A stretch of 64,000 nt of DNA, from positions 1 to 64,000 of the forward strand of contig LFWW01000002.1 of the NCBI GenBank assembly GCA_001273385.1. The letters are read 5' to 3'. The DNA comes from a miscellaneous Crenarchaeota group-6 archaeon AD8-1 (GTDB taxonomy: Archaea; Thermoproteota; Bathyarchaeia; Bathyarchaeales; Bathycorpusculaceae). Made by a program: the position numbers and the translations under genes. Positions 1-64,000 of the stretch are shown here, piece by piece. Below the pieces are notes generated by a model. That model did not search any database, was not told where the DNA came from, and worked only from the letters and a program-made list of their open reading frames with translations. Each line of letters starts with the position of its first letter. Positions within the stretch are counted from its first letter, which is position 1.

Positions 1-164
1 ACCTAAAACTAAGAGACAAAAGCAACCTCAAAGGCAGATGCGCAGTATGCGAGTACAGAGAAATATGCGGAGGCTGCCGCACAAGAGCAGAATATTACAC
101 TGGGGATCTGTTTGAAAGCGATCCAGCATGCGCCTACATACCTAAAGTTCTCAGAGAGGACTAA
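1..164 (+). CDS. C-terminal end of a radical SAM/SPASM-domain protein (partial)
   Basis: Only the last 53 codons are inside the window; the reading frame begins at base 3 and ends at a TAA at 162-164. The peptide carries the cysteine spacing CAVCEYREICGGC followed by a distant Cys in DPACAYIP, an auxiliary iron-sulfur binding SPASM motif. This tail resembles the end of the AhbC/AhbD haem-synthesis enzymes and related radical SAM proteins. The radical SAM CxxxCxxC core lies outside the window, so the substrate cannot be named. The next gene is on the opposite strand and converges with it after 47 bases. Confidence 0.75.
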   Translation, partial: LKLRDKSNLKGRCAVCEYREICGGCRTRAEYYTGDLFESDPACAYIPKVLRED

Positions 165-211
165 GAGAAAATTCATTATTTTTTTCTTTTTGGATTATAA
201 GGAAATTGTAA

Positions 212-2509
212 TTAAGAATTGTTTTTGATCTTGAAAATTACGTATCTATTATTAGAATAAATCAGTTTTAATATTCTTGAATTTACAAGCTTTGTATCAA
301 GCTGGTTTTTGTCATAGACTATAAATTCAATTTCATTTTCTTCAATGTAATCATGGTAATCTCTGGATTTAATAATATATTCAGATTCAAATTCCCTATC
401 AAATTCAATGTTTAATTTATTTAGATCTTGCAGTTGTGGGTAACTTTTCTTTGAAAAACATAAAATAGCATAATTCATTGCAGCTTCATTATTCAGTTCT
501 ATTTTTTCAAAGGTATATTGAAAACGTATTGCATCAATCTGGCTACTGGATAATGCACCGATATTTCCCCAGTCTGGCAATTCAGAAAATTTTAGTGAAA
601 AGACAATTTCATCTGTTGCATCATATAAACCAATTAAATCATCTGTTAGTGTTTCCCTTGTAAAGTTAGTTACTGCCCAAGTATTGTCTTGAGAGTTAGA
701 TGGATTTTCCCAAGGATTTTCCCAATCCAATATACTGGGAACATACGCTTCTTTGAAAGAGAAAGAGAGATCGCAAAAAGTACTTAAATACAGTTTTATT
801 TCAGTGAGATCAGCAGTTTTGGCTAAAATAGTCCAAGTTACATTAATTGGATAGCTCTTATTATTAAAAACCATAGTTTGATAAAGATCTACCTCTTCAT
901 TGAAATAATGAATTATGATTTTCTTAGGATTATTCTTATCCTCAAAAATAATTTCCCTGTGCAAACTATATAGCTCAAAAAATCTTTCATCACCATTTAT
1001 TTGATATGATAAAAAGTCCCCTGCTCCAGAAGAATATGCAACTCTTCTCCAAACTGAATTTATTGATATATAGGTTTCAGCAGTAATTGCTCCCTTCGAT
1101 TCATAGGCCCTAACAAGAGTTAACGGATGCTCCACTTCGTAAGCTAATTCCAAAACAGATTCAGCAATCACATTTCTATCAACAATTGGATCTGTTTCTG
1201 CAAAAACAGTTTTTTCAGAGAAAACGCCAAACCAAGAACCGGGCACTTCAGTAACAACCACTGTAGTTGGATCTGGATTATTATTCTTTAACCAGAGTGC
1301 AGCATCAAATCCTTTTACATCAGAGGTAGAATAGAAAATGCTTCCTTCAAGTATTTTACCGTAGACTACTCCAAACCGAAATATGAAAAGAGAAATAAGA
1401 AGAAATACTAGTATATAAGAAACCAATAAAACTCTATTTTTTTTCCATTTATTTCCTATTTTATAGTTGAATTTTTCTATTTTATCTAAAATAAACCAGA
1501 ATGCTACAGCCGAAAAAATTGCAATCGAAGGCAACAGGTAATATACAAATCTCTGATAAGGAAGATAAATTCCTAAGAGATATGATTGAGAAAGGAAAAG
1601 AGGAATAAAAAAACCTAGAGAAAGAAGATAGTAAATACCTAAAGATCCTTTTTTCTTTAGTTCAGTAAAAGTTATTATCAAACCGAAAAAAGACAAAAAT
1701 AGAATAAATCCAAAATTTATAATGAATTTTTCAGCTGAAACTGCTGGGATCTGAAAAAGCATTGTTTCTAATTGAAAGAAAACTATATCGATAAAACTAC
1801 CAAGGTAAGGCAAAAGAGGCATTAAATAATATAATGAAAAAGCTATAACTCCTCCAATCAAAGCCGCTATCCAAGCTTTAGGAAATTTTCCTTTTGATTT
1901 TAAAAACATGATTAAAATAAATGGGGGAAAAATTATGAAAGCTAAAAATGTGGTTAACTGATGAGTCAAAACTAGAGAAAAAGCAAGAGTAAAGATTATC
2001 AGTATATTTCCTATTCCTTTTCTTTCTATTGATAGATATACAAAAAGAAGAACCAACATGCTTATGCTCAGTATTGTAGTATAACCACCCCACTGATTGA
2101 TTTCATATAATGGAAAACATAAGAGCAAAAATACAGCTGCAAAAATACCAATCTTTTTATTAAAAAATTTTGATCCTAGTAAATAAACAGAGAATATCAA
2201 TAACCAATCAATCAAAACAGTAAGAGTTTTTATTAAGAATATTAATGACTCAATTTCAATAGCACCAGTAAACGCAATCAATGTTGATAGGAAAATATGG
2301 TAAATAGGCGGGTACCAAGCTATATCGCTAATTGGTATTTTGCCAGTTGATAGAAAAAAATCAGCACGTTGCAAATGAACAGCAGGATCATTACCCAGCA
2401 CAAGTCCATTCATGGATAATATCGTATAAAAAAATACAAAAATAAAAACTGAAAAAACTGCTACAGCAAAGGTTTCAAATTTTTTTCCTCGCATTATTAT
2501 AGTAATCAT
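212..2509 (-). CDS. GT-C type multi-spanning membrane protein, probable glycosyltransferase (copy A)
   Basis: This 765-residue protein has about ten hydrophobic segments in its first 380 residues, followed by a large, apparently soluble C-terminal half. An acidic loop after the first membrane helix (NDPAVHLQRADFF, near residues 40-52) occupies the place of the catalytic Asp/Glu motif of GT-C enzymes, which use lipid-linked sugars on the outer membrane face. WGGYTT near residue 140 and LPYQRFVYYLLPS near 320 are echoed in the adjacent gene (WGGYPN and VDYNRFLYFVILP), so the two are tandem paralogs. The start overlaps a run of possible starts; an AAGGAG lies inside the end of the upstream gene. 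A role in glycosylation of surface proteins is inferred from fold only, and the sugar and acceptor are unknown. Confidence 0.6.
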   Translation of the reverse strand: MITIIMRGKKFETFAVAVFSVFIFVFFYTILSMNGLVLGNDPAVHLQRADFFLSTGKIPISDIAWYPPIYHIFLSTLIAFTGAIEIESLIFLIKTLTVLIDWLLIFSVYLLGSKFFNKKIGIFAAVFLLLCFPLYEINQWGGYTTILSISMLVLLFVYLSIERKGIGNILIIFTLAFSLVLTHQLTTFLAFIIFPPFILIMFLKSKGKFPKAWIAALIGGVIAFSLYYLMPLLPYLGSFIDIVFFQLETMLFQIPAVSAEKFIINFGFILFLSFFGLIITFTELKKKGSLGIYYLLSLGFFIPLFLSQSYLLGIYLPYQRFVYYLLPSIAIFSAVAFWFILDKIEKFNYKIGNKWKKNRVLLVSYILVFLLISLFIFRFGVVYGKILEGSIFYSTSDVKGFDAALWLKNNNPDPTTVVVTEVPGSWFGVFSEKTVFAETDPIVDRNVIAESVLELAYEVEHPLTLVRAYESKGAITAETYISINSVWRRVAYSSGAGDFLSYQINGDERFFELYSLHREIIFEDKNNPKKIIIHYFNEEVDLYQTMVFNNKSYPINVTWTILAKTADLTEIKLYLSTFCDLSFSFKEAYVPSILDWENPWENPSNSQDNTWAVTNFTRETLTDDLIGLYDATDEIVFSLKFSELPDWGNIGALSSSQIDAIRFQYTFEKIELNNEAAMNYAILCFSKKSYPQLQDLNKLNIEFDREFESEYIIKSRDYHDYIEENEIEFIVYDKNQLDTKLVNSRILKLIYSNNRYVIFKIKNNS

Positions 2510-2520
2510 ACTAGATCTAG

Positions 2521-4845
2521 TTACTCCTTTTTGTAAAAGTAACTATTTACTCGGAATACTGCTACTTCATCGTTAATAAAGACTAAATGAAAACCTGGAT
2601 CTGCAACAAATTTAGGAAGTATAGCGAAATCTCTGCATGCAACATAGGAGATGTTCCAATCTGATATGGCCTCTGAGTAGGAAAAAAATTCAATTGTTGA
2701 ATTAGTAAGAACTTCCGGATAAGAAAGTAGATTAGAATAAAGTATTTGCATTAAATAATTATTTCTACTTTCTTCAGTCTGATAAATTTCTGGATCATCT
2801 GATACTGAAAAAACTCCAAATGACAAATCTATTTTTAAATTATTTTTTTCATTAAAAAGATAGGTCAAATAAAAACCGCTAGGATTCTCTACAGTAACTT
2901 GAGTATATCGTAGTTGATTCTCATCAAATATTATTTGACCTAAAACTTTTGATCCTTCATCTATGAAGCCAACAGAATTTTCAATTTCTAAAAGTTCCCC
3001 TTTAGTATGAAGAAGATAATTTGCATTAATTATTGAAACATTCAAAAGATCTGATTCTAATATAATTGAAAGATCGACAAATCTTACACCGGAATATACG
3101 GTTATGTTTTGAGTATAATTTAAGTAATCATTACTTTTTTTTATTTGAACAGAAACTTGATTTGAACTATTTTGTATTTGCATCTCAGTAGTCTCAAGTT
3201 GCATAAGATCAAAAAGCTCATAACGCTTATCAATTTTTACCAGAATTGTATTCTCAGCATTATTAAAATGGAAAAAAGGATATGGAAAATAGGTCCAGTT
3301 TAGTTTTGCCAAAAACATCGGATTGTGTCTCCCTATATATCCTCCATCCTCTCTAACTTGAATTAAACCATTATCAACAACATAGTTTGTATCTAGCAAG
3401 TTATTAGCAACTTGGGCGGGTTCAAATTCACGCTCAAGCGTTAGAAATTGTGGGTCAACAGCACTTAAGGTGGGTCTTTGAGCGAATCCTGATAACCACC
3501 AACCATAATGTGCATCAGATACAAATACTGAGTCATTACGGGTGTTTTCTTTGGCCCAACTAATTGTCTCATATCCTGGATCGTTCATTACTTGATAGAA
3601 GCTTTGAATTGTTCTTCCTCGAAATGGAGTCAAAAAGATTGGAAGAGCAAAGAATGAAAGAATCAAGAAAAATAAAACAAATACTCCATAAATATTATTA
3701 TGAAAAATTCTATAAATAAAATTCTTTTGTTTTTTTGGTGAAGTTGGTTTTTTAGAATAATCTAACTTTTTTGCAGATCTGTAGTTATTAATTATGCGGG
3801 AAAAAAAATTTGATGCATGATCAAAGCCTAGTCCAAAAAGAATGATTATTGGTAAAATAACAAAATATAAAAATCTATTATAATCCACATAGAGCCCAAT
3901 TAAATAACCTTGAGTGGATATAACTGGAACTAAAAGCCAAATCAAAAATAGTATTGAAGAAATGGTCAAAAATTTACCCTTATATTTCTTTGAAAATAAA
4001 AGGAAAATAAAAGCACTGCAAAATAAGGGTATAATCCACTCTATTGGAAGAATGCGGGTTGATAGTAGCGCTTGTTGAATATCAGATACTCCACCTGTAA
4101 ATGTTCCACTATTTTTTCCTAAATATGCGGGTATTATATTGACAAGAAATGGAGAGATAATAATAAGTCCAATGATCAGCGATGATATCCAAAAAAGTGT
4201 TTGTTTTTTTGCAATTAACATTCTCTTTGGAATAATAATTAGAATTAATATTGTAGAGAGAGTTATTATGACGAATATTACGGATGTTAAAGAGTGAGAT
4301 AGAAAGATTGCAGCAGATAGAAGTCCTGTTATTAATAGAAAAGAGAAAGAGGAAAACCTCTTTTTCTGCAAATAGAAATAAAAAATTAAAGGAATAAGCA
4401 TTAAAGCAGCAGAATTAGGATAACCTCCCCATAATAACATTTCTATATCGAATCTTGAGATTGTTACTAAGAAAGCAACAATTAGTCCTGCTGATAATCC
4501 CCATGCAGCTTTTGTTATTAGAAAAGAACATAAAACGATTAGAGAGGAGAATAAGGCTATAGTTAATGAAAATACCAAATACTCAGGTAAACCAGTTATT
4601 AAAACAATGTATGATGCAAAAATATGATAACCAGGAAAGGTAAGTGATAGACCGCCTCCCATGTGATAGTAGTTCCATTGAAAATTAGTTTCACCAGACA
4701 AGGTGATAGAGTGAAGAACGCTATTATGTAGACCAATATCTGCGCCTGGAGGATAATAATCCAAATGTAGGGTAAGTAATCGATAAATTAGTGCAAAAGC
4801 AAAAACACATAGTAATAATATAGTTTTATTAGAGATTTTGACCAT
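2521..4845 (-). CDS. GT-C type multi-spanning membrane protein, probable glycosyltransferase (copy B)
   Basis: A 774-residue integral membrane protein with the same plan as its downstream neighbour: an N-terminal helix, an acidic loop (GADIGLHNSVLH, about residues 34-45), many membrane segments up to about residue 400, then an extracytoplasmic C-terminal domain with many Asn-x-Ser/Thr sites. WGGYPN and VDYNRFLYF match motifs in copy A. Eleven bases separate the two genes, so they are probably co-transcribed. Upstream lies a divergent promoter region shared with the corrinoid protein gene. The GT-C assignment rests on topology and the acidic loop. An oligosaccharyltransferase-like or polyprenyl-sugar-using role is possible. 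Confidence 0.6.
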   Translation of the reverse strand: MVKISNKTILLLCVFAFALIYRLLTLHLDYYPPGADIGLHNSVLHSITLSGETNFQWNYYHMGGGLSLTFPGYHIFASYIVLITGLPEYLVFSLTIALFSSLIVLCSFLITKAAWGLSAGLIVAFLVTISRFDIEMLLWGGYPNSAALMLIPLIFYFYLQKKRFSSFSFLLITGLLSAAIFLSHSLTSVIFVIITLSTILILIIIPKRMLIAKKQTLFWISSLIIGLIIISPFLVNIIPAYLGKNSGTFTGGVSDIQQALLSTRILPIEWIIPLFCSAFIFLLFSKKYKGKFLTISSILFLIWLLVPVISTQGYLIGLYVDYNRFLYFVILPIIILFGLGFDHASNFFSRIINNYRSAKKLDYSKKPTSPKKQKNFIYRIFHNNIYGVFVLFFLILSFFALPIFLTPFRGRTIQSFYQVMNDPGYETISWAKENTRNDSVFVSDAHYGWWLSGFAQRPTLSAVDPQFLTLEREFEPAQVANNLLDTNYVVDNGLIQVREDGGYIGRHNPMFLAKLNWTYFPYPFFHFNNAENTILVKIDKRYELFDLMQLETTEMQIQNSSNQVSVQIKKSNDYLNYTQNITVYSGVRFVDLSIILESDLLNVSIINANYLLHTKGELLEIENSVGFIDEGSKVLGQIIFDENQLRYTQVTVENPSGFYLTYLFNEKNNLKIDLSFGVFSVSDDPEIYQTEESRNNYLMQILYSNLLSYPEVLTNSTIEFFSYSEAISDWNISYVACRDFAILPKFVADPGFHLVFINDEVAVFRVNSYFYKKE

Positions 4846-4905
4846 TCTTGTCTTCTCGAATTTTTATTTTTCTTTGATATTTATAATTAATAATCTGAGT
4901 TAAAG

Positions 4906-4915
4906 TTTAAATATA
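4906..4915 (+). promoter_or_regulatory. TATA box of the corrinoid/MtrH operon
   Basis: TTTAAATATA preceded by AAAG, a good archaeal TATA/BRE match. It sits 59 bases before the ATG of the corrinoid protein, leaving room for a short leader containing GGTG at 4960-4963. Called by eye. Confidence 0.5.
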
Positions 4916-4973
4916 GAATTCGAGTATAAAAATCGAAGGTAAAGGACCAAAAAGAAAAAGGTGTTAAAAATAA

Positions 4974-5399
4974 ATGTCATGGCTTAAATCTATGATGGAA
5001 AAAGAGCCCAAAGAACCAGAGAACCCAATCGGAACAGTTGTTATTGGCAACATTCAACCAGATATGCATGATACAGCCAAAGAAGCCGTTAGAAAAGCTC
5101 TAAAGAGAGCGGGATTCAAAACAATTGATGTGGGCAAAAGTGCTCCTCCTCAAGTTTTTGTTGACAAAGTAAAAGAATCTAACGCTAATATACTTGCTAT
5201 TTCTGTTAATACGGTACCTGCGAAAAACAATCTAGGAAAATTAGACGAAGCTTTGAAAGCAGCAGAACTCAAAGAAAAAATTACAGTAATTATGGGTGGA
5301 GCTGCAGTTAGGAAAGAAGATGCAGAAGCAATGGGTGCACTATTCGGTAAAAACAAAGAAGAAGGCGTTGAATTAGCAAAAAAAGCAGTAGGAAAATAG
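4974..5399 (+). CDS. Stand-alone corrinoid (B12-binding) protein
   Basis: 141 residues forming a single Rossmann-type cobalamin-binding domain. The lower-ligand motif DxHDxG appears as DMHDTA around residues 31-36, so the histidine that coordinates cobalt is present while the usual Gly is Ala. Family members such as MtaC, MtbC and MtmC carry a four-helix cap domain before this fold. Here only about 20 residues precede it, so the cap is missing. The MtrH-like methyltransferase gene follows after 24 bases, which strongly suggests that this protein carries the methyl group between that enzyme and another partner. The methyl donor is unknown. Confidence 0.85.
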   Translation: MSWLKSMMEKEPKEPENPIGTVVIGNIQPDMHDTAKEAVRKALKRAGFKTIDVGKSAPPQVFVDKVKESNANILAISVNTVPAKNNLGKLDEALKAAELKEKITVIMGGAAVRKEDAEAMGALFGKNKEEGVELAKKAVGK

Positions 5400-5423
5400 C
5401 AAACTTCATCTGGATGAAAAATA

Positions 5424-6335
5424 ATGTTCAAATTTAAAACGGAACAAAAAATATATCAAGTTGGAAGAATACAAATCGGCGGTCAACCTGGAGAATTACC
5501 AACAGTTCTAATAGGCTCAATTTTTTGGCTTGGCCAAAAAATGGTGAAGGATGCAAATCAAGGATTATTTGATGCTCAAGAAGCAGAAAATTTGATCAAT
5601 AAAATGGAGACCTTAAGCGATATAACAGGTGTTCCATTTGTTTTAGATATCGTTGGAACCACTGCAGTTGCCTTTGAAAAATATGTTGATTTTGTTACTA
5701 AACATACTGAAGCGCCATTTCTACTTGATGCAATGAGTCCTAGAACACGAATGCAAAGTGCAGAAATCATAAAAAATGCAGGACTTCAAGACAGATGCAT
5801 ATACAATTCTTTCTATAAAGGTGTTTCAAAAAGAGAAGCTGAAAAAGTTAAAGAATGCGGAATAACAGCATCCATAGTACTAGCAGATGATCCTAAAGAT
5901 AACAGTTTAGAAGGAAAAATGAAAGTATTAGAAGAAGCATTAGCACTTGCAGCTGAAGGAGGAATAACAAAACCACTTATTGATACAGCTATACCTGCAT
6001 TTGAACCAGATATGGGAACCGCAGTAAGAGCAATACCTCAAATAAAAGAGAAATTTGGCCACCCAACTGGACTAGGCACTGGAAATGTTGTCACAACCAT
6101 GGGGTGGGTGAAAGCTAAATTTGAAAAACAATTTAGAAAAGGAACTAGAACTGCAACAAATGCTATAATGCAAACAATGGGCTCAAATTGGCTAATGTAT
6201 GGACCAGCGGAACAATCGGATTATGTATTTCCTGCAGTTGCAATAGTGGATGCATATATTGCTTCAGGTGCAGGTGATTTAGGTACAAGACCGCTGAACG
6301 AACAGCATCCGATTTATAAAATCTTTATGGGCTAA
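5424..6335 (+). CDS. MtrH-family methyltransferase (tetrahydromethanopterin/pterin:corrinoid)
   Basis: 303 residues aligning over their whole length with the H subunit of methyl-H4MPT:coenzyme M methyltransferase, including the N-terminal region GGQPGELPTVLIGSIF, the central LLDAMSPRTRMQSAEI and GITKPLIDTAIPAFEPD. MtrH moves a methyl group between the pterin carrier and a corrinoid. No other mtr subunit (A-G) is present and a stand-alone corrinoid protein is directly upstream, so this is probably a soluble two-component methyl-transfer module of the MtrH/MtgA kind, not part of the sodium-pumping Mtr complex. The direction (methyl group into or out of the Wood-Ljungdahl pathway) cannot be read from sequence. 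Confidence 0.85.
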   Translation: MFKFKTEQKIYQVGRIQIGGQPGELPTVLIGSIFWLGQKMVKDANQGLFDAQEAENLINKMETLSDITGVPFVLDIVGTTAVAFEKYVDFVTKHTEAPFLLDAMSPRTRMQSAEIIKNAGLQDRCIYNSFYKGVSKREAEKVKECGITASIVLADDPKDNSLEGKMKVLEEALALAAEGGITKPLIDTAIPAFEPDMGTAVRAIPQIKEKFGHPTGLGTGNVVTTMGWVKAKFEKQFRKGTRTATNAIMQTMGSNWLMYGPAEQSDYVFPAVAIVDAYIASGAGDLGTRPLNEQHPIYKIFMG

Positions 6336-6394
6336 CCATCCACATCCTTTCTTTTTTATTTTAGAAATGCCATCTTGTATTGAAGGAGCAAAAT

Positions 6395-6751
6395 TTGAAA
6401 CCCACTCTATGGCTTGGATTAATAATTCTCTATACAACGCTAACAATAGCATCTGTTTACTTTATACCTTCAGAGTCTATTTTTTCATGGTTGAATTATT
6501 TTCTTGGTTTTACTTTTGTTGCATTTATGCCTGGATATTGCTTAATTAATGTTTTATTTAAAGACGGAAAGCTGGAATTAATAGAAAGATTAGTGTTATC
6601 AATAGCATTAAGTTTTAGTTTAGTAGGAGTTTCAGGATTGTTTTTAGGACTTTCCTCAATTGGAATAGCTACTAATTCTATTGTAGTTACTCTTAGTGGT
6701 GTTGTTCTGATCTTAGCTTTTCTTGCTTTTATTAAAAAATTGCAGAAATAA
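6395..6751 (+). CDS. DUF1616-like small membrane protein
   Basis: About 118 residues with three to four membrane segments. The section FMPGYCLINVLF followed by LIERLVLSIALSFSLV matches the conserved core of DUF1616 proteins, whose function is unknown. The start is chosen as TTG at 6395 because AAGGAG at 6383-6388 lies six bases before it; an earlier in-frame TTG at 6380 would place the ribosome site inside the gene. It lies 59 bases after the MtrH-like gene on the same strand and may belong to that transcript, although a T-rich tract (around 6350-6361) lies between. Confidence 0.6.
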   Translation: MKPTLWLGLIILYTTLTIASVYFIPSESIFSWLNYFLGFTFVAFMPGYCLINVLFKDGKLELIERLVLSIALSFSLVGVSGLFLGLSSIGIATNSIVVTLSGVVLILAFLAFIKKLQK

Positions 6752-6811
6752 TTTTGTTTTTAACAAAGTTCTTAGTTTAAGATAATATGTAAAAAAAATT
6801 GAAGATCAAAG

Positions 6812-7747
6812 TTAGAAGAGAGATTTCCAACTCTCCACTAAGTCAAGAACTTCATCGCCACCGTATCCATCAAGTTCTTGCAACATATCAGTACTTTGTA
6901 TGGCTGCTTTTTGGAAGTCTCTAATTCTTTCTGCATTTTCTGCAAGAAATATTATTCCATCAACTCCTGTTCTAGCAATCCTTGTTGCAACAGTTAATAA
7001 ATCCTTAACCGGAGGTGTCTGTTTAGGATCGTCATTTGGACCACGAACATAAAGATTTGTGAATACTGGTTTTCTTAATTTACTCTTGAATGCCCTTGCT
7101 AGCATCTCCCAATACCAAGGAGAAGGATAAGCTTTGGAGAACATGGGAATAACAAATGTATCGGCATATTCTGCTAGAGCATCAAAATCATAGCCAAATC
7201 TTTCTCGACCTAAAACAGGATCAGGCAAGAGATTAACATAAAGGGGTTTATTCCTTACTATATCTTTCACTTCTTTCAAGAATTCAGTTACTGTTTTTGC
7301 TCTCCAATCATACCAATTTAATCCACTTACCCTCCATAATTCAACACACCGAGGGCAAACGCAAAACCCGTGATCCGCAAAATGCTGACTACTTATACTA
7401 ATACCAAGAGTCTTATCAGCACATTCTTTTATTAATTTTAAGTTATAATTTCTAACCTCTGGATTTGTCATACACAAGACATCCCACCTCAAGGTATATT
7501 TCTTATTTCCTGGATTAGCTCCATTTACTTTTGGAGGTGTCAATCGGCGAAATGCTGGACCATCCTTGGAAATCGAAATCCACTCAGGGTGCTTTTGTGC
7601 TAACTCATTATCTCCAAAAACGGCAATATTTGTAAACATATTAGGATTAGGTGTTCCCACAGTACCCGATTCAGGTTTTATACGGTAAAAATTTATATCA
7701 ACACCCTCAGCTGGCTCAGGCTGATAAAGGAAGGTTCCAAACTTCAA
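6812..7747 (-). CDS. Conserved protein with a CxCPRC motif, possibly glycoside-hydrolase-like (paralog A)
   Basis: 311 residues, no signal peptide. Features visible are HPEWISISKDGPAFRR at 53-68, FCVCPRCVELW at 128-138 (Cys129, 131 and 134), SGLNWYDWRA at 141-150 and LLPDPVLGRERFGYDF at 173-188. The order (an early HPEW segment, then a cysteine motif, then alternating hydrophobic strands) recalls uncharacterised TIM-barrel glycoside-hydrolase-like families, but I cannot name the family or activity. A clear paralog lies at 9127-10011 on the other strand, with CbiZ and a ferredoxin between them. Start is TTG with GGTGGAT just upstream. A role linked to the neighbouring corrinoid system is inferred from position only. 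Confidence 0.6.
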   Translation of the reverse strand: MKFGTFLYQPEPAEGVDINFYRIKPESGTVGTPNPNMFTNIAVFGDNELAQKHPEWISISKDGPAFRRLTPPKVNGANPGNKKYTLRWDVLCMTNPEVRNYNLKLIKECADKTLGISISSQHFADHGFCVCPRCVELWRVSGLNWYDWRAKTVTEFLKEVKDIVRNKPLYVNLLPDPVLGRERFGYDFDALAEYADTFVIPMFSKAYPSPWYWEMLARAFKSKLRKPVFTNLYVRGPNDDPKQTPPVKDLLTVATRIARTGVDGIIFLAENAERIRDFQKAAIQSTDMLQELDGYGGDEVLDLVESWKSLF

Positions 7748-7777
7748 TACTATCCACCATCAATTCCAATTTTTTAG

Positions 7778-8845
7778 TTAACCGAATAAATGTATGTTAA
7801 TTAAGAATGGAATCAAAATATTCTTAGTAAACGGAGGTAAATCAACAGAAGCCAGTTGCTTAATAATTTTATTTTTAGAGCTATTACTTGAATCTAGAAA
7901 CTTTTCTGAGAATTTATTTGATAAAAATTTTACATCTACAAGCTCTTTTGGTATAAGTCCTTTTTTAAAATCATCATCAAGTCTGGCTGCAGCTAATAAA
8001 AGAGAAGTCATGACTGTATTCATTTTAAGTTGCTTCTTTAGTTCTTTAATATCAATTGATATGTTCTCAATTTTTGATGCTTCGTAAGCAAGTTTTTCCA
8101 AAGATAAATTTCTTTCTTTCAGCCTCTTTATTACAGATCTGGATGGAGAAAAACCACCTACTTTAGCTTTTATTACAGCTTCTTTAACTGCTTTTCGTGT
8201 GCAAAACCCTACCAGATTTCCAAGCTTTGATGCTGGACCACCAGAAACAATATTTGATCCAAAACCGGTTTTAGCTATTACTAAAGCATCAGTTATTGTT
8301 CCAGTCGCTTCGTCACTAGAGTACCTGCTTCGAATGTCCAAATCTCTGAGAGCAGCAGTTTTGGCTTCTGTTGAGGTAATGAATATGTTAGCAAGACAAC
8401 TATTGGTCGGATTTCCATCTATGATAATAATGATATTGATTGTTCCCAGAATTTCATGAACTTCGATTTTTTCTCCTGCTGATTCAGAATGAGTGCATCC
8501 GGCAGTGGCAATAACACTAACGCCTAGATTGCCTTCTTTCTTAGAAACTAAAGCAAAATCTTTTATTGAAGCATAAGTCACCATTCCAACGAAGTCATCA
8601 AAATTTCCAAATTTTCTAGATGATTCAATAATGAATTTGACAGGATCTTTATGAAGTCGAAGATCACCATAATCATCAAAAACTTGAGTGTTAATTATTG
8701 CTTTTGTTTTTTTGCAGCCACCATTATGAATTGCCGAACTAATAACTTCTAAATTTTTTGAAGAGAGAACAGCTAAAACGTTTCCTTTAATAACAAGCTG
8801 AATATCTTCGCCTACTAAGGTATGATTTTCCATAAGATCTACCAT
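7778..8845 (-). CDS. cbiZ: Adenosylcobinamide amidohydrolase CbiZ with C-terminal extension
   Basis: 355 residues. CbiZ hydrolyses adenosylcobinamide to adenosylcobyric acid, allowing scavenged corrinoids to enter cobalamin synthesis. Family signatures seen include ATAGCTHSESAGE near 125, GTINIIIIIDGNPTNSCLAN around 145-165, FITSTEAKTAALRDLDI and SSDEATGTITDALVIA. The amidohydrolase part ends around residue 225; a further 130 residues, rich in Lys and Leu, are not explained by the family. Its start overlaps the stop of the ferredoxin gene by one base, implying coupled translation. It fits the corrinoid-dependent methyltransferase genes nearby. Confidence 0.85.
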   Translation of the reverse strand: MVDLMENHTLVGEDIQLVIKGNVLAVLSSKNLEVISSAIHNGGCKKTKAIINTQVFDDYGDLRLHKDPVKFIIESSRKFGNFDDFVGMVTYASIKDFALVSKKEGNLGVSVIATAGCTHSESAGEKIEVHEILGTINIIIIIDGNPTNSCLANIFITSTEAKTAALRDLDIRSRYSSDEATGTITDALVIAKTGFGSNIVSGGPASKLGNLVGFCTRKAVKEAVIKAKVGGFSPSRSVIKRLKERNLSLEKLAYEASKIENISIDIKELKKQLKMNTVMTSLLLAAARLDDDFKKGLIPKELVDVKFLSNKFSEKFLDSSNSSKNKIIKQLASVDLPPFTKNILIPFLINIHLFG

Positions 8846-9069
8846 TATTTTTCATTGATTTTTTTTTCTTCTAAAGTAATAGCTTTAGATGGGCACAAGC
8901 TTATGCAAACAGCGCATTTAGTGCAAGATGAATAATCAATTATTACAGGTTTTTGGTTCTCACCTAGTTCAATTATGCCCATAGGACAAACACCTGCACA
9001 GATAAGCGTTTTGCAAGGTGGACACTTTGAGGAATTGATAATAATCTTTGGAGATTGCTCATGCATCAT
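8845..9069 (-). CDS. Small 2[4Fe-4S] ferredoxin-like protein
   Basis: 74 residues with two cysteine clusters: CPPCKTLICAGVCP near residues 16-29, with an expanded loop compared with the usual CxxCxxCxxxCP, and a standard CTKCAVCISLCP near 49-60. It is expected to bind two [4Fe-4S] clusters and carry electrons. It is first in a two-gene unit with cbiZ and is divergent from the paralog at 9127, separated by 57 bases. A plausible role is supplying electrons for corrinoid reduction or reactivation, inferred from context. Confidence 0.8.
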   Translation of the reverse strand: MMHEQSPKIIINSSKCPPCKTLICAGVCPMGIIELGENQKPVIIDYSSCTKCAVCISLCPSKAITLEEKKINEK

Positions 9070-9126
9070 AAGTCAACAACTTAATAAGAGCCAGTAATAT
9101 ATCTCTTGCGCGCAAGATGAAATATT

Positions 9127-10011
9127 ATGGAAATTGGTTTAGTTTCTTATACTCCAGAAATAGTGAAGGGTTATGATTATCATGTGTATTACTCTAAATG
9201 GGTAAATGGTTCAATTTTTCCAGCTGGAAAAGAAATGCAAAATGATGTGACCTGTTTTTGTGATGCTAAAGCTATACGAGAGAAACCGGAAATTGTTGCA
9301 ATATCAAAATATGGTCCTGCACTAAGAAAGAATAGGAAAGCCAATTTAGCTTTTGATTATGTTTGTCCTACAAATCAAGAGTACAAAAACAAAGTTATTG
9401 ATTACATAAAAAAGCTAAATAAAGAAGAGATTAAAGGGGTAACATTAAATCTATACCATTTTCCAGAAGAAGAATTCTGTGTTTGTCCTAGATGTGTCGA
9501 GTTATGGCAGGCAAGTGGATTAAATTGGATTGATTGGCGTGCTGATATAATTACAAAATTTATAAAGGAAGCAAAAATTAATGTGAAGGGAACATTTGCA
9601 GTAGAAATGTTTCCTGATCCAATTTTAGCAAAAGAAAGATTTGGAATAGATTTTGAGAGTATTGCTCAACTTGTCGATTATTTTCATGTTCCTTTATCAG
9701 CTAGAGATTACACGACTAATTATTGGGTTAATCTTATCGCAAGAGATTTTTTGAAGATTTTAAAAAAACCTGTTGTGTTGGAATTAAGTGCTGAGATGCC
9801 AAATTTTGAAAAGATGGATGTCCTTTTAAAGACAATAGCTCATCTCTCAAAATATGACTTTAAAGCTATATTATTGTTGACACATGATTCCAAAAATGCA
9901 ATGCAGATAATTGAGTTTGCTGTAAAAAATAAAGATTTTAGAGATTGGTTAATAAAATTTGAATTTTCAGAAATGCTTGAGATAATAGATAAATGGTCTT
10001 CTATTTATTGA
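9127..10011 (+). CDS. Conserved protein with a CxCPRC motif, possibly glycoside-hydrolase-like (paralog B)
   Basis: 294 residues, clearly homologous to the protein at 6812-7747. Shared blocks are EFCVCPRCVELW (Cys118, 120 and 123), SGLNWIDWRAD and FPDPILAKERFGIDF, plus PEIVAISKYGPALRK near 54-68 matching the HPEW block of the other copy. Divergence is substantial outside these blocks, so the duplication is not recent. The CxCxxC arrangement could bind a metal or Fe-S cluster, and the conserved ERFGxDF could be catalytic; neither is proven. The 3' end overlaps the convergent nitrilase remnant by 11 bases. Function unknown. Confidence 0.6.
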   Translation: MEIGLVSYTPEIVKGYDYHVYYSKWVNGSIFPAGKEMQNDVTCFCDAKAIREKPEIVAISKYGPALRKNRKANLAFDYVCPTNQEYKNKVIDYIKKLNKEEIKGVTLNLYHFPEEEFCVCPRCVELWQASGLNWIDWRADIITKFIKEAKINVKGTFAVEMFPDPILAKERFGIDFESIAQLVDYFHVPLSARDYTTNYWVNLIARDFLKILKKPVVLELSAEMPNFEKMDVLLKTIAHLSKYDFKAILLLTHDSKNAMQIIEFAVKNKDFRDWLIKFEFSEMLEIIDKWSSIY

Positions 10012-10728
10012 TATATTTTTTTCTATAATCTAATAATCTTTTCATATCTAAATTTGCTGAAATTATTCTATCTCTGATTGCGTCAGAAACTTCAATTAAA
10101 ATTCCCCAAGGTGCAATTATTGCACTTCTCCCGCCAATTGTACTTGAGCATGTATTTCCAGCTTTCAAAATAAAAACTCCATTTTCTGAAGAAACTTTTT
10201 CTGTTAAAGGATGTCCTTTGACTGTGGGATGAGATCCCATAGCAGCAACGGGCAGAGATAGTATCTCTGCACCTAAAGTTGTAACATTTTTAATTAAAAC
10301 AGGATCAAACATATCAGCACAAACTAGTAATCCAATTTTACCAAATTCTGAATCAATGACTACTGGTTGATTTCCTCTTGCTACTCCAGCCAAGATTTCG
10401 CCCTTTATAGGATTTTTTTTCTTGTATTTTCCTAATAGTACACCGTTTTTCCAAAGAGTATTAGTATTGTAGTATTTTCCATCATACTCTTCAAGATATG
10501 TTCCACCAAGCAGATAGATAGAAGAAATTTCTTCCGATATTTTTGATAGGAATTCTATTGTAGGTTTTGATGTCAAGTTTGCAATTTTTTCTGCTGAATA
10601 AAAATTTGACAAACAACCTGGAACGGAAAAATATTCGGGTAGAGCGATAATAGCTGGCTTTCTTGTTTTAATTTAGGCACAGATAAGAATCCAATCTCAA
10701 CAACTTTTAAAGTTAACTGTGAAAACAT
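10001..10728 (-). pseudogene. Nitrilase/carbon-nitrogen hydrolase, frameshifted and shortened at the 5' end
   Basis: The intact part (TTG at 10612 down to 10001, 203 residues) contains the catalytic Lys region GKYKKKNPIKGE and the nucleophile region LLVCADMFDP of the CN-hydrolase Glu-Lys-Cys triad. The catalytic Glu block (IIALPEYF) lies just upstream in the same frame, but this frame is closed by a TAA about 20 codons earlier and has no canonical start before the Glu. The first beta strand (VVEIGFLSVP) is in another frame, beginning at an ATG at 10726-10728. The distance between strand and Glu is only about 16 residues, where roughly 30 are expected. This suggests a deletion plus frameshift near 10660-10675. 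An assembly error is the alternative. Confidence 0.65.
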
Positions 10729-10845
10729 GAAAAAAATTTTTAATTTAAAAGTTCTTAAACGTTCATTACACAGCATAATTATCTAACATATGTTTAATAT
10801 TTTTAATTTTTTATACTCATACGGATAGATTTAAATAGTTCAAAT

Positions 10846-11856
10846 ATGACAAACCTCTTACGCGAGGAAACTTATTTGAGCATTAATCCAAAAGATTATG
10901 AAAACCTCTTACCAGAGGTCAGAACCTTAGTTAACAGAGTTGTAAAAAGAAATCTGGCTGAAGCAATTTTATTTTCAGCAGGAACGGATACACAAATAAT
11001 TGCCTACGAAGCGGTCAAATACAAACCTAAAATCAAAGCTTTAACAATGGCCTTCAAATACGGAAATCCAAAAGACACAAAATATGTCAATAAAATGGTC
11101 GAATATCTCAAACTCAATCAAGAAACGCACACATTTGGGCGCAAAGAGGTTATCAAAAATGCACCAAAAATAGTCAAGGCATTAAAGAAGTTTGATCCTA
11201 TGGAAATAAGAAATAGCATGCCGGTCTATATTGGATTAATTCTATTAAAAGAAAAAGGGGTTAAGAGTGTCTCTACTGGTGATGCATTGGACGAACTTTT
11301 TGGATATCCATGGCAATTCCATTTATCTGAAGAAGAATTCAAGGAAAAACAAAAAGAGATGTGGGCTGAAATGGGATTCTCCTCGATACCCATGGCTAAA
11401 TCTCTTGGAATGACAATTAAAGCTCCCTTTTTGGATGAAGAATTCATGAATTGGGCAAAAAACCTACCAATTAAGCTTAAAATAAACTTGCATAATGGCA
11501 TAAAATATAGCAAGTGGATCATGAGAAAGGCTTATGAAGATATAATTCCAACTGACGTGATTTGGAGACCTAAAGCTCCTCTTGAAGCAGGAACTGGAAC
11601 AGAAGTTCTCAGAACCTTTTTTGATGAAGAAACTTCAGACCAAGAATTTGAAGAAACAAAAAAACAGATCTACAAACAAGACAATGTGAAAATTCAGGAT
11701 AAAGAGCAGCTTCTTTATTACAAGTTTTTCAGAGAAAATTTTGGTAAGCCTTCAGATGTATATCCCGACAATGGTGGAATACAATGTCCTTATTGCAAGA
11801 GCTACATTAAAACAAAGATACAGTTTTGCAAGATATGCGGAGCTTATCCTATTTAA
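10846..11856 (+). CDS. Asparagine-synthetase-like ATP-pyrophosphatase with C-terminal zinc ribbon
   Basis: 336 residues matching the synthetase half of AsnB without the N-terminal glutaminase. The PP-loop, normally SGGxDS, reads SAGTDT at 44-49; GDALDELFGYPW near 144-155 matches the second conserved block. The last 25 residues form a zinc ribbon (Cys314, 317, 328, 331), which AsnB lacks. It would activate an acid with ATP and transfer an amine from another source, but the substrate is unknown. TTTAAATA at 10829-10836 followed by GAGG and TTG at 10876 suggests an alternative start ten codons downstream. It stands alone between a decayed gene and a small-gene region. Confidence 0.7.
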   Translation: MTNLLREETYLSINPKDYENLLPEVRTLVNRVVKRNLAEAILFSAGTDTQIIAYEAVKYKPKIKALTMAFKYGNPKDTKYVNKMVEYLKLNQETHTFGRKEVIKNAPKIVKALKKFDPMEIRNSMPVYIGLILLKEKGVKSVSTGDALDELFGYPWQFHLSEEEFKEKQKEMWAEMGFSSIPMAKSLGMTIKAPFLDEEFMNWAKNLPIKLKINLHNGIKYSKWIMRKAYEDIIPTDVIWRPKAPLEAGTGTEVLRTFFDEETSDQEFEETKKQIYKQDNVKIQDKEQLLYYKFFRENFGKPSDVYPDNGGIQCPYCKSYIKTKIQFCKICGAYPI

Positions 11857-12053
11857 TTCTAATTTCTTTAGCTAAATTTTAATTAATTAAATAAAGATAA
11901 GAGTATTTTTTAATTAAAAATCAAATTTTTTTGTTATTCTATCGAGTTCAAAGGTGTAAATGAGCTGGATCGTACCAAATATCATAATTATTTTGGGATG
12001 GAAAATCTGATATTAATAGAAGGATTTTAGCAACCATTTACGAATTGAATAAG

Positions 12054-12374
12054 CTATATAGATGTAAAAATAGGTTTATTTAAGAAGGTTTCAATTGATT
12101 TTAAGAGTTGGAATCCAAATAAAATACCTGCTAAATAAGTAGGCCAAAGAATCGCTGGCCAGTTGCCTGTATGGTAAAACCATAAACCTGTTGTATTAGC
12201 AAATAATTCCATTAAAATACAAGTTAGCATACCGCCAACACTAACTAATAGTTGTTCTTTAATTTCCTTTTTCCCGATTTTTTTTCTTCGCAAAAATATC
12301 AATATAATCCAAGAAAGAAGAAAACTGAAAAATATGAAATACCAATTCAAATTGAAATTAAACACTATTTCCAT
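12054..12374 (-). CDS. Small hydrophobic membrane protein, unknown function
   Basis: About 106 residues with three predicted membrane segments and a short Lys/Arg-rich loop (LRRKKIGKKEIKE) after the first. The segment GLWFYHTGNWPAILWPTYLAG has aromatic and Pro residues typical of conserved membrane proteins, but I do not recognise the family. ATG at 12374 is taken as the start; an in-frame TTG nine bases earlier is possible. No obvious partner genes surround it. Confidence 0.5.
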   Translation of the reverse strand: MEIVFNFNLNWYFIFFSFLLSWIILIFLRRKKIGKKEIKEQLLVSVGGMLTCILMELFANTTGLWFYHTGNWPAILWPTYLAGILFGFQLLKSIETFLNKPIFTSI

Positions 12375-12555
12375 GCGGCTCAACTAAAATCAATAAATTA
12401 TAAAAACTTTGCTTGAGTTTTTATCTTATTTATTAATTGTATATTTCTATCGATGATTGTTAGAAAAGTTATTTTATTTTGATATATTTTTAGTATTTAT
12501 TTTTCCTTCATTAATAATTTAAACAAATTTCAACAATTGATTTAGGGTAATAATT

Positions 12556-12705
12556 ATGTCAAAAAGACGAATATATCGTTGTAAGCTTTCAAGGCTTAAA
12601 AGACCACAGTATTGTCCAAACAGGAATAAAGCCAACTCTGACTGCATAAATTGTACTTGGCCCCGTAATAAGAAATGTGTTAATCTTATTATAAAATACA
12701 TTTGA
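12556..12705 (+). CDS. Small cysteine-rich basic protein (49 residues)
   Basis: The open frame starts at ATG 12556 and encodes a basic peptide with Cys at 9, 20, 30, 33 and 41 (including CINC). The spacing suggests a small zinc-binding protein. It could be a genuine small gene or a remnant in a decaying region; no Shine-Dalgarno is obvious. I do not recognise a family. Confidence 0.4.
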   Translation: MSKRRIYRCKLSRLKRPQYCPNRNKANSDCINCTWPRNKKCVNLIIKYI

Positions 12706-12753
12706 ACTAAAAAGTTAAATTTAATTCTTTTTTGAAACATTACTTCTTTATAA

Positions 12754-12903
12754 GCAGATAGAAGATTTCTGTTCAGAAATGAAGCTAAAAACTTCCATGT
12801 TAAATCTACAAAAGAAATCTAAGAAATTCAAGGGTTGCTCAAATCAGGATTTGAGTATATTTACCATAAAGACAAGCCAATGATTCTCAGAAACCGAAAA
12901 TAA
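12754..12903 (+). pseudogene. Remnant of an archaeal integrase C-terminal tail
   Basis: In one frame this stretch reads FHVKSTKEI, a stop, then EIQGLLKSGFEYIYHKDKPM and ILRNRK before a final TAA. The pattern (F-V-K-x-x-x-T, then LLKxGFEYV near a basic RxRK end) resembles the C-terminal tail of archaeal tyrosine recombinases, which typically ends GFEYV...FRKRK. The catalytic domain is absent and an in-frame TAA at 12820-12822 breaks the reading, so this is a fragment. The match is from memory of the family and short, hence moderate confidence. Confidence 0.4.
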
Positions 12904-12998
12904 CATAAAAAATCAAGCGAATATTCGAAAAACAACACGAAGACTAATATCTGTCTACTCGAGAAAATACGTAGAGAATAGAATTGAGTGATTAATTA

Positions 12999-13073
12999 AT
13001 GCGCTATTGTCCTGAATGTGGAGGAGAAATGCGATACGAATCCGCAACAAAACGCCACGTGTGCAATATTTAA
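12999..13073 (+). pseudogene. Truncated zinc-ribbon gene remnant
   Basis: The ATG at 12999 opens a 24-residue peptide beginning MRYCPECGGEMRYES and ending near TKRHVC, followed by a stop where a second CxxC knuckle would be expected. It looks like the first half of a small archaeal zinc-ribbon protein cut short. Together with the integrase-like tail just upstream it marks a decayed accessory segment. Confidence 0.4.
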
Positions 13074-13284
13074 AATGGTGGCTAAGCAAAAAAAAGTAAT
13101 TCCCAGATGGTTTCTATAGATTAGAGCAAGATTAAATTGATGGATTAAAAAGAATTAGAAAGAAGTTGTTCCTAATTTATTACGATAGAAAGTAATTAAG
13201 TAAGGATAGAAAAAACGTATTTATGCTCATTATTATTCGTGCATAAAGACAATAAATCGTATTTGGTTTCAGATTTCTTGATAG

Positions 13285-14400
13285 ATGATGAAAAAACAAA
13301 GGATATTGGTTTCCGTTTTTTTCGCCTTGATGATTTTTTCTTTTTTTAATATCTGTTCTGCTGAGGATGTTAAAGTTGAATTTTTACTTTTTAAAAATGA
13401 GAATGATAAAACCTATGATCTGAATATTGTTTTTCCAGATGGACTTTATGAATATTATACCAATAAAAATCATAGAATTTTGGAAGCTAGCGATTTTTCA
13501 AGTTTTGTTACTCCTTATATTTTTGAACCTGTAGCTGATAAAATTTGGGAATTATATGATAACGAAGAAGATTTTGTTAATGGTGTTCTCATGATAGTTC
13601 ACCAGATAGATTATGAAGAAACTGAACCTATAAAATATCCAATTGAAACCATGGTTGAAGGCAAAGGAGATTGTGATCTTTTTTCACTTATCGCGGCTTC
13701 AGTGGTGAAAGCTGGAGGTTTAGATGTGGTTTTGTTATATTACGAACAACAGGCTCACATGAATATTGGAGTAAATCTTTCTAGTAAACCCCAAGATGCC
13801 CGAGAAGACGTTTGTTATGTAACTTATGAAAATACACAATATTATATGGCAGAATGTACAGGCGGAAATTGGATGGAAGGATGGAGAATCGGAGAATGCC
13901 CGCCTAATTTGAAGGATGTAAGCGTTGAAGTGATTTCCTTAGATAAAGTTGAACAGGGAGTACCAGGACAAGCTTCAGCTAGTTTTAGCTCATTGGAGTC
14001 CAGTACTTTGGTTTTAGAAATAACACCTCAGATTTGTCTTCAAAATACCGATATTACTATAAGAGGAATTCTTTCGCCTTCATTTGGAAATCAAAATGTG
14101 ACAATTTACGCGAGTGTAAATAATTCACCCTGGATTGAAATAGACAAAGTTATAACAAATGAGAATGGTTTCTTTCAACTTTTGTGGAACAATGAATTCA
14201 CTGGAATAGTCTCTTTTCGTGCTAGTTGGCCGGGCAATAACGAGTATGCAAGTTCATTAAGCACAACAAAAACTACAACAGTTGTTCCTATTATAGCAAT
14301 TATGTTATTCGGTTCAATACTGCTAGGAATTATTGGAATCAGTATAGCCCTAGTTCTAAAAAAATCACAAAATGAGGAAATTCAACCAGAATATTGGTAA
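13285..14400 (+). CDS. Secreted, membrane-anchored transglutaminase-like protein
   Basis: 371 residues. An N-terminal signal peptide ends around residue 26 (Cys-Ser-Ala), and a C-terminal membrane helix (about 336-358) is followed by a short basic tail. The core has the transglutaminase-like triad: Cys130 in KGDCDLFSLIAAS, His158 in AHMNIGVN and an acidic residue at 190 in YYMAECT. After it, residues about 230-325 form an Ig-like beta domain. The fold includes cysteine proteases as well as cross-linking enzymes, so catalytic type is open. It would act outside the cell, anchored to the membrane. The gene stands alone. Confidence 0.65.
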   Translation: MMKKQRILVSVFFALMIFSFFNICSAEDVKVEFLLFKNENDKTYDLNIVFPDGLYEYYTNKNHRILEASDFSSFVTPYIFEPVADKIWELYDNEEDFVNGVLMIVHQIDYEETEPIKYPIETMVEGKGDCDLFSLIAASVVKAGGLDVVLLYYEQQAHMNIGVNLSSKPQDAREDVCYVTYENTQYYMAECTGGNWMEGWRIGECPPNLKDVSVEVISLDKVEQGVPGQASASFSSLESSTLVLEITPQICLQNTDITIRGILSPSFGNQNVTIYASVNNSPWIEIDKVITNENGFFQLLWNNEFTGIVSFRASWPGNNEYASSLSTTKTTTVVPIIAIMLFGSILLGIIGISIALVLKKSQNEEIQPEYW

Positions 14401-14578
14401 ATTCCGGAGAGTCTCCAAGAAACAAAAATAAAATCAAAAATTCTTTCTTTGTCATGAATTCAATCAACCAAGAGGTTTTCTTTTTTAGAACCTAAATAAC
14501 TAATAAAGAAAAATATTATTCAAAAAACTCGCAAAAATATAAGAAAATATTATTCCTAAGCAACTCATTTTTGAAAAT

Positions 14579-14651
14579 GCGGTTGCCGGGATTCGAACCC
14601 GGGTTGTCAGCGTGGGAGGCTGGAGTCCTGACCAAACTAGACTACAACCGC
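14579..14651 (-). tRNA. tRNA-Gly(CCC)
   Basis: 73-base cloverleaf on the minus strand: acceptor GCGGTTG pairing with CAACCGC, D arm GTC...GAC, anticodon loop CTCCCAC (anticodon CCC), T arm CCGGG-TTCGAAT-CCCGG. The first anticodon-stem pair appears to be a C-A mismatch; the other stems are intact. CCA is not encoded and no intron is seen. An AT-rich TTTATTAATA about 35-45 bases upstream is a plausible promoter. Integrase-like and zinc-ribbon remnants lie 1.5-1.9 kb away, so it could have served as an attachment site. Confidence 0.95.
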
Positions 14652-14940
14652 CTGAAATATAGCCTAAATTAGCAAGATTCATGCATTTATTAATAGCCAA
14701 TTATTCATTATGTTGTTCTTTGAGCTCCATATTTGTCTTTTGCATGTGTTCAAAGGCATTCTCACTTTTAGAGTGACAAGATGTTTGGAAATAGACAAAA
14801 AACCAAAAAGGAAAAATTAGAGGGCATTTTCATCTTGTTTGTTAGAATTCAGAATATTACGATTTACGAAATAAAGTTTTATCAACTCAAAACAGATTTG
14901 GTACATAGAGCTGTTCTTTAAAAAATAAGATAGATTAACA

Positions 14941-15222
14941 ATGAATAGAATAATACAAAATTATAATAATTCAAAACATCACAAGGAACAAATCGAAATT
15001 ACATTGAGCAAGCTTAACTCTTTAAGGAGCCAAATTATCGAATTAAGGATTAAATGTGAAAAATTAAAATTTGAAACAGAAAAAAGAAACAGGAAAATTT
15101 GCGAGAAATGCAAAAAAGAAATAAGAAAGAATGAAAAAGTGACCTTTAAAAACACTTCAAAAAAAATAACGAATCACTTTCATAAACGCTGTTTTGAAAT
15201 ATTAGTAGCTTGCCTTAATTAA
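14941..15222 (+). CDS. Small coiled-coil protein with a zinc-finger-like C-terminus
   Basis: 93 residues. Residues 15-48 are rich in Lys, Glu and Leu in a heptad-like pattern and should form a coiled coil. The C-terminal half carries CEKCKKEI, then HFHKRC, giving Cys-x2-Cys...His-x2-Cys ligands for one zinc, similar to half a LIM finger. No family recognised. It is followed by another small zinc protein on the same strand in a low-density region. Confidence 0.45.
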   Translation: MNRIIQNYNNSKHHKEQIEITLSKLNSLRSQIIELRIKCEKLKFETEKRNRKICEKCKKEIRKNEKVTFKNTSKKITNHFHKRCFEILVACLN

Positions 15223-15356
15223 CTTGTGCAGGATGATCGGATTCATAGTTAATTGACTAATCTCATTAAAATAATTCAACAAGAATTCACAATAATTAAA
15301 AGCATAGTCTTTTGCAACATAAGATTTTTCAGATTATAAAAACAAGTTAATAGTAA

Positions 15357-15572
15357 ATGTCAGATCCTAAACAATCATGTCCAAAATGTGGTTATGAGAT
15401 TGGAAAACTTCTCTACTGCACACCTTTAAAAACTGACAGATATTATTGCCCGAATTGTGGTATCAAAATTCAAGAAAGATGCATGAAATGCGGCACATGG
15501 CTAACACTTATAGAACGACATTGCCAAAAATGTGGGTTAAAAAATCCTTTTTATTATAAATTAGTCGGCTAA
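15357..15572 (+). CDS. Double zinc-ribbon protein
   Basis: 71 residues made almost entirely of CxxC knuckles: CPKC, CPNC, CMKC and CQKC at about positions 8, 31, 42 and 55, enough for two zinc ribbons. Such proteins occur widely in archaea as stand-alone adaptors of unknown role. It is 134 bases after the coiled-coil zinc protein and may be co-transcribed with it. Confidence 0.55.
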   Translation: MSDPKQSCPKCGYEIGKLLYCTPLKTDRYYCPNCGIKIQERCMKCGTWLTLIERHCQKCGLKNPFYYKLVG

Positions 15573-15603
15573 AAGGAAACCGAAGTGTTAAATAATGCAT
15601 CAA

Positions 15604-15897
15604 TTAGCCTTTGCCAAGATTTTCTAAATAGTCAATAAAACTTTCTAATTCATTTTTATCCATTTCAATTAAAGAATGACGTTCAGTTCTTATATATTTG
15701 CGAAGTTCAGCCAAACATTCTTTTGCTTTCACATCAAGTTTCACAGTCCTTATCTGATCGCGTTCAATCTTTATCCTATAAAGCGTTGCAATAAAAGTTC
15801 CAAGAACAAGCACAGTATTACTAATCACCACAATCAATTCCAAACTCAAGAGTGCATCCCTCTCAATAAATCTAAAGAATATATCTATTTTAATCAT
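15604..15897 (-). CDS. Single-span membrane protein, unknown function
   Basis: 97 residues. One hydrophobic segment (roughly 15-40) is followed by a charged cytoplasmic-looking tail of about 55 residues likely to be helical (KAKECLAELRKYIRTERHS). I do not recognise a family. It converges with the preceding zinc-ribbon gene. Confidence 0.4.
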   Translation of the reverse strand: MIKIDIFFRFIERDALLSLELIVVISNTVLVLGTFIATLYRIKIERDQIRTVKLDVKAKECLAELRKYIRTERHSLIEMDKNELESFIDYLENLGKG

Positions 15898-16011
15898 TTT
15901 TTAGGTTTTCAGTAATCAGCTAATACAAAAATTTAAGAGTTCAAACCAAAAGGTTATCAATTGTTATCAGAATCGTTATTTTATAAAATCAAGAAAGGGA
16001 AAGAGAGCATT

Positions 16012-17091
16012 ATGACAAAAAAAATTACATATTCAGACACAGGTGTAAATCGCGAGATACGTGCGGAGTCTAAAAAAGCATTAAAAAAACTTCATAAAAC
16101 ATACAAATATAGCAAACAAGGCCTAGTTATGAATTTACCTTATGGTAATATCTTTCCTTTTCAAAAAGATCTATACCTAGATCTGGTCATAGAAGGAGTT
16201 GGCACCAAAGTTCTAGTAGCACAATTAGCACACAAATATGATACAATAGGAATTGATGCAGTAGCCATGGCAGTTAATGATGTAATACGATCAGGAGCTA
16301 TACCAATCGCGATAGCAGATAACATTCACGCTCATTCTAGTGACCCTAATCTTGTTAGAGATTGGCTTGAAGGAATTAGCAAAGGAGCAGAAAAAGCCCA
16401 ATGCCCAGTAATAAGTGGCGAGATCGGAGATGTAGCAGAAATAATAAGAGGATTAACAGCTAAGCAAGGATTTGATATGATAGTTTCTGTGATCGGTTAC
16501 GTGAATAAAAATAATATAATCACAGGAAAAAACATTAAACCAGAAGATCCAATAATAGGACTTCGCAGCAGCGGATTACACAGCAACGGAATTAGTCTTG
16601 CTAGAAAAATCCTTTTTAAAGAGTGGGGTGGAAAATTCGATAAAAATAATGTTCCACAATCAATAAAAAGACCTATAGTAAGCGAAGTTTTAGAACCAAC
16701 AAAAATCTATGTTAATCAAATAATTGAATTAAACAAAAAAATAAACATTAAAGCGGCAGTGCACATTACTGGTGATGGATACCTGAAGTTTGGGAACCTA
16801 ACGCATTTTTCACCTGGTATTGGTTTTAGATTTATGAAATTCAATCCCCACCCAATATTTTCATTAATTCAAGACTCAGCCAAAGATCTTGGTTACGTTT
16901 TAACCGATGAGGAAATGTTTAGAACCTTTAATATGGGATGGGGATTTGCAGTTATAGTTGATAAAAAAGATCGACAAAAAGCTATGAATATATTAGAAAA
17001 TAGCGGTGAAAAACCTGAAGAAATTGGAAAAATTACAGATCAAAAGAAGATAGAAATTTCATACAAAAACAAGAAAATAATTCTGAAATAA
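16012..17091 (+). CDS. purM: Phosphoribosylformylglycinamidine cyclo-ligase PurM
   Basis: 359 residues. Converts FGAM to AIR with ATP in the fifth step of purine synthesis. Family blocks are LVIEGVGTKVLVA, IGIDAVAMAVNDV (the metal/nucleotide site), GEIGDVAEI and GLRSSGLHSNGISLARKIL. The start is placed at ATG 16012, where the family N-terminus begins; a frame extension back to 15961 adds residues not typical of PurM. It heads the plus-strand purine cluster and is followed after 57 bases by purS. Confidence 0.93.
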   Translation: MTKKITYSDTGVNREIRAESKKALKKLHKTYKYSKQGLVMNLPYGNIFPFQKDLYLDLVIEGVGTKVLVAQLAHKYDTIGIDAVAMAVNDVIRSGAIPIAIADNIHAHSSDPNLVRDWLEGISKGAEKAQCPVISGEIGDVAEIIRGLTAKQGFDMIVSVIGYVNKNNIITGKNIKPEDPIIGLRSSGLHSNGISLARKILFKEWGGKFDKNNVPQSIKRPIVSEVLEPTKIYVNQIIELNKKINIKAAVHITGDGYLKFGNLTHFSPGIGFRFMKFNPHPIFSLIQDSAKDLGYVLTDEEMFRTFNMGWGFAVIVDKKDRQKAMNILENSGEKPEEIGKITDQKKIEISYKNKKIILK

Positions 17092-17148
17092 AAATTCACT
17101 TATTTATTGATAAAAGTGTTTAAATCCAATATAATCAACAGTTAGCTC

Positions 17149-17400
17149 ATGAAATACCTCTTGAAAATCGAAGTTAGCTTAAAGTCAGGACACAGCGATC
17201 CCGAGGGTGAAACCACAAATAAACTACTCACAGAACTTGGCTATATCGTTGATTCTGTTGATGTTAGTAAACTTTATACAATTCAATTAAACGCAAAAAA
17301 TCTTAAAGATGCTAAACTTAAAGCAGAAGAAATGTGCAATAGACTTTTAGCGAATCCAACCAAAGACAATTATTCAATATTAATTGAGGAGCAAGAATGA
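17149..17400 (+). CDS. purS: FGAM synthase subunit PurS
   Basis: 83 residues, the usual size of PurS, which bridges PurL and PurQ in the three-subunit FGAM synthase. The N-terminal strand YLLKIEVSLKSGHSDPEGET and the later central helix match the family. An AT-rich GTTTAAAT about 25-30 bases upstream suggests a promoter with a very short or absent leader. Its stop overlaps the purL start by four bases (ATGA), implying coupled translation. Confidence 0.9.
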   Translation: MKYLLKIEVSLKSGHSDPEGETTNKLLTELGYIVDSVDVSKLYTIQLNAKNLKDAKLKAEEMCNRLLANPTKDNYSILIEEQE

Positions 17401-19802
17401 GCTCAAATCTCATTATTCAAAATAAACCTAATAGCAAATTGTATGAAATTGATTTAGTGAAAGCTTCAAATAAAGAACTAGTTAAGATTAGCACCAACTT
17501 TTCTTTAGGCTTAAATCTTAGAGAAATGAAGACTGTTCAAAAATATTTTCAAAAGCAACAACGATATCCAACTTATTTAGAACTGGAAACAATAGCTCAG
17601 ACTTGGTCTGAACATTGCTTCCATAAAACCTTCAAAGGAACTATAAAAATAAATAATAAAGAAATCAAAAGTCTTCTAAAAACCTACATATCCAAAGTCA
17701 CAAAAGAAATTAATCCTGATTGGTGTGTTTCAGTTTTTGAGGATAATGCTGGAATAGTAAATTTCAACAAAGAATATGGAATTGCAGCAAAAGTGGAAAC
17801 TCATAACCATCCTTCTGCTGTGGAGCCCTTTGGAGGAGCAGCCACCGGAGTAGGTGGTGTAATTAGAGATGTGCTAGGAGTATGGGCAGATCCAATTGCA
17901 TGCACTGATGTTTTAGGATTTGGACCCTTAAATTTTGATTACAGAAAGCTTCCGTTAGGTGTTAAACATCCCAAATATGTTTATATGGGCGTCACAGCGG
18001 GAATAAGCGCCTATGGTAATAATATGGGTATACCAACAGTAAATGGAGCTATATACTTTGATGAAAGCTATACTGGGAATGTTATAGTATACTGTGGTTG
18101 TTTGGGTTTAGTACCACTCAGCAAATTTCGAAAAAACGCTAAACCAAACGACATAATTCTCTTAGTAGGAGGAAAAACAGGTCGTGACGGAATTCATGGA
18201 GTAACTTTTGCTTCAACTGAATTAACAGAGGAATCTGAAGTTATTTCTCGACCAGCAGTTCAAATTGCAGATCCGATTCAAGAAGAGAAAGTAAAGAGAG
18301 CAATAATTGAGGTTAGAGATCGTGAACTTGCTTCAGCTATAACTGATCTTGGTGGTGGAGGCTTATCATCAGCTATAGGTGAAACAGCTGAGAGATACAA
18401 TTGTGGGGCAGTTGTAGAATTGCAAAAAGTTCCTCTAAAAAATAAAGATTTAGCTCCATGGGAAATATACATTTCCGAATCCCAAGAAAGAATGTTATTA
18501 ATTATTCCACCTGAAAATTTAGAAAAAACACTTGAGATATTTTCAAAAGAGGATGTTGATGCCACAGCAATAGGAAAACTTATTTCAAAACGAATTTTAA
18601 AATTGATCTTTGGAACTGAAGTAGTAGCAAACCTTGATATGTCATTTATTTTTTCTCCACCTCTCAGCCAAAAAAAAGCTATACATAAGAAAAGAAAATT
18701 CATCGAACCAATTCTTAAGGAGCCGGAAAATCTAAATGAAGAAATCATGCAAATTCTATCAGCACCAAATATAGCTAGTAAAGAAAGCATAATCCGCACA
18801 TATGATCATGAAGTAAAAGGAAACACAACATTAAAACCATTACAAGGAAAATACAGCGGTCCAAATGATGCAGCAGTAATAAAGCCTTTACAAAAATCGT
18901 GGAAAGGCATAGTAATTTCTTGTGGAATGAATCCAAAATATGGCAAAATCGAAACATATTGGATGGCGGCATCATCTATTGATGAAGCAATAAGAAATAA
19001 TATTGCGGTTGGAGGAAGAAGAATAGCTTTGCTGGATAATTTCACATGGGGGAATCCAGAAAAACAAGAAAGGTTAGGATCCCTGGTAAAAGCATGTGAA
19101 GCCTGCTATGATATTGCATTAGCGTTCAAAACACCTTTTATTTCTGGAAAAGATAGTTTATACAATGAATCACCATTAGGATCAGTAACACCCACTCTTC
19201 TAATTTCAGCAGTAGGAATAATCCCTGATATAAGAAAAACTGTTTCAATGGAAATAAAAAATCCTCAAAATATGCTATATATTATAGGCAAAACCTATGA
19301 TGAACTCGGAGGATCAGAGTACTACTCGAGCAAGGGATTTCTTGGAAAAAATGTTCCAAAAGTGAGACCCAAACAAGCTATAAACAATTTTAATGCCATA
19401 ACTAAAGCTATTGACTCAAATCTTATTGAATCATGTCACGATATTTCTGAGGGAGGAATAGCTGTATCTGCAGCTGAAATGGCATTTTCAGGAGGTCATG
19501 GTATCAAAATAGATCTATTAAAAATTCCTAATGAAAGAATTGACAGAAATGACACTTTATTATTTTCTGAATCAAACAGCAGATTTCTAATCGAAGTAAA
19601 TAAAAAATCCAAAAATAAGCTTGAAAAACTTCTAAAAGGAACAGTATTTTCAGAAATTGGTGAGATTACAGAAAAACCAAATTTTTCAGTTAATGGATTA
19701 AATGGAAAAACAGTTATTGATATGGAAATTCGAAATTTACGGAAAAGTTGGATTGGAACATTCAATAGAGAGGTGAAAAAAAATAAAACGCGAAGAAATT
19801 AG
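17397..19802 (+). CDS. purL: FGAM synthase large subunit PurL
   Basis: 801 residues, the small-form PurL of archaea and Bacillus. It catalyses ATP-dependent conversion of FGAR to FGAM with ammonia delivered by PurQ. Recognisable blocks include SEHCFHKTFKG near 80, KVETHNHPSAVEPFGGAA near 130, GDGxH-like GRDGIHGVTFAS near 265 and DLGGGGLSSAIGE near 318. It shares its start with the purS stop, and its 3' end overlaps the predicted purQ start by 20 bases. Confidence 0.93.
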   Translation: MSSNLIIQNKPNSKLYEIDLVKASNKELVKISTNFSLGLNLREMKTVQKYFQKQQRYPTYLELETIAQTWSEHCFHKTFKGTIKINNKEIKSLLKTYISKVTKEINPDWCVSVFEDNAGIVNFNKEYGIAAKVETHNHPSAVEPFGGAATGVGGVIRDVLGVWADPIACTDVLGFGPLNFDYRKLPLGVKHPKYVYMGVTAGISAYGNNMGIPTVNGAIYFDESYTGNVIVYCGCLGLVPLSKFRKNAKPNDIILLVGGKTGRDGIHGVTFASTELTEESEVISRPAVQIADPIQEEKVKRAIIEVRDRELASAITDLGGGGLSSAIGETAERYNCGAVVELQKVPLKNKDLAPWEIYISESQERMLLIIPPENLEKTLEIFSKEDVDATAIGKLISKRILKLIFGTEVVANLDMSFIFSPPLSQKKAIHKKRKFIEPILKEPENLNEEIMQILSAPNIASKESIIRTYDHEVKGNTTLKPLQGKYSGPNDAAVIKPLQKSWKGIVISCGMNPKYGKIETYWMAASSIDEAIRNNIAVGGRRIALLDNFTWGNPEKQERLGSLVKACEACYDIALAFKTPFISGKDSLYNESPLGSVTPTLLISAVGIIPDIRKTVSMEIKNPQNMLYIIGKTYDELGGSEYYSSKGFLGKNVPKVRPKQAINNFNAITKAIDSNLIESCHDISEGGIAVSAAEMAFSGGHGIKIDLLKIPNERIDRNDTLLFSESNSRFLIEVNKKSKNKLEKLLKGTVFSEIGEITEKPNFSVNGLNGKTVIDMEIRNLRKSWIGTFNREVKKNKTRRN

Positions 19803-20592
19803 TGTTTGTATTCTGCGAGTAGGTGGAACAAATTGCGATTTAGAAACACAACGCGCATTTCAAGAGTTAGGGGCACAAGCCAAGATTCTGCATGTGAATG
19901 AATTAATTAAAAATAGAAATCTAATGGACTTTCAAATTCTAGTAATTCCAGGAGGATTTTCATTTGGAGATTATGTACGAGCTGGTGTAATATTAGCAAG
20001 ATTATTATCAGCAAAACTTGATAAAGAGATAAGAGATTTCGTTGAAGATAACAGAGCAATTCTTGGTATATGTAATGGTTTTCAAGTTCTTGTGGAATAT
20101 GGACTTTTGCCAGGTTTTGAAGGAATCTCAGAATACCCAGAGGCGACTCTCACAACAAATATTCCCCAAGGTTACAATTGCCGTTGGATCCACATAAAAC
20201 AAGAAAATAAAAATAAATGCAAGTTTACGAACAATATTCAATTTGGCAAGATATTGAATCTCCCAATTGCTCATTCGGAAGGAAGATTTCTTTTTCCAAA
20301 AGAGAAAGAAGAACAACTAATTGAAAAACTATATGAAAATGACATGATAGTCCTTAGATATTGTGACGAAAAGGGTGAGTTAGCTGAAAAAGAATATCCT
20401 ATAAACCCAAATGGATCACTTGAAGATATAGCAGGCATATGTAATAAAGAGGGAAATATATTTGGATTGATGCCTCATCCCGAAAGAGCATTTTATTGGT
20501 GGCAAAAACCGAATTGGACTAAAAATAAACAAATTTCAGAATATGGTGATGGTAAACTAATCTTTGAAAATATCATTGACAATCTAATCTAA
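19783..20592 (+). CDS. purQ: FGAM synthase glutaminase subunit PurQ, predicted to start at ATA
   Basis: Glutamine amidotransferase class I that supplies ammonia to PurL. The nucleophile block GICNGFQVLVEYG and the His/Glu block MPHPERAF are present. The first canonical start (GTG 19894) would remove the conserved N-terminal strand and loop VCILRVGGTNCDLETQ. In this frame nothing upstream is ATG, GTG or TTG before a TGA at 19774. GAGGTGA at 19770-19776 lies six bases before ATA at 19783, giving a 269-residue product beginning KREEISVCILRVGG after the initiator, as PurQ proteins normally do. The 3' end overlaps the convergent pfkB-family gene by nine bases. Product is sure, start codon inferred. 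Confidence 0.85.
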   Translation: MKREEISVCILRVGGTNCDLETQRAFQELGAQAKILHVNELIKNRNLMDFQILVIPGGFSFGDYVRAGVILARLLSAKLDKEIRDFVEDNRAILGICNGFQVLVEYGLLPGFEGISEYPEATLTTNIPQGYNCRWIHIKQENKNKCKFTNNIQFGKILNLPIAHSEGRFLFPKEKEEQLIEKLYENDMIVLRYCDEKGELAEKEYPINPNGSLEDIAGICNKEGNIFGLMPHPERAFYWWQKPNWTKNKQISEYGDGKLIFENIIDNLI

Positions 20593-21498
20593 AAAATCTA
20601 AATCTTTAAGGTAAGGAAGACCAGCCCGAGCTCCAAACTTTGTAATTTTTCTTGAAGCAACAAAATTCCCGATTCTTGCACAATCAAAAAGGCTTTCTTC
20701 ATTAAGTAGTCCTGTAATAAATCCGGCGCAAAAAGCATCCCCTGCACCTGTGGTATCAACAACTTCTGCATCAAAAGATTTAACCAAATAATTTTCAGCA
20801 CCATTTGTCACATAACTACCAGCAGAACCTAGCTTCACAGCCACTATTTCAATTCCTTTTTGAATCAAAAATTTAGCTCCTCTGCGGTAATTGGCTTTGC
20901 CAGTCAATAGTTTAAGCTCAATTGCGTTAGGTATTAAAACATTAGTCTTGTTTAGTAAAGGTTCTAGTGCGGTATAGCCCTTATTGGCATACAGCATCCC
21001 TGGATCAAGAGTAATTTTTGTTGATTTAGAAACGATTGGTAATAATTTTTTTTGAGTTTCAAATGATATTTCTCCAACAAAAGAGGATAAATGTAAATAT
21101 TTTGTTTTACACGCATAGTCATGATCAATTTCATCATAAGTTATTGTATCATTAACACCTGGATCTACATATAGTGCTCGTTGACCCTTTTTATCCACAA
21201 AACCAAAAACTGATCCTGTTTTTCCTTGAACTGCTTGAACAATACCCTTAGTGTCAACTCCTTCTATGCAAAAATCTTGCAGAATAACTTTACTTTCTCT
21301 ATCAGAACCAATCTTACCTACAAATCCTACTTTGCAACCTAGCCGTGCTAATCCAACAATTGTGTTAGCTGCAGATCCTCCACAAGTTTCAACGTAAGAT
21401 CCAATGAAACTCTCTTCTTCAGCACTAGCAAGTTTATTCACTTTAAAGAGTTTATCAATATTAAGAGCACCAAATCCTACAACATCGAATTGATTCAT
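20584..21498 (-). CDS. PfkB-family sugar/nucleoside kinase
   Basis: 304 residues of the ribokinase-like fold. The substrate-side GGSAANTIVGLARLG near 40 and the C-terminal DTTGAGDAFCAGF near 248-260, which includes the catalytic Asp and anion hole, are intact. The family includes ribokinase, archaeal nucleoside kinase and ATP-dependent phosphofructokinase; sequence alone does not choose. The start overlaps the ftr stop by four bases (ATGA) at the end of an operon that begins with purF and purD, so a nucleoside or ribose-related substrate is plausible. Confidence 0.85.
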   Translation of the reverse strand: MNQFDVVGFGALNIDKLFKVNKLASAEEESFIGSYVETCGGSAANTIVGLARLGCKVGFVGKIGSDRESKVILQDFCIEGVDTKGIVQAVQGKTGSVFGFVDKKGQRALYVDPGVNDTITYDEIDHDYACKTKYLHLSSFVGEISFETQKKLLPIVSKSTKITLDPGMLYANKGYTALEPLLNKTNVLIPNAIELKLLTGKANYRRGAKFLIQKGIEIVAVKLGSAGSYVTNGAENYLVKSFDAEVVDTTGAGDAFCAGFITGLLNEESLFDCARIGNFVASRKITKFGARAGLPYLKDLDFLD

Positions 21499-22406
21499 GA
21501 AAATAACTCAACCAATTTAATTTTATATTCTCCCAATTTCCCACCATAATTACCAGCTGAAATTCCACTCACACCATCAATTTCCAAAGCTGCTTCGATT
21601 CCTCTCTTCATAGCATCTTTTACTGACTCCATTGAAACCCCATTTATCACAATCTCTGGAATATATTTCACTTTATTAGGAACTCTCGATAATGACCCTA
21701 ATTTTTTCTTGAGCGAAAAACAATATGGATGATTAGTAGTAGGACCTATTAGAGGAAAACGTGTTTCAGGTTTTGAGCCAGCAGAACAAACATCAAAAGG
21801 AGTAATAACCCCTTTCGTTTTATGTATAACTTTAAGAATCTTTTTCCCAACCTGATTGACAGCTTCTTTTGTTTCGCACATAATCCAAAAGTTAGCGCCC
21901 ATTATGCCCCGTGCAAAACCTAAATAACGCTCAATAATAAAATCTGGAACCATAAGTGGCACAATGATTATCTCTTTGCCAAGTCGATTTTCGATCCACT
22001 CGAAACCATCCCCACAATGCCCAATCCTCAACATCATATCCATTTTTCCCTCAGCTTGATCCAGAGCATTGAAAACTGCAGTAAATGGTTTAACTAAAAT
22101 GTCTTGACGAATTCTATAAGAAAGCTCAGTTTCAAATCTTTGTACAGATTCCTCAAAGGTTTTCCCAGATCGAATTGCTCCCCAAAATTGTAAAACTGCA
22201 CCTTTCCGTTTATCAGGAGTCTCAAGCTCATGTAACCATTTCTCAACACCGCCTTCAATTCTACCTATAACAACTGAAGGGGTTGAGGTAGAGTCTTCTG
22301 CTGCTTTCTTTAAAATAACCTCATCATCTGCTGTAATAATAACACGAGAATATATTCCTTCAAAAGCTTCTGCATAAGTGTTATCAACCCTATTTATATC
22401 AATCAT
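21495..22406 (-). CDS. ftr: Formylmethanofuran:tetrahydromethanopterin formyltransferase
   Basis: 303 residues, close to the usual size. Ftr moves the formyl group between methanofuran and H4MPT in the archaeal methyl branch. Family blocks are TYAEAFEGIYSRVIITA at the N-terminus, RGIMGANFWIM near 165, PTTNHPYCFSL near 225 and EIVINGVSMESVKDAMKRG with GISAGNYGGKLGEYKI at the end. It is locked between a HAD gene (abutting) and a PfkB gene (four-base overlap), in an operon led by purine genes. No other formylmethanofuran genes are in the window. The enzyme is cytoplasmic. Confidence 0.9.
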   Translation of the reverse strand: MIDINRVDNTYAEAFEGIYSRVIITADDEVILKKAAEDSTSTPSVVIGRIEGGVEKWLHELETPDKRKGAVLQFWGAIRSGKTFEESVQRFETELSYRIRQDILVKPFTAVFNALDQAEGKMDMMLRIGHCGDGFEWIENRLGKEIIIVPLMVPDFIIERYLGFARGIMGANFWIMCETKEAVNQVGKKILKVIHKTKGVITPFDVCSAGSKPETRFPLIGPTTNHPYCFSLKKKLGSLSRVPNKVKYIPEIVINGVSMESVKDAMKRGIEAALEIDGVSGISAGNYGGKLGEYKIKLVELFS

Positions 22407-23489
22407 TTAACCAAGGCTTCCTATAGCTTCCCCTCTTAGAGATCTTCTAAATCTATTACTTTCTTCAATTAACAAATTAGTATTTTTAGATGTTAAAATT
22501 TTTACTATAGGTAGGTCTTCTTTATATTTGTTCAAAAAAAGAGACAGAAGATCATCATTTAAATCAACTTTATTCAGAGTTTTTATGCTCCAATCCTTTA
22601 ATAATCTAATAGTGGTTTTTGTTCCATAATTACAAAACAGATTATTGATTATAGCAATAACCAGATTACTATTTGACAAAACAGCTACATCAGCATTTTT
22701 TACTGCATAGCTATTACCATTAAAGGACACAGTTAGCCCTCCACTTTTCTTTACAAGATTGAAAGCTTCTAAATCTGTTATACTATCCCCAAAATATATG
22801 ACATTATTAATTGAATTATTCAATTTTCTTGCAACATCTTTAATCGCTTCACCTTTCTGATATCCCCCAATAGGAATAACATCAGAAAAAAATCTTGATA
22901 TATCCGAATTTGAGATTTCTTGCCAGAAAATACTATCAAGTCTTTTGATAACATTTTGGGATTCTTTTGAAAAATCATCCAAGCTTTTTGCTTTTGAGGG
23001 AATTATTATTTGAGGTAGCTCTGATAATTCATTTGCTATTTTTCTTAAACCCTTCTTCTCTTTATCAGTAATTGAATATTTATCAATGGATAAATTAGTA
23101 CAGTATGTATTTTCAAAAGGGAAATCTAAAGATTCACACAGTACCTTTATGTACTGTTCATAACTCGTACTGACAATAAATGCATTAGAAGTTTTTCTTA
23201 TATATTCAAGAGAAACTTTGCTGTCTGTTATTAAAAATAAGTTATCAGATGAATATTTTTCGATATCTCTTTCAGTTACATCAAAAGCTTTTAGAAATGG
23301 AACAATTAATTTAAGAGTGCTTCCAGCATCATAACCAGGTATTTTTAAAATATCTGCTCGTACATCATCATATTTACTTATAATAGTAAACAGTTTGTCG
23401 CCTTGAGGAATAAAATTTTTTGTAACTTCAAAAGCATTATCATTCTTAGATATTGGACCTTCACAATCAGAGACAAATAATCGTCTCAT
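22407..23489 (-). CDS. Archaeal HAD-superfamily hydrolase (COG4030/EhaR-like)
   Basis: 360 residues. It opens with FVSDCEGPISKNDNAFE, the N-terminal Asp motif of an archaeal HAD group sometimes annotated as EhaR in methanogens, and has YFGDSITDLEAF near 233, the second acidic HAD motif. Thus it should be a Mg-dependent phosphatase, but the substrate is not known. No Eha hydrogenase genes are present. Its start overlaps the purD stop by four bases and its stop abuts the ftr start, so it is translated together with purine and C1 genes. Confidence 0.7.
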   Translation of the reverse strand: MRRLFVSDCEGPISKNDNAFEVTKNFIPQGDKLFTIISKYDDVRADILKIPGYDAGSTLKLIVPFLKAFDVTERDIEKYSSDNLFLITDSKVSLEYIRKTSNAFIVSTSYEQYIKVLCESLDFPFENTYCTNLSIDKYSITDKEKKGLRKIANELSELPQIIIPSKAKSLDDFSKESQNVIKRLDSIFWQEISNSDISRFFSDVIPIGGYQKGEAIKDVARKLNNSINNVIYFGDSITDLEAFNLVKKSGGLTVSFNGNSYAVKNADVAVLSNSNLVIAIINNLFCNYGTKTTIRLLKDWSIKTLNKVDLNDDLLSLFLNKYKEDLPIVKILTSKNTNLLIEESNRFRRSLRGEAIGSLG

Positions 23490-24901
23490 GCATTGCTCCT
23501 CAAAAGATTCATTCTATCTATGCTTTTTTGTATATGTTCTTTTGATGCAATATCAATTCTATTCCATAGCGCGCCTCCATTTATCGCATTAATACCCTCA
23601 AGAGAGATTTGTCTAGCTTCCTCAATAGTATTTCCTATCCCCAAAACTGCTACTGCTCTGGATCTTAGAGCAAAAATCTCTGAATCTCTAATCTCCATTG
23701 ATCCAGGATAGACACGAATTCGATTATGATTTTTTTCCATTAATGAGTTTACCTTCGATAAATCAATTGGGCCATTAATAGTTTTTTTATTTACAAGTTC
23801 TGGAAAAGTTTTTATGTATCCACCATAATTTGGTGGAACTTTATAAGTTAAAACAGAGGCAGCTTTCTTAAATCTTATATTTTTTAAGGTTTGATTTATC
23901 ATTCCAAAACAAATGTCAACAAAATCATCTTTTATTAGTGGTAAAATATTCATTATTTCTGGATCTCCAGGTCTGCTATTATTCTCTAAAATTTTAATTC
24001 CATGTTTTGAATGCATAAAGGCTAGATATAAGGGAACACCTCTAAGAGCGGAGTTGTCCCCTATTTTTTCTTTCCATTTATTAAAAATCCTGCATGCCAA
24101 TGAAATTTCATTATCTCTGTCCTTAGAAGTTAAAAAAGGCAAGTGGTCCGAAATATCTTTGTAAGAACCCATCCCTCCAGTATTAGGACCTTTATCACCA
24201 TTAAAAGCGCGTTTATAGTCACGCACACTAGGAAGAGGAATTATGTGTTTCCCGTCTGAAAAGATTTGAAAGCTTGATTCTTCACCATCTATTTTTTCCT
24301 CTATGAGAACAGATCCATATTGGAAATTTGATAAGAAGTGATCGAAGAGCTGTTCCCGAGTGAAAAAATGATCACCCCATACACCAACACCTTTACCAGC
24401 AGTAGGTTTGTCTGGTTTTACTACTGCTTGATTATCAAGTTGATCAAGCCAACTATAAACATCTTTCTTCACCGCTTCTTTATTCATGTAATCTTTTGGA
24501 TTAAAGATCATAAACCGTGGATTTGATTCAGGAGCAAATTCTTTAAATAACATTCTTTGTTCGATTTTGCTCCCTTCTATTGCATTATCTTTTGTAGGAG
24601 AAAGTACTGGAATATTTGTTCTTTGTTCGATAAGATCACGCAAACCCTCAATTATCGGCTTCTCTGGACCAACAAAAACAAAATCCAATTCGTTTTCATT
24701 TGTTTTAGCAAATTTACAAATATCTTTGCTATTTAGATCAGGAATAATCGCATGTTTGAAAGCTAGTTTTTCATTAAACGGATTTCGTTGCCGATCTGCG
24801 ATGTATAACTTCACAAGATAATTCTCACTTCTCTTAAGAGCATCTATTATGGCCGATTCTCTTGAGCCATATGAAACTACTAATATTCCTACTTTTTCCA
24901 T
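23486..24901 (-). CDS. purD: Phosphoribosylamine-glycine ligase PurD
   Basis: 471 residues with an ATP-grasp fold. Joins phosphoribosylamine with glycine in the second step of purine synthesis. Visible blocks are DFVFVGPEKPIIEGLRDL, VVKPDKPTAGKGVGVW (ATP loop), GPNTGGMGSYKD and LENNSRPGDPEIMNILPL. It is slightly longer than the bacterial enzyme, as is common in archaea. It lies 73 bases after purF on the same strand, and its stop overlaps the next gene. Confidence 0.92.
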   Translation of the reverse strand: MEKVGILVVSYGSRESAIIDALKRSENYLVKLYIADRQRNPFNEKLAFKHAIIPDLNSKDICKFAKTNENELDFVFVGPEKPIIEGLRDLIEQRTNIPVLSPTKDNAIEGSKIEQRMLFKEFAPESNPRFMIFNPKDYMNKEAVKKDVYSWLDQLDNQAVVKPDKPTAGKGVGVWGDHFFTREQLFDHFLSNFQYGSVLIEEKIDGEESSFQIFSDGKHIIPLPSVRDYKRAFNGDKGPNTGGMGSYKDISDHLPFLTSKDRDNEISLACRIFNKWKEKIGDNSALRGVPLYLAFMHSKHGIKILENNSRPGDPEIMNILPLIKDDFVDICFGMINQTLKNIRFKKAASVLTYKVPPNYGGYIKTFPELVNKKTINGPIDLSKVNSLMEKNHNRIRVYPGSMEIRDSEIFALRSRAVAVLGIGNTIEEARQISLEGINAINGGALWNRIDIASKEHIQKSIDRMNLLRSNA

Positions 24902-24974
24902 TTATTTCACATCATTGAAAGTTTAGGATAAGTTTTTGAGATTAATTTTTTAGGTTTAGCTTTTAAAGTCCCTT

Positions 24975-26456
24975 TTAAAGTCCATTATCTTCAATCTCAT
25001 ATATTCTGTTTTTCTCTTCATATCCTGATAAGAATTTATATTTCATATAATCGGCTAGTTTTTGAGCCTTTGGGGTAGGGTATTCCCCAGTTATACAAGC
25101 TAAACATAAGTCCTTGTGATCGTGTCCTGTAGCACTGACTAAACCAGCTATTGACTGATAACAAACTGCATCGGCTCCTATTATTTTTGCTATTTCTAAT
25201 GGTGAGTGTGTTGAACCAATAAGCTGGGCATAAGTAGCCATATCAATTCCATAAAAACAAGGCCCTATTATTCGAGGAAAAGTAACATACATGTAAATTT
25301 TTTTTACTCCATATTTTCGTAGTTTACTGATTATTACTTTAGTTGTATCTCCTCGAACTATACTATCTTCCGTTAATATTATTTTTTTTCCACTCATTTT
25401 TGAGCCTAAAATATTTATTTTCCTATCTATAGTTGAGGAACGCTCTTTATCGAGAAGAATAAACGCTCTGTCTGTAACATATCTGTGTCTGCGTGATGCA
25501 CGCTCCCATTTGATTTTCGATTCTTCATGTACTCCCATCGCTGGGTCATCGGCTGTTTCGGGAACTGATAAAATTAGATCCGCATCAGTCGCTATTTCTG
25601 GAAATTCTTTAACTAAATTTCTTCCAAATTGTTCTCGAATCTCATAAACAAATTTATTATTAAATATTGAATCGGGTCTGGCAAAATAAGCATATTCAAA
25701 TGCACAAAAAGCTTTTTTTGGATTGTCTATGAGTTGTTCTCTATTAAATCCATTCTTTGTGACTGTAACAAGTTCACCAGGTTCAAGCTCAAAAGCTCTA
25801 GTAAAACCATTTATATCAAAACTTACTGTTTCAGATGAGAAAGAGTAAATGGATTCATCTGAATTGTGGCCAGCGCATAAAGGTTTTATCCCATGTTGAT
25901 CCTTGAATGCAAAAAAATCGTTATTTCCAGTTATTCCAATAACAGAAAAAGCTCCATCTAAATTTATCATACAACTCTTTATTGCAGAAGATAATGATTT
26001 TCCTTTATAAAGTTCGAGAAGCAATTTATAGCAGACTATATCTGAGTCACAAGTGTAATTAAATTCTGGAAAAAAAGTTTTAACTTCTTCTCTCAGCTCT
26101 AATGTATTTACGATATTACCATTAAAAGATAAGGCAACTTTCAAATCATCAATAGAACCCATGATTGGTTGTGTTCCCTTTAAAAGTGATTTATCATCAC
26201 ATTTTCCTGAAGTAGTATACCGAACATTACCTATACCCATATAACCTGGAAGTTGACCGAACCATTTTTGAAGGGCATTTGAATTTAATTTTGGAATTAA
26301 ATCAAGATTTTTATAAAGATGAAAATTTTTTCCATTATAAGTTAAAAATCCATGAGATTGATGACCGCGATGGTTTTCAGCACGTAAACCCCAATATAAA
26401 TAGGGAAAAACAGGTTTTTTATTAAAATCAATAGCACCGAAAACTCCGCAGCCGAT
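24975..26456 (-). CDS. purF: Amidophosphoribosyltransferase PurF, predicted to start at ATC
   Basis: Catalyses the first committed step of purine synthesis: PRPP plus glutamine to phosphoribosylamine. The N-terminal nucleophile block CGVFGAID and WGLRAENHRGHQSHG are encoded upstream of the first in-frame ATG (26240), so that ATG cannot be the start. The frame is closed by TAG at 26469-26471 and contains no ATG, GTG or TTG before the Cys. AGGAGGG (26464-26470) lies seven bases before ATC at 26454-26456, which would put the nucleophile at residue 3. The PRPP loop is TEDSIVRGDTT, and LCLACITGEYPT resembles the iron-sulfur region of Bacillus-type PurF. The length (493) is normal. An ATG at 26459-26461 exists but is in another frame. 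Confidence 0.87.
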   Translation of the reverse strand: MGCGVFGAIDFNKKPVFPYLYWGLRAENHRGHQSHGFLTYNGKNFHLYKNLDLIPKLNSNALQKWFGQLPGYMGIGNVRYTTSGKCDDKSLLKGTQPIMGSIDDLKVALSFNGNIVNTLELREEVKTFFPEFNYTCDSDIVCYKLLLELYKGKSLSSAIKSCMINLDGAFSVIGITGNNDFFAFKDQHGIKPLCAGHNSDESIYSFSSETVSFDINGFTRAFELEPGELVTVTKNGFNREQLIDNPKKAFCAFEYAYFARPDSIFNNKFVYEIREQFGRNLVKEFPEIATDADLILSVPETADDPAMGVHEESKIKWERASRRHRYVTDRAFILLDKERSSTIDRKINILGSKMSGKKIILTEDSIVRGDTTKVIISKLRKYGVKKIYMYVTFPRIIGPCFYGIDMATYAQLIGSTHSPLEIAKIIGADAVCYQSIAGLVSATGHDHKDLCLACITGEYPTPKAQKLADYMKYKFLSGYEEKNRIYEIEDNGL

Positions 26457-26645
26457 ATCATTTCCCTCCTAGCTAGATGAAAATGATAGAAGAAAAAGGG
26501 CTTTATCAATTTTTAGCACATCTTTGGATAAAAACCATGAAAGAATATTTGAACAATAGGGTAATTTCTTGATTTTTAATGGAATATTTTAACCATTTTT
26601 CATAAGTTTTGATAGATCGAATAGCTACAACCAAAAAAATTTTAT

Positions 26646-27818
26646 CTAATTTTTTGTGATCAAAGATTTTGCTAATTCTTCTGCCTTATCTGTTTGTTCC
26701 CATGTGAAATCAGGATCATTTCTTCCAAAATGACCAAAAACAGCTGTTTTTCTATATATTGGTCTTAATAGATTTAATTTTTCAATAATTGCTTTGGGTC
26801 GCATATCAAAATTTTTCTTGACTAGATTTAAAATTGCACTATCTGAAATTTTGCCAGTTCCAAAAGTGTTAACAAAAATAGATACTGGATGAGCTACTCC
26901 AATTGCATAAGATAATTGAACCTCACATTGATCAGCTAACCCAGCTGCTACAATATTTTTTGCAATGTATCGAGCCATATAACAAGCTGACCTATCCACT
27001 TTTGATGGGTCTTTTCCAGAAAAACAACCTCCACCATGGCTTCCAACCCCTCCATAAGTATCGACTATTATTTTTCTCCCTGTTAGTCCTGAATCAGCCA
27101 ATGTTCCTCCAATTACAAAACGTCCAGTACCATTGACAATATACTTTGTTTCAGTATCTAATTTGTTTGAAGGAATAACTTTCTTTATTACATGTTCAAT
27201 AATGTCTCTTTCTACTTTTTTCTCTTTAACGTTCTCATTATGTTGAGCAGCAATCACCACAGTAGTTACTCTCTGTGGAACTCCATCCAAGTATTCCACA
27301 GTAACTTGAGATTTACAGTCTGGTCTTAAATATGGAAGAATACCATTTTTTCTAACCTCTGCGAGCTTTTCCACGAGTTTATGAGATAAAATTATTGGAA
27401 GGGGCATTAATTCCTTAGTCTCGGTTGTTGCATATCCAAACATCATTCCTTGATCACCAGCACCTTGTTCACGATCTTTAGTTTCAGTTACCCCTATTGA
27501 GATATCAGGAGATTGCTCTTCAATCGAAACCATTATACCACATGTTTCCCAATCTAATCCATCTTTTGCATTGTCAAATCCAATTTCCTTAAGTGTTTTT
27601 CTTACTATTGCAGGAATAGAAACATAGCAAGAAGTTGTGATTTGGCCCGTGATTATTAAATTTCCTTGCATAACTAAGGTTTCACAATCAACACGTGCCT
27701 TAGGATCTTTTGCTAGAATTGCATCTAAAATACTATCTGAAATTTGATCAGAAACTTTATCTGGATGCCCTTCACCAACAGATTCAGAAGTGAACAAGTA
27801 TCTTCCTTTTTTTTGCAT
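26646..27818 (-). CDS. metK: S-adenosylmethionine synthetase, bacterial type (MetK)
   Basis: 390 residues with the bacterial MetK signature [20 protein letters not shown] at the N-terminus, [12 protein letters not shown] near 120 and [19 protein letters not shown] near 260. Makes SAM from methionine and ATP. Most archaea use a distinct, strongly diverged enzyme (the archaeal MAT family), so this copy points to acquisition from bacteria. Its codon use looks like its neighbours', so any transfer is not recent. It is divergent from the DUF4443 gene. SAM is needed by the radical SAM proteins in this window. Confidence 0.93.
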
Positions 27819-27980
27819 AAAATCACTTATCCGATTACAGTAAGAATTTAAGAATTTGGGATTTTTCTTAAAAGGTTTTCTGATATTTTAAAAATATTTC
27901 TCCCTTGGGATGATACATAAGCATTTAGATCATAAATTATATAATCGATCAAAGCAAATAAAACTGTAAGGGCACCAACC

Positions 27981-28604
27981 ATGGTTTTGAATGTTAAGAA
28001 GATAATTAAAGAAATCGTGCATGAAAAGGCGCCTGGACCCCCTACTTCATTTTCTGTATTTCATGTTTTTTTTGCTTTGGAATTAATTTCAGAGGAATTA
28101 ATTGGACGTAAAAGATTATCGAAAAAATTAGACTTAGGAGAAGGAGTTGTTCGAACAATAATCAATCATCTTAAAGAAGCAAAACTGATTACAACTTCAA
28201 GAAAGGGATGTAAATTCACAAATAAAGGAAAGAAGCTTTGGGGAAAATTAGAACAAATTTTCCCGACTAGAGTTGAAGTTGAAAGAACAGTACTTAACAA
28301 TTCAAACTATAATTTTGCATTCTTGATTAAGAATAGCGGGCATAAAATCAAATCCGGCATAGTTCAAAGAGACGCAGCGATTATGGGTGGTGCCAAACGC
28401 TCCATAGCTATTGTATCAAAAGGCAACAAATTAGCAATTGAATCAGTAAGTGATGATATAAAAAGAGATTTTCCATATGCAATAAAGAAACTCCTAAGAA
28501 AAATTTCTCCAGAAAATAATGATGTAATAATAGTTGCTGGTGCTGAATCAAGGATTAAAGCAAAACGTGGTGCATTTGCTGCAAGCTGGATTCTAATTGA
28601 TTAA
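27981..28604 (+). CDS. DUF4443 winged-helix protein, putative archaeal regulator
   Basis: 207 residues. Residues 20-85 form a winged helix (RKRLSKKLDLGEGVVRTIINHLKEA...). The remaining part contains RDAAIMGGAKRSIAIVSKG and ends with AKRGAFAASWIL, as in archaeal DUF4443 proteins. The N-terminal half should bind DNA; the effector, if any, is unknown. A strong hairpin with a T run follows the stop codon. It is divergent from metK. Confidence 0.7.
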   Translation: MVLNVKKIIKEIVHEKAPGPPTSFSVFHVFFALELISEELIGRKRLSKKLDLGEGVVRTIINHLKEAKLITTSRKGCKFTNKGKKLWGKLEQIFPTRVEVERTVLNNSNYNFAFLIKNSGHKIKSGIVQRDAAIMGGAKRSIAIVSKGNKLAIESVSDDIKRDFPYAIKKLLRKISPENNDVIIVAGAESRIKAKRGAFAASWILID

Positions 28605-28611
28605 AAGAGTG

Positions 28612-28651
28612 AAAAATTAACCAGTGTACTAATATCTACTGGTTAATTTTT
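28612..28651 (+). terminator. Hairpin with T run after the DUF4443 gene
   Basis: A perfect 14-base inverted repeat (AAAAATTAACCAGT at 28612-28625 and its complement at 28638-28651) around a 12-base loop, running into TTTTTTT. It begins seven bases after the stop codon. The right arm supplies the U tract expected for archaeal termination. Confidence 0.65.
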
Positions 28652-29113
28652 TTATAAAAAAATAATTTTATATATAAAACCTAGTTTTATCGACATAAAA
28701 ATATAATCAAATTGCCACTTATCTGGCTTAAAACTGTCAACGCTTTTAATTGCTAAATACACTACTGAATCAAAGCAATTGTGGATCAATTTGACAATAT
28801 TACTATTATTAGACCAAATTACTATCGGTTTTGGTATAGTTGTTGTAATTGAAGAAGAAATTTGTTATCTTTAAATCAACTGAAATAGTTCCAGAAAGGG
28901 ATCTAATCTCTTTATATTTAGCTTCTGAAATTTTCATAATTTTTTATGATTTTAAATAATTGGATCTCTTCTTTATTATTTTTATTTTTAAATCCATTTT
29001 TAATTATGCGCCAATAAATTTTCTAGATTTTCTTATTAAAAATGAAGGAAAATGATCGTCTATTTATCTTGAAAGTATATCATGATTTAGCTGTTTTACT
29101 AAGTTCTTTTTTC
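28652..29113. other. AT-rich intergenic region without a supported gene
   Basis: About 460 bases between the terminator and the convergent protease gene. It holds short frames only, none with a start and ribosome site that persuade me. Several AT tracts (for example TTTTATATATAAAA near 28669) could be promoter-like. No repeats or RNA gene seen. Confidence 0.4.
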
Positions 29114-29947
29114 CTAATTTAAATTTTCAAGATTCTCTAATATTATATCTGAAGGAATTGCAAAACCTATTCCTTCTGAGTCAGCAATTCGTGCGGTAAC
29201 AATACCTATAACTTCACCTTTATAATTTAATAGGGGACCACCAGAGTTACCTGGATTCATAGGTGCAGTAGTCTGGATAATATTTTCAATATATTCATCG
29301 TTTATTATCAAAGTTCGATTCAAAGCACTAATTATACCTTCACTCATAGAACCTTCTAGACCATAAGGAGTTCCAACTAAAATAGCTGGGTTACCTACCT
29401 TTAAGGAACTAGAACTTATTATTGTAAGTGGAATAAACTCGCTTTCTGGAGCATCAGTATTAAGAAATGCAAGATCAACAAACGAGTTCGCATATAAAAC
29501 AGAAGCATCATAAGTTGTACCATTTACAAATGTAATGCTAGTAGAGATTGCTTCATCAATGATATGGTTACTTGTAACAATTAGAAACTTGCTATCATAT
29601 TCTAATATAAAACCTGAACCTTGCTGCTCAGTAAAATATTCCCTACCAAAAATGTTAACCTGTCTTATATTAGCCTTAACAACTACAACAGATAATCTTA
29701 TTTGATCAAATAAATCAGAAAGTAGAACTGTATCTCCAATAGGAGTAATAAAATCATTGCTCGAAATACTCTCTAATTCTTGTGATAATTCCAAAACTTG
29801 ATTTTTTAAGTTATTTATTTCATTTGAGTAAGCAAAGGAACTAACAAAATAAGCAATTACTGCTGAAAATAAACTTGCAATAATAATTGTTGTTAACAAA
29901 AATCCTTTGGTTTTAAATTTTTTATTTTCTAGAGTGGTAGATTCCAT
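29114..29947 (-). CDS. Membrane-anchored HtrA/DegP-like serine protease without PDZ domain
   Basis: 277 residues. A cytoplasmic basic N-terminus precedes one membrane helix (16-38), a short coiled linker (43-62) and a trypsin-like domain. The triad is His128 (TSNHIIDE), Asp158 (VDLAFLN) and Ser235 (NPGNSGGPLLN). The protein ends shortly after the domain, so the PDZ region that regulates DegP/DegS is absent. It should act outside the membrane in quality control or signalling. It stands alone between two intergenic regions. Confidence 0.85.
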   Translation of the reverse strand: MESTTLENKKFKTKGFLLTTIIIASLFSAVIAYFVSSFAYSNEINNLKNQVLELSQELESISSNDFITPIGDTVLLSDLFDQIRLSVVVVKANIRQVNIFGREYFTEQQGSGFILEYDSKFLIVTSNHIIDEAISTSITFVNGTTYDASVLYANSFVDLAFLNTDAPESEFIPLTIISSSSLKVGNPAILVGTPYGLEGSMSEGIISALNRTLIINDEYIENIIQTTAPMNPGNSGGPLLNYKGEVIGIVTARIADSEGIGFAIPSDIILENLENLN

Positions 29948-30176
29948 TTCTTTATTCCTTCAAAGTATCGTATATAGCAAAATGAAATTTACAATTGCAG
30001 AAGTTAACATTCCAATTTACTATCCAATGGATTTATTAAAAAAGTTGAACATTAGTATTAAGGTTTTTTCAAAATTAAACCCAAATCAGAATAATATTAA
30101 ACTTAGAAAATTAAAAAATTGAGGAAAGGTTCTAGAAAAGATCCATCAAATGACTTAGAATTAACTGATGCTCTAC

Positions 30177-30938
30177 TTAGTAAGTGTATTTATTGCCGCT
30201 TGATAATATTCTTTCCAAATAAACATTGAAATCAAGAAATCCCTCATTTGTTTTTGATGAAATTGGAATTAATTTGAATTTCAATCCTAACTGACATATA
30301 GCTTGCATCATATTTCTACTAAATAGCCTTTTTGTACCTTCCAAACAAATATCAATCGATGTTTCAAGAGAGTTTAGATCAAAAGACCAGTCAATAATTT
30401 GATCAATCTTTTCTTTATTCAGAAGATCAATTTTAGATAGCACATGAAGCTGTGGAATAAAAAATCTATTGTAAATTGCAGCTGAAAGGAACATATTAGA
30501 CACATAATTAAAGGGATTCAAAGAAAAAACGGAGTCAAAAAGATAAACTAAACCTTTAGGTCCTATAGTTAATTCATTAACGATATATGGACCACTAGCT
30601 CTAAATGCAAACAACTCCATCTGTCCAGGAGTATCTACTAATATGACATCTGCATCCATAGTTTCAATTTCTTGATTAATAGAATCCATTTCGTCAGCAA
30701 TCAAATCTGCGGAAAGAATTAATGCTCCATTTGGACCCAAACCATATTTTTCCATTATTATGCCAACATCAACATAATTTCGAATATCCACATCAGGCGA
30801 ATAAGGCAACTTTAAAGCACCTGGATCCATATTAACTACGGCTACATCTTGTTTGGAAATTTTTAGCCATTCAGCAAAAGAGCCAGTAAAAAGGGATTTT
30901 CCAGAACCAGCGGTTCCTATTATGAAAATTGTGCCCAC
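30177..30938 (-). CDS. GPN-loop GTPase
   Basis: 253 residues. Walker A GTAGSGKS at 8-15, the diagnostic Gly-Pro-Asn insertion (GLGPNGAL, 68-70), switch motif DTPGQ at 102-106 and the guanine-specificity motif SKID near 166. Archaeal GPN proteins are homodimeric GTPases related to the eukaryotic factors for RNA polymerase assembly. Start is GTG, with AAGAGG eight bases upstream. It precedes no obvious operon partner; amrS is on the same strand further upstream. Confidence 0.92.
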   Translation of the reverse strand: MGTIFIIGTAGSGKSLFTGSFAEWLKISKQDVAVVNMDPGALKLPYSPDVDIRNYVDVGIIMEKYGLGPNGALILSADLIADEMDSINQEIETMDADVILVDTPGQMELFAFRASGPYIVNELTIGPKGLVYLFDSVFSLNPFNYVSNMFLSAAIYNRFFIPQLHVLSKIDLLNKEKIDQIIDWSFDLNSLETSIDICLEGTKRLFSRNMMQAICQLGLKFKLIPISSKTNEGFLDFNVYLERILSSGNKYTY

Positions 30939-31091
30939 TACAATATCCTCTTAAAAAGAATGGTTACTAATTCTAATTAATAAATCTGCATTTATTGATA
31001 TTAAACTTTAATTGTGTAAAAAATCAATAAAAAGAATATTGAATTTGTTTAATTTTATTAATAAACTATTTCACTAAGTAATAGAAAGATA

Positions 31092-32147
31092 TCAAAATAG
31101 CGCATAAGGAAATCGCGCACCTGTTTGATGGAGATCTCCAACAATAGGTATTTTATTATTGCATACTGAACAGCGTTTATCTTTTGTAATATTCCATCTT
31201 GTTATCTCGAAACTATGTCGCTTAATTAGAAGCTCATTACATTTGGGGCAATATGTATTTTCTGCAGGATGTCCAGGAATATTGCCAATATAAACATAAT
31301 TAAGACCAGCATTTCGAGCAGTCATGTAAGCTTTTTCCATTATTTCAACACTAGTTCCTTGATTTGTAGTCATCTTATAATCTGGATGAAACCGAAGTAA
31401 GTGAAAGGGAGTATCTTTCCCTAAAATCTCCTTTATCCATGTAGCCATTTCTTTTATTCTATCACTTGAATCTCCGATCTTCGGAACCACTAAATTCGTT
31501 ATTTCTATATGGACACCGTTTCTTCTGAATTCTTTTAGTGCTTCATATATAGGTTCTACTGTTGGGACAGAAGAATAATTCTTATAGAAATCTGGATCTC
31601 CACCACCTTTAAAATCTACAGTTGCTGCATCTAATATGGGAGAGATAGTTTTTACTGCTTCAGGTGTTAGATAGCCATTTGTTACAAAAGTATTAAAGAA
31701 TCCTAATTTGTGTGCTATTTTAGCAACATCATAAGCATATTCAAAAAACACTGTAGGTTCCGTATAAGTATAGCTAATGCCATAACAATTCTTAGCTCTT
31801 GCTGTTTTAATAACTTGATCAGGAGGAAAATCTTTCCCAGGAATTGTTCTATCTTGACTTATCATCCAATTATCACAAAATTTACAACGGAAATTGCATC
31901 CTGCAGTAGCAATAGACATAACTAAAGCACCAGGATTAAAATGAGAAAGAGGCTTTTTTCCTATGGGATCAACAGCTGCAGAAACTGCTTTTCCATAAAC
32001 TAAAGAAGTTAAAACTCCATTCACATTTTTTCTAACCAAACAAAAGCCTGTGGCATCTTCATTTATTAAGCATCTACGTCCGCATAAATTACATTTAACT
32101 CGATTTTTCTCTTTTTTTTCATATAGCATAGCTTCATGAAATGCCAT
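31092..32147 (-). CDS. amrS: AmrS-type radical SAM protein (AmmeMemoRadiSam system)
   Basis: 351 residues. The radical SAM cluster motif CNFRCKFC lies at 84-91 (Cys84, 88, 91). N-terminal cysteines 19, 22, 26 and 36 and a C-terminal CPKC/CSVC pair give additional metal sites. The family (COG1180) is conserved with the AMMECR1 and MEMO proteins, which are not in the window. Substrate remains undefined in general. It is separated by 70 bases from hisI, the last gene of the histidine operon, and could be on the same transcript. Confidence 0.85.
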   Translation of the reverse strand: MAFHEAMLYEKKEKNRVKCNLCGRRCLINEDATGFCLVRKNVNGVLTSLVYGKAVSAAVDPIGKKPLSHFNPGALVMSIATAGCNFRCKFCDNWMISQDRTIPGKDFPPDQVIKTARAKNCYGISYTYTEPTVFFEYAYDVAKIAHKLGFFNTFVTNGYLTPEAVKTISPILDAATVDFKGGGDPDFYKNYSSVPTVEPIYEALKEFRRNGVHIEITNLVVPKIGDSSDRIKEMATWIKEILGKDTPFHLLRFHPDYKMTTNQGTSVEIMEKAYMTARNAGLNYVYIGNIPGHPAENTYCPKCNELLIKRHSFEITRWNITKDKRCSVCNNKIPIVGDLHQTGARFPYALF

Positions 32148-32217
32148 TATATTAACTCACAGCTTACTCTTTTCTTTTAGGTAATTATCATAAAGAAAAA
32201 CTAATTATTAAGAACAA

Positions 32218-32553
32218 TCAATTTTCACTTACTATATTATGAAAACAGGTTGATTTTTTAGTGTGACATGCGGGTCCCTTTTGAATCACCAGATATACTA
32301 TAGTATCATAATCACAATCTGTAAGTATTTTCTTTATTTTCTGGGTGTTGCCTGAGGACTCGCCTTTCATCCATAATTTTTTTCTCGAACGACTCCAATA
32401 GTGCGCATATCCTGTCTCTAATGTCTTCTTTAGAGCGGCCTTATTCACATAAGCTAACATTAGCAAGTCTTTAGATGTAAAATCCTGTACAACTACAGGA
32501 ATAAGCCCATCTCCTTTTTTGAAATCAAGTTTTTTAATTATTTCTTTATTCAA
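32218..32553 (-). CDS. hisI: Phosphoribosyl-AMP cyclohydrolase HisI
   Basis: 111 residues. Opens the adenine ring of PR-AMP in histidine synthesis. Family blocks are [33 protein letters not shown] and the metal-binding [10 protein letters not shown] with GPACHT near the end. In many organisms a HisE (PR-ATP pyrophosphatase) domain is fused or adjacent; here the protein ends right after the HisI domain and no hisE follows. It overlaps hisF by eight bases. Confidence 0.93.
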
Positions 32554-33352
32554 GTCTAATATTAACTCCGCAATTCTGTAAATATTTTTTTACAAATGGA
32601 ATTGGATAATTATTATAATGGAAAACTGAAGCAGCTAGAGCAGCATCGGCTTTGCCAATTGAAAAAACTTCAAAAAAGTGTTCAGGTTTTCCAGCGCCTC
32701 CACTTGCAATTACTGGAACTCGGACCGAATCGGATATTATCTTAGTTAAATCTATATCATATCCATCTTTAGTACCATCTTTATCCATCGAAGTTACCAG
32801 AAACTCTCCTGCTCCAAGATCAGCAGCTTGTTTTGCCCAATCTATCGCATTAATTCCTGTTGGTTTTCTTCCACCATAGGTTGTTACCTCAAACCATATT
32901 GGACCCTCATCAGTTTCTATAAAAGAGCCGGCATGATTTTCTACCACCCTTCTTTTAGCATCTATAGCAACCACAATGCATTGCTGTCCAAAAATTTTAG
33001 CAAGATCAGATATTAACTTAGGATTTTCAACAGCAGCAGTATTCACCGAGACTTTATCAGCTCCGCTACAAAGTATTATTCTAGCATCAGAAGTACTGCG
33101 AATTCCACCTCCTACAGTAAAAGGAATGTTAACTGCTTTTGCTACTCTTTCAACAACTTCTTTTAAAAGGTCTCTTCTTTCTGATGAAGCCGTAATATCA
33201 AGAAAAACTAATTCATCTGCTGCCTGATCTGAATACTTTCTAGCAAGTTCAACCGGATCCCCTGCATTTCTTAAATTTATAAAATTAATTCCTTTTACAA
33301 CTTTTCCATGATCAACATCCAAGCAAGGAATAATTCTTTTAGCCAACGGCAT
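32546..33352 (-). CDS. hisF: Imidazole glycerol phosphate synthase cyclase subunit HisF
   Basis: 268 residues, TIM barrel. With HisH makes imidazole glycerol phosphate and AICAR. The N-terminal [15 protein letters not shown] has the catalytic Asp and VVAIDAKRR has the second catalytic Asp. The insert around 143-155 ([16 protein letters not shown]) is typical. It overlaps hisI and follows hisA after six bases. Confidence 0.95.
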
Positions 33353-33358
33353 CTGATT

Positions 33359-34084
33359 CTATTTTTCTCCTAATTTCTTTAAGGCTTCTCGTAGAGTAAA
33401 CTTTCCTTCATAAAGAGCCTTCCCTATTACAACTCCATGAACACCAATTCTCTTGAGACTTATTAGATCTTCTAATTTTCCAATTCCCCCAGCTGCAATT
33501 ATATTCAAATCTAAATTGCTATTTATTTCTTCAAGTGTCCCAATATCGGGTCCAGAAAGAGTACCATCTCTAGCAATTGATGTTATAAGAAAATTATGTA
33601 TACCCATAGAGAGGAATTTATTAATGGATTCAATAATTTCCATTGATGCTTGACTCTTCCAACCTTCAATCATCACTTTTCCATTTTTATTATCCAAAGC
33701 AACTATTATAGCATCCGAACCGAATCTTTGAATTATGCGAATCAAAGCTGAAGAATCATGAAATGGTAAAGAGCCTAGTATAACTTGATCTATGTTTGAC
33801 TCAAGCAATTGTTCTACATCTCTAAAACTTCTAATGCCACCCCCAACCTGAAGTGATAGATTTACTCTTTGGGCAATTTTGCCAATAACAGAACGATTAT
33901 CTCCCAATCCTAAAGCAGCATCCAAATCAATGATATGAAGTTTCTTAGCTCCATCAGCTTGCCATTTTTTCGCGGTCTGCAAAGGATCACCAAATTTTTC
34001 ATAAATCTTAGCGGTTTTTGGATCTCCTCGCTCCAATCGAACTATTTTTCCATTCATTAAATCTATTGCAGGTATTAATTGCGT
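33359..34084 (-). CDS. hisA: ProFAR isomerase HisA, predicted to start at ACG
   Basis: TIM-barrel isomerase converting ProFAR to PRFAR. The first in-frame ATG (34057) begins at MNGKIVRL and would remove the strand LIPAIDL, which carries the catalytic Asp8 of the family. Upstream in the same frame no ATG, GTG or TTG exists before a TGA. AAAAGGTGAT at 34090-34099 overlaps the hisH stop and lies five bases before ACG at 34082-34084. Starting there gives (M)QLIPAIDLMNGKIVRL, with the Asp exactly at position 8 and a 241-residue protein, normal for HisA. The second catalytic Asp region (ITSIARDGTLSGPD) is present. Product certain, start codon inferred. Confidence 0.9.
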   Translation of the reverse strand, partial: TQLIPAIDLMNGKIVRLERGDPKTAKIYEKFGDPLQTAKKWQADGAKKLHIIDLDAALGLGDNRSVIGKIAQRVNLSLQVGGGIRSFRDVEQLLESNIDQVILGSLPFHDSSALIRIIQRFGSDAIIVALDNKNGKVMIEGWKSQASMEIIESINKFLSMGIHNFLITSIARDGTLSGPDIGTLEEINSNLDLNIIAAGGIGKLEDLISLKRIGVHGVVIGKALYEGKFTLREALKKLGEK

Positions 34085-34090
34085 TAATAA

Positions 34091-34696
34091 TCACCTTTTC
34101 ACTATTCTTGCAAAGTTTTTCAAAATCTTTAACCCAGTTTCACCAGATTTTTCAGGGTGGAATTGAGTGCCAAAAATATTTTTACTAGCTACCATTGAAG
34201 TGAATTCGGTACCATATTCCGTCTGAGTAACAATAATTTCTTTATCAATAGGAACAGGATACAGTGAGTGGACAAAATAAACAAAAGATTGATCATTTAT
34301 ATTATCCAATATTTCAATTTCTTTTATAATTTTTAAGGTGTTCCAACCCATATGTGGTACCTTTACAGATGAGGACAACCGCACATTTTTCCCTTTAAAC
34401 AAACCTAATCCATACCCAGAACCTTCATCACTTCTTTGGAAGAAAAGTTGCATGCCTAAACAAATACCAATTATAGGAATTCCTGTTAATGCTAAATTAT
34501 TAATTAATTCTTTAGCAGGTTCAAGTTTTTTGGCAGCAGCAGAAAAATTACCAACTCCTGGTAATGCAATGGCATCAAGGTTATTTGATTGATTAATAGA
34601 TTTACTGATTTTTGTCTCTAAACCTACATTTTCCAAGGCATTTTTTAAACTGAAAAGATTTCCAACTCCGTAATCAAAAATAAATATTCTTGGCAT
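34091..34696 (-). CDS. hisH: Imidazole glycerol phosphate synthase glutaminase subunit HisH
   Basis: 201 residues, class I glutamine amidotransferase. Nucleophile block GICLGMQLFFQRSDEG, oxyanion region near LPGVGNF, and the His-Glu block FGTQFHPEKSGE. Its start overlaps the hisB stop by one base, and its stop region contains the predicted ribosome site of hisA. Confidence 0.95.
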   Translation of the reverse strand: MPRIFIFDYGVGNLFSLKNALENVGLETKISKSINQSNNLDAIALPGVGNFSAAAKKLEPAKELINNLALTGIPIIGICLGMQLFFQRSDEGSGYGLGLFKGKNVRLSSSVKVPHMGWNTLKIIKEIEILDNINDQSFVYFVHSLYPVPIDKEIIVTQTEYGTEFTSMVASKNIFGTQFHPEKSGETGLKILKNFARIVKR

Positions 34697-35271
34697 TAGA
34701 TGACTCCTTTTGAGCTTGGAACACCTGTTCTTTTTGGGTCTATTTCGACTGCTTGTCTGAGGCTTAGAGCAAGAGCTTTGGTTGCAGCTTCTGCTTTATG
34801 ATGATCATTATTACCGTATTGAATAAACATGTGTACATTAGCATTCAGAGAAGTTGCAAATGTTTCGAAGAAATGATTCACATCTTCAGTGGGCATATCC
34901 TCAATTTTTTTTCCTTTTAGTTTAAGGTTGATTATGAAATAAGGACGTTTAATAAGGTCAACAGCAGAAATAGCCAATGTGCAATCCATAGGAGCAATTG
35001 CACTTCCAAATCTAGCGATCCCTTCTCTATTCCCTAAAGCTTTGTTTATTGCTTCACCTAAGCAAATCGCAAGATCTTCAATTGAATGATGGTATAAATC
35101 ACCTTTAACTTCAGCTGTAATGTCAATTAAACTATGTGTGGCTAAAGAGGTCAGTAAGTGATCCAAGAAGGATATTCCAGTTTTTATATTTGCTTTTCCT
35201 TCTGAATCAAGATTTACTTTCACACAAACTTCAGTTTCTCGGGTCTTTCTATATACTTCGTTAATTCTCAA
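34696..35271 (-). CDS. hisB: Imidazoleglycerol-phosphate dehydratase HisB
   Basis: 191 residues, monofunctional dehydratase without a phosphatase domain. Metal-binding motifs: FLDHLL near residue 35, LYHHSIEDLAICLGEA near 61-76 and NNDHHKAEAATKAL near 155. Lies between hisC (four-base gap) and hisH (one-base overlap). Confidence 0.95.
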   Translation of the reverse strand: MRINEVYRKTRETEVCVKVNLDSEGKANIKTGISFLDHLLTSLATHSLIDITAEVKGDLYHHSIEDLAICLGEAINKALGNREGIARFGSAIAPMDCTLAISAVDLIKRPYFIINLKLKGKKIEDMPTEDVNHFFETFATSLNANVHMFIQYGNNDHHKAEAATKALALSLRQAVEIDPKRTGVPSSKGVI

Positions 35272-35275
35272 CCTT

Positions 35276-36400
35276 CTAATCTCCTAAATACTTTCTCAGA
35301 TTTTCTATCAAATGATCATTCATCCAAGGTAAACCAACTGTAGCTCTAAAACAATTATCCATATGCAAAATTTTACCTAATTTCTTAATAACTAAACCTT
35401 TATTCAAAAGGTTTTGATAAACTATTTCATGAGGTTTATCCACCGAAAAAAACACAAAATTTGCATCTGAATCAAAAGCCTTTACACCACTTATTTTATT
35501 AAGTCTATCAATAAGTTTATCCCGCTCTATTTTCAGTTCACTGATCGATTTGATTACGATATTATAATTGTCTAGCAGTTTTTTGCCCATATTTACAGTA
35601 AAAGAACTCACCGGAAAAGGCAAGGCAGATTTTTCAGACAGAACTCTTGCTATTTTTGAATTTGATATTGCATATCCAAGTCTCAAAGCTGCTAATCCAA
35701 AAGCTTTGGAAAAGGTTCTTAAGATAATTAAATTATCGAATTCATTTACTTTTGATGTCAACGAATAATTAGCATATTCTGCATATGCTTCATCCAATAC
35801 TACTATTCCTGGAAATTCCTTTATCAGAGCTAAGATTTCTGATTTATTAAATTGGGTTCCAGTTGGATTATTAGGAGAACATAAATAGAGTAGACTAGTT
35901 TTTGCAGAGAAAGATCCAAGAATGTTTTTAATATCTAATTCTAAATTTTCTAAAAGAGGTATAGTTAAATAATTTGCACCTTGTCTTTTTGCACTATACC
36001 TAAAAATAGGAAAAGTTGGATCGATTGTTACTGCAGTTTCTCCTCTTTCTAAAAACAACCTTACAATCCTATCTAATAGTTCATCACTGGCGTTTCCAAC
36101 GACGATCGTTTCAAAAGGAATATTCAAATATCTACTTAGACTTTCTTTTAGTTTATTTTGTTCATCTTGAGGGTATAATCTAGGATCACATTCTTCAGCT
36201 ACTATTTTAAGCATATCAGTGAGAGTTTTTTTTGGCAAAAACAAGTTCTCATTAAAATTTAATTTAATAATTTTATTTAAAGGAATTCCGAAGCGCCTTG
36301 ATAATTTTTCTGTTGATTCTGCAAGTTTATAACTTTCAATTCCTTGGAGCTTTTCTATTTTTTCTTTTATAAATTTATTCGAAATTTCACCCATTTTCAA
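35276..36400 (-). CDS. hisC: Histidinol-phosphate aminotransferase HisC
   Basis: 374 residues, fold type I PLP enzyme. The PLP-binding lysine lies in LRTFSKAFGLAALRLGY near 228; other conserved blocks are SPNNPTG near 167 and VVLDEAYAEY near 197. Its start overlaps hisD by 14 bases. The start could also be the second Met (MGEIS). Confidence 0.94.
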   Translation of the reverse strand: MKMGEISNKFIKEKIEKLQGIESYKLAESTEKLSRRFGIPLNKIIKLNFNENLFLPKKTLTDMLKIVAEECDPRLYPQDEQNKLKESLSRYLNIPFETIVVGNASDELLDRIVRLFLERGETAVTIDPTFPIFRYSAKRQGANYLTIPLLENLELDIKNILGSFSAKTSLLYLCSPNNPTGTQFNKSEILALIKEFPGIVVLDEAYAEYANYSLTSKVNEFDNLIILRTFSKAFGLAALRLGYAISNSKIARVLSEKSALPFPVSSFTVNMGKKLLDNYNIVIKSISELKIERDKLIDRLNKISGVKAFDSDANFVFFSVDKPHEIVYQNLLNKGLVIKKLGKILHMDNCFRATVGLPWMNDHLIENLRKYLGD

Positions 36401-37694
36401 ACCTCGCCTTTATTGCAGCATAGTGATTCGGAAGATTTTCTGCTCTTGTAATAACTCTTAATTGATCAGCTAAATCAAATAGTCCTTTTTCTGAACCTTT
36501 AACTATGTTTACTCGTCTTGCAAAATCCAGAGATGATAAACCTGAAAAGACATTTCCAAAACCGCCTGTGGGAAGAACGTGATTGGTGCCAGCTCCATAA
36601 TCACTTAATGCAACAGGACTAAAAGGACCAACAAGAATTAATCCAGCTGTATTGAACCTTTCAGAAAGTTTTCTTGAATTTTTAGTAATAACTTCAAGGT
36701 GTTCAGGAGCATAAATATTTGTCAACGAAACAGCTTCATCAATATCGCTACATGTGATTATAAATCCAAAGTTTCTTAAGGATTCAAAAACAAGTTTGTT
36801 CCGATCTATTATTTTTATTTTTTTTGATAACCAATATTCTACTTCATTCCGAAGTTTATCTGAAGTCGTTATCAATCCAGAAGTGCATCCAAGACCATGC
36901 TCAGCTTGAGAGATCATATCCAATGCTACAAATTTTGGGTTTGCTGTTTCATCAGCCACTATCAAAACTTCACTTGGACCAGCTGGCATATCAATCGCAA
37001 CATTTTTGGATACTAAAATTTTTGCCATAGCAACATACTTATTTCCCGGCCCAACTATTTTCTTTACAGAACTAATGGTCTCTGTTCCATAGGCCAAAGC
37101 AGCAATAGCTTGAGCCCCTCCAACTTTATAGATTTCACTAACACCACACATATCAGCAGCCACAAGAAGCAAAGGATTTAAGGAACCGTCTTTGGCGGGC
37201 GGAGAGCAAACTACAATTCTAGACACTCCCGCAACTTTTGCAGGAATTACAGTCATTAATAAAGTGCTGGGATAAGACGCTTGCCCCCCAGGTACATAAC
37301 AGCCAACACTTTGAATAGGACTTAGAATATTATCAATTTGTATATTATCAATTGATGTAGAAATTTTGCATTTATCAAATAGTAGAGTCTCAAAAATTTT
37401 TATTTTTTCCTTAATTGTTTTTATAGCAGAAATTTGATTTTCATCTACACTATTATAAGCTTCCTTTATATCTAAGGATGATACAAGTAGATCTTTTTTT
37501 GATAATAGCACTTTATCAAAGCGATTTGTTAGTTCTATGAGAGCATTATCTCCGTTTTTAGCAACTTCAATTAATATTTTGTTAATTTTTTTTTCTAATT
37601 TTTGATCTAATTGATAATTTTGCACTTGTCTTTTGAACCAATTGGCTGGAAGATTTGAAGAGTTCCAAATCTTTCTTATAACTAGATCTGACAA
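36387..37694 (-). CDS. hisD: Histidinol dehydrogenase HisD
   Basis: 435 residues. Oxidises histidinol to histidine in two NAD-dependent steps with a zinc ion. Conserved blocks: SVGCYVPGGQASYPST near 128, GVSEIYKVGGAQAIAALAYG, VGPGNKYV, AGPSEVLI and AEHGLG (zinc ligands nearby), and GTNHVLPTGG with the C-terminal zinc His. Overlaps hisG by 13 bases and hisC by 14. Confidence 0.95.
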   Translation of the reverse strand: MSDLVIRKIWNSSNLPANWFKRQVQNYQLDQKLEKKINKILIEVAKNGDNALIELTNRFDKVLLSKKDLLVSSLDIKEAYNSVDENQISAIKTIKEKIKIFETLLFDKCKISTSIDNIQIDNILSPIQSVGCYVPGGQASYPSTLLMTVIPAKVAGVSRIVVCSPPAKDGSLNPLLLVAADMCGVSEIYKVGGAQAIAALAYGTETISSVKKIVGPGNKYVAMAKILVSKNVAIDMPAGPSEVLIVADETANPKFVALDMISQAEHGLGCTSGLITTSDKLRNEVEYWLSKKIKIIDRNKLVFESLRNFGFIITCSDIDEAVSLTNIYAPEHLEVITKNSRKLSERFNTAGLILVGPFSPVALSDYGAGTNHVLPTGGFGNVFSGLSSLDFARRVNIVKGSEKGLFDLADQLRVITRAENLPNHYAAIKARFENG

Positions 37695-38671
37695 CCCTTT
37701 TCTTCTCTCCTTGTGACCTCTTCCAAAGCTAGAACTTGTCTGGGTTCATAGACGACGATGCCTTGGGCGAGTTTTCTAATTTTAGGCAAAAGACGTATAA
37801 AGCAATTTTTTTCAAGAATAGTATTTACTGATACCCAAGATTTGTCAGCTAGAGGTGCAATTGTTGGATTTTTTAGGGCAGGGATTGCCTCAAGTAACTT
37901 TTTAAGGTTTGTTTTTTTAACATTTACAAAGATATGAATTCTTTTTGATCCGTCAACGACTCCTTTCAATAACGTCATAATATCAAAGATTTTTTCTTTT
38001 GTATCTTTATCTTGGAGAGCTGGTTTATTCGCTATAAGTACTGATGATGATGATAGCACAGTTTCAATTATTTTCAAGTTGTTAGCAGTAATTGTAGAAC
38101 CAGTTTCTGTAACATCAATTATGCAATCTGAATTTTCTGGGGGTTTAGCCTCCGTAGCGCCAAAAGATAGAAAAATTTTTGCTTTTGGATTATTACCTTT
38201 TTTCCACCAAGGAGTTACCATTAATGGTGCTTTATTACTAAATCTTTTTTTGTAGGATAAGGCTTTTTGGATGTATTCTGATGCGATGTTCAAATATTCT
38301 GTTGAAACACGGAAGTTTTTTCCTTCATTCCATAAATTCTCCATTAATTCGGACAAGGAATTAGCTGAAGAATTTTCAGGAATAGCAACGACTAACTTTA
38401 TTTTTCCATACTCTAAATTTTGGAGAATTTCAACATTTGCACCTGTCTCCTTGATCCAATCCTCACCAGTTATCCCCACATCTTGAAGACCTTCACTAAC
38501 AAAAACAGGGATTTCTTGGGGTCTTAATATCTTTAATTCAATTTCAGGATCATTTATAGTAGGTCTATATGTACGCTCTTGGCCTGAGATTTTATATCCT
38601 GCACGCTGAAGTAAATTAAAAGTAGCTTTTGATAAAGAACCAGCAGGTATTGCAAATTTTACTTTTTTCAT
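37682..38671 (-). CDS. hisG: ATP phosphoribosyltransferase HisG, long form
   Basis: 329 residues, first enzyme of histidine synthesis. Catalytic part begins KFAIPAGSLSKATFNLL and includes LQDVGITGEDWI and IIDVTETGSTITANNLK (the PRPP loop). The C-terminal third (about 235-329) is the regulatory domain of long-form HisG, which binds histidine, so feedback inhibition is expected and no HisZ is needed. It is somewhat longer than typical (about 290), with extra residues around 150-165. It heads the operon; the 260 bases upstream carry the promoter but no gene. Confidence 0.92.
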   Translation of the reverse strand: MKKVKFAIPAGSLSKATFNLLQRAGYKISGQERTYRPTINDPEIELKILRPQEIPVFVSEGLQDVGITGEDWIKETGANVEILQNLEYGKIKLVVAIPENSSANSLSELMENLWNEGKNFRVSTEYLNIASEYIQKALSYKKRFSNKAPLMVTPWWKKGNNPKAKIFLSFGATEAKPPENSDCIIDVTETGSTITANNLKIIETVLSSSSVLIANKPALQDKDTKEKIFDIMTLLKGVVDGSKRIHIFVNVKKTNLKKLLEAIPALKNPTIAPLADKSWVSVNTILEKNCFIRLLPKIRKLAQGIVVYEPRQVLALEEVTRREEKGCQI

Positions 38672-38931
38672 TATTTATCACATTTAGCATTAATTTTTTT
38701 TAATAGATGGAATTAATAGATTTCGCGAATTAAAATTCTGCACAACAAAAATAAGGTTACATTGATATTCTGATAGAATCAAAAAATAAGTCTGGAATAT
38801 TTTTTTGTATTTAATGAATACAATCGCCTTGAATGAATACGATCCCTCATCTTCCATCACTTATAGGCACCTTAGTTGTTCTTTTTATTAAACCTATCTA
38901 ATCAATATAAATAATGTAATAATTTCACAGT

Positions 38932-39528
38932 TCAACTTTGAATGGAATTACCTTCCTTAGCTTTAATTTGAAAAACAAGAGGAGGCAAATTTGTTTTTGC
39001 AGACAATTTAATATCCAACATTCCTTCCAAAATACCTTGCCAGAGATTCGCATAATTAATGAACGGATTCTTAATCAAGATATACTTATCTTTTAAAAAA
39101 AAATCTCCGAATCCCTGAACACTTAATCTGTCAAAAATTGGTTTCCAATCTTTAATTTCTGAAACTTGAATATTCAATATAGTTTCTATGGAAATTTTAA
39201 GAGCTTTACCCATTTCTTGTCCTAGATTAATCCATTTCTCTTTTGGAATTTGATTAAGCATAATGTTGATTAATTCGACATTAACGAAAGCTATTCTGCT
39301 TATTCCAGAATAATACTCACCCGGAAAACGCCAATCATCAATCATCAATTTTTTATGTATATCTAGCATTTTCGAAATCAATGACTTAATCCCAGACTCT
39401 TTTCCTTCCTGAATTAATGAATCTATATATTTTCTTTCTTCAGGTTCTAATATTATAGTTGTTCTCTTTGGTTTTGGCTTGTTGCTCTTCATCATAGTTT
39501 CGAGTCGTTTTTTCTGACTTTCTTGCAT
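38932..39528 (-). CDS. Protein with ribbon-helix-helix-like N-terminus, unknown C-terminal domain
   Basis: About 198 residues. Residues 20-58 (RTTIILEPEERKYIDSL followed by a helix) look like a ribbon-helix-helix DNA-binding segment. The rest, starting around 65, is an unassigned domain with Trp-rich stretches (DDWRFPGEYYSG, NYANLWQGILEGML). It may be a transcription regulator with a sensing domain. ATG at 39528 is preferred to TTG at 39534, because AGGT is better spaced from it. It is not linked to an operon. Confidence 0.45.
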   Translation of the reverse strand: MQESQKKRLETMMKSNKPKPKRTTIILEPEERKYIDSLIQEGKESGIKSLISKMLDIHKKLMIDDWRFPGEYYSGISRIAFVNVELINIMLNQIPKEKWINLGQEMGKALKISIETILNIQVSEIKDWKPIFDRLSVQGFGDFFLKDKYILIKNPFINYANLWQGILEGMLDIKLSAKTNLPPLVFQIKAKEGNSIQS

Positions 39529-39673
39529 ATTCAATATACCTGCAGAAATATTTTATATGCTTTATTATATTAGCAAAAATGATCAGGCTTATAACTAACT
39601 GCAAATCCTATAAAAAACCAAGAGACTTAAAAAATTTGTTTCAATGATTCACCTTATAGTTTCTAGGATATTA

Positions 39674-39931
39674 TTATTTACTGATGATTTTATTTCTAAC
39701 AAGAAAATATAATAAAAGAATCCCTAGCAAAAAAAGTGATAACCCTACAACCATTGTAAGTATGTAATCAAGATTCAAGATCTTAGATAACAAAAAAGAA
39801 ACATAGGTGGGTCCAGCAAAAATTAGAAAAGCCATAGTCAATACTAGCAAAACACTTATGATTTTTGAATTCGGATTGAAGAATCCTTTTGAATCATTTT
39901 GAGAATTTCTAAGCTTCAAATCCCATCCCAT
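39674..39931 (-). CDS. Small membrane protein, two helices
   Basis: 85 residues. A polar N-terminus of about 22 residues precedes two hydrophobic segments (about 24-45 and 55-78) and a short basic tail. No family recognised. It follows the PAC2 gene after 16 bases on the same strand and is likely co-transcribed with it. Confidence 0.45.
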   Translation of the reverse strand: MGWDLKLRNSQNDSKGFFNPNSKIISVLLVLTMAFLIFAGPTYVSFLLSKILNLDYILTMVVGLSLFLLGILLLYFLVRNKIISK

Positions 39932-39947
39932 CTCATTAGTTTGATAT

Positions 39948-40601
39948 TCAATTCTCCTTTTTGCCTTCTTTTATCTCTTTTCCTAAAATATTTGCCAATA
40001 ATTTAAAAACTTGATATCCAGCACCCCGATCTGCCTTAAATCCAGAAGTACTACCAAGCAAACATACTCCTTCAAGATCATACTCTTTCGCAAGAGCCAA
40101 AGTTAAGCCAGTTCCACCAACAATTTTACCTTTCCCATAAACTACTCCTCCTTTTTCTTTGAATTCATTTACTAATCGTGAAGAGGTTGCAGCAACATAC
40201 ACATTGCATTTATCTTCAACAATAGGCACCCCACCCATGGTAACTAAAAAATTACAACCGATTTTCTTAATAAATTCAACTATTGTAGAACAGACTTGAT
40301 AATGTGCTAAAACATCATCAAAAGAGGGCTGTGTTTCACCAGTCATGATAACTATATCAGTATCTTTTGTCTTCGCAAAATAGAACTCATATTTAGGCAG
40401 AGTACAGACTCCATAAGAATTAACTATCACATAATCCGGAAAAGAGGGAGAATATAACTCTGTAAAAAGTTTTGCATCGTAAAAATTGATTAGAAGATGG
40501 GCGGCTATCCTTCCAACATTTCCAAAACCTGGAAGCCCTTGTACAAATAGTGCATTTTCAAGATTATTATGAAGGAGTTCACGGAAAAAAGGGTTATCCA
40601 T
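39948..40601 (-). CDS. PAC2-family protein (proteasome assembly chaperone-like)
   Basis: 217 residues. The N-terminal LFVQGLPGFGNVGRIAAHLLI, the central DIVIMTGETQPSF and GGVPIVED plus GKIVGGTGLTLALAKEYDLEGVCLLGSTSG match the archaeal PAC2 family, a purine-nucleoside-phosphorylase-like fold. In eukaryotes PAC2 helps assemble proteasomes; the archaeal role is unsettled. GAGGTG lies nine bases before the ATG. A small membrane protein gene follows. Confidence 0.85.
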   Translation of the reverse strand: MDNPFFRELLHNNLENALFVQGLPGFGNVGRIAAHLLINFYDAKLFTELYSPSFPDYVIVNSYGVCTLPKYEFYFAKTKDTDIVIMTGETQPSFDDVLAHYQVCSTIVEFIKKIGCNFLVTMGGVPIVEDKCNVYVAATSSRLVNEFKEKGGVVYGKGKIVGGTGLTLALAKEYDLEGVCLLGSTSGFKADRGAGYQVFKLLANILGKEIKEGKKEN

Positions 40602-40732
40602 TTTCTATTGCACCTCTTCCAACAATATTTGATCTAGATTAAAATGCTTTTGTTGAAATAAAAAACAAACTATTAATATGCAACAATTAGTAGTACTAAA
40701 AAGGATTCAAAAAAGGAGAATAAAGCAAACAT

Positions 40733-40829
40733 AGCGGGGTGGGGCAGCCAGGATTAACCCGCTGGGCTCATAAGAGCTCGTATGCTCAGAGATACCCAGA
40801 GATCAGTAGTTCAAATCTACTCCCCGCTA
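40733..40829 (+). tRNA. Initiator tRNA-Met(CAT) with a 21-base intron
   Basis: Acceptor AGCGGGG pairs with CCCCGCT, with discriminator A and an A-T first pair. The anticodon stem CTGGG/CCCAG supplies three consecutive G-C pairs next to the loop CTCATAA, an initiator hallmark. Between A37 (40772) and A38 (40794) lie 21 extra bases (40773-40793), the standard archaeal intron position. T arm is AGTAG-TTCAAAT-CTACT. CCA is not encoded. Mature length is 76 bases. The intron must be cut by the tRNA splicing endonuclease through a bulge-helix-bulge. Confidence 0.92.
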
Positions 40830-41006
40830 CTAAATTTTCAAAAATGTAAGCAAAGATAAGTTTGAATATATTTTAACAAAAAATCAATATTACATTATTT
40901 TTTAGTTTAGCAGAAATTAAAAAATTTTTATAAAAAATAACGTATCGGGCAATATTTAAAAATAAAAAATAGGAAAGAAAAACGAAACCAATTTTCAGGA
41001 AATATT

Positions 41007-41204
41007 TTAGCCCTTTCCTTTCTCTTCCTTACCAAAATATGTTGTCCACTTGAATTTTCGGGAATCACGCTTAAAATTCAACGAACTTTTACGACACTTA
41101 CTTGAACAGAACCATAAAAGCGTCCCATCGTTCTTAACATATATCATCCCTTTTCCTGAAGGAAAATCATTACCGCAAAATGAACATTTTTTAGGTTTTG
41201 GCAT
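41007..41204 (-). CDS. rpl24e: Ribosomal protein L24e
   Basis: 65 residues. Zinc finger made by CSFCGNDF near residue 7 and FCSSKCRKS near 32, followed by the basic NFKRDSRKFKWT segment typical of L24e. It is the last gene of the cluster L7Ae-S28e-L24e, which is conserved in many archaea. Confidence 0.95.
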   Translation of the reverse strand: MPKPKKCSFCGNDFPSGKGMIYVKNDGTLLWFCSSKCRKSSLNFKRDSRKFKWTTYFGKEEKGKG

Positions 41205-41230
41205 CGATTTTTACCTCAAAAATTAATTAT

Positions 41231-41461
41231 TTAGCGTCTGGAAAGTTTTTTTGCTTCCCGTTCAGTTTCTCTCAACAATAGTATGTCTTGAACGCGTACT
41301 GGTCCTTTAACATTTCTAGATATAATTCGTCCTTTGTCTTTACCTTCTAGTATTCTAACTCTTACTTGTGTTATTTCACCAGTGGTACCTGTACGACCAA
41401 TTATTTGAATTACTTCAGAAGGAATAAGTTCTTCTTTCGTTTTTCCAGAGTCAATGCTCAT
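41231..41461 (-). CDS. rps28e: Ribosomal protein S28e
   Basis: 76 residues, OB-fold small-subunit protein. The sequence [17 protein letters not shown]-like block ([19 protein letters not shown]) and the end [15 protein letters not shown] are characteristic. Start ATG overlaps the L7Ae stop by one base. Confidence 0.95.
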
Positions 41462-41841
41462 TACTGAGCTCCTCTTTTAACTTGCTCAATACGCATTATG
41501 ATCTCATTGATTAATCCAGTCGCATCTCCTTCCTTGATTATTACAACTGATGCAGAAGGAACATCAATACCAACTGCGTTACCTAGTTTGATTTTTTGTG
41601 GTACAAACACATAAGGAATTTTTCTTTCATCACATAGGAGCGGTAGATGTGCGATAACTTCTGGAGGATCTACATCCTCAGCAATAACTACGAGTTTTGC
41701 TTGAGCACGTTCAACAGCCTTTGTTGCCTCGTTAGTTCCCTTTCTTACAATTCCAGATTTTGAAGCTATCTGTAGGGCTTCATAGGCTGCATCCACAATT
41801 TCTTTAGGTACTTCATATTTTACATAGAATGGTTTACTCAT
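41461..41841 (-). CDS. rpl7ae: Ribosomal protein L7Ae
   Basis: 126 residues. Binds kink-turns in 23S rRNA, and in archaea also box C/D and H/ACA RNAs and RNase P. Conserved [27 protein letters not shown] is split over residues 38-61, followed by [12 protein letters not shown]. The ATG at 41841 is chosen because GGGTGAGG lies just before it; a GTG three codons earlier is embedded in that sequence. It is divergent from gar1, another H/ACA component. Confidence 0.95.
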
Positions 41842-41946
41842 TAGCCTCACCCTTTTAAGGCACAGTCTTATCGAGACTTCTCATTTATGAAGGTTTCGAC
41901 TCTAAAAGAGCTAAGCTGACTTCATGTATCATTAATGGTAGAAATG

Positions 41947-41954
41947 TTTAAATA
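41947..41954 (+). promoter_or_regulatory. TATA box for the gar1-tfb operon
   Basis: TTTAAATA sits 40 bases upstream of the gar1 TTG start, leaving a short leader with GGTGAAGG (41983-41990) as ribosome site. Visual call. Confidence 0.5.
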
Positions 41955-41993
41955 AACTCTTACGTTGACGTTGTTGTTTTTGGGTGAAGGCGC

Positions 41994-42254
41994 TTGCAGA
42001 GATTGGGTAAAGTAATTAGTGTATCTCCTTCCCAGAATATTATTATTGAAATAAAAAAACCCAATAAAATTGGCACAATTGTTGTTGATGAAAACCTAAA
42101 AATGGTTGGCAAAATTTTTGATATTATTGGACCAACGGTTTCGCCCTATATTATTATTAAGCCAACAATCAAAAAACCAGAAAAATTAGTTGGTGAGAAA
42201 GTATATTCCATTATCTCGAAAAAGAAGAGGAGAAAAAATAATGAGCAGAGATAG
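41994..42254 (+). CDS. gar1: H/ACA RNP protein Gar1
   Basis: 86 residues, a small beta-barrel. [12 protein letters not shown] at the N-terminus and [18 protein letters not shown] in the middle are characteristic. Gar1 works with Cbf5, Nop10 and L7Ae in guided pseudouridylation. Starts at TTG. The 3' end overlaps the start of tfb by 14 bases, an arrangement frequent in archaea. Confidence 0.9.
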
Positions 42255-43215
42255 TAACCTACAAGAAAAAATAGAAAAATCTTCCGAGGCAGCGAATCAT
42301 AATTCTTTCAAAGTTCAATCATGTTCTGAATGTGGAAGCCAAAGACTTATGCGCGACTATGAATGTGCAGAAGTTGTATGCATGGATTGCGGTATAGTAA
42401 TTGCTGCAAAAATAGCTGACAGAGGACCAGAATGGCGTGCTTTTGACGATGAACAAAGATCCAAAAGAACTCGAGTGGGCGCACCACTTACATATACAAT
42501 TCACGACAAAGGATTATCAACCACTATTGATTGGCATGATAGGGATGTTTATGGAAAAAGTCTTTCACCTGGACAAAAAGCACAGGTATATCGACTAAGA
42601 AAATGGCAAAGGCGGATACGAGTTTCAGATGCTACAGAGAGAAATTTAGCTTTTGCTTTATCTGAAATTACTAAAATTTCTAATAATTTGAGTCTTCCAA
42701 AAAGTATTCTTGAAACAGCCTCGGTAATTTATCGAAAGGCAGTAAAAGAACGATTAATTCGCGGTCGCTCGATTCAAGGTGTCACTTCAGCAGCAATTTA
42801 TTTAGCATGTAGACAATGCGGATTACCCAGAACACTCGATGAAATAGCGCAAGCTTCAACAGTAAATAAGAAGGAAGTTGGCCGGAGTTATCGTTTTCTA
42901 ATCAGAGAGCTTGATTACAAGATTCCACCTCTTAGACCAAGTCAATACATTACAAAATTTTCTACACAGCTTACAATGCAAGGCAAAGTTGAAGAAATTG
43001 CTCATAAAATTCTCGCGTCAGCTAAACAACTAAAACTTACTTCAGGGCGTGGACCGACTGGAATTGCTGCAGCTACAAGCTATGTTGCATCAGTTTTAAC
43101 AGGAGAAAGAAAAACTCAAAGAGAGATAGCAGAAATAGCACAAGTAACAGAAGTTACTATCAGAAATCGCTATAAGGAACTTGTTGAAAGACTGATGTTT
43201 GAGATCAGTATTTAA
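42241..43215 (+). CDS. tfb: Transcription initiation factor B
   Basis: 324 residues. N-terminal zinc ribbon (Cys28, 31, 47, 50), then the B-finger region [12 protein letters not shown], then two cyclin-like repeats (about 120-210 and 215-310) ending with a helix-turn-helix ([20 protein letters not shown]). TFB recruits RNA polymerase to TBP-bound promoters. Start ATG 42241 follows GAGGAG seven bases upstream; earlier in-frame codons belong to the gar1 overlap. Confidence 0.96.
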
Positions 43216-43258
43216 AAAGATTAAACTTTTTAAGTGGGTAATTAACTACTCTAAGCTC

Positions 43259-43873
43259 ATGCCTTATAAATTCACTTTTGATCTTTCCGAATTACCAAAA
43301 TTCTTTTTCAATGAACTAACCATATTATCATACCAAAAAGGCATGCATAAAACTATTCTTAATACCCTCAGAGATATCATAATAAAATTCAAAATACAAG
43401 AAGCAACAGGACTTAATCTTTCGGATGCAGTTACGCTTCTACAAGATCTTATTGATTTACATGGCATAAATCTTGTTCAGAGAGGGAAATTCCTAGAAAC
43501 AAAAAAAAGAGCAATCTTTCTTCCGCATTGTACTAGAAAGTTTATGGATAATAGATGTCAAGCAATCTTTGATCCAACCGTACCCTCATATTTTTGCAAA
43601 CATTGCTCAAAGGATTGTTTAGTTAGCAAAGCTAGCCGATTAGCAGAAAAAAAAGGATATGACTTTTATGTTGTTCCAGGTGGTTCATGTATTCCTAAAA
43701 TAGTAAAAAGGGCCATGTATGAGGGTGCAATAGGTATTGCATGCGGTGAAGAGATGAAAATGTCTGGAGAAGTGTTAGGGAGTATGGGTGTAGCTGGCCA
43801 AGCTATTCCATTAATAAGGAATGGATGCGCAAATACTGCTTTTAGTTTGGAAACACTTAAAAAAACCCTTTAG
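43259..43873 (+). CDS. DUF116 family protein
   Basis: 204 residues. The second half is rich in conserved cysteines: LPHCTRKF, YFCKHCSKDC, VPGGSCIPK, GIACGEE and NGCANT, a pattern suggesting Fe-S or zinc binding, as in DUF116 proteins of methanogens and anaerobic bacteria. Function is unknown. I place the start at ATG 43259, where family similarity begins; an upstream in-frame ATG at 43199 would overlap tfb. L40e is convergent and 12 bases away. Confidence 0.8.
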   Translation: MPYKFTFDLSELPKFFFNELTILSYQKGMHKTILNTLRDIIIKFKIQEATGLNLSDAVTLLQDLIDLHGINLVQRGKFLETKKRAIFLPHCTRKFMDNRCQAIFDPTVPSYFCKHCSKDCLVSKASRLAEKKGYDFYVVPGGSCIPKIVKRAMYEGAIGIACGEEMKMSGEVLGSMGVAGQAIPLIRNGCANTAFSLETLKKTL

Positions 43874-43885
43874 CAATAAAAAAGA

Positions 43886-44047
43886 TTATTTGACAAGTTC
43901 TCTTTTCTTCCATCTGAGATTTTTTCGTTTACATTTTCTACATTTTATTGCGGTTGCAGCATTTCTAACTCCGCAATACCTACAGATTTTGATATGAAGC
44001 CTCGCTTTTTGAGCAATAGCTTTCTTAATTGGATCCAATACTGGCAC
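43886..44047 (-). CDS. rpl40e: Ribosomal protein L40e
   Basis: 53 residues, short enough to be overlooked. The sequence starts MPVLDPIKKAIAQKAR (GTG initiator) and has a zinc finger CRYCGVRNAATAIKCRKC, then a basic end KRKNLRWKKRELVK, diagnostic of L40e. GAGGT lies seven to nine bases before the GTG. A TATA box is visible at 44088-44098. Confidence 0.93.
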   Translation of the reverse strand: MPVLDPIKKAIAQKARLHIKICRYCGVRNAATAIKCRKCKRKNLRWKKRELVK

Positions 44048-44087
44048 TTGCTGAACCTCAGATTTAACTATGAGTCTGATAGATATC

Positions 44088-44098
44088 TTTTAAATATA
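44088..44098 (-). promoter_or_regulatory. TATA box for rpl40e
   Basis: On the minus strand TATATTTAAAA lies about 41-51 bases before the GTG of rpl40e, at the right distance for a leader of roughly 15-20 bases that contains its GAGGT. Confidence 0.5.
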
Positions 44099-44277
44099 CT
44101 TTTTGATTGATTTGCTAATTTATAAATAAAAAAAAGAGTAAATAAAAATGCCTTTTTTTTATATTTTCTTAAACGCAGTTAATGAAAAGATAATCTTAAA
44201 CCATTACCAAAATGTATTTATTTGGGAATAAAAAAACTAAACGAGCCAAATTAATGTGGAAACTAGGAGTGAATCCT

Positions 44278-44553
44278 ATGTCAGAATCCTATGCAGTGCT
44301 GATAGGACGAAAACCGGTAATGAACTATGTGCTAGCATGTATTACATCATTTCATGGTGGAGCTAAAGAAGTAAGTGTGAAAGCTCGAGGAAGAGCAATA
44401 GCTAGAGCAATTGATGTTGTAGAAGTAGTCAGAGGCAGATTTCTGCCGGATGTAAAAATTGCGAGAATCGGCATTGGAACTGATCAAATTCCAATCCGAG
44501 AAGGAAGTCAAGCTTCCAATGTGAGCACTATCGAAATAGTATTACAAAGATAA
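44278..44553 (+). CDS. albA: Alba DNA/RNA-binding chromatin protein
   Basis: 91 residues. The core [19 protein letters not shown] followed by [20 protein letters not shown] and the RNA/DNA-binding loop is typical of Alba. AGGAGTGA lies five bases before ATG 44278, which fixes this start; the open frame continues further upstream without support. Possible TATA-like AATTTATAAAT around 44114-44124. Confidence 0.92.
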
Positions 44554-44619
44554 AATCATAGAAACTGATTAGGCATTATTCACACCCTTGTGCCTCCTTA
44601 ATTGAGAGAAGGGGCGTAT

Positions 44620-45129
44620 ATGAAAACTGAACTGTGTAGTTTCTGTTTAAAAAGCGGCATATTATGTCGCAAATGTTCAACTAAGGTTAAGAAGGGAGAA
44701 ATTAGTAATTTAGACTTGAAAATTGCTCGATTACTACTTTCTCTAGAGACAAAATATCCATCTTTGCAGAATGTTTGCTTTTATAAAGCATTTGATGTTG
44801 GGAGAACAATAGCTATAGTTGTCGGTCACGGAGATGTACCACGTTTACTAGGGTATGGAGGAAAAATTATTAAAACAATAAGTGAAGAAACTCACAAGTC
44901 TATTCGCGTTCTAGAACAGGGTGTAGATGATCGTAAATTTCTTGAAGATTTATTCATGCCACTTAATATTCTAACTATTAATACTATTTGGTTACCTGAC
45001 GGAACCACTGAAACAAGAGTTATTCTTAAACGCAAACGTGGTTCACAACTTCCTTTTGATTTAAAAGCATTAAAAGAAATAGCGAAAAAAGTAAGAAATA
45101 TTGTTTTGCGTATTGAATTTACCCATTAA
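44620..45129 (+). CDS. KH-domain protein with N-terminal zinc finger, NusA-like
   Basis: 169 residues. CSFCLKSGILCRKC near residues 5-18 forms a zinc knuckle; the middle has GYGGKIIKTISEETHK, a KH domain GxxG loop. Archaeal proteins of this kind are annotated as NusA-like or transcription elongation related and lie next to aspS, as here (14 bases before it). Start ATG 44620 follows AAGGGG. The RNA target is unknown. Confidence 0.7.
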   Translation: MKTELCSFCLKSGILCRKCSTKVKKGEISNLDLKIARLLLSLETKYPSLQNVCFYKAFDVGRTIAIVVGHGDVPRLLGYGGKIIKTISEETHKSIRVLEQGVDDRKFLEDLFMPLNILTINTIWLPDGTTETRVILKRKRGSQLPFDLKALKEIAKKVRNIVLRIEFTH

Positions 45130-45143
45130 GGAGTAATTAATTC

Positions 45144-46463
45144 GTGAAGCTAGACTCTATTGCTAAATTGACCAGAACGCATTATTCTAGTGAAATAACT
45201 GAGAAATTAGATGGTAAAAAAGTCACCATTATTGGATGGATTCAGGAGAAGCGAGATCTTGGTGGAATTTTATTTATTATTATGCAAGATAGAGCGGGAA
45301 CCGTACAAATCACTGTTCCTAAAAAGAAAGTTAGCGAACAAGTTTTATCCAAAGCTAATGGGATTCAAAAAAGGTATAGTGTTAGTATTAATGGAACTGT
45401 AAAGAAAACCAAAATTTCGACCAGAGGTGTTGAGGTGATTCCAGATCAAATAAAAGTTCTTGGAACAGCTACTACAAAACTACCTATAGATATTACAGGG
45501 AAGACTCGGGCAAATATGGAATCACGCTTGGATGCAAGATCATTGGATCTTTGCTTAGAAGAGAATGTGGCTATATTTACAATTCAACATTTTGCTCTTG
45601 AAGCGATAAGGAATTTTTTATTTAAAAAAGGATTTTTAGAAGTTCACACTCCAAGAATTATTGGTTCCGCAACTGAGGGTGGAGCTGAGTTATTTGAAGT
45701 AGATTATTTTGGAGAAAAAGCTTTCTTAGCTCAGAGTCCACAATTGTACAAAGAACAATTAGTAATGAGTTTGGAAAAAGTTTTTGAAGTAGGACCTTTT
45801 TTTAGAGCGGAAGATTCACATACAAGAAGACATCTAAGTGAGTTTATCTCTGTTGATATTGAACAAGCTTTCTCTAATGCACAAGGAGTCATGAGTATTC
45901 TTGAACAGCTTATAAAAGAGATTTGCCTGAAAGTAAATGAAAAATGTGGAAGGGAATTAGCTCTACTTGATCATACAGTAAGTATTCCTTCAACACCTTT
46001 TAAGAGTTTAACTTATGATGAAGTATTATCTGATCTAAAAAAAGAGGGAATCGAAATTAATTGGGGAGAAGATTTGCACACTGAAGCTTTAAAGACTCTT
46101 GGAAAAATTTATCCAGAGTTCTATTTCATAACTAAGTGGCCAACTGAATCAAAAGCTTTCTATATAAAACCAATACCTGAAACTCCGGAAAAATGTGAAG
46201 GATTTGATCTTATGTGGAATTGGATTGAACTTGTTTCTGGAGGATCAAGAATTGCTAATAAGGAGCTTTTAATTAAGCGTCTAAAACAAAAAAAATTGAA
46301 TCCTAAAAGCTTTAAGCATCACTTAAAGGCATTTGATTATGGTATGCCGCCTCATGCGGGTTGGGCGATAGGCTTAGAAAGATTAACAATGCTACTTACT
46401 GGAAAAAAGAATATTCGTGAAGTTACGCTTTATCCAAGAGATAGAATGAGGTTAACTCCTTAA
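45144..46463 (+). CDS. aspS: Aspartyl-tRNA synthetase, archaeal type
   Basis: 439 residues, class IIb. N-terminal OB-fold anticodon domain (GWIQEKRDLGG near 31), motif 2 FRAEDSHTRRHLSEF near 230 and motif 3 GWAIGLERLTML near 412. Size and lack of the bacterial GAD insert mark the archaeal form. Whether it also charges tRNA-Asn cannot be decided from what I see; the anticodon-domain position that is often Trp or His in studied enzymes appears as Gln in GWIQE. Start is GTG with AAGGAG nine to ten bases upstream. Confidence 0.93.
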   Translation: MKLDSIAKLTRTHYSSEITEKLDGKKVTIIGWIQEKRDLGGILFIIMQDRAGTVQITVPKKKVSEQVLSKANGIQKRYSVSINGTVKKTKISTRGVEVIPDQIKVLGTATTKLPIDITGKTRANMESRLDARSLDLCLEENVAIFTIQHFALEAIRNFLFKKGFLEVHTPRIIGSATEGGAELFEVDYFGEKAFLAQSPQLYKEQLVMSLEKVFEVGPFFRAEDSHTRRHLSEFISVDIEQAFSNAQGVMSILEQLIKEICLKVNEKCGRELALLDHTVSIPSTPFKSLTYDEVLSDLKKEGIEINWGEDLHTEALKTLGKIYPEFYFITKWPTESKAFYIKPIPETPEKCEGFDLMWNWIELVSGGSRIANKELLIKRLKQKKLNPKSFKHHLKAFDYGMPPHAGWAIGLERLTMLLTGKKNIREVTLYPRDRMRLTP

Positions 46464-46580
46464 TTCATAATAATACTCCTAGAAATTGAAACGAATTAAA
46501 GTTCTCGATTTTTTCTCTAGAAGATGGTTTCAGAAGAGATTTAATAATGATAATTTGATATAGTAGGGAAGAGATTAATT

Positions 46581-47012
46581 GTGAAAAAAAATCTTATTTT
46601 AATTGTTTTATTAGCTTTGCTAATTGCTAGTATAATTAATTTATCATTTACAAATGCAATGGATTCCTTAGAATTTGGTAAAAGCCAAAAAGAAGTTGTG
46701 AAAAAAGTCCAAGGAGAGACCTTTATTGTTGAGATTGAATTTAAAAATGTTGGAAAAACTGAGGGTCAATGGAATGTGAATATTGTTTTTGAGGGAGATG
46801 AATGGATTCAAAAAGGAAATTCACAAAGTTTAGAACTTGAACCTAATGAGAGAAAAACTTTAATTTGGACAGGAATTGTACCGCCTGATGCTCCATTAAA
46901 TTCAATAGCTCGCCTCGTAGTTTATTATGGAGATTCTTTTGAAGCATTAAATTGGTGGATTCACGTATTACCTGGAGCAGAATTAGCAATAAAATCAAGT
47001 TGTGTAAAATAA
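46581..47012 (+). CDS. Secreted beta-sandwich (CARDB/NEW3-like) protein
   Basis: 143 residues. Signal peptide or N-terminal anchor (residues 4-24), then one Ig-like beta domain with FIVEIEFKNVGKTEGQWNV and LELEPNERKTLIWTG, the pattern of CARDB/NEW3 domains that often bind cell-surface ligands. No enzyme motif. Start is GTG. Role unknown; probably attached to the outside of the membrane. Confidence 0.55.
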   Translation: MKKNLILIVLLALLIASIINLSFTNAMDSLEFGKSQKEVVKKVQGETFIVEIEFKNVGKTEGQWNVNIVFEGDEWIQKGNSQSLELEPNERKTLIWTGIVPPDAPLNSIARLVVYYGDSFEALNWWIHVLPGAELAIKSSCVK

Positions 47013-47221
47013 CATAGCGAATAATAAGTTATTTTTAATAAATGCGATGTCAAATCTCAATAAGCCTAAGACTAATCCTAAAGAATAATTATTTCTTATT
47101 TTTTTAACTAAAAAACATTATTTTATTGTTATAGTTGATCCACTATTTTTGAAAATCTTGAGACAAATAGTAATGCTGATAAAGGAAAAAACCTATTTAC
47201 AGAAGAAATAGAAGGAGCCTG

Positions 47222-48253
47222 ATGAATATGGCTAAAATCTACAATGTCGCAATACTAAAAGGTGACGGAATAGGGCCAGAAGTTACTAATTCAACTATAA
47301 AAGTATTGAATGCTTTGCTAGAAAAAACTGATTTTAAAATAAAATATGAATATGGAGAGGCAGGATTTTATTGTATAGAAAAATATGGAACAAATCTACC
47401 TGAGCAAACGATATCCTTACTTAGAAGGACGGATGCCTGTCTCAAAGGTCCTATGACAACACCTCAAACACCTGGAGCACCAGTCAGTGCTGCTGTTCAA
47501 ATAAGAAAAATGTTTGATCTATTTGCTAATGTAAGACCTTGTCGCTCATTCCCTAACGTAGAGGCGCTGAAACCGAATATTGATTTGATAGTTGTTCGAG
47601 AAAACACTGAAGGAATGTATTCAGGAATTGAATATGAATTATCTCCAGAAGTTGGTATAGCACTAAGAATAATTACAAGGAAAGCTTCCCTAAAAGTTGT
47701 TGAATATGCATTTAAACTGGCATCCAAAAGAAAAAAGCATCTAACAATTGTGCATAAAGGAAATATCTTGAGAATAACCGCAAAAATATTTAAAGATGCA
47801 GTAAAGTCACTAGAACCCAAATATCCTGAAGTTAAAGTTGATGAAGCACATATTGATGCTATGGCAATGCAACTGATTAAAAAACCTGAAAGTTTTGATG
47901 TGATAGTAACAACGAACTTGTTTGGTGATGTAATATCTGATGAAGCAGCTCAAGTTACAGGTAGTTTAGGTTTAGCAGCAGGAGCTAATATTGGATATAA
48001 TTATGGTATGTTTGAACCTGTGCATGGTTCTGCTCCAAAATATACGGGGAAAAATATAGTGAATCCAATAGCAACTATAATGGCTGCAGCATTAATGCTT
48101 GACTATTTAGGTGAGATGAAGGCAGCAATCAAAATTGAAAATGCAGTTATCAATGTATTAAATGAAGGAAAAGTCAGAACAAAAGATTTAGGGGGCTCAT
48201 CAACAACTAGTGAAATAAGTGAAGAAATTTCCAAAAAGATTAGAAGCCTTTAA
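47222..48253 (+). CDS. Isocitrate/isopropylmalate dehydrogenase family enzyme
   Basis: 343 residues, beta-decarboxylating dehydrogenase. GDGIGPE near the N-terminus, IRKMFDLFANVRPCRS near 97-112, VRENTEGMYSGIEYE near 123-138, DAMAMQL and HGSAPKYTGKN near 264. The Lys-Tyr after HGSAP corresponds to the NADP-selecting residues of E. coli isocitrate dehydrogenase. ENTEGxYSGIE favours isocitrate or homoisocitrate over isopropylmalate, but specificity is not certain. Either of two ATGs (47222, 47228) fits the AAGGAG upstream. Confidence 0.8.
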   Translation: MNMAKIYNVAILKGDGIGPEVTNSTIKVLNALLEKTDFKIKYEYGEAGFYCIEKYGTNLPEQTISLLRRTDACLKGPMTTPQTPGAPVSAAVQIRKMFDLFANVRPCRSFPNVEALKPNIDLIVVRENTEGMYSGIEYELSPEVGIALRIITRKASLKVVEYAFKLASKRKKHLTIVHKGNILRITAKIFKDAVKSLEPKYPEVKVDEAHIDAMAMQLIKKPESFDVIVTTNLFGDVISDEAAQVTGSLGLAAGANIGYNYGMFEPVHGSAPKYTGKNIVNPIATIMAAALMLDYLGEMKAAIKIENAVINVLNEGKVRTKDLGGSSTTSEISEEISKKIRSL

Positions 48254-48271
48254 AGCAATAATTATTAGTTT

Positions 48272-49114
48272 TTATTTTTCTGAAAAAACATCAACAAAAG
48301 TATAAGGTGTTATTTGAAGTTCTATTGAATTATCCGAAGTTAAGGTAACTTTTGCATTTATTAACTTCAATTTAAGGTCTTTTTTAACCAAATTTTCCAT
48401 TTTCTCAGCTAGCTCATTCCAAACAATTACAGATATTTCACCTGTTTCATCAAATAAAGTAAATGATAAAATAAAGCCTTCACTTGTGTCATTTCGAATA
48501 AATTTTCTCATCGGAAAAACTTGTTTTACAGTTCCAATCAGGTGAACTTCAGAGATAGATGAAGTTATCTCATTAATTTTTTTAGAAAATTTTTGAATAT
48601 CAGGATAATTTTCAGGATTAATATTTTTCAGAATTTTAATTTCACCATTCCTTCCAACGTGTAATTCTGTTTTACCTTGAGGATCATCACGTGTATATCC
48701 TTGAGAAATTAACACAATTTTCCCTGGAATTAGTTTAATAGAATTAATGTATTCTGTTTTCTCATTCCATAGAATAACTCTAATCACTGAAGTCTTGTCA
48801 GATATAATCAAACTTGCTAGTTTACCTGGAGTTTCTCCATTAAAGAATTTAACAGGATAAACAGCAATGATGCGTCCTTTTACTGAAACATTGTATAATC
48901 CAGAAATTAAATCAGAAAGTAATAAATCTCCACAAAAAGTTGTTATATTATTAGTTTTAATACCATATTTAGCTCCAATCAAACGTAAAAGAGTTTTTTC
49001 GTCAAGCAGATTTCCAGTTTTTTGTTTTTCAGTCATCAATTCAGTTAATATTTCATCTCGGGTCAATTCTGAGTTTTTTGAAAGAATATCATCAATAATT
49101 TGCTGATTTTTCAT
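48272..49114 (-). CDS. RPA-like single-stranded DNA-binding protein with OB folds
   Basis: About 280 residues. Two OB-fold domains are visible: one around 70-160 (YNVSVKGRIIAVYPVK, then ASLIISDKTSVIRVILWN) and one around 190-275 (SEVHLIGTVKQVFP, then LFDETGEISVIVWNE). Both have the characteristic D-(K/E)-T-(G/S) turn and IxVILWN strand of archaeal RPA. The N-terminal helical region is of unknown role. ATG 49114 is preferred over TTG 49126, though neither has a clear ribosome site. Convergent with the dehydrogenase. Confidence 0.75.
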   Translation of the reverse strand: MKNQQIIDDILSKNSELTRDEILTELMTEKQKTGNLLDEKTLLRLIGAKYGIKTNNITTFCGDLLLSDLISGLYNVSVKGRIIAVYPVKFFNGETPGKLASLIISDKTSVIRVILWNEKTEYINSIKLIPGKIVLISQGYTRDDPQGKTELHVGRNGEIKILKNINPENYPDIQKFSKKINEITSSISEVHLIGTVKQVFPMRKFIRNDTSEGFILSFTLFDETGEISVIVWNELAEKMENLVKKDLKLKLINAKVTLTSDNSIELQITPYTFVDVFSEK

Positions 49115-49177
49115 TTCGTTAATCAAAACGATTAAAAGACAGGATTTTCTATCAGGTTTATGTTTTCTATTAAGAAA

Positions 49178-49306
49178 TCATTGTTTCTTATTTTTTTTCT
49201 CATCATCTTTTCCGTAATAAGAGTACAAGAAAATGAGGGCTAAAGCAACAAATGTTAATCCCATAATTAAATATTCCAATGTTAGGAAATATGCGCTTAA
49301 ATCCAT
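49178..49306 (-). CDS. Very small single-span membrane protein (42 residues)
   Basis: ATG at 49306 opens a 42-residue frame: a hydrophobic helix (about residues 7-31, LTLEYLIMGLTFVALALIF) followed by a charged tail KDDEKKNKKQ, the plan of a genuine small membrane protein. AGGTTGATC, resembling the anti-SD complement, lies three bases before the ATG. Set between two genes on the same strand. Function unknown. Confidence 0.5.
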   Translation of the reverse strand: MDLSAYFLTLEYLIMGLTFVALALIFLYSYYGKDDEKKNKKQ

Positions 49307-49346
49307 TAAGATCAACCTTTTATTTTATTCAATAGAATATTAATAT

Positions 49347-49757
49347 TTAAGCAGTAGCTTTTTTCCATTCATTCATCAAAGAATCATAAAGATTAATTGT
49401 TTCTTCTATATCATCATACCATCCAAGATAAAAAGCAATCTTTTGAGCAATGAGATGATAACATAAATGCACTTTTCTATCTAAAACACGGAAATAGAAG
49501 TCGTCACAAGTACAAAAATCAGCCTCTGGAATCACCAGATAATCTCTTTCACGCCCTATCACTACCCAAACAGTTTTAGATCCAGGTTTGAAGTTATATT
49601 TCTTTACACGATTGTTTCTAAGAGTATCAAGCGCTTTAGTAAATCGTTGTCCGAAAATAGTATGTAATTCATTTAGATTTTTTCCAGATAGTTTTCCATC
49701 CGCCTTTACTTTTTGACAAATTACTAGAAGCTTTTCGATCTCTGAGTCTTCACTCAT
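49347..49757 (-). CDS. SWIM zinc-finger protein
   Basis: 136 residues. The C-terminal half has the SWIM signature Cys82-x-Cys84 (FCTCDDFYFR) and Cys99-x-His101 (LCYHLIAQKI). SWIM fingers bind DNA or protein and often accompany recombination or ATPase proteins; in archaea, small stand-alone SWIM proteins act with RadA paralogs. No such partner is adjacent; an RPA-like gene lies downstream on the same strand, which is compatible with DNA repair. Confidence 0.75.
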   Translation of the reverse strand: MSEDSEIEKLLVICQKVKADGKLSGKNLNELHTIFGQRFTKALDTLRNNRVKKYNFKPGSKTVWVVIGRERDYLVIPEADFCTCDDFYFRVLDRKVHLCYHLIAQKIAFYLGWYDDIEETINLYDSLMNEWKKATA

Positions 49758-49804
49758 TTAAACACCAAATAGCTAAACATCAATCAAATAATAAATAAAA
49801 AAAA

Positions 49805-50404
49805 TTATTTTATATCGATCGGTTCACCCTCAGGAGTTTTTCTTGGTTCAGCTTTGGGTAAAACTACTTCTAGGACACCGTTTTTATATGTCGATTTTGC
49901 CTCTTTCACTCTAACTTTTGTTTGTAATTCAACTTCTTTATAGTATTTTGATCTAGCAGTTTTTACAGATATCGTTATACTATCTTCGGTTCCATATAAT
50001 TTAATATCACTCTTGTCTACTCCAGGTAATTCCACAACAACCCTAACTTCACCATCAGTTTCAACAACATCTACAAGAGGTTCTCTTTCTTTTTTTATTT
50101 GAGGACCTCCAAGACTTTTTTTAATATTTCCAAATTGCCGGACTTCTGGTTTACCATCAGGTCCAATTTTCATACTGTAACCATACACAAAAGGACCCCA
50201 TTCTTTCACTGTACTTCCATCAGGAAGCTTTCTTTCTTTAGCATAATCCTTAGGAATATTTTTAGTGAAACTTTTGAATTGTTCTTCCAAAATTTTCTCC
50301 ATTTCTTCAAACATTCTATCAATATCTCCAAAAAAAGGATCTCTTGACATTCTTTTTTTTCTCCTATTAAACCAATCTGGATACTCTCCATTGCCCGATG
50401 ACAT
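49805..50404 (-). CDS. Hsp20 small heat-shock protein
   Basis: 199 residues. The alpha-crystallin domain spans about 100-190 (PLVDVVETDGEVRVVVELPGVDKSDI, split at Pro-Gly-Val, then ITISVKTARSKYYKEVEL and YKNGVLEVVLPK). An N-terminal extension of about 95 residues is Phe- and Met-rich in places (GDIDRMFEEMEKILEEQFK), which favours oligomerisation. ATP-independent chaperone in the cytoplasm. Confidence 0.9.
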   Translation of the reverse strand: MSSGNGEYPDWFNRRKKRMSRDPFFGDIDRMFEEMEKILEEQFKSFTKNIPKDYAKERKLPDGSTVKEWGPFVYGYSMKIGPDGKPEVRQFGNIKKSLGGPQIKKEREPLVDVVETDGEVRVVVELPGVDKSDIKLYGTEDSITISVKTARSKYYKEVELQTKVRVKEAKSTYKNGVLEVVLPKAEPRKTPEGEPIDIK

Positions 50405-50527
50405 AATTTTACACCACTAGAAAACTTAAATAATGATTTGTATAAATTTTTTGTTCGTGATAGATGAAATATTTTTAATCGAAATAATAGATGAAGGGAA
50501 AAAGAACATAATAAACTAAGAATGTAA

Positions 50528-51352
50528 TTATTTTTTTAATAAATTTAGAATTCTTTCATTTATTTTAGTATTTCCGGAAGCAATGAAATTTATTCGTTTT
50601 TTGGGATCTAGTTTTGCCTCTAAGGGAATATTCTCTAAATTTGTTAATAGTCCACCTGATTCTTTTAATAAAAGATAACTAGCAGCCAAATCAGTTGTTC
50701 TAAGTTTCCCACGAATATCCACAAAGGCTTCTATTTTTCCATCTGCAACATAACAAATCTCCAAAGCATTAGCACCTAAATGTCTGATGTGCTTGATTTC
50801 CGTAAGTAAATTTATGATTTTTGGAATGAAATCATTATTCTTAGCATCATTCAAATCTAAGCCGATTACCGCATCTTCAAAATTACTACAATTTGAAGGC
50901 GTAATTTTTTTTCCATTACAATAAGCGCCTAGATCTTTTTCAGCAAAATAGGTGTTGTTGTGAACAAAATCAATAACCATACCAACATTAACGCTTGAAA
51001 GCATTGGTTTTGTTGAGATAGCAATAGAAGAGCAATAAAAAGGTATTTCATGAACTAAGTTTGTGGTTCCATCTATGGGATCTATAGTCACATAAAAATG
51101 TTGAGATTTGCCTTCAAATTTTTTTGTTCCAGATTCTTCGCTTATCATAGTAAATGTAATTTCATGATCCATAAAAGTTTTGATAATAGCCCTTTCCGCA
51201 GCAAGATCTACTAATTTTATTGAATCACCTCCAGCACCTTTTCCTAAGTCTGGTTGTAATTCAAAAGAAGTTTTAATGTAAGGAGAAATATTACTCCAAA
51301 TTTTTTCTTTGCATTTGCTAAAAATTTTTAGCCAATTAATATCTTCTGACAA
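50528..51352 (-). CDS. Inositol-monophosphatase family phosphatase
   Basis: 274 residues from the TTG start at 51352, selected because GGAGAGGGG stands just upstream and the length then matches the family. Metal-binding motifs: GGDSIKLVDLAAE near 46, ISEESGTK near 71, DPIDGTTN near 91-98, and the C-terminal TTDLAASYLLLKESGG. In archaea such enzymes act as inositol monophosphatase and fructose-1,6-bisphosphatase, and a branch serves as histidinol-phosphatase. The histidine operon here lacks a recognisable histidinol-phosphatase, so that role is possible. Substrate undetermined. Confidence 0.85.
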   Translation of the reverse strand: MSEDINWLKIFSKCKEKIWSNISPYIKTSFELQPDLGKGAGGDSIKLVDLAAERAIIKTFMDHEITFTMISEESGTKKFEGKSQHFYVTIDPIDGTTNLVHEIPFYCSSIAISTKPMLSSVNVGMVIDFVHNNTYFAEKDLGAYCNGKKITPSNCSNFEDAVIGLDLNDAKNNDFIPKIINLLTEIKHIRHLGANALEICYVADGKIEAFVDIRGKLRTTDLAASYLLLKESGGLLTNLENIPLEAKLDPKKRINFIASGNTKINERILNLLKK

Positions 51353-51530
51353 ATGAATCCCCTCTCCACAATTGCTACTCGTTCCAGTAAGATAAATATA
51401 GGATTGGAAATTCAAAGCTTTTTAGGTGCTATTAACCTATCGCAAGAAGATTGATAGTTATTATTTAGAGACATAAGTTGTAGTTCATAAAGAATAAATC
51501 AAATTCTCTGCGAAATAAATATGACAAACA

Positions 51531-51701
51531 ATGGCTTCCAAAAAAAATATCCCATGTTCCAGTTGCAGTTACTGGAAAAGAGAGGCAAAAAATTTTTCGT
51601 GTAATCCTAGTCAATGCAAAATACTCTCAGAGTGGTTGTTAAATGCTAAAGATCAGATCGAATTTGAGGTTAGACAAAGAGAAATAAATTATGTTGTTTA
51701 A
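51531..51701 (+). CDS. Small cysteine-containing protein (56 residues)
   Basis: ATG at 51531 opens a frame containing PCSSCSYWKREAKNFSCNPS followed by QCKILSEWLL. Four Cys in CxxC...CxxxxC spacing suggest zinc or Fe-S binding, and the amphipathic C-terminal helix looks genuine. Similar tiny proteins occur in archaeal genomes, to my memory, but no function is known. It stands alone between converging operons. Confidence 0.5.
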   Translation: MASKKNIPCSSCSYWKREAKNFSCNPSQCKILSEWLLNAKDQIEFEVRQREINYVV

Positions 51702-51830
51702 GAAGAGAAGATAAAAAAAAAGTCAAATTAAAGCATTTTGATAAGAAGGTTTTTTTCGATTTAAAATGTAAATTTGGATTTTTTACTAGTTAATTTTTCC
51801 TTAATTAAGGGGATTTATTAAAATTTCAGT

Positions 51831-53255
51831 TTAGGGTTGCCATTTGTCTTGAAGATATTTTGGTATTTCAGATGAGTCACGGGGCCCAACTTGGACTTTC
51901 CAGCCGCTAAGTTCTTCAATTTCTCCGCTTATTCTTGATGCTTTGCCAGGAATAATAATTTTTTTATGTTTAACTTTTGTTTCAATCCCTGTTTCTTTTA
52001 TTGCCTCTGCAACTGTCTCTGCAGTTAGTTTTCTTCCTGCTACTCCACTATCTACAGCTGACCCTTCAGTATCGACAACAATTAGGTAAGCATTAAGTTT
52101 AGAATTTTCAATATCAGAGGCTACAGTATAATATGTTAAAGCAAAATTTGTTGTAAAAAATACTGGAGAATTCTCATCAGGATTTCCAAATTCTTTTAGA
52201 CCTGCTTCTACTGCTACAGGTTTTCGAGGATCAGTGTATATGTTTTGTCTTAGAACTGCAATTGGAAGAAGAGACCAGCCATCAATCCCATGAATTATTA
52301 TTATATCAGCAAAGCGAATAATCAAACTGGAAGCTATGTATGCTTCTCGCCATTTTATGAGTTCATCTGCAGTAGACCCTTGTTCATTCCAAACAACCAT
52401 AGGAATTCCTAATAGGGGAAATCCAGCTAATTCTTCACCATTTTTAGTTGCTGCCCTACGCAGCATGGTAAAGTTATTTAAGGTATCTGTTAAACCTTCA
52501 TTTGCAAAAGTTCCTGGATCAAGAACTAGATCCTCCACACCATATGCTAATAATGTTTTAGTTAAGGAAAATAACGTGCTTAGATTATTAGGAGCAGAAA
52601 CAACTAATGGACAATTATACATTAAAGATAGTTCAGCCATGGATTTCCAGTTTTCTGTTGTTGCTGAGTAAATTAAAGATTTATGTTTAGGAGCAGCCAT
52701 TAAACCAGCTTCAATAATATTGGGATTTAAAGAGCAAAGGATTAATGGTAATTTTGTGTTATGGATTATTTTTTTGACAACAGATTTAAATTTTTCAGGA
52801 TCGTTTGATGTTGATCGTACTGCTATCATATCAAGTTTTAATGTATATCCTATGTATTCATAATTCCAATTTTGAGTTTTATTAATACGATTCATCAGTT
52901 CTTCTTCAGACATATCATCTGTGACATCAAGAGCAATAGCTGTTGGATTAAAATAAGTGAATTCGTGACGGTACATAACAAGTTTTCCGCCAAGATTTAC
53001 TGCTTTTTCTCCTATACCGACCACGACTTCTTTAACTGGAGGTTTGAGCATTTCTTTGAGTTGATTATAAGCTTTGGAGTGTTTTTCTTCTAAAAGAGGT
53101 AAACATTGGTCAATTTGAGCTTCACGATTAACGATTTTTGTTGCAAAAGCCATGCAATTTTCTTCACCGCATTCTTTGCAATTTGTTTTGGGCAGAAGCT
53201 TATAAACATCTATTGGGCTTAGTTCTTTTTTTGAAGCTTTGTTTTTTTGGCTCAT
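51831..53255 (-). CDS. cdhE: CODH/ACS gamma subunit, corrinoid iron-sulfur protein large subunit
   Basis: 474 residues. The N-terminal 4Fe-4S motif TNCKECGEENCMAFATKI begins near residue 24 and is followed by a TIM barrel and a C-terminal cobalamin-binding domain (from about 350; VVDTEGSAVDSGVAGRKL). With CdhD it forms the corrinoid protein carrying the methyl group to the A-cluster. It is the last gene of the cdh operon and lies five bases after cdhD. Confidence 0.93.
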   Translation of the reverse strand: MSQKNKASKKELSPIDVYKLLPKTNCKECGEENCMAFATKIVNREAQIDQCLPLLEEKHSKAYNQLKEMLKPPVKEVVVGIGEKAVNLGGKLVMYRHEFTYFNPTAIALDVTDDMSEEELMNRINKTQNWNYEYIGYTLKLDMIAVRSTSNDPEKFKSVVKKIIHNTKLPLILCSLNPNIIEAGLMAAPKHKSLIYSATTENWKSMAELSLMYNCPLVVSAPNNLSTLFSLTKTLLAYGVEDLVLDPGTFANEGLTDTLNNFTMLRRAATKNGEELAGFPLLGIPMVVWNEQGSTADELIKWREAYIASSLIIRFADIIIIHGIDGWSLLPIAVLRQNIYTDPRKPVAVEAGLKEFGNPDENSPVFFTTNFALTYYTVASDIENSKLNAYLIVVDTEGSAVDSGVAGRKLTAETVAEAIKETGIETKVKHKKIIIPGKASRISGEIEELSGWKVQVGPRDSSEIPKYLQDKWQP

Positions 53256-53259
53256 ATGT

Positions 53260-54489
53260 TCACCTCGAAGATTTTATTGAAATCCAATCCAGATATTTTT
53301 CCGCATTGACTTTCTTTCCATGTGTGAGATTATTAATTATGTCTTTTAGAGTTTTTACTGCTGCAGGATGCATCATCATGAACAGATCCACTCCAGCTAA
53401 CAAAAGTGTCAAGGCTGTAGTTAATTCCCATAATGGGCCTCTTAGTTCACGTGGTTCCCATTCTTCAGACATTTTTAACCAAGCTTCACGAGCTGCCCAA
53501 GCGTTTGTGGTTCCAGAAGACATTGGGTGTGCCAATTCAGTATCACCCATTAAACCTCCAAGTCTGGCACGTTCCATGTTTGTGAAAGCGTAATCTAAAC
53601 CATATCCAAGAGCAGCTGTAGTTAAGTCCATAATAATGTCTTTTTTATCTAGAAAATCGTACATTCTTCTATTCAGTTCTCTTGCTAGGTTAAGATCCAT
53701 GGGTGTAAAGGATAAAGCTGCATGTCCACCTTTATTTATGAATTTTGCACATCTTTCCACATCCATATCTTGAGTTATTGAGCTAATTAGAAAGCGTTCT
53801 CCAGCGAATGTTTGCGAGACTTCCTCAAAAACATCTGCATCTTTTATCGGATCACCACATCCCCCAATAACTAATGGAACATCAACAGCTTGAGCTATTT
53901 CTTCAACTGTTTTAACAGCAGCTTTTGGAGTAGCGTCTTTAAGCAATGGATCTATGCTGATTAAGTGAATTGTAACCATATCAGCTCCAAATTTATTAAC
54001 TGCAAGCTCAGCCCACGCAGCTGGATCATCAACAACTTCTTTAACATGCATTTTTACTGCCTTTGATAATGGAACTTTCATATCAAAAACATCTAAAGTA
54101 AGTATAGGAGGATTGTTAAGTTTGCTCTCAAAGCTATAAAAAGCTGGAGACGTCTCTCCTCCTACGATAAGAGACCTACCTCGGCTTCCACCCTCACTCT
54201 TAGTAGCCCCTAATTGAACTTCAACTATTTTTCCAGAATAAGAGTTAATTGGCGCATGAAATTCTGTTTTTAGTATGTTTGATGGCTTTACTTTTAGACC
54301 TTTTTTTATCATTTTAGGAAGAATTCTTCTCGCCATTCCAGGTTCGAATCTAAGTTCCAGTTCTCCAACTTCTAATTCGAAATCTTCAATTTCAATTTCT
54401 TGGAACTTAGCCAGTAATTTCATTATATCAGGATCAAGTGAGATTCCAGAATTATCCTCTTTGGTTTTATGATGAGGCATGAATTTCAC
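53260..54489 (-). CDS. cdhD: CODH/ACS delta subunit
   Basis: 409 residues. TIM-barrel small subunit of the corrinoid iron-sulfur protein. Conserved LGATKSEGGSRGRSLIVGGE near 105, PLVIGGCGDPIKDADV near 212 and DLTTAALGYGLDY near 295. It partners CdhE in transferring methyl groups from the pterin to acetyl-CoA synthase. The start overlaps the cdhC stop by one base. Confidence 0.93.
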   Translation of the reverse strand: MKFMPHHKTKEDNSGISLDPDIMKLLAKFQEIEIEDFELEVGELELRFEPGMARRILPKMIKKGLKVKPSNILKTEFHAPINSYSGKIVEVQLGATKSEGGSRGRSLIVGGETSPAFYSFESKLNNPPILTLDVFDMKVPLSKAVKMHVKEVVDDPAAWAELAVNKFGADMVTIHLISIDPLLKDATPKAAVKTVEEIAQAVDVPLVIGGCGDPIKDADVFEEVSQTFAGERFLISSITQDMDVERCAKFINKGGHAALSFTPMDLNLARELNRRMYDFLDKKDIIMDLTTAALGYGLDYAFTNMERARLGGLMGDTELAHPMSSGTTNAWAAREAWLKMSEEWEPRELRGPLWELTTALTLLLAGVDLFMMMHPAAVKTLKDIINNLTHGKKVNAEKYLDWISIKSSR

Positions 54490-55826
54490 TACTTTTTGGT
54501 TTTTTCATCTTTAATGGTTTTTATGATTACTTTATTGGCATATATTTTTGCATCTTTTAGAATTATTCTGAAACCACCAGCGGTTATCGGTAGTGTTGAT
54601 GCAGAAACAACTGGTGTTGCGAAATCTTCAGCAGGGGATTCTATTATTGCTTCTTTAGGTTCTTCTGTAGCTTCTTTTTCCCAATTTGCTACTACAGGAT
54701 GATTTTTCTCTTTTAAAAAGACCCTCAAAGAATCTATATCTTGAGCATCTTCTTCAGTTGCAATCTTATCTATAACTTCTTTTGGAATAAAATCTTTTAC
54801 GCGTTCTTTTACTTCTTTAGGTAGCCAAACAACTCTATTCCATCCACCATCAGCATCTAAAAATTTAGTTGAGCGCATATATTCAATAGAAAGACCGTGA
54901 AAACCATCAACTTGTCTGCCACCAGCCGTAGAATCAGCGAGTGTCGAAAAAGCTAAGCCATTTACTGTTGTACCTTTAAAACTTCTATTCACCAATCCAA
55001 ATCCATCAACTTCTGGAATGTAAAAAGCAACAGCTTCAAAACACCCGCATGATGTATGAGGGTAATCAAAAGCAGTGTAGAGCCAAACCTTATCAACATC
55101 ACCTAATGTTTTCTTTTTTACAACTTCATTTACTCCCGCATATTCGCCTTTTTCAGCGTTTATTAGTTCGCCTCTTTTAATTGCAAATACTGGTCCTTTT
55201 GGATCAATACTAGCTGAGGCACGTCCATCAAACCATGATATTGCACCACAATTGGAATATCTCTGTGGGGAAATAACACACACATGGGATGGAGCAAAAG
55301 ACTGACATAGCATACATCCATAAAATTCTTCGACATCTTCATCTTTGAGACCGCGTGCTCTTGCATCTCTAGCCTCATAATCCTGTAGGGCTTTTGGGTG
55401 AAGTTCCTTAACTTTTGCTGGATCAGTAATGAATGCTATTTGTATTTTCTCTATTATGTTTAATTCACTTTTGAATAATTTGTATAGAACTTTGCCGATG
55501 TATTGAAAGGAATATCCTTCAATATAATTCATATAACCATGTATTCGTCTCTCTATTACGCCTTCAAGTTGCTGGTCTAGAGTTGATCCGGCTACTTCTA
55601 CGAGTATTCCTAAAGGATAGGCTTTTCCTTCTTCCATATCTTTTATGTCTGGACCAATTATGGTTATTTTTCCATCTTCAATTTCATTTAAGGGTTTTAC
55701 TTTTGCAAGTTCAAATTTCTCCTTAATTGAAGGACCTCCAAGTTCAACTTGCATATTTTTTCTGCGGATTCTTTCCCCTTCGTATATAACTCCTACTTCT
55801 ACGGGTATTTCTTTAAACATTGACAT
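54489..55826 (-). CDS. cdhC: Acetyl-CoA synthase, CODH/ACS beta subunit
   Basis: 445 residues. Holds the Ni-containing A-cluster that joins methyl, CO and CoA. Cluster ligands are seen in GCMLCQSFAPSHVC and SNCGAISWFDG near 170-195 and in HTSCGCFEAVAFYIPE near 258. Archaeal CdhC lacks the N-terminal CO-channel domain of bacterial AcsB, as here. A C-terminal extension (about 375-445), Ala/Glu-rich with a small domain ending in Lys residues, follows the catalytic part. It follows cdhB by two bases. Confidence 0.94.
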   Translation of the reverse strand: MSMFKEIPVEVGVIYEGERIRRKNMQVELGGPSIKEKFELAKVKPLNEIEDGKITIIGPDIKDMEEGKAYPLGILVEVAGSTLDQQLEGVIERRIHGYMNYIEGYSFQYIGKVLYKLFKSELNIIEKIQIAFITDPAKVKELHPKALQDYEARDARARGLKDEDVEEFYGCMLCQSFAPSHVCVISPQRYSNCGAISWFDGRASASIDPKGPVFAIKRGELINAEKGEYAGVNEVVKKKTLGDVDKVWLYTAFDYPHTSCGCFEAVAFYIPEVDGFGLVNRSFKGTTVNGLAFSTLADSTAGGRQVDGFHGLSIEYMRSTKFLDADGGWNRVVWLPKEVKERVKDFIPKEVIDKIATEEDAQDIDSLRVFLKEKNHPVVANWEKEATEEPKEAIIESPAEDFATPVVSASTLPITAGGFRIILKDAKIYANKVIIKTIKDEKTKK

Positions 55827-55828
55827 TT

Positions 55829-56371
55829 TTATTGTCCTCCTTCAAATTTTGAAGTCATGACTTTGAGATTTTCTGCCCAAATTCCAACTCCTGCATTTGG
55901 AAATGACCAACTTGCATGCGGATGATACATATTATCAAGAGTTAGGGTTTTTAATTTTGTAGCAAAATGCATAAGTCCTGACAAAATAAGACCTTGCATA
56001 TAATAAGGTAGAGCAACAAACACAGCTAGATCATGAGGACCTTTCCCATCTATTCCCTGCCATTCAGGATCTACAAGTCTATTACCAATATCCATTGCTG
56101 ACATAAATCCAGCTGGTTTATAACCCCTTTTTAGGAATTCGCCAACCATATGTGCCGTAGCTACAATTGGAATTTTTGAAGCCTTGGCAAAGTCTATCAA
56201 ATAATCTATTAATAATTTTCCTTCCAATTTACGGTTAATTGCATTGCTACCAACAACCAAAATTGGTCGATTAGCCCTTCTTATTAAAGATATAGCAACT
56301 TCTGGTTTCGTTATTGCCATAGCTTTTTTTGTAGAAGAAACTTCAGCACATTGCCACGGTTCACATGACAT
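55829..56371 (-). CDS. cdhB: CODH/ACS epsilon subunit
   Basis: 180 residues. Rossmann-like accessory subunit of the archaeal CODH component: RRANRPILVVGSNA near 32 and PIVATAHMVGEFLKRGYKPAG near 95. It associates with CdhA, perhaps for FAD-linked electron transfer. It sits between cdhA (one base gap) and cdhC. Confidence 0.92.
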   Translation of the reverse strand: MSCEPWQCAEVSSTKKAMAITKPEVAISLIRRANRPILVVGSNAINRKLEGKLLIDYLIDFAKASKIPIVATAHMVGEFLKRGYKPAGFMSAMDIGNRLVDPEWQGIDGKGPHDLAVFVALPYYMQGLILSGLMHFATKLKTLTLDNMYHPHASWSFPNAGVGIWAENLKVMTSKFEGGQ

Positions 56372-56372
56372 A

Positions 56373-58727
56373 TCATTTTATCTCCTTTTTTTTCCTCACT
56401 AATCTCGGAAGAAGGGTAGGATCAGGAATCACCGTTTCTTTCCATCCTTTTTCTTTGATTATTTCTAATATATCATTTTTCATAGTCATGGGTATATCTG
56501 CTTCTGTTCTTACAAATTTATCTATATCTTGGGGGATTAGTCCATAAAATCTCTTGCTTAAATCAATATAATGCGATAGTTTTATGGATCTTCCCTTCCA
56601 AGTGTCATTGGGTCTTATGCATAATTTAGCTATTGTAACCATTGCCTCTTCTTTTGTTTCAACAGTCTGGAATAAATGTTCAGGAGATGGACCAACATTT
56701 ATTTTATCACCTGTTCTAGCATCATAAACTTCCCAATTTTCTTTTTTGTCTTCTCTTCCAAGAAGCATACGTCTATATTTGCTTCCATGAGGACCAACAA
56801 GTACTGGAACACCTAAGCTCCAAAATCCTGCAGCAATTGAAGCAGCTTTTTGTGAGTATGCACCCCAAGCCAATCCAACTGCTCCTATCCGATTATGTAT
56901 ATAATCGGCTATTTCTTCATAATTTCCTCTTAAAGGTCTTTTTGCAAAGATGTTAGCAACTTTTATCGCCGCACCTGCAATATGTGAATTTGCTACACAC
57001 GAACCCACATTAAGTACACCACCAGCAGCAAAATCTCCAGTGAATTCTTCGTATATCGTTTGACCTTCTTCATTTTTATAGGAACCCGCTGACATTGCTG
57101 AGCATCCTGAGGTTACAACAATAAATCTTCTGTTTGCAAATTCTCTGCATATATCATAAACATCCTTACCACCTTTAGGATAGTTTGAACAGCCCACTAC
57201 TGCGAGTATACCAGGTATTTCACCTAGCACAATTGGACTTCCTACATTTCTAATTTCTATATCTTGAATTGCTCCCCTTCCACATCGACAGAAATTTGTT
57301 TCTTCCAACATTTTTTTCTCTCCAGCCTTTATTATAAAACTGTGTATGGAGAGTTTAACCGGACAAACTTGTTCGCATCGAGCACATCCAATACAATATT
57401 CATATAATTCAGTAAGCTTTTTAATTGAACCTTCAGCAGCATCTTTTAGAGCTTCTGAAATTTCCAAGTCTTGAGGACAAGATCTACGACATAGATTACA
57501 ATGCCTACATGTCTTTGCTAATTTTTTAATTTCTTCTAATTCAGGAAGGACTGTGAAATTGCGTCTTTTTGGAGCTACTTGTTGTGCGACTTTTACAGCC
57601 ACTTCACCAACTTTATCTGGATCAAGAATTAAAACCCCGGGTGTTTTGCCCGATACTAAATCAGCAACAATCTCATCTGCAGGATCATCTGTGCGATCTT
57701 TAAAGCCCATACAATTCTTCGCTGAGGCAGCAATTACTGGAGCTTTAACACGTTCTGCTTCATTAAATATGTCTGTTCTTACACATTGTTCATCCAGAAT
57801 TACGACATCAGCAAATCCTCCTCTTATAAATCTAAGTTGCCATGAAATTGGACCGACAATTTTTCCTCGTTTCCAATTGCGAGTTATATCAAAGGCTGTG
57901 CAACACAAACCCACTACTTCAAGAGACTCTCCTAAGTTATTGGCTTTCATATAATCTATAACGCCAATTGAAGGAATGACATTGTGTCCAATAGCCATTA
58001 TTACGGGTTTTGAGGTGTCAACTGTTCCTATTCCTAATTCAATTAATGGAGCATCAGGGTCTGCTTTTGGAAAATCCAATGTTGAAATTTGAGCTATGTC
58101 ACCAATTTCCATCCCTATTTGATCCATTCTACCAGCATGAAATGCTTTTGATTCAAAATCTAGATTATTTCCCTCTTGACCTGTATGAGCTGCTGAGAGA
58201 CAATGGGTAATTTGAGTTTCACAATAATCTAAAACTTCTTCTAAATCACCTAATTTTTCAGGTTTTATTCCAGTTATGAGTCTGGTAACTGGTGCTTCCA
58301 CTTTAATATTTAAACCACCAACATCGAGAGGATAACGTCGTCCATACTTTTCTATTAAATGATCAACCATATGACGAGCGTGTGCTGTATGGGTTGCAGC
58401 CCCTATGCTGCAAGCTAAAAGCACAATACGAGATGATTGAGCCCCAATTTCAAGTCCGCAAGCTCCACGTTTTCCTCCGGTTAAATCACATTTGCCAAAA
58501 GTGCATAAACAACAAAGATCGCATGCAGGTAAATAAAATGGCTTATATTTATTAAGTAAAGTCAAATCCCAATTCCTGAGAGTTGTAATTTCAGGCATTG
58601 GAGTTGGTCCCATTGGTTCTTCCCATGAATCATCAATAAGCTTTCCCACTGAGACCTCAAGATTTTTTATAAGACCCGTATCCGTCTTCATTTCACCAAT
58701 TTTTAAGTGAACATTCTTTCTGGTCAA
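56373..58727 (-). CDS. cdhA: CODH/ACS alpha subunit, carbon monoxide dehydrogenase
   Basis: About 784 residues. Contains the Ni-Fe-S C-cluster and its electron-transfer clusters. The N-terminal cysteines (69, 72, 73, 75, 80, 90 in CDLCCLCTFGKC and GACGLE) serve the D and B clusters. Two ferredoxin motifs, CNLCRRSCP and CIGCARCEQVCP near 400-440, are unique to archaeal CdhA. Later C-cluster cysteines lie in GSCVANSH and nearby. I prefer TTG 58727 (AAAGAGG eight bases upstream) to ATG 58763, whose region overlaps a likely TATA-like TTTATTTAAAT. It follows the two CooC genes. Confidence 0.93.
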   Translation of the reverse strand: MTRKNVHLKIGEMKTDTGLIKNLEVSVGKLIDDSWEEPMGPTPMPEITTLRNWDLTLLNKYKPFYLPACDLCCLCTFGKCDLTGGKRGACGLEIGAQSSRIVLLACSIGAATHTAHARHMVDHLIEKYGRRYPLDVGGLNIKVEAPVTRLITGIKPEKLGDLEEVLDYCETQITHCLSAAHTGQEGNNLDFESKAFHAGRMDQIGMEIGDIAQISTLDFPKADPDAPLIELGIGTVDTSKPVIMAIGHNVIPSIGVIDYMKANNLGESLEVVGLCCTAFDITRNWKRGKIVGPISWQLRFIRGGFADVVILDEQCVRTDIFNEAERVKAPVIAASAKNCMGFKDRTDDPADEIVADLVSGKTPGVLILDPDKVGEVAVKVAQQVAPKRRNFTVLPELEEIKKLAKTCRHCNLCRRSCPQDLEISEALKDAAEGSIKKLTELYEYCIGCARCEQVCPVKLSIHSFIIKAGEKKMLEETNFCRCGRGAIQDIEIRNVGSPIVLGEIPGILAVVGCSNYPKGGKDVYDICREFANRRFIVVTSGCSAMSAGSYKNEEGQTIYEEFTGDFAAGGVLNVGSCVANSHIAGAAIKVANIFAKRPLRGNYEEIADYIHNRIGAVGLAWGAYSQKAASIAAGFWSLGVPVLVGPHGSKYRRMLLGREDKKENWEVYDARTGDKINVGPSPEHLFQTVETKEEAMVTIAKLCIRPNDTWKGRSIKLSHYIDLSKRFYGLIPQDIDKFVRTEADIPMTMKNDILEIIKEKGWKETVIPDPTLLPRLVRKKKEIK

Positions 58728-58840
58728 AATTTTAGCCTCTTTATGATTTAAATAAAAGACCAATAAAAATAGCTTTTTAAACGTTTCCAGATTATTTTAA
58801 GAAAAATATGAAGAAAAATTATATAAAATGAAAAAGTTAA

Positions 58841-59605
58841 TCATAAATAATTTGCTTTAATCAAAATCTTTTTCACAGAAATATAAGCTGGATTGTCAGA
58901 TGGCAAGTCTAATAAGGATTTACCATTTAAAACATAATCATCTAAAAGTGTATCATTTGCAATTTTTCCCACATATTTAAATTTAAGACTTTTTTCAACT
59001 TTATCAGCTAAATTAATTGGAAATCGATAACCACCAACGAGATAAAAATTCTTATAATCGATTTCAACTTCTTTTGTTATCCTTTGAGCTCTTTTTACAT
59101 GATCAAAGGATTTTTTTGAATGATCAAGAATATCGAAAATATCATCGACTCTAGAAGTTATTCTTCTGTTTAAATGCTCCAATCCTGCAGGGGAGTCAAT
59201 AAGAATATATTTGTAATTTTTTATTAGAGAAGTTAATGCACCTTTTAAAGCGGAATTTGGCATACAATAACAACCCTCAACCCATTTAGTTCCAAGCGCC
59301 AGAAAATCGAAATTATCACTCTCATATAATCCTTCTGCCCATATTTTACTCTCTATTCGTTCAGTAGGTGGGATGCCAACGGTTGTTCCACCTTTTTTAA
59401 TAAAAGTGTTAACTAGTAATTCAGCTATAGTGCTTTTTTCCTCAGATACTAGATCAACCCCAAGCATATCTGAGAGATTTTGATCAGGATCAGCATCTAC
59501 TAAAAGTAGAGGAGATTGGTCATTTTCTATAAAACATTTTGTCATTAAACTTACAAAACTTGACTTGCCTGTTCCGCCTCGTCCGATAGTAACAAGAATT
59601 TTCAA
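58841..59605 (-). CDS. CooC-like nickel-insertion ATPase, divergent copy
   Basis: 254 residues, MinD/CooC-type P-loop ATPase. The Walker A reads GRGGTGKS (8-15), so the signature Lys of deviant Walker motifs (GKGGxGKT) is Arg9. The CooC Cys-x-Cys Ni/zinc site is kept (Cys112 and Cys114 in EGCYCMPN). It should help load nickel into CODH, either as a partner of the neighbouring copy or on a different subunit. It lies 30 bases after the first cooC and 113 bases before cdhA on the same strand. Confidence 0.8.
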   Translation of the reverse strand: MKILVTIGRGGTGKSSFVSLMTKCFIENDQSPLLLVDADPDQNLSDMLGVDLVSEEKSTIAELLVNTFIKKGGTTVGIPPTERIESKIWAEGLYESDNFDFLALGTKWVEGCYCMPNSALKGALTSLIKNYKYILIDSPAGLEHLNRRITSRVDDIFDILDHSKKSFDHVKRAQRITKEVEIDYKNFYLVGGYRFPINLADKVEKSLKFKYVGKIANDTLLDDYVLNGKSLLDLPSDNPAYISVKKILIKANYL

Positions 59606-59635
59606 TTCAAATTATCCTCCTTACTTTTTATAAAT

Positions 59636-60415
59636 TCAATTATTTTTTTCAATCAATCTTTCTGAGATATTATCTATTGTTTTTACAGCTATTAGTTCCT
59701 TAAAATTAAGAGGTGAGATACCTTGCATGTCTTTTTCTATAACACCTTGATCAAAAGGAACAAAACCGAGGATTTCTAAATTATTTTTTTTAGCAAAAGC
59801 GACTATAGCTTTTTTTTGGTTTTCATTCATTACTCGATTCCCGATTAGATAAATCTGTTTCATTCCTGCAATTTTTGCCAAATCTTTAATTCTCTTTGCT
59901 ATTTCAAGTGCTTTTAAGTTAGAATCAGCAACAATAATCAACACATCCACATGAGATGCTGTTCCTCTGCCAATATGTTCTACTCCAGCTTCCATATCCA
60001 ATACTATAGCTTCATCTCTTTCCACGATTAAATGACGCAGTAACTCACGAATTACAGCGTTAGGTGCACACATGCAACCTGAACCCATTGAATGGACAGT
60101 GCCCATTACAATCATATTTACCCCAAAAGGGGTTAACATCGAATAATCACGCACAATATCATCTACACTAAAAGTTAAACGATAGACACCTGAATAGCCT
60201 GTGTTTGTTTTTGAATCAACTAATTCTTTATTCTCAGAAATGGGAGTTATCTTTCTGGCTTCTTCTGCAGATAAACCCAACGTTACTGCAAGATTTGGTG
60301 AAGAATCCGCATCTATAGCGATAGTTTTCAGTCCTCTTTCAGCAAATCCTTTTGCAAGACCTGCAGAAATAAGAGTCTTGCCTACACCACCTTTACCAGA
60401 AACAGCAATTTTCAC
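59636..60415 (-). CDS. cooC: CooC1-type carbon monoxide dehydrogenase nickel-insertion ATPase
   Basis: 259 residues. Standard deviant Walker A GKGGVGKT (7-14), Cys114-x-Cys116 in GSGCMCAPN and VLDMEAGVEHIGRGT near 150. In Carboxydothermus CooC1 the equivalent cysteines bind nickel across the dimer. It is the first gene in the operon cooC-cooC2-cdhA-B-C-D-E, and an AT-rich TATA-like tract lies about 30 bases before its ATG, suggesting a very short leader. Confidence 0.92.
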   Translation of the reverse strand: MKIAVSGKGGVGKTLISAGLAKGFAERGLKTIAIDADSSPNLAVTLGLSAEEARKITPISENKELVDSKTNTGYSGVYRLTFSVDDIVRDYSMLTPFGVNMIVMGTVHSMGSGCMCAPNAVIRELLRHLIVERDEAIVLDMEAGVEHIGRGTASHVDVLIIVADSNLKALEIAKRIKDLAKIAGMKQIYLIGNRVMNENQKKAIVAFAKKNNLEILGFVPFDQGVIEKDMQGISPLNFKELIAVKTIDNISERLIEKNN

Positions 60416-60444
60416 ATCTAATCAAGCGACTATTGGATTAATGA

Positions 60445-60457
60445 TTTATTTATATTT
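60445..60457 (-). promoter_or_regulatory. TATA-like box of the cooC-cdh operon
   Basis: On the minus strand AAATATAAATAAA lies 30-42 bases before the cooC ATG. At the usual archaeal spacing transcription would begin within about ten bases of the ATG, so the mRNA may be leaderless or nearly so. The 200 bases between cooC and the divergent gene at 60618 hold the two promoters. Confidence 0.5.
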
Positions 60458-60617
60458 CTTAGGAAATTGCTTAATTCGATGAATCAAAATAATAGTAAGC
60501 CAGTGGGATTATTTTACGAATAATTCATTCAAAAATACAAAAAAATTAAACTAAATTTTTAGGTGCAAAAGATTTTTTAATACGCTCATAATCCAAATTT
60601 AGCCGGAAGATGATCTT

Positions 60618-61343
60618 ATGAAAATATTACATGAGTTTGTACCAACGAGAAAATTTCTTAAATTAGCTGAAGAAACCAAAGATTTAGTAGATGGATGGAA
60701 TGTAACCGATAGTGCAGCTGGATTCCCAGCTCCTGCTGGGACTGTTGTAAGTTGTATACTTAAATCAAAATATCCTGACAAAACAGTTATTCCAATATTT
60801 ATTCTCCATTACAAAGGCCCAGTGGAAGTAGGAGGTTTAGCATTAGCTTCGGACATTATAGGTCTTGATGGATTAGCGCTTACGATGGGAGATATCCCAC
60901 ATTACGGAGAGCCAATTAAGATGCTAAAATCTTCAGAGGAAGCACGACAATTCTTAACTACAAAAGTAAAATTAAAGAGTCTGAAACTAGGTTGTTTGCT
61001 TTCATCAAGACGATCAGTTGAGGATAATATTGCACGTGTTGGAGAAGATTGGGATTTTGTTGCATTCATGAGACTTGAAGAAAAAACATTTCCAAACCTA
61101 GTTGAAGTAGCAAAAGAGTGCAAAAAACTAAACAAGCCAATATATGCATACTTTTTAGTGGGTACACCTAAAAACGCTGAAATTGTTAAAATTATTGGGT
61201 GGCCAGTAACAACAACTATGGATAAAGTTGAAGAATTCGCTGCAAAACTAGATGGTCTGGTCGATGGCATAATTGCTACATGCGCCGGTGATCCTAAAGG
61301 AGATCTAGAGTTACTAAAAAAGTTACAAAAATTCAGATCATAG
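60618..61343 (+). CDS. Methylenetetrahydrofolate-reductase-like (MetF-type) protein
   Basis: 241 residues, a short TIM barrel. GWNVTDSAAGFPAPAG near 26-41 and GLDGLALTMGDIPHYGEP near 83 follow the MetF pattern, in which the segment ending L(T)xGD binds flavin and substrate. MetF reduces methylene- to methyl-tetrahydropterin. It is divergent from the cooC-cdh operon and about 200 bases away. The archaeal F420-dependent reductase (Mer) is not in the window, so this protein is a candidate for that step of the methyl branch. It is shorter than typical MetF (about 290 residues) and could work with a partner subunit. Confidence 0.65.
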   Translation: MKILHEFVPTRKFLKLAEETKDLVDGWNVTDSAAGFPAPAGTVVSCILKSKYPDKTVIPIFILHYKGPVEVGGLALASDIIGLDGLALTMGDIPHYGEPIKMLKSSEEARQFLTTKVKLKSLKLGCLLSSRRSVEDNIARVGEDWDFVAFMRLEEKTFPNLVEVAKECKKLNKPIYAYFLVGTPKNAEIVKIIGWPVTTTMDKVEEFAAKLDGLVDGIIATCAGDPKGDLELLKKLQKFRS

Positions 61344-61419
61344 AATAAAACATTATCCTATCCATTCCCTTTTTTCATGATTTTTTCATTCAATTATAGA
61401 TTATTTAGAATTACAGCAA

Positions 61420-64000
61420 TTAATTAAAAGCTAGAACTATCTTAATTGTATCATAGTCTATTTTTTCTGTTCTAAAACCCATTTTTTTTGCTAAGCCCAG
61501 CATCTTTTTGTTATTATAAATGACATCACTATAGATGGATTTCACAGCTTTATCTTTTGCAATTCTAATAATAGAATCAACAAGCTTTTTTCCTAAACCT
61601 TTTCCCTGCCAACTATCACTAACTAATACAGCAAATTCAGCATTATTACCGCTTGTATCTAATATTAATCGGGCAACTCCAATTATTGTCTTCTCTTTTT
61701 TTTGCAATTCAGCTACAATGGCAATTTCACGATCATTATCCAAATTGCAAAATCTTGTAAGTTTTTCATGTGACAGCTCTTTTATTATTTCAAAAAACCT
61801 GAATCGTTTTGTTTCAGCGGATAACGAAGAAAAGAGTTTCTTAAAAAGTAATTCATCCTCAGGCTTAATTGGTCTTAGAAGGATTTTTTCTCCATCTCTA
61901 GTACTCCATTCAGAAATATACTTGCTTGGATATGGGGCAATTACGAGGTGATCACAATAGCTAGGATCTAGATCTTTTTGTTCTAGATCTAGAACTATCT
62001 GAGCATCAACAGCAACAGCACTATTATGATTAACAATTATAGGATTTATGTCAATTTCTTTAATCTCTGGAAAGTCTATAATTAACTTAGAAAATTTCAC
62101 CAATAATTTTTCTAAAAGAGGAATATTCAAAGGAAGCCTACTAGTGACTGCGTGCTTATAAATTAACGTATGCTCCATAAGTCTTCGTGCCAGAACTTGA
62201 TTTAATGGAGGAAATCCAATCGCAACGTCTTTAAAAAACTCCGTATTTGTGCCACCTGTACCAAAAAGAATAACTGATCCAAATTGGGAGTCTTTCTTGC
62301 TACCAACTAAAAGCTCAAATCCATTTCTGCGAAGCATAGGTTGGATTGCAATTCCATGAAATTCTGCATCCGAGTTTAATTTATTAAAATTATTTAATAA
62401 TCGATCGTATGAGACTTCAACATCTGATGATGAGCATATATTGAGGATAACTCCTTCATTTTTTAACTTATGAGGTAATTGAGGAGATAATAGTTTCATA
62501 ACTACTGGATAGCCGATTTTAGATGCTTGACTTTTTGCTTCCTTAGAGGAATAAGCAATCTCTGTTCTAACGGTTGGAATATTATACTTCTTAAGAAAAA
62601 GCAAAGAATTCTTTAAACCTAGAGATTTTTCCTCCCTGCATATGGAACGTCTTAATATATCCTTTAAAGATTTGGAGTCGGTTGATTCTATTGACAGAGC
62701 CTCAGGAGTTTGATATAAAAGTTCCAAATTTTGAGTATAGCTAAACATATACATAAAAGTGGACACTGCTTGCTCAGGGGTATTAAATACTGGAATTCGA
62801 TTTTGTTGAAGAATCTTGCAAGCATCTCTACTACGCTTATCCTCACTCATAAAGGAAACTAGAATTGGTTTTTTTGTCTGATTTGCCATTTCGGAAATAG
62901 TTTTTGCCAGTTCAATTGGATCCGCTGCAGCTTGAGGTGAATAAATCAATAAAAAGCCGTTAGTATTTTCATCCTTCAAACATATATCCAAAACAGATCT
63001 AAAACGATCAGGAGTAGCCTCTTCAAATATATCAACAGGATTTGATATATTGCAATAAGACGGCAATATTTTTTTCAAACTTTGTTTGGTTGAATTACTT
63101 AAAATAGAGATTTTTCCGCCTCTCTCTATTAGACGATCGGTGGCCATAATGGCAGGACCGCCAGCATTTGTGATAATTGTTAAATTTTGTCCCGCAGGAT
63201 TAGATTGCATAGCCAAGGCTTCTGCACAATTAAAAAGATCAACGATAGCTGAAACCCTAACTATGCCTGCACGTCTAAAAGCAGAATCATAAACAGAGTC
63301 TTCTCCGCCTAAACTTCCACTGTGAGATAGAGTCGATGCATCAGTTTCTTTATAGCGACCAGCTTTTACAACTACAATCGGCTTAGTTCGTGCAAATGCT
63401 CTTGCTGCACTCATAAATTTTCTAGCATTTTTTATAGATTCAACATAAAGAACTATACTCCTTGTTTTAGGATCAGCACCAAAATAATCAATTAAGTCAC
63501 CAAAATCAACATCTAACATTGATCCTGTAGAAACTACTGCACTAAACCCAACCCCTGATTCAAGAGCCCAATCCAATGCAGATGCACATAAAGCAGCACT
63601 CTGAGATAGAAAAGCGATATTTCCAGGCAAAGCTAAAGTAGCTGCAAAAGTAGCAAAAAGATTGATTCCCGGTCTAAGAACACCATAGCTATTTGGACCA
63701 ATAATACGCATATTAAACTTTTTTTGATATTCAATTATTCTTTTTTCAAAGGCAAAACCTTCAGTTCCAACCTCTCTAAAACCTGCAGAATTAATAATTA
63801 CCCCAGAAACTCCAGCTTCTCCACATTCCTCGATTATCTGTGGGACAGTATGTGCTGGAGTTGCAACGATAGCTAAATCAATTTTTCTTGGAATTTTGCT
63901 AATGTTAGGATAGGCTGGAATACCCTGTACAGTTTGCCTAAAAGTATTAACAGGATAAACTCCGCCTCCAAATCCGACACCAATTAGATTTTTAAGAATT
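61420..64000 (-). CDS. Acyl-CoA synthetase (ADP-forming) fused to GNAT acetyltransferase, N-terminus outside window
   Basis: At least 859 residues; the frame runs through the window edge. Order: CoA-binding domain (63720-64000), succinyl-CoA-ligase-like domain, ATP-grasp domain (about 62000-62650 on the strand) and a C-terminal GNAT domain (SDSWQGKGLGKKLVDSII). The phospho-His of the acetate-CoA ligase alpha part is retained in TLSHSGSLGGEDSVYD, and the ATP-grasp His appears in SPQLPHKLKNEGV. That favours an acid-CoA ligase making ATP over a purely regulatory protein acetyltransferase such as Pka, where I recall the alpha His is replaced. It could release acetate from the acetyl-CoA made by the adjacent CODH/ACS. 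Confidence 0.85.
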   Translation of the reverse strand, partial: ILKNLIGVGFGGGVYPVNTFRQTVQGIPAYPNISKIPRKIDLAIVATPAHTVPQIIEECGEAGVSGVIINSAGFREVGTEGFAFEKRIIEYQKKFNMRIIGPNSYGVLRPGINLFATFAATLALPGNIAFLSQSAALCASALDWALESGVGFSAVVSTGSMLDVDFGDLIDYFGADPKTRSIVLYVESIKNARKFMSAARAFARTKPIVVVKAGRYKETDASTLSHSGSLGGEDSVYDSAFRRAGIVRVSAIVDLFNCAEALAMQSNPAGQNLTIITNAGGPAIMATDRLIERGGKISILSNSTKQSLKKILPSYCNISNPVDIFEEATPDRFRSVLDICLKDENTNGFLLIYSPQAAADPIELAKTISEMANQTKKPILVSFMSEDKRSRDACKILQQNRIPVFNTPEQAVSTFMYMFSYTQNLELLYQTPEALSIESTDSKSLKDILRRSICREEKSLGLKNSLLFLKKYNIPTVRTEIAYSSKEAKSQASKIGYPVVMKLLSPQLPHKLKNEGVILNICSSSDVEVSYDRLLNNFNKLNSDAEFHGIAIQPMLRRNGFELLVGSKKDSQFGSVILFGTGGTNTEFFKDVAIGFPPLNQVLARRLMEHTLIYKHAVTSRLPLNIPLLEKLLVKFSKLIIDFPEIKEIDINPIIVNHNSAVAVDAQIVLDLEQKDLDPSYCDHLVIAPYPSKYISEWSTRDGEKILLRPIKPEDELLFKKLFSSLSAETKRFRFFEIIKELSHEKLTRFCNLDNDREIAIVAELQKKEKTIIGVARLILDTSGNNAEFAVLVSDSWQGKGLGKKLVDSIIRIAKDKAVKSIYSDVIYNNKKMLGLAKKMGFRTEKIDYDTIKIVLAFN

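Follow-up and report, generated by a model that had tools for sequence, protein, structure and literature searches.

The window, a 64,000-nucleotide stretch of genomic DNA from AD8-1, a sediment-type archaeon of the class Bathyarchaeia, carries a locus that very probably encodes an O-demethylase of the MtgB type known from Bathyarchaeia, a corrinoid-dependent system that removes methyl groups from lignin-like compounds. The match was made by description rather than by alignment to a published MtgB sequence, and is based on protein size, paralogy, a three-group phylogeny, taxonomic range, neighbouring genes, a 15-kDa corrinoid protein and the lack of an activase. O-demethylases of this kind are already known; the constant company of a ferredoxin and CbiZ is the new part. 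The corrinoid protein, MtrH, CbiZ, the ferredoxin and two CxCPRC paralogs named in the initial annotation were all recovered with the same identities by profile searches and open reading frame analysis (Table 1). Direct support in this analysis comes from the gene identities, the conserved unit, co-occurrence, the predicted fold and the phylogeny.

Table 1 Genes of the MtgB-type locus and its flank in the window.
Feature	Position	Strand	Remarks
MtgC-like corrinoid protein	4974..5399	+	141 aa, 15.14 kDa; PF02310 2.3e-13, B12-binding domain alone
MtgA/MtrH-like methyltransferase 2 (corrinoid to tetrahydromethanopterin)	5424..6335	+	PF02007 8.5e-79, 265 bits
DUF1616-type small membrane protein	6380..6751	+	PF07760 3.5e-17; between MtrH and paralogs
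MtgB group A, probable substrate-specific methyltransferase 1	6812..7747	-	TTG start; tree group A
Long CbiZ, CbiS-like with degenerate CobZ part	7778..8845	-	PF01955 2.9e-45, 155 bits
Dicluster [4Fe-4S] ferredoxin	8845..9069	-	74 aa; ORF; PF13237 3.1e-10
MtgB group C (published group 3)	9127..10011	+	tree group C; 34% identical to group A copy
Carbon-nitrogen hydrolase	10001..10612	-	PF00795 1.2e-16; adjoins MtgB-C in most loci
Asparagine-synthase-like protein	10846..11856	+	PF00733 6e-30; present in 25/39 loci

The corrinoid protein contains the D-x-H base-off motif as DMHDTA, and the profile search returned no helical cap match for it. The MtrH-like protein also matches the NCBIfam MtgA family (2.8e-63, under the family cut-off). 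The DUF1616 gene adjoins MtrH in many loci and its product is perhaps the transmembrane protein of the published cluster; the methyltransferase 2, corrinoid protein and membrane protein cluster (4974-6751) recurs in other genomes. CbiZ is operonic with MtgB-A and the ferredoxin, whose gene overlaps the cbiZ start by 1 nt, and 57 nt separate the ferredoxin gene from the divergent MtgB-C gene. The carbon-nitrogen hydrolase has a damaged N-terminus here, with in-frame stops upstream and longer homologs elsewhere. Both window paralogs contain the segment CVCPRCVELW, and a third paralog is located on another contig of the same genome (G000:C57:24983-25882).

The available part of the published account describes MtgB of Bathyarchaeia as an O-demethylase with in vitro activity on guaiacol and vanillin (Yu et al. 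2023, PMC10989822). It gives MtgB a length of ~300 aa, no homology to known methyltransferase 1 (MT1) enzymes, and two copies of 44.85% similarity, with mtgB clustered with mtgA, mtgC and a membrane protein gene. The window paralogs are 294 and 311 aa long, neither matches an NCBIfam or Pfam MT1 family in the profile search, and groups A and B share 45.6% identity in Bathyarchaeum tardum and 49.2% in the AD8-1 genome. The mass of the corrinoid protein, 15.14 kDa, compares with the 15.19 kDa implied for MtgC by the accessible figures (1.2 mg/ml = 79 uM). The same source restricts MtgB to Bathyarchaeia, order Baizomonadales, in about one third of the metagenome-assembled genomes, and homologs of the published O-demethylase gene were found again in Bathy-6. 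All 80 named loci with a paralog belong to bathyarchaeal or loosely labelled archaeal relatives, and 18 of 61 relatives and 47 of 116 order genomes are MtgB-positive. Bathyarchaeum tardum, reported in the accessible text of PMC10477458 to grow on 3,4-dimethoxybenzoate and vanillate, carries the ferredoxin-CbiZ-MtgB unit (L037, L087, L125). The proposal that the paralogs stand in for the substrate-specific methyltransferase is well supported and, as far as the available account goes, in effect already published (PMC10989822). The same applies to a methoxylated aromatic as possible donor, and we infer the same substrate class for the window system. As a family, the paralogs are therefore not uncharacterised, as they had been called.

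The most constant part of the locus is the arrangement around CbiZ. In all 39 named loci with at least two MtgB copies, MtgB-C is divergent from a ferredoxin–CbiZ–MtgB-A run, and the gene order recurs in dozens of genomes of several families, which excludes chance association. CbiZ and the ferredoxin, treated earlier as neighbours, are indeed adjacent but prove to be the steadiest members of the unit; MtrH is adjacent in 19/39 and the corrinoid gene in 17/39 loci within the flank examined, and in others they lie elsewhere in the genome. The expected recurrence of paralog homologs beside MtrH or corrinoid genes, and above all beside CbiZ, was thus seen. CbiZ is present in 47/47 MtgB genomes of the 116 in the order (Fisher 6e-22, kinship ignored). 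MtrH by itself is only weakly associated with MtgB (16/18 versus 23/43), and it was not detected in the MtgB-positive genomes G012 (75% complete) and G031 (71% complete). CbiZ rather than MtrH is therefore the telling neighbour. The link of CbiZ to MtgB is not strict, since the long CbiZ appears to be retained without MtgB in eight g12 genomes (a genus); at one such locus, L139, no ferredoxin was seen.

The linked CbiZ retains the family core GTIN, TEAK and ATG[TS]xTD and groups with CbiZ of cobamide operons (CbiS type), apart from the stand-alone salvage CbiZ. The window protein scores 121.9 bits against the CbiS profile (cut-off 250) and gives no CobZ phosphatase domain match; L132 gives a weak one. 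The long C-terminal part was considered as a special activase part, and this idea was dropped because that part is lost in one clade (L041, L054, L058, L110) and occurs also in cobamide-operon CbiZ. The kinship with cobamide-operon CbiZ, the preserved hydrolase core and the genomes that keep CbiZ without MtgB allow the reading that CbiZ and the ferredoxin stand outside the methyl transfer machine, as a remnant of cobamide salvage linked to it by descent. We regard this as possible, if doubtful, given the tight ferredoxin-CbiZ-MtgB-A order in 39/39 loci of several families. Moreover, other genomes possess a further CbiZ that stands alone at a different locus, among transporter genes, so that the linked copy is more than just the salvage gene.

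In their available portions, PMC10989822 and PMC10477458 both report finding no activating enzyme, and the RACo ASKHA domain (PF14574) is absent from the AD8-1 genome, which is 93% complete. RACo was found in 0/18 MtgB genomes among the 61 relatives and in 2/47 among the 116 order genomes (kinship ignored). A strict exclusion between MtgB and RACo, as the first set had it, was abandoned on account of the two exceptions in the larger one. The first of these is probably contamination, its contig having 70% GC within a genome of 45% GC; the second has RACo beside a second MtrH. RACo tracks the MT1 enzymes of the URO-D and MTTB families (12/15 genomes; Fisher 1e-7, kinship ignored). Both families (PF01208 and PF06253) are absent from the whole AD8-1 genome, so that, of the classical MT1 families URO-D, MTTB and MtaB, the claim of absence holds genome-wide for the first two.

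The paralog tree contains groups A, B and C, of which C is the most distant, and the available text of PMC10989822 likewise presents three groups with a distant group 3. Copies of groups A and C have exchanged sequence by gene conversion across the CxCPRC segment. A deep-branching homolog, group D, occurs in two genomes of another order of the same class, where it is flanked by BtuF and a radical SAM-BtuC-BtuD run and faces CbiB-CobT-CbiS-CobS-CobY; in one of the two genomes an MTTB-activase-MtrH system is encoded separately. Residues shared by groups A, B and C include K24, D46, N81, the four Cys, H122, D176, R183 and Y207. The acid position of hydrolase-like relatives is Ser in group A and Asn in B and C; the acid is kept in D, which may thus be functionally apart from C. 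The cobamide locus of the deep homolog, with the separate methyltransferase system in one such genome, would suit a role for groups C and D in corrinoid salvage with CbiZ, with the cobamide or its lower ligand as conceivable targets, MT1 function being confined to A and B. The constant divergence of C from the ferredoxin-CbiZ genes is compatible with such a role, and the function of group 3 is left open in the published account as available (PMC10989822). Nonetheless, we consider this reading unlikely: group C has nearly all conserved residues in common with A and B and undergoes gene conversion with A, and the retained acid of D also speaks against it.

Searching solved structures with the paralog sequences found nothing, and structure comparison was therefore needed. 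The predicted MtgB-A model (pLDDT 94.6) is a glycosidase-type TIM barrel that matches the GH164, GH42 and Cwp19 barrels. MtgB has a conserved four-Cys pattern, 92/129/131/134, comprising CxCPRC and a fourth invariant or near-invariant Cys, and the GH42 cysteines Cys113/153/155/158 follow the same C...CxCxxC pattern. A catalytic role for CxCPRC was set aside because the four Cys are near-invariant and spaced as in GH42, which suggests that they form a structural site that is filled. The TIM barrel for which the initial annotation proposed a structure prediction was borne out by the model. By analogy, CxCPRC with the fourth Cys resembles the zinc site that plays a structural part in GH42-type barrels rather than a catalytic metal site. 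It is highly improbable that the paralogs act as glycoside hydrolases that set methylated sugars free. In favour of this role are the fold matches and the deep homolog, which exceeds the cut-off of Pfam DUF4015 ('putative glycosyl hydrolase'). Against it are the Ser or Asn at the acid position in A, B and C, a unit free of carbohydrate genes, the occurrence together with MtrH, CbiZ and the corrinoid protein, and the methyltransferase activity published for the matching family in the text available (PMC10989822). The glycosidase-like fold is the sole support for the earlier notion of the paralogs preparing a methylated sugar.

In the O-demethylase system that we propose, MtgB-A, probably with the group B copy elsewhere in the genome and perhaps with group C, would transfer the methyl group of a methoxylated aromatic to Co(I) of the 15-kDa corrinoid protein. 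The MtrH-like protein would pass it to tetrahydromethanopterin, feeding acetyl-CoA/acetate formation. The activity of MtgB is taken from the literature, and we infer the roles of group C, the ferredoxin and CbiZ. The ferredoxin-CbiZ-MtgB-A operon may be the service part of the demethylase, in which CbiZ would supply or remodel the corrinoid and the dicluster ferredoxin would re-reduce Co(II) to Co(I), replacing the ATP-dependent RACo-type activating enzyme. Taken alone, this activation role is put forward tentatively. The only precedent found in the literature is HgcB, a dicluster ferredoxin and presumed reductant of the HgcA corrinoid, and a free ferredoxin would be hard pressed as Co(II) reductant, since the Co(II)/Co(I) couple lies near -530 mV without the help of ATP. 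The wider proposal is equally tentative: ferredoxin and CbiZ would form a new RACo-independent activation module, with electrons from the ferredoxin and the MtgC cofactor loaded or swapped by the CbiS-like protein, and MtgB would have arisen from a glycosidase-type barrel that first served cobamide salvage.

Published work left two gaps, namely the means by which the corrinoid stays reduced when no activating enzyme is present and the origin of MtgB. The ferredoxin and CbiZ may do the job of the enzyme missing from the earlier studies, and their operon with MtgB, the near exclusion with RACo and the cobamide-locus homolog make both questions directly testable. The available portions of the published MtgB accounts contain no description of the fixed ferredoxin–CbiZ–MtgB unit, the linked CbiZ with near-absence of RACo, the A/C gene conversion, the glycosidase-type TIM barrel with its conserved four-Cys site, or the deep homolog inside a cobamide synthesis/import locus.

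Among known systems, the closest counterpart is MtgB/MtgA/MtgC of Ca. Baizosediminiarchaeum ligniniphilus, which, in the accessible account (PMC10989822), agrees with the window system in its ~300-aa MT1 paralogs, which fall into three groups, in the MtrH-like MT2, the corrinoid protein of 15 kDa and the membrane protein, and in its bathyarchaeal range and lack of an activating enzyme. It differs in that the window has A and C together and B elsewhere, and in the conserved ferredoxin, CbiZ, carbon-nitrogen hydrolase and AsnB-like neighbours, of which that account as available holds no description. Bathyarchaeum tardum, which has a putative O-demethylase cluster, carries the ferredoxin-CbiZ-MtgB unit in its genome and, according to the authors in the text available, no activating enzyme (PMC10477458); unlike the window, it has A, B and C in one cluster and a fourth copy, of group D (L038). 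Classical corrinoid systems (MtvB/URO-D or MttB-type MT1, RamA/RACo) show the same division of labour between MT1, corrinoid protein and MT2, whereas the window MT1 is unrelated in sequence, its corrinoid protein gives no helical-cap match and RACo is missing. GH42/GHL barrels (DUF4015, DUF4838) resemble MtgB in fold and C...CxCxxC pattern; however, the hydrolase acid is replaced in groups A-C and the genomic context is different. Finally, the HgcAB mercury methylation pair also joins a small dicluster ferredoxin, HgcB, to a corrinoid protein, although the corrinoid protein of the window is soluble and its reduction by the ferredoxin is only proposed.

Every gene that the initial annotation had listed, a corrinoid protein, MtrH, CbiZ, a ferredoxin and two CxCPRC paralogs, was found in place, in a 1.58 Mb genome (93% complete) whose relatives, by named records, are Bathyarchaeia. 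A third paralog lies on a different contig of the same genome.

Features of the window, in gene order, followed by homologs in other loci.
Feature	Position	Strand	Remark
Two large multi-span membrane proteins	212-4845		about 770 aa, near the corrinoid-MtrH genes
Corrinoid protein	4974-5399	+	leftmost of the locus
MtrH	5424-6335	+
DUF1616 membrane protein		+
Paralog 1 (MtgB-A)	6812-7747	-	tight operon with CbiZ and ferredoxin, gaps 30 and -1 nt
CbiZ	7778-8845	-
Dicluster ferredoxin	8845-9069	-	74 aa
Paralog 2 (MtgB-C)	9127-10011	+	divergent from ferredoxin
Carbon-nitrogen hydrolase	10001-10720		N-terminal part missing, in-frame stops upstream
AsnB-like gene			follows the hydrolase
Deep MtgB homolog locus	L132:3589-13244		second example in L133
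Fourth MtgB copy, Bathyarchaeum tardum	L038:7727-8620		divergent (group D), no recognisable corrinoid neighbourhood

Most full-length homologs of the carbon-nitrogen hydrolase in other loci have 249–266 residues, and its truncation in the window reflects either decay or an assembly error. The pair of large membrane proteins also adjoins the corrinoid-MtrH genes in four other loci (L046, L048, L153 and L154), even where MtgB is elsewhere.

Profile searches with the two paralogs yielded no confident match to any known family. The published methyltransferase MtgB is about 300 residues long and without homology to known substrate-specific methyltransferases (MT1s); two copies cluster with mtgA (MT2), mtgC (corrinoid protein) and a membrane protein, the family is restricted to a single order of Bathyarchaeia and forms three groups, the third distant, and O-demethylation of guaiacol and vanillin was demonstrated for MtgB_2 (Yu et al. 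2023, PMC10989822). The window family agrees with this description on all testable points, including length. Its tree resolves well-supported groups A, B and C, of which C is distant, and all named matches are Bathyarchaeia or records labelled just Crenarchaeota or Nitrososphaerota. Among the 61 relatives, 18 carry the family, and in the order set 47 of 116 genomes do, usually in 3 or 4 copies; two to five homologs were reported for Bathy-6 (2024 study, PMC11697101). The A and B copies of Bathyarchaeum tardum, which grows on dimethoxybenzoate and vanillate (PMC10477458) and also carries the MtgB unit, share 45.6% identity versus the published 44.85%, and the window corrinoid protein has a mass of 15.14 kDa versus 15.19 kDa implied by published concentrations. 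As for the published system, an activating enzyme is absent from the window's own genome at its 93% completeness. The assignment to MtgB is thus strong but indirect, made through described features rather than by comparison with the MtgB_2 sequence.

A check proposed in the initial annotation, whether homologs of the paralogs recur beside MtrH/corrinoid pairs or CbiZ, gave a positive answer, above all for CbiZ. All 39 named loci with at least two MtgB copies contain both ferredoxin and CbiZ, with MtgB-C divergent from ferredoxin-CbiZ-MtgB-A; the hydrolase occurs in 31, the AsnB-like gene in 25, MtrH in 19 and the corrinoid protein in 17, counts that include some short contigs. MtrH and the corrinoid gene can also sit apart from MtgB: several genomes have them on another contig, still alongside DUF1616. 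Ferredoxin and CbiZ, not MtrH, are therefore the genes that accompany MtgB most consistently.

Co-occurrence, for CbiZ and RACo alike, was assessed by plain Fisher tests, which ignore shared ancestry. CbiZ accompanies MtgB in 18/18 positive relatives versus 2/43 others, and it is present in 47/47 MtgB genomes of the order set. The ATP-dependent corrinoid activase RACo is encoded by 15 of the 61 relatives, none MtgB-positive, and by 30 of the 116 order genomes, two of them MtgB-positive. One exception, G266, carries the gene on a contig of 70% GC (L161, G266:C48) in a genome of 45% GC, a probable contamination; in the other, G353, RACo adjoins a second MtrH. RACo tracks URO-D or MTTB methyltransferases in 12 of 15 genomes, and neither family was found in the window's own genome. 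These distributions suggest that RACo plays no part in the MtgB system. Eight genomes of one genus (g12), G014 (locus L139) among them, appear to have lost MtgB and kept the long CbiZ; in L139 it still adjoins the AsnB-like gene, and the ferredoxin was likewise not found there. These genomes could correspond to Bathy-6B, for which the lack of MtgB and the presence of a second MtgA have been reported (PMC11697101).

The linked CbiZ is of the long CbiS type, with an N-terminal CbiZ and a degenerate C-terminal part related to CobZ, and groups with CbiZ of cobamide operons, separate from stand-alone salvage CbiZ. At position 119 it mostly has His, where the other two kinds have Asn. Since the family core is kept (T90, G124, GTIN, TEAK and ATG[TS]xTD), the linked CbiZ is probably still an enzyme acting on corrinoids. 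A sequence search of structures found none for CbiZ. The model of the window protein (pLDDT 89.6) weakly resembles autoprocessing hydrolases of the NylC/DmpA/BapA type (TM 0.37 for NylC/DmpA) and ornithine acetyltransferase.

Short-tract gene conversion between the inverted A and C genes was observed, always over codons about 115–155 (CxCPRC...SGLNWxxWR). Exact runs over the CxCPRC segment reach 112, 97, 83 and 70 nt in L082, L061, L056 and L053, respectively, against an identity of about 50% between A and C over the whole gene; in the same segment the window pair still reaches 81% across 63 nt. Homogenising this segment alone would fit a shared partner surface, for example for the corrinoid protein.

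Structure prediction, another of the proposed checks, returned a barrel of glycosidase type: the MtgB model (pLDDT 94.6) matches Cwp19, GH164 and GH42, and the deep homolog exceeds the Pfam DUF4015 cut-off. Cysteines 92, 129, 131 and 134 are near-invariant, with nearly the spacing of the GH42 zinc-site cysteines 113, 153, 155 and 158, described as stabilising (PMC8573354). Where the aligned hydrolase-like relatives have the acid of their GIHLD motif, group A carries Ser and groups B and C carry Asn, but the deep group has Asp or Glu. We infer that MtgB is a hydrolase-like barrel that took up methyl transfer; candidates for its active site are H122, D/E125, D176 and Y207.

A single deep homolog is encoded in each of two genomes from a different bathyarchaeal order. 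It is flanked by BtuF on one side and by a radical SAM-BtuC-BtuD run on the other, and faces CbiB, CobT, CbiS, CobS and CobY; in one of these genomes, G085, an MTTB-activase-MtrH cluster lies at a separate place. By this context the oldest visible relative of the family belongs with cobamide supply, which suggests a route by which MtgB and CbiZ became linked. Group C, too, might then serve the corrinoid instead of the substrate, a less likely alternative.

The system is already known, and the window locus is a further member; the proposed ferredoxin-CbiZ-MtgB-A service operon, the exclusion of RACo and the cobamide-locus origin are its new, testable parts. Ferredoxin and CbiZ would be the first candidates to stand in for RACo, a proposal that calls for caution because the Co(II)/Co(I) potential of O-demethylases is very low, about -530 mV (PMC6739815). 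A precedent for a dicluster ferredoxin as corrinoid reductant, as proposed here for the MtgB-linked protein, is HgcB, which is presumed to reduce the HgcA corrinoid (PMC7305189).

Follow-up and report, generated by a model that had tools for sequence, protein, structure and literature searches.

Near-cognate start codons under strong Shine–Dalgarno sequences as a probable lineage trait of a Bathyarchaeia family

Comparison with relatives indicates that the purQ, purF and hisA genes of the archaeon AD8-1 very probably start at ATA, ATC and ACG, respectively, through a strong Shine–Dalgarno (SD) sequence and the ordinary CAU initiator tRNA, and that such starts are a trait of its lineage, a family of Bathyarchaeia. 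The three genes lie in the window analyzed here, 64,000 nt comprising positions 1 to 64000 of a contig from a draft genome that totals 1.58 Mb over 83 contigs (G000). Matches of its purF in GTDB place G000 in the Bathyarchaeia. Relatives were sought in three more genomes of the genus (G001–G003, of which G003, isolate CSMAG_2318, is the sister of G000) and in about 57 genomes of the family, Candidatus Bathycorpusculum being among the relatives. All genomes are drafts, and nearly all are metagenome assemblies. We define ATG, GTG and TTG as canonical starts and any other codon at the start column as near-cognate; the evidence for near-cognate starts is comparative throughout.

Start regions of purQ, purF and hisA

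The proposed genes and their upstream elements, read from the sequence, are as follows.

19770–19776, + strand: SD sequence GAGGTGA of purQ, a 7-nt match to AGGAGGTGATC, spacing 9
19783–20592, + strand: purQ as proposed from ATA (19783–19785), overlapping the 3′ end of purL (stop 19800–19802)
24975–26456, − strand: purF as proposed from ATC (26456–26454), two codons 5′ of the catalytic Cys codon TGC; placed also from relatives
26465–26470, − strand: SD sequence AGGAGG of purF, spacing 8
26501–26510, − strand: TATA-like ATTGATAAAG upstream of purF, similar in relatives
33359–34084, − strand: hisA as proposed from ACG (34084–34082); placed also from relatives
34090–34096, − strand: SD sequence AGGTGAT of hisA, sharing bases with the stop codon of hisH, spacing 9

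Between the upstream stop and the conserved N-terminus, none of the three frames contains an in-frame ATG, GTG or TTG. The purQ frame opens after TGA (19774–19776) and continues AAA AAA ATA(19783) AAA CGC GAA; purF reads TAG GAG GGA AAT GAT ATC GGC TGC, the last codon being that of the catalytic Cys; and hisA reads TGA TTA TTA ACG CAA TTA ATA CCT. Reading on, the earliest canonical codon of purQ is the GTG at 19894, and the earliest ATG in frame lies at 26240 in purF, where a start would cut off about 70 residues, and at 34057 in hisA. The ORF list starts the genes correspondingly late, by 37 (purQ), about 72 (purF) and 9 (hisA) codons, just as an earlier note on this DNA had predicted of standard gene callers. 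Its proposal of near-cognate starts at normal SD spacing is borne out by the lack of canonical alternatives and the spacings of 8 to 9 nt, and profiles of the PurQ, PurF and HisA families match from the proposed N-termini. That the downstream canonical codons are nevertheless the true starts, the conserved upstream residues reflecting something else, is hardly credible. Both hisA and a NusA-like gene described below do have an ATG 7 to 9 codons downstream, as this would need, but such starts would cost HisA and NusA conserved N-terminal residues and PurF its catalytic Cys, would leave the SD at the wrong spacing, and would not explain why relatives carry ATG exactly at the near-cognate column.

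The codon at these columns, one base away from the canonical starts of orthologs, turns over between species. For purQ it is ATA in G000, ATC in G001 (which lacks the run of A residues), and ATG (17) or GTG (11) in 28 other loci. For hisA it is ACG in G000, ATA in G001 and G003, ATG in G002, TTG in G012 (a single-contig genome from another genus of the family), and ATG, TTG or GTG elsewhere in the family. Since most of the family has canonical starts in purQ and hisA, the near-cognates there are derived.

The purF gene was tallied apart from the others because the automated start-column search picked an internal Met. Its start column is ATA in G001, G003 and most of the family. Among 44 distinct family loci, 23 are devoid of canonical codons over the 14 codons that precede the catalytic Cys, and in these the codon two before the Cys is ATA (21 loci), ATC (one) or ACG (one). 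One such locus (L088) reads TAA ATA GGC TGT, and three (L073, L075 and L189) read AAA ATA GGC TGC directly after a stop; with stops zero or one codon before ATA, almost only ATA is possible as the start. Another locus (L193) has ATG at the near-cognate position (ATG GGC TGC). Sixteen of the other loci carry ATG eight codons before the Cys, and in purF genes with this upstream ATG the Ile codon at the near-cognate position lies inside the gene (ATG GGA GAG CAA TTA AAA ATC GCG TGC). This arrangement suggests that an older N-terminus read ATG ... AAA ATH GCN TGC and that the Ile codon within it became the start after loss of the upstream ATG, an order of events that we infer. The TATA-like ATTGATAAAG similarly suggests that purF is transcribed with its own short SD leader.

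These comparisons bear on two further explanations. The first is that sequencing or assembly errors, whether substitutions or indels in homopolymers like the purQ A8, erased normal starts. The genomes are indeed draft metagenome assemblies, and a single indel would yield a canonical start in purQ, where the A8 run follows an out-of-frame GTG, and in purF, which has an out-of-frame ATG. We nonetheless consider it highly improbable: independent assemblies, aligned without gaps, carry other near-cognates at the same columns of purF and purQ, and of NusA in at least seven genomes, and errors would not favor ATA, ATT and ATC under a conserved SD. A one-base indel as the general cause, giving GTG in purQ and ATG in purF, is rejected by gap-free alignment with G001 and G003. 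The earlier note had likewise argued against random error, and the codons of other species at the same columns (ATA, ATG or TTG in hisA; ATC, ATG or GTG in purQ; ATA, ATC, ACG or ATG in purF) agree with it.

The second explanation is that these starts arose by recent hypomorphic mutation or are signs of gene decay, which the canonical state of purQ and hisA in most of the family would allow. It is very unlikely: the frames are intact and conserved (purF is 78% identical to its G003 counterpart over 492 residues), and the start is near-cognate in many genera for purF and in several for NusA. The earlier note had offered two readings, relaxed start-codon choice and recent point mutations that lower expression. 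The former is supported by recurrence of the pattern in other genes of this genome, among its sister species and throughout the family; the latter does not fit purF, where ATA or ATC is common in many genera, and fits hisA poorly, given ATA in two sisters and ACG here. The near-cognate codons may still affect expression.

Extent in the genome and the family

As the earlier note had advised, further cases were sought genome-wide, and they were found. We compared 1.16 Mb of G000 with 0.80 Mb of G012 by reciprocal best hits. The start column is canonical in both genomes, within 3 codons, in 337 of 392 ortholog pairs. A stricter test was confined to 127 G000 genes whose G012 ortholog has an SD-supported canonical start; 97 are canonical at the exact column, and 13 lack any canonical codon over the stretch that begins at the upstream stop and ends 3 codons beyond the expected column. 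At the column these 13 carry ATT (five genes), ATA, ACG and TTA, with an adjacent ATA in most of the others. ATA, ATT or ATC occupies 6 of the 13 expected start columns, compared with a background of 9.7% (p=0.0008). In the reverse test, of G012 genes against G000 canonical starts, 3 of 85 lack a canonical codon, and the difference between the genomes is not significant (p=0.11).

The G000 cases with ATT encode a NusA-like KH protein, an HD-domain protein, a ParA-like ATPase, a SAM hydroxide adenosyltransferase (SAM_HAT) and an asparagine-synthase-like protein; those with ATA encode LPG-synthase TM, OB_ChsH2, ArgZ-like, L22e-like and phosphopantetheine adenylyltransferase-like proteins. The start is ATT or CTG in a hydantoinase-like gene and, in both G000 and G012, ATC in a Snf7-like gene. 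Three single cases (L267, L291 and L113-3683) are weak and perhaps wrong. The phenomenon is thus not confined to purine and amino-acid synthesis, since the NusA, L22e-like, phosphopantetheine adenylyltransferase-like and Snf7-like genes are also affected.

NusA is the cleanest case across the family because most copies are 75 to 94% identical. Its start codon is ATT in G000 and G002, and in G003, where a TTG lies just 5′; GTA in G056 and ACG in G042, each directly after a stop, with ACG probably also in G004; ATC in G049 and G058; GTG in G016; and ATG in the rest of the family. A conserved GGAGG or GGAGG-like sequence precedes these starts. In hisH the start is ATT in G031, G006 and G010 and TTT in G026, with stops directly before ATT and TTT, and in hisF the start column is GCG in G016. 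A manual count that omitted ambiguous copies gave about 17 near-cognates in 254 family gene copies (about 7%) of hisA, hisH, hisF, purQ, hisI, nusA, L30e, hisB and PfkB; none fell among the counted family copies of hisI, hisB, L30e or PfkB. Nearly all codon changes are at the third base, the exceptions being mainly ACG, GCG and CTG.

Outside the family, NusA in Thermoproteota family f8 lacks a canonical start, and its column reads ATA (twice), GTT and TTT (L334, L335, L345 and L349), from few genomes. In one of these (L345), uS7 reads GAG ACG TCC GAG immediately 3′ of a stop, and the closeness of the stop makes ACG its probable start. L30e in family f14 has ATC at the start column. Any rate outside the Bathyarchaeia family rests on a small denominator.

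Shine–Dalgarno sequences, the initiation machinery and known systems

An SD of at least 5 nt precedes 13 of 17 near-cognate starts, compared with 72 of 299 canonical starts, although the SD itself guided the choice of some of the 17, and some are weak cases. We infer that the near-cognate codons initiate translation with insertion of Met and that the SD compensates for the weak codon. A strong SD about 6 to 10 nt upstream would keep the small ribosomal subunit in place at the start, where the CAU initiator tRNA would be accepted despite one unpaired codon base, usually the third. Under such an SD, ATG, GTG and TTG could drift to ATA, ATT or ATC, to GTA or GTT, to TTA or TTT, or to ACG, and back. 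For bacterial IF3, first- and second-base mismatches at the start codon are not tolerated and some third-base mismatches are (PMC10158994); the third-base bias of the near-cognates is as pairing would predict.

Near-cognates might instead function only by reinitiation after upstream termination, with no general SD-led initiation. The hisA, purQ, NusA and SAM_HAT starts and several others do lie close to an upstream stop, at about 20 nt or less. This restriction is unlikely, though, as purF lies 189 nt away, the HD-domain and ParA-like genes start more than 600 nt from the nearest same-strand upstream ORF found, and near-cognate starts at least 80 nt away (purF and others) do not directly follow a stop. 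Termination–reinitiation is described for archaeal operons (PMC10666635); several near-cognate genes resemble these in overlapping or abutting an upstream gene, and purF and others differ in being uncoupled.

The initiator tRNA gene lies in the window.

40733–40830, + strand: initiator tRNA-Met with a CAU anticodon and a predicted 21-nt intron (ARAGORN with introns; Rfam tRNA, 44.9 bits)

This tRNA carries A1-U72, its anticodon stem contains three G-C pairs, and each genome of the genus has a single copy of the gene. The gene was not picked up by the default whole-window Rfam scan, ARAGORN without introns gives an odd anticodon, and because of the intron the pattern GGGCTCATAACCC fails to match. 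An altered initiator tRNA, by anticodon change or as a variant extra copy, is ruled out by the CAU anticodon and the single copy. Loss of aIF1 is ruled out, since 38 of the 41 genomes of the family, G000 and G003 among them, encode it (SUI1 domain). With a normal initiator tRNA and aIF1 present, neither accounts for the tolerance of start codons. In other archaea, aIF1 is reported to destabilize non-AUG initiation complexes (PMC6237735, PMC8211752), which, given aIF1 here, counts against initiation at near-cognates as we propose it. RNA editing was also considered: C-to-U could repair ACG and A-to-I could repair AUA, and neither repairs AUU or AUC.

In bacteria, infC and pcnB start at AUU, as exceptions limited to one or two genes in each genome. 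The starts described here share with these a natural, conserved AUH near-cognate under an SD, and purF, like infC, is conserved over many genera; unlike in the bacterial examples, many unrelated genes are involved and the codons vary between species. A review of archaeal initiation names only AUG, GUG and UUG (PMC7531240). Its SD-led initiation with standard initiator tRNA and factors matches what we find, whereas ATA, ATT, ATC, ACG, GTA, GTT, TTA and TTT at the start column fall outside its list. In a survey of 36 prokaryote groups, two AUG-to-CUG switches and one AUG-to-AUU switch were recorded among 61,358 AUG starts (Belinky 2017, PMC5622118). There, as here, related genomes differ in the start codon they use, and some groups conserve the SD region more strongly where the start is weak; the share of about 7% in the present family is in contrast to its counts. 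Because that survey relied on annotated starts, such cases may be missed. Our literature search returned no report of such starts in archaea, including recurrent near-cognates in Bathyarchaeia.

Archaeal starts are assumed, also by gene callers, to be AUG, GUG or UUG. If several percent of SD-led genes start elsewhere, many database proteins from a large and abundant uncultured lineage are truncated, PurF without its catalytic cysteine being an example. We lean, by a little, toward the broader view that near-cognate starts are routine for several percent of SD-led genes in Bathyarchaeia and probably also in other Thermoproteota families, the SD defining the start and the third base being nearly free, a looser rule than described for archaea; conserved near-cognates such as the purF ATA might then serve as a control point. 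If true, these archaea would offer a natural system for studying how the initiation factors of archaea, which resemble those of eukaryotes, determine the stringency of start-codon choice.

Other features of the purF and purQ loci

Between the purF SD and ATC lies the out-of-frame ATG mentioned above (26461–26459, − strand), which opens a frame of about 39 codons and is absent in the sister species; in G000 it is a point against initiation at the ATC. The purF gene of G001 (G001:C222:9925-11499; L004 and L006) matches as two pieces within one open frame, as if about 30 codons had been inserted in frame near residue 388.

The end of purL lies within purQ over the A8 run (19771–19802). With one A fewer, purL and purQ would form a single frame, so slippage at A8 could give a fused PurL–PurQ. 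G002 carries a broken purQ remnant with 5′ and 3′ pieces (G002:C101:12423-12663), which shares its contig with a remnant of purF; a complete, more distant second purQ lies at G002:C40:2789-3589.
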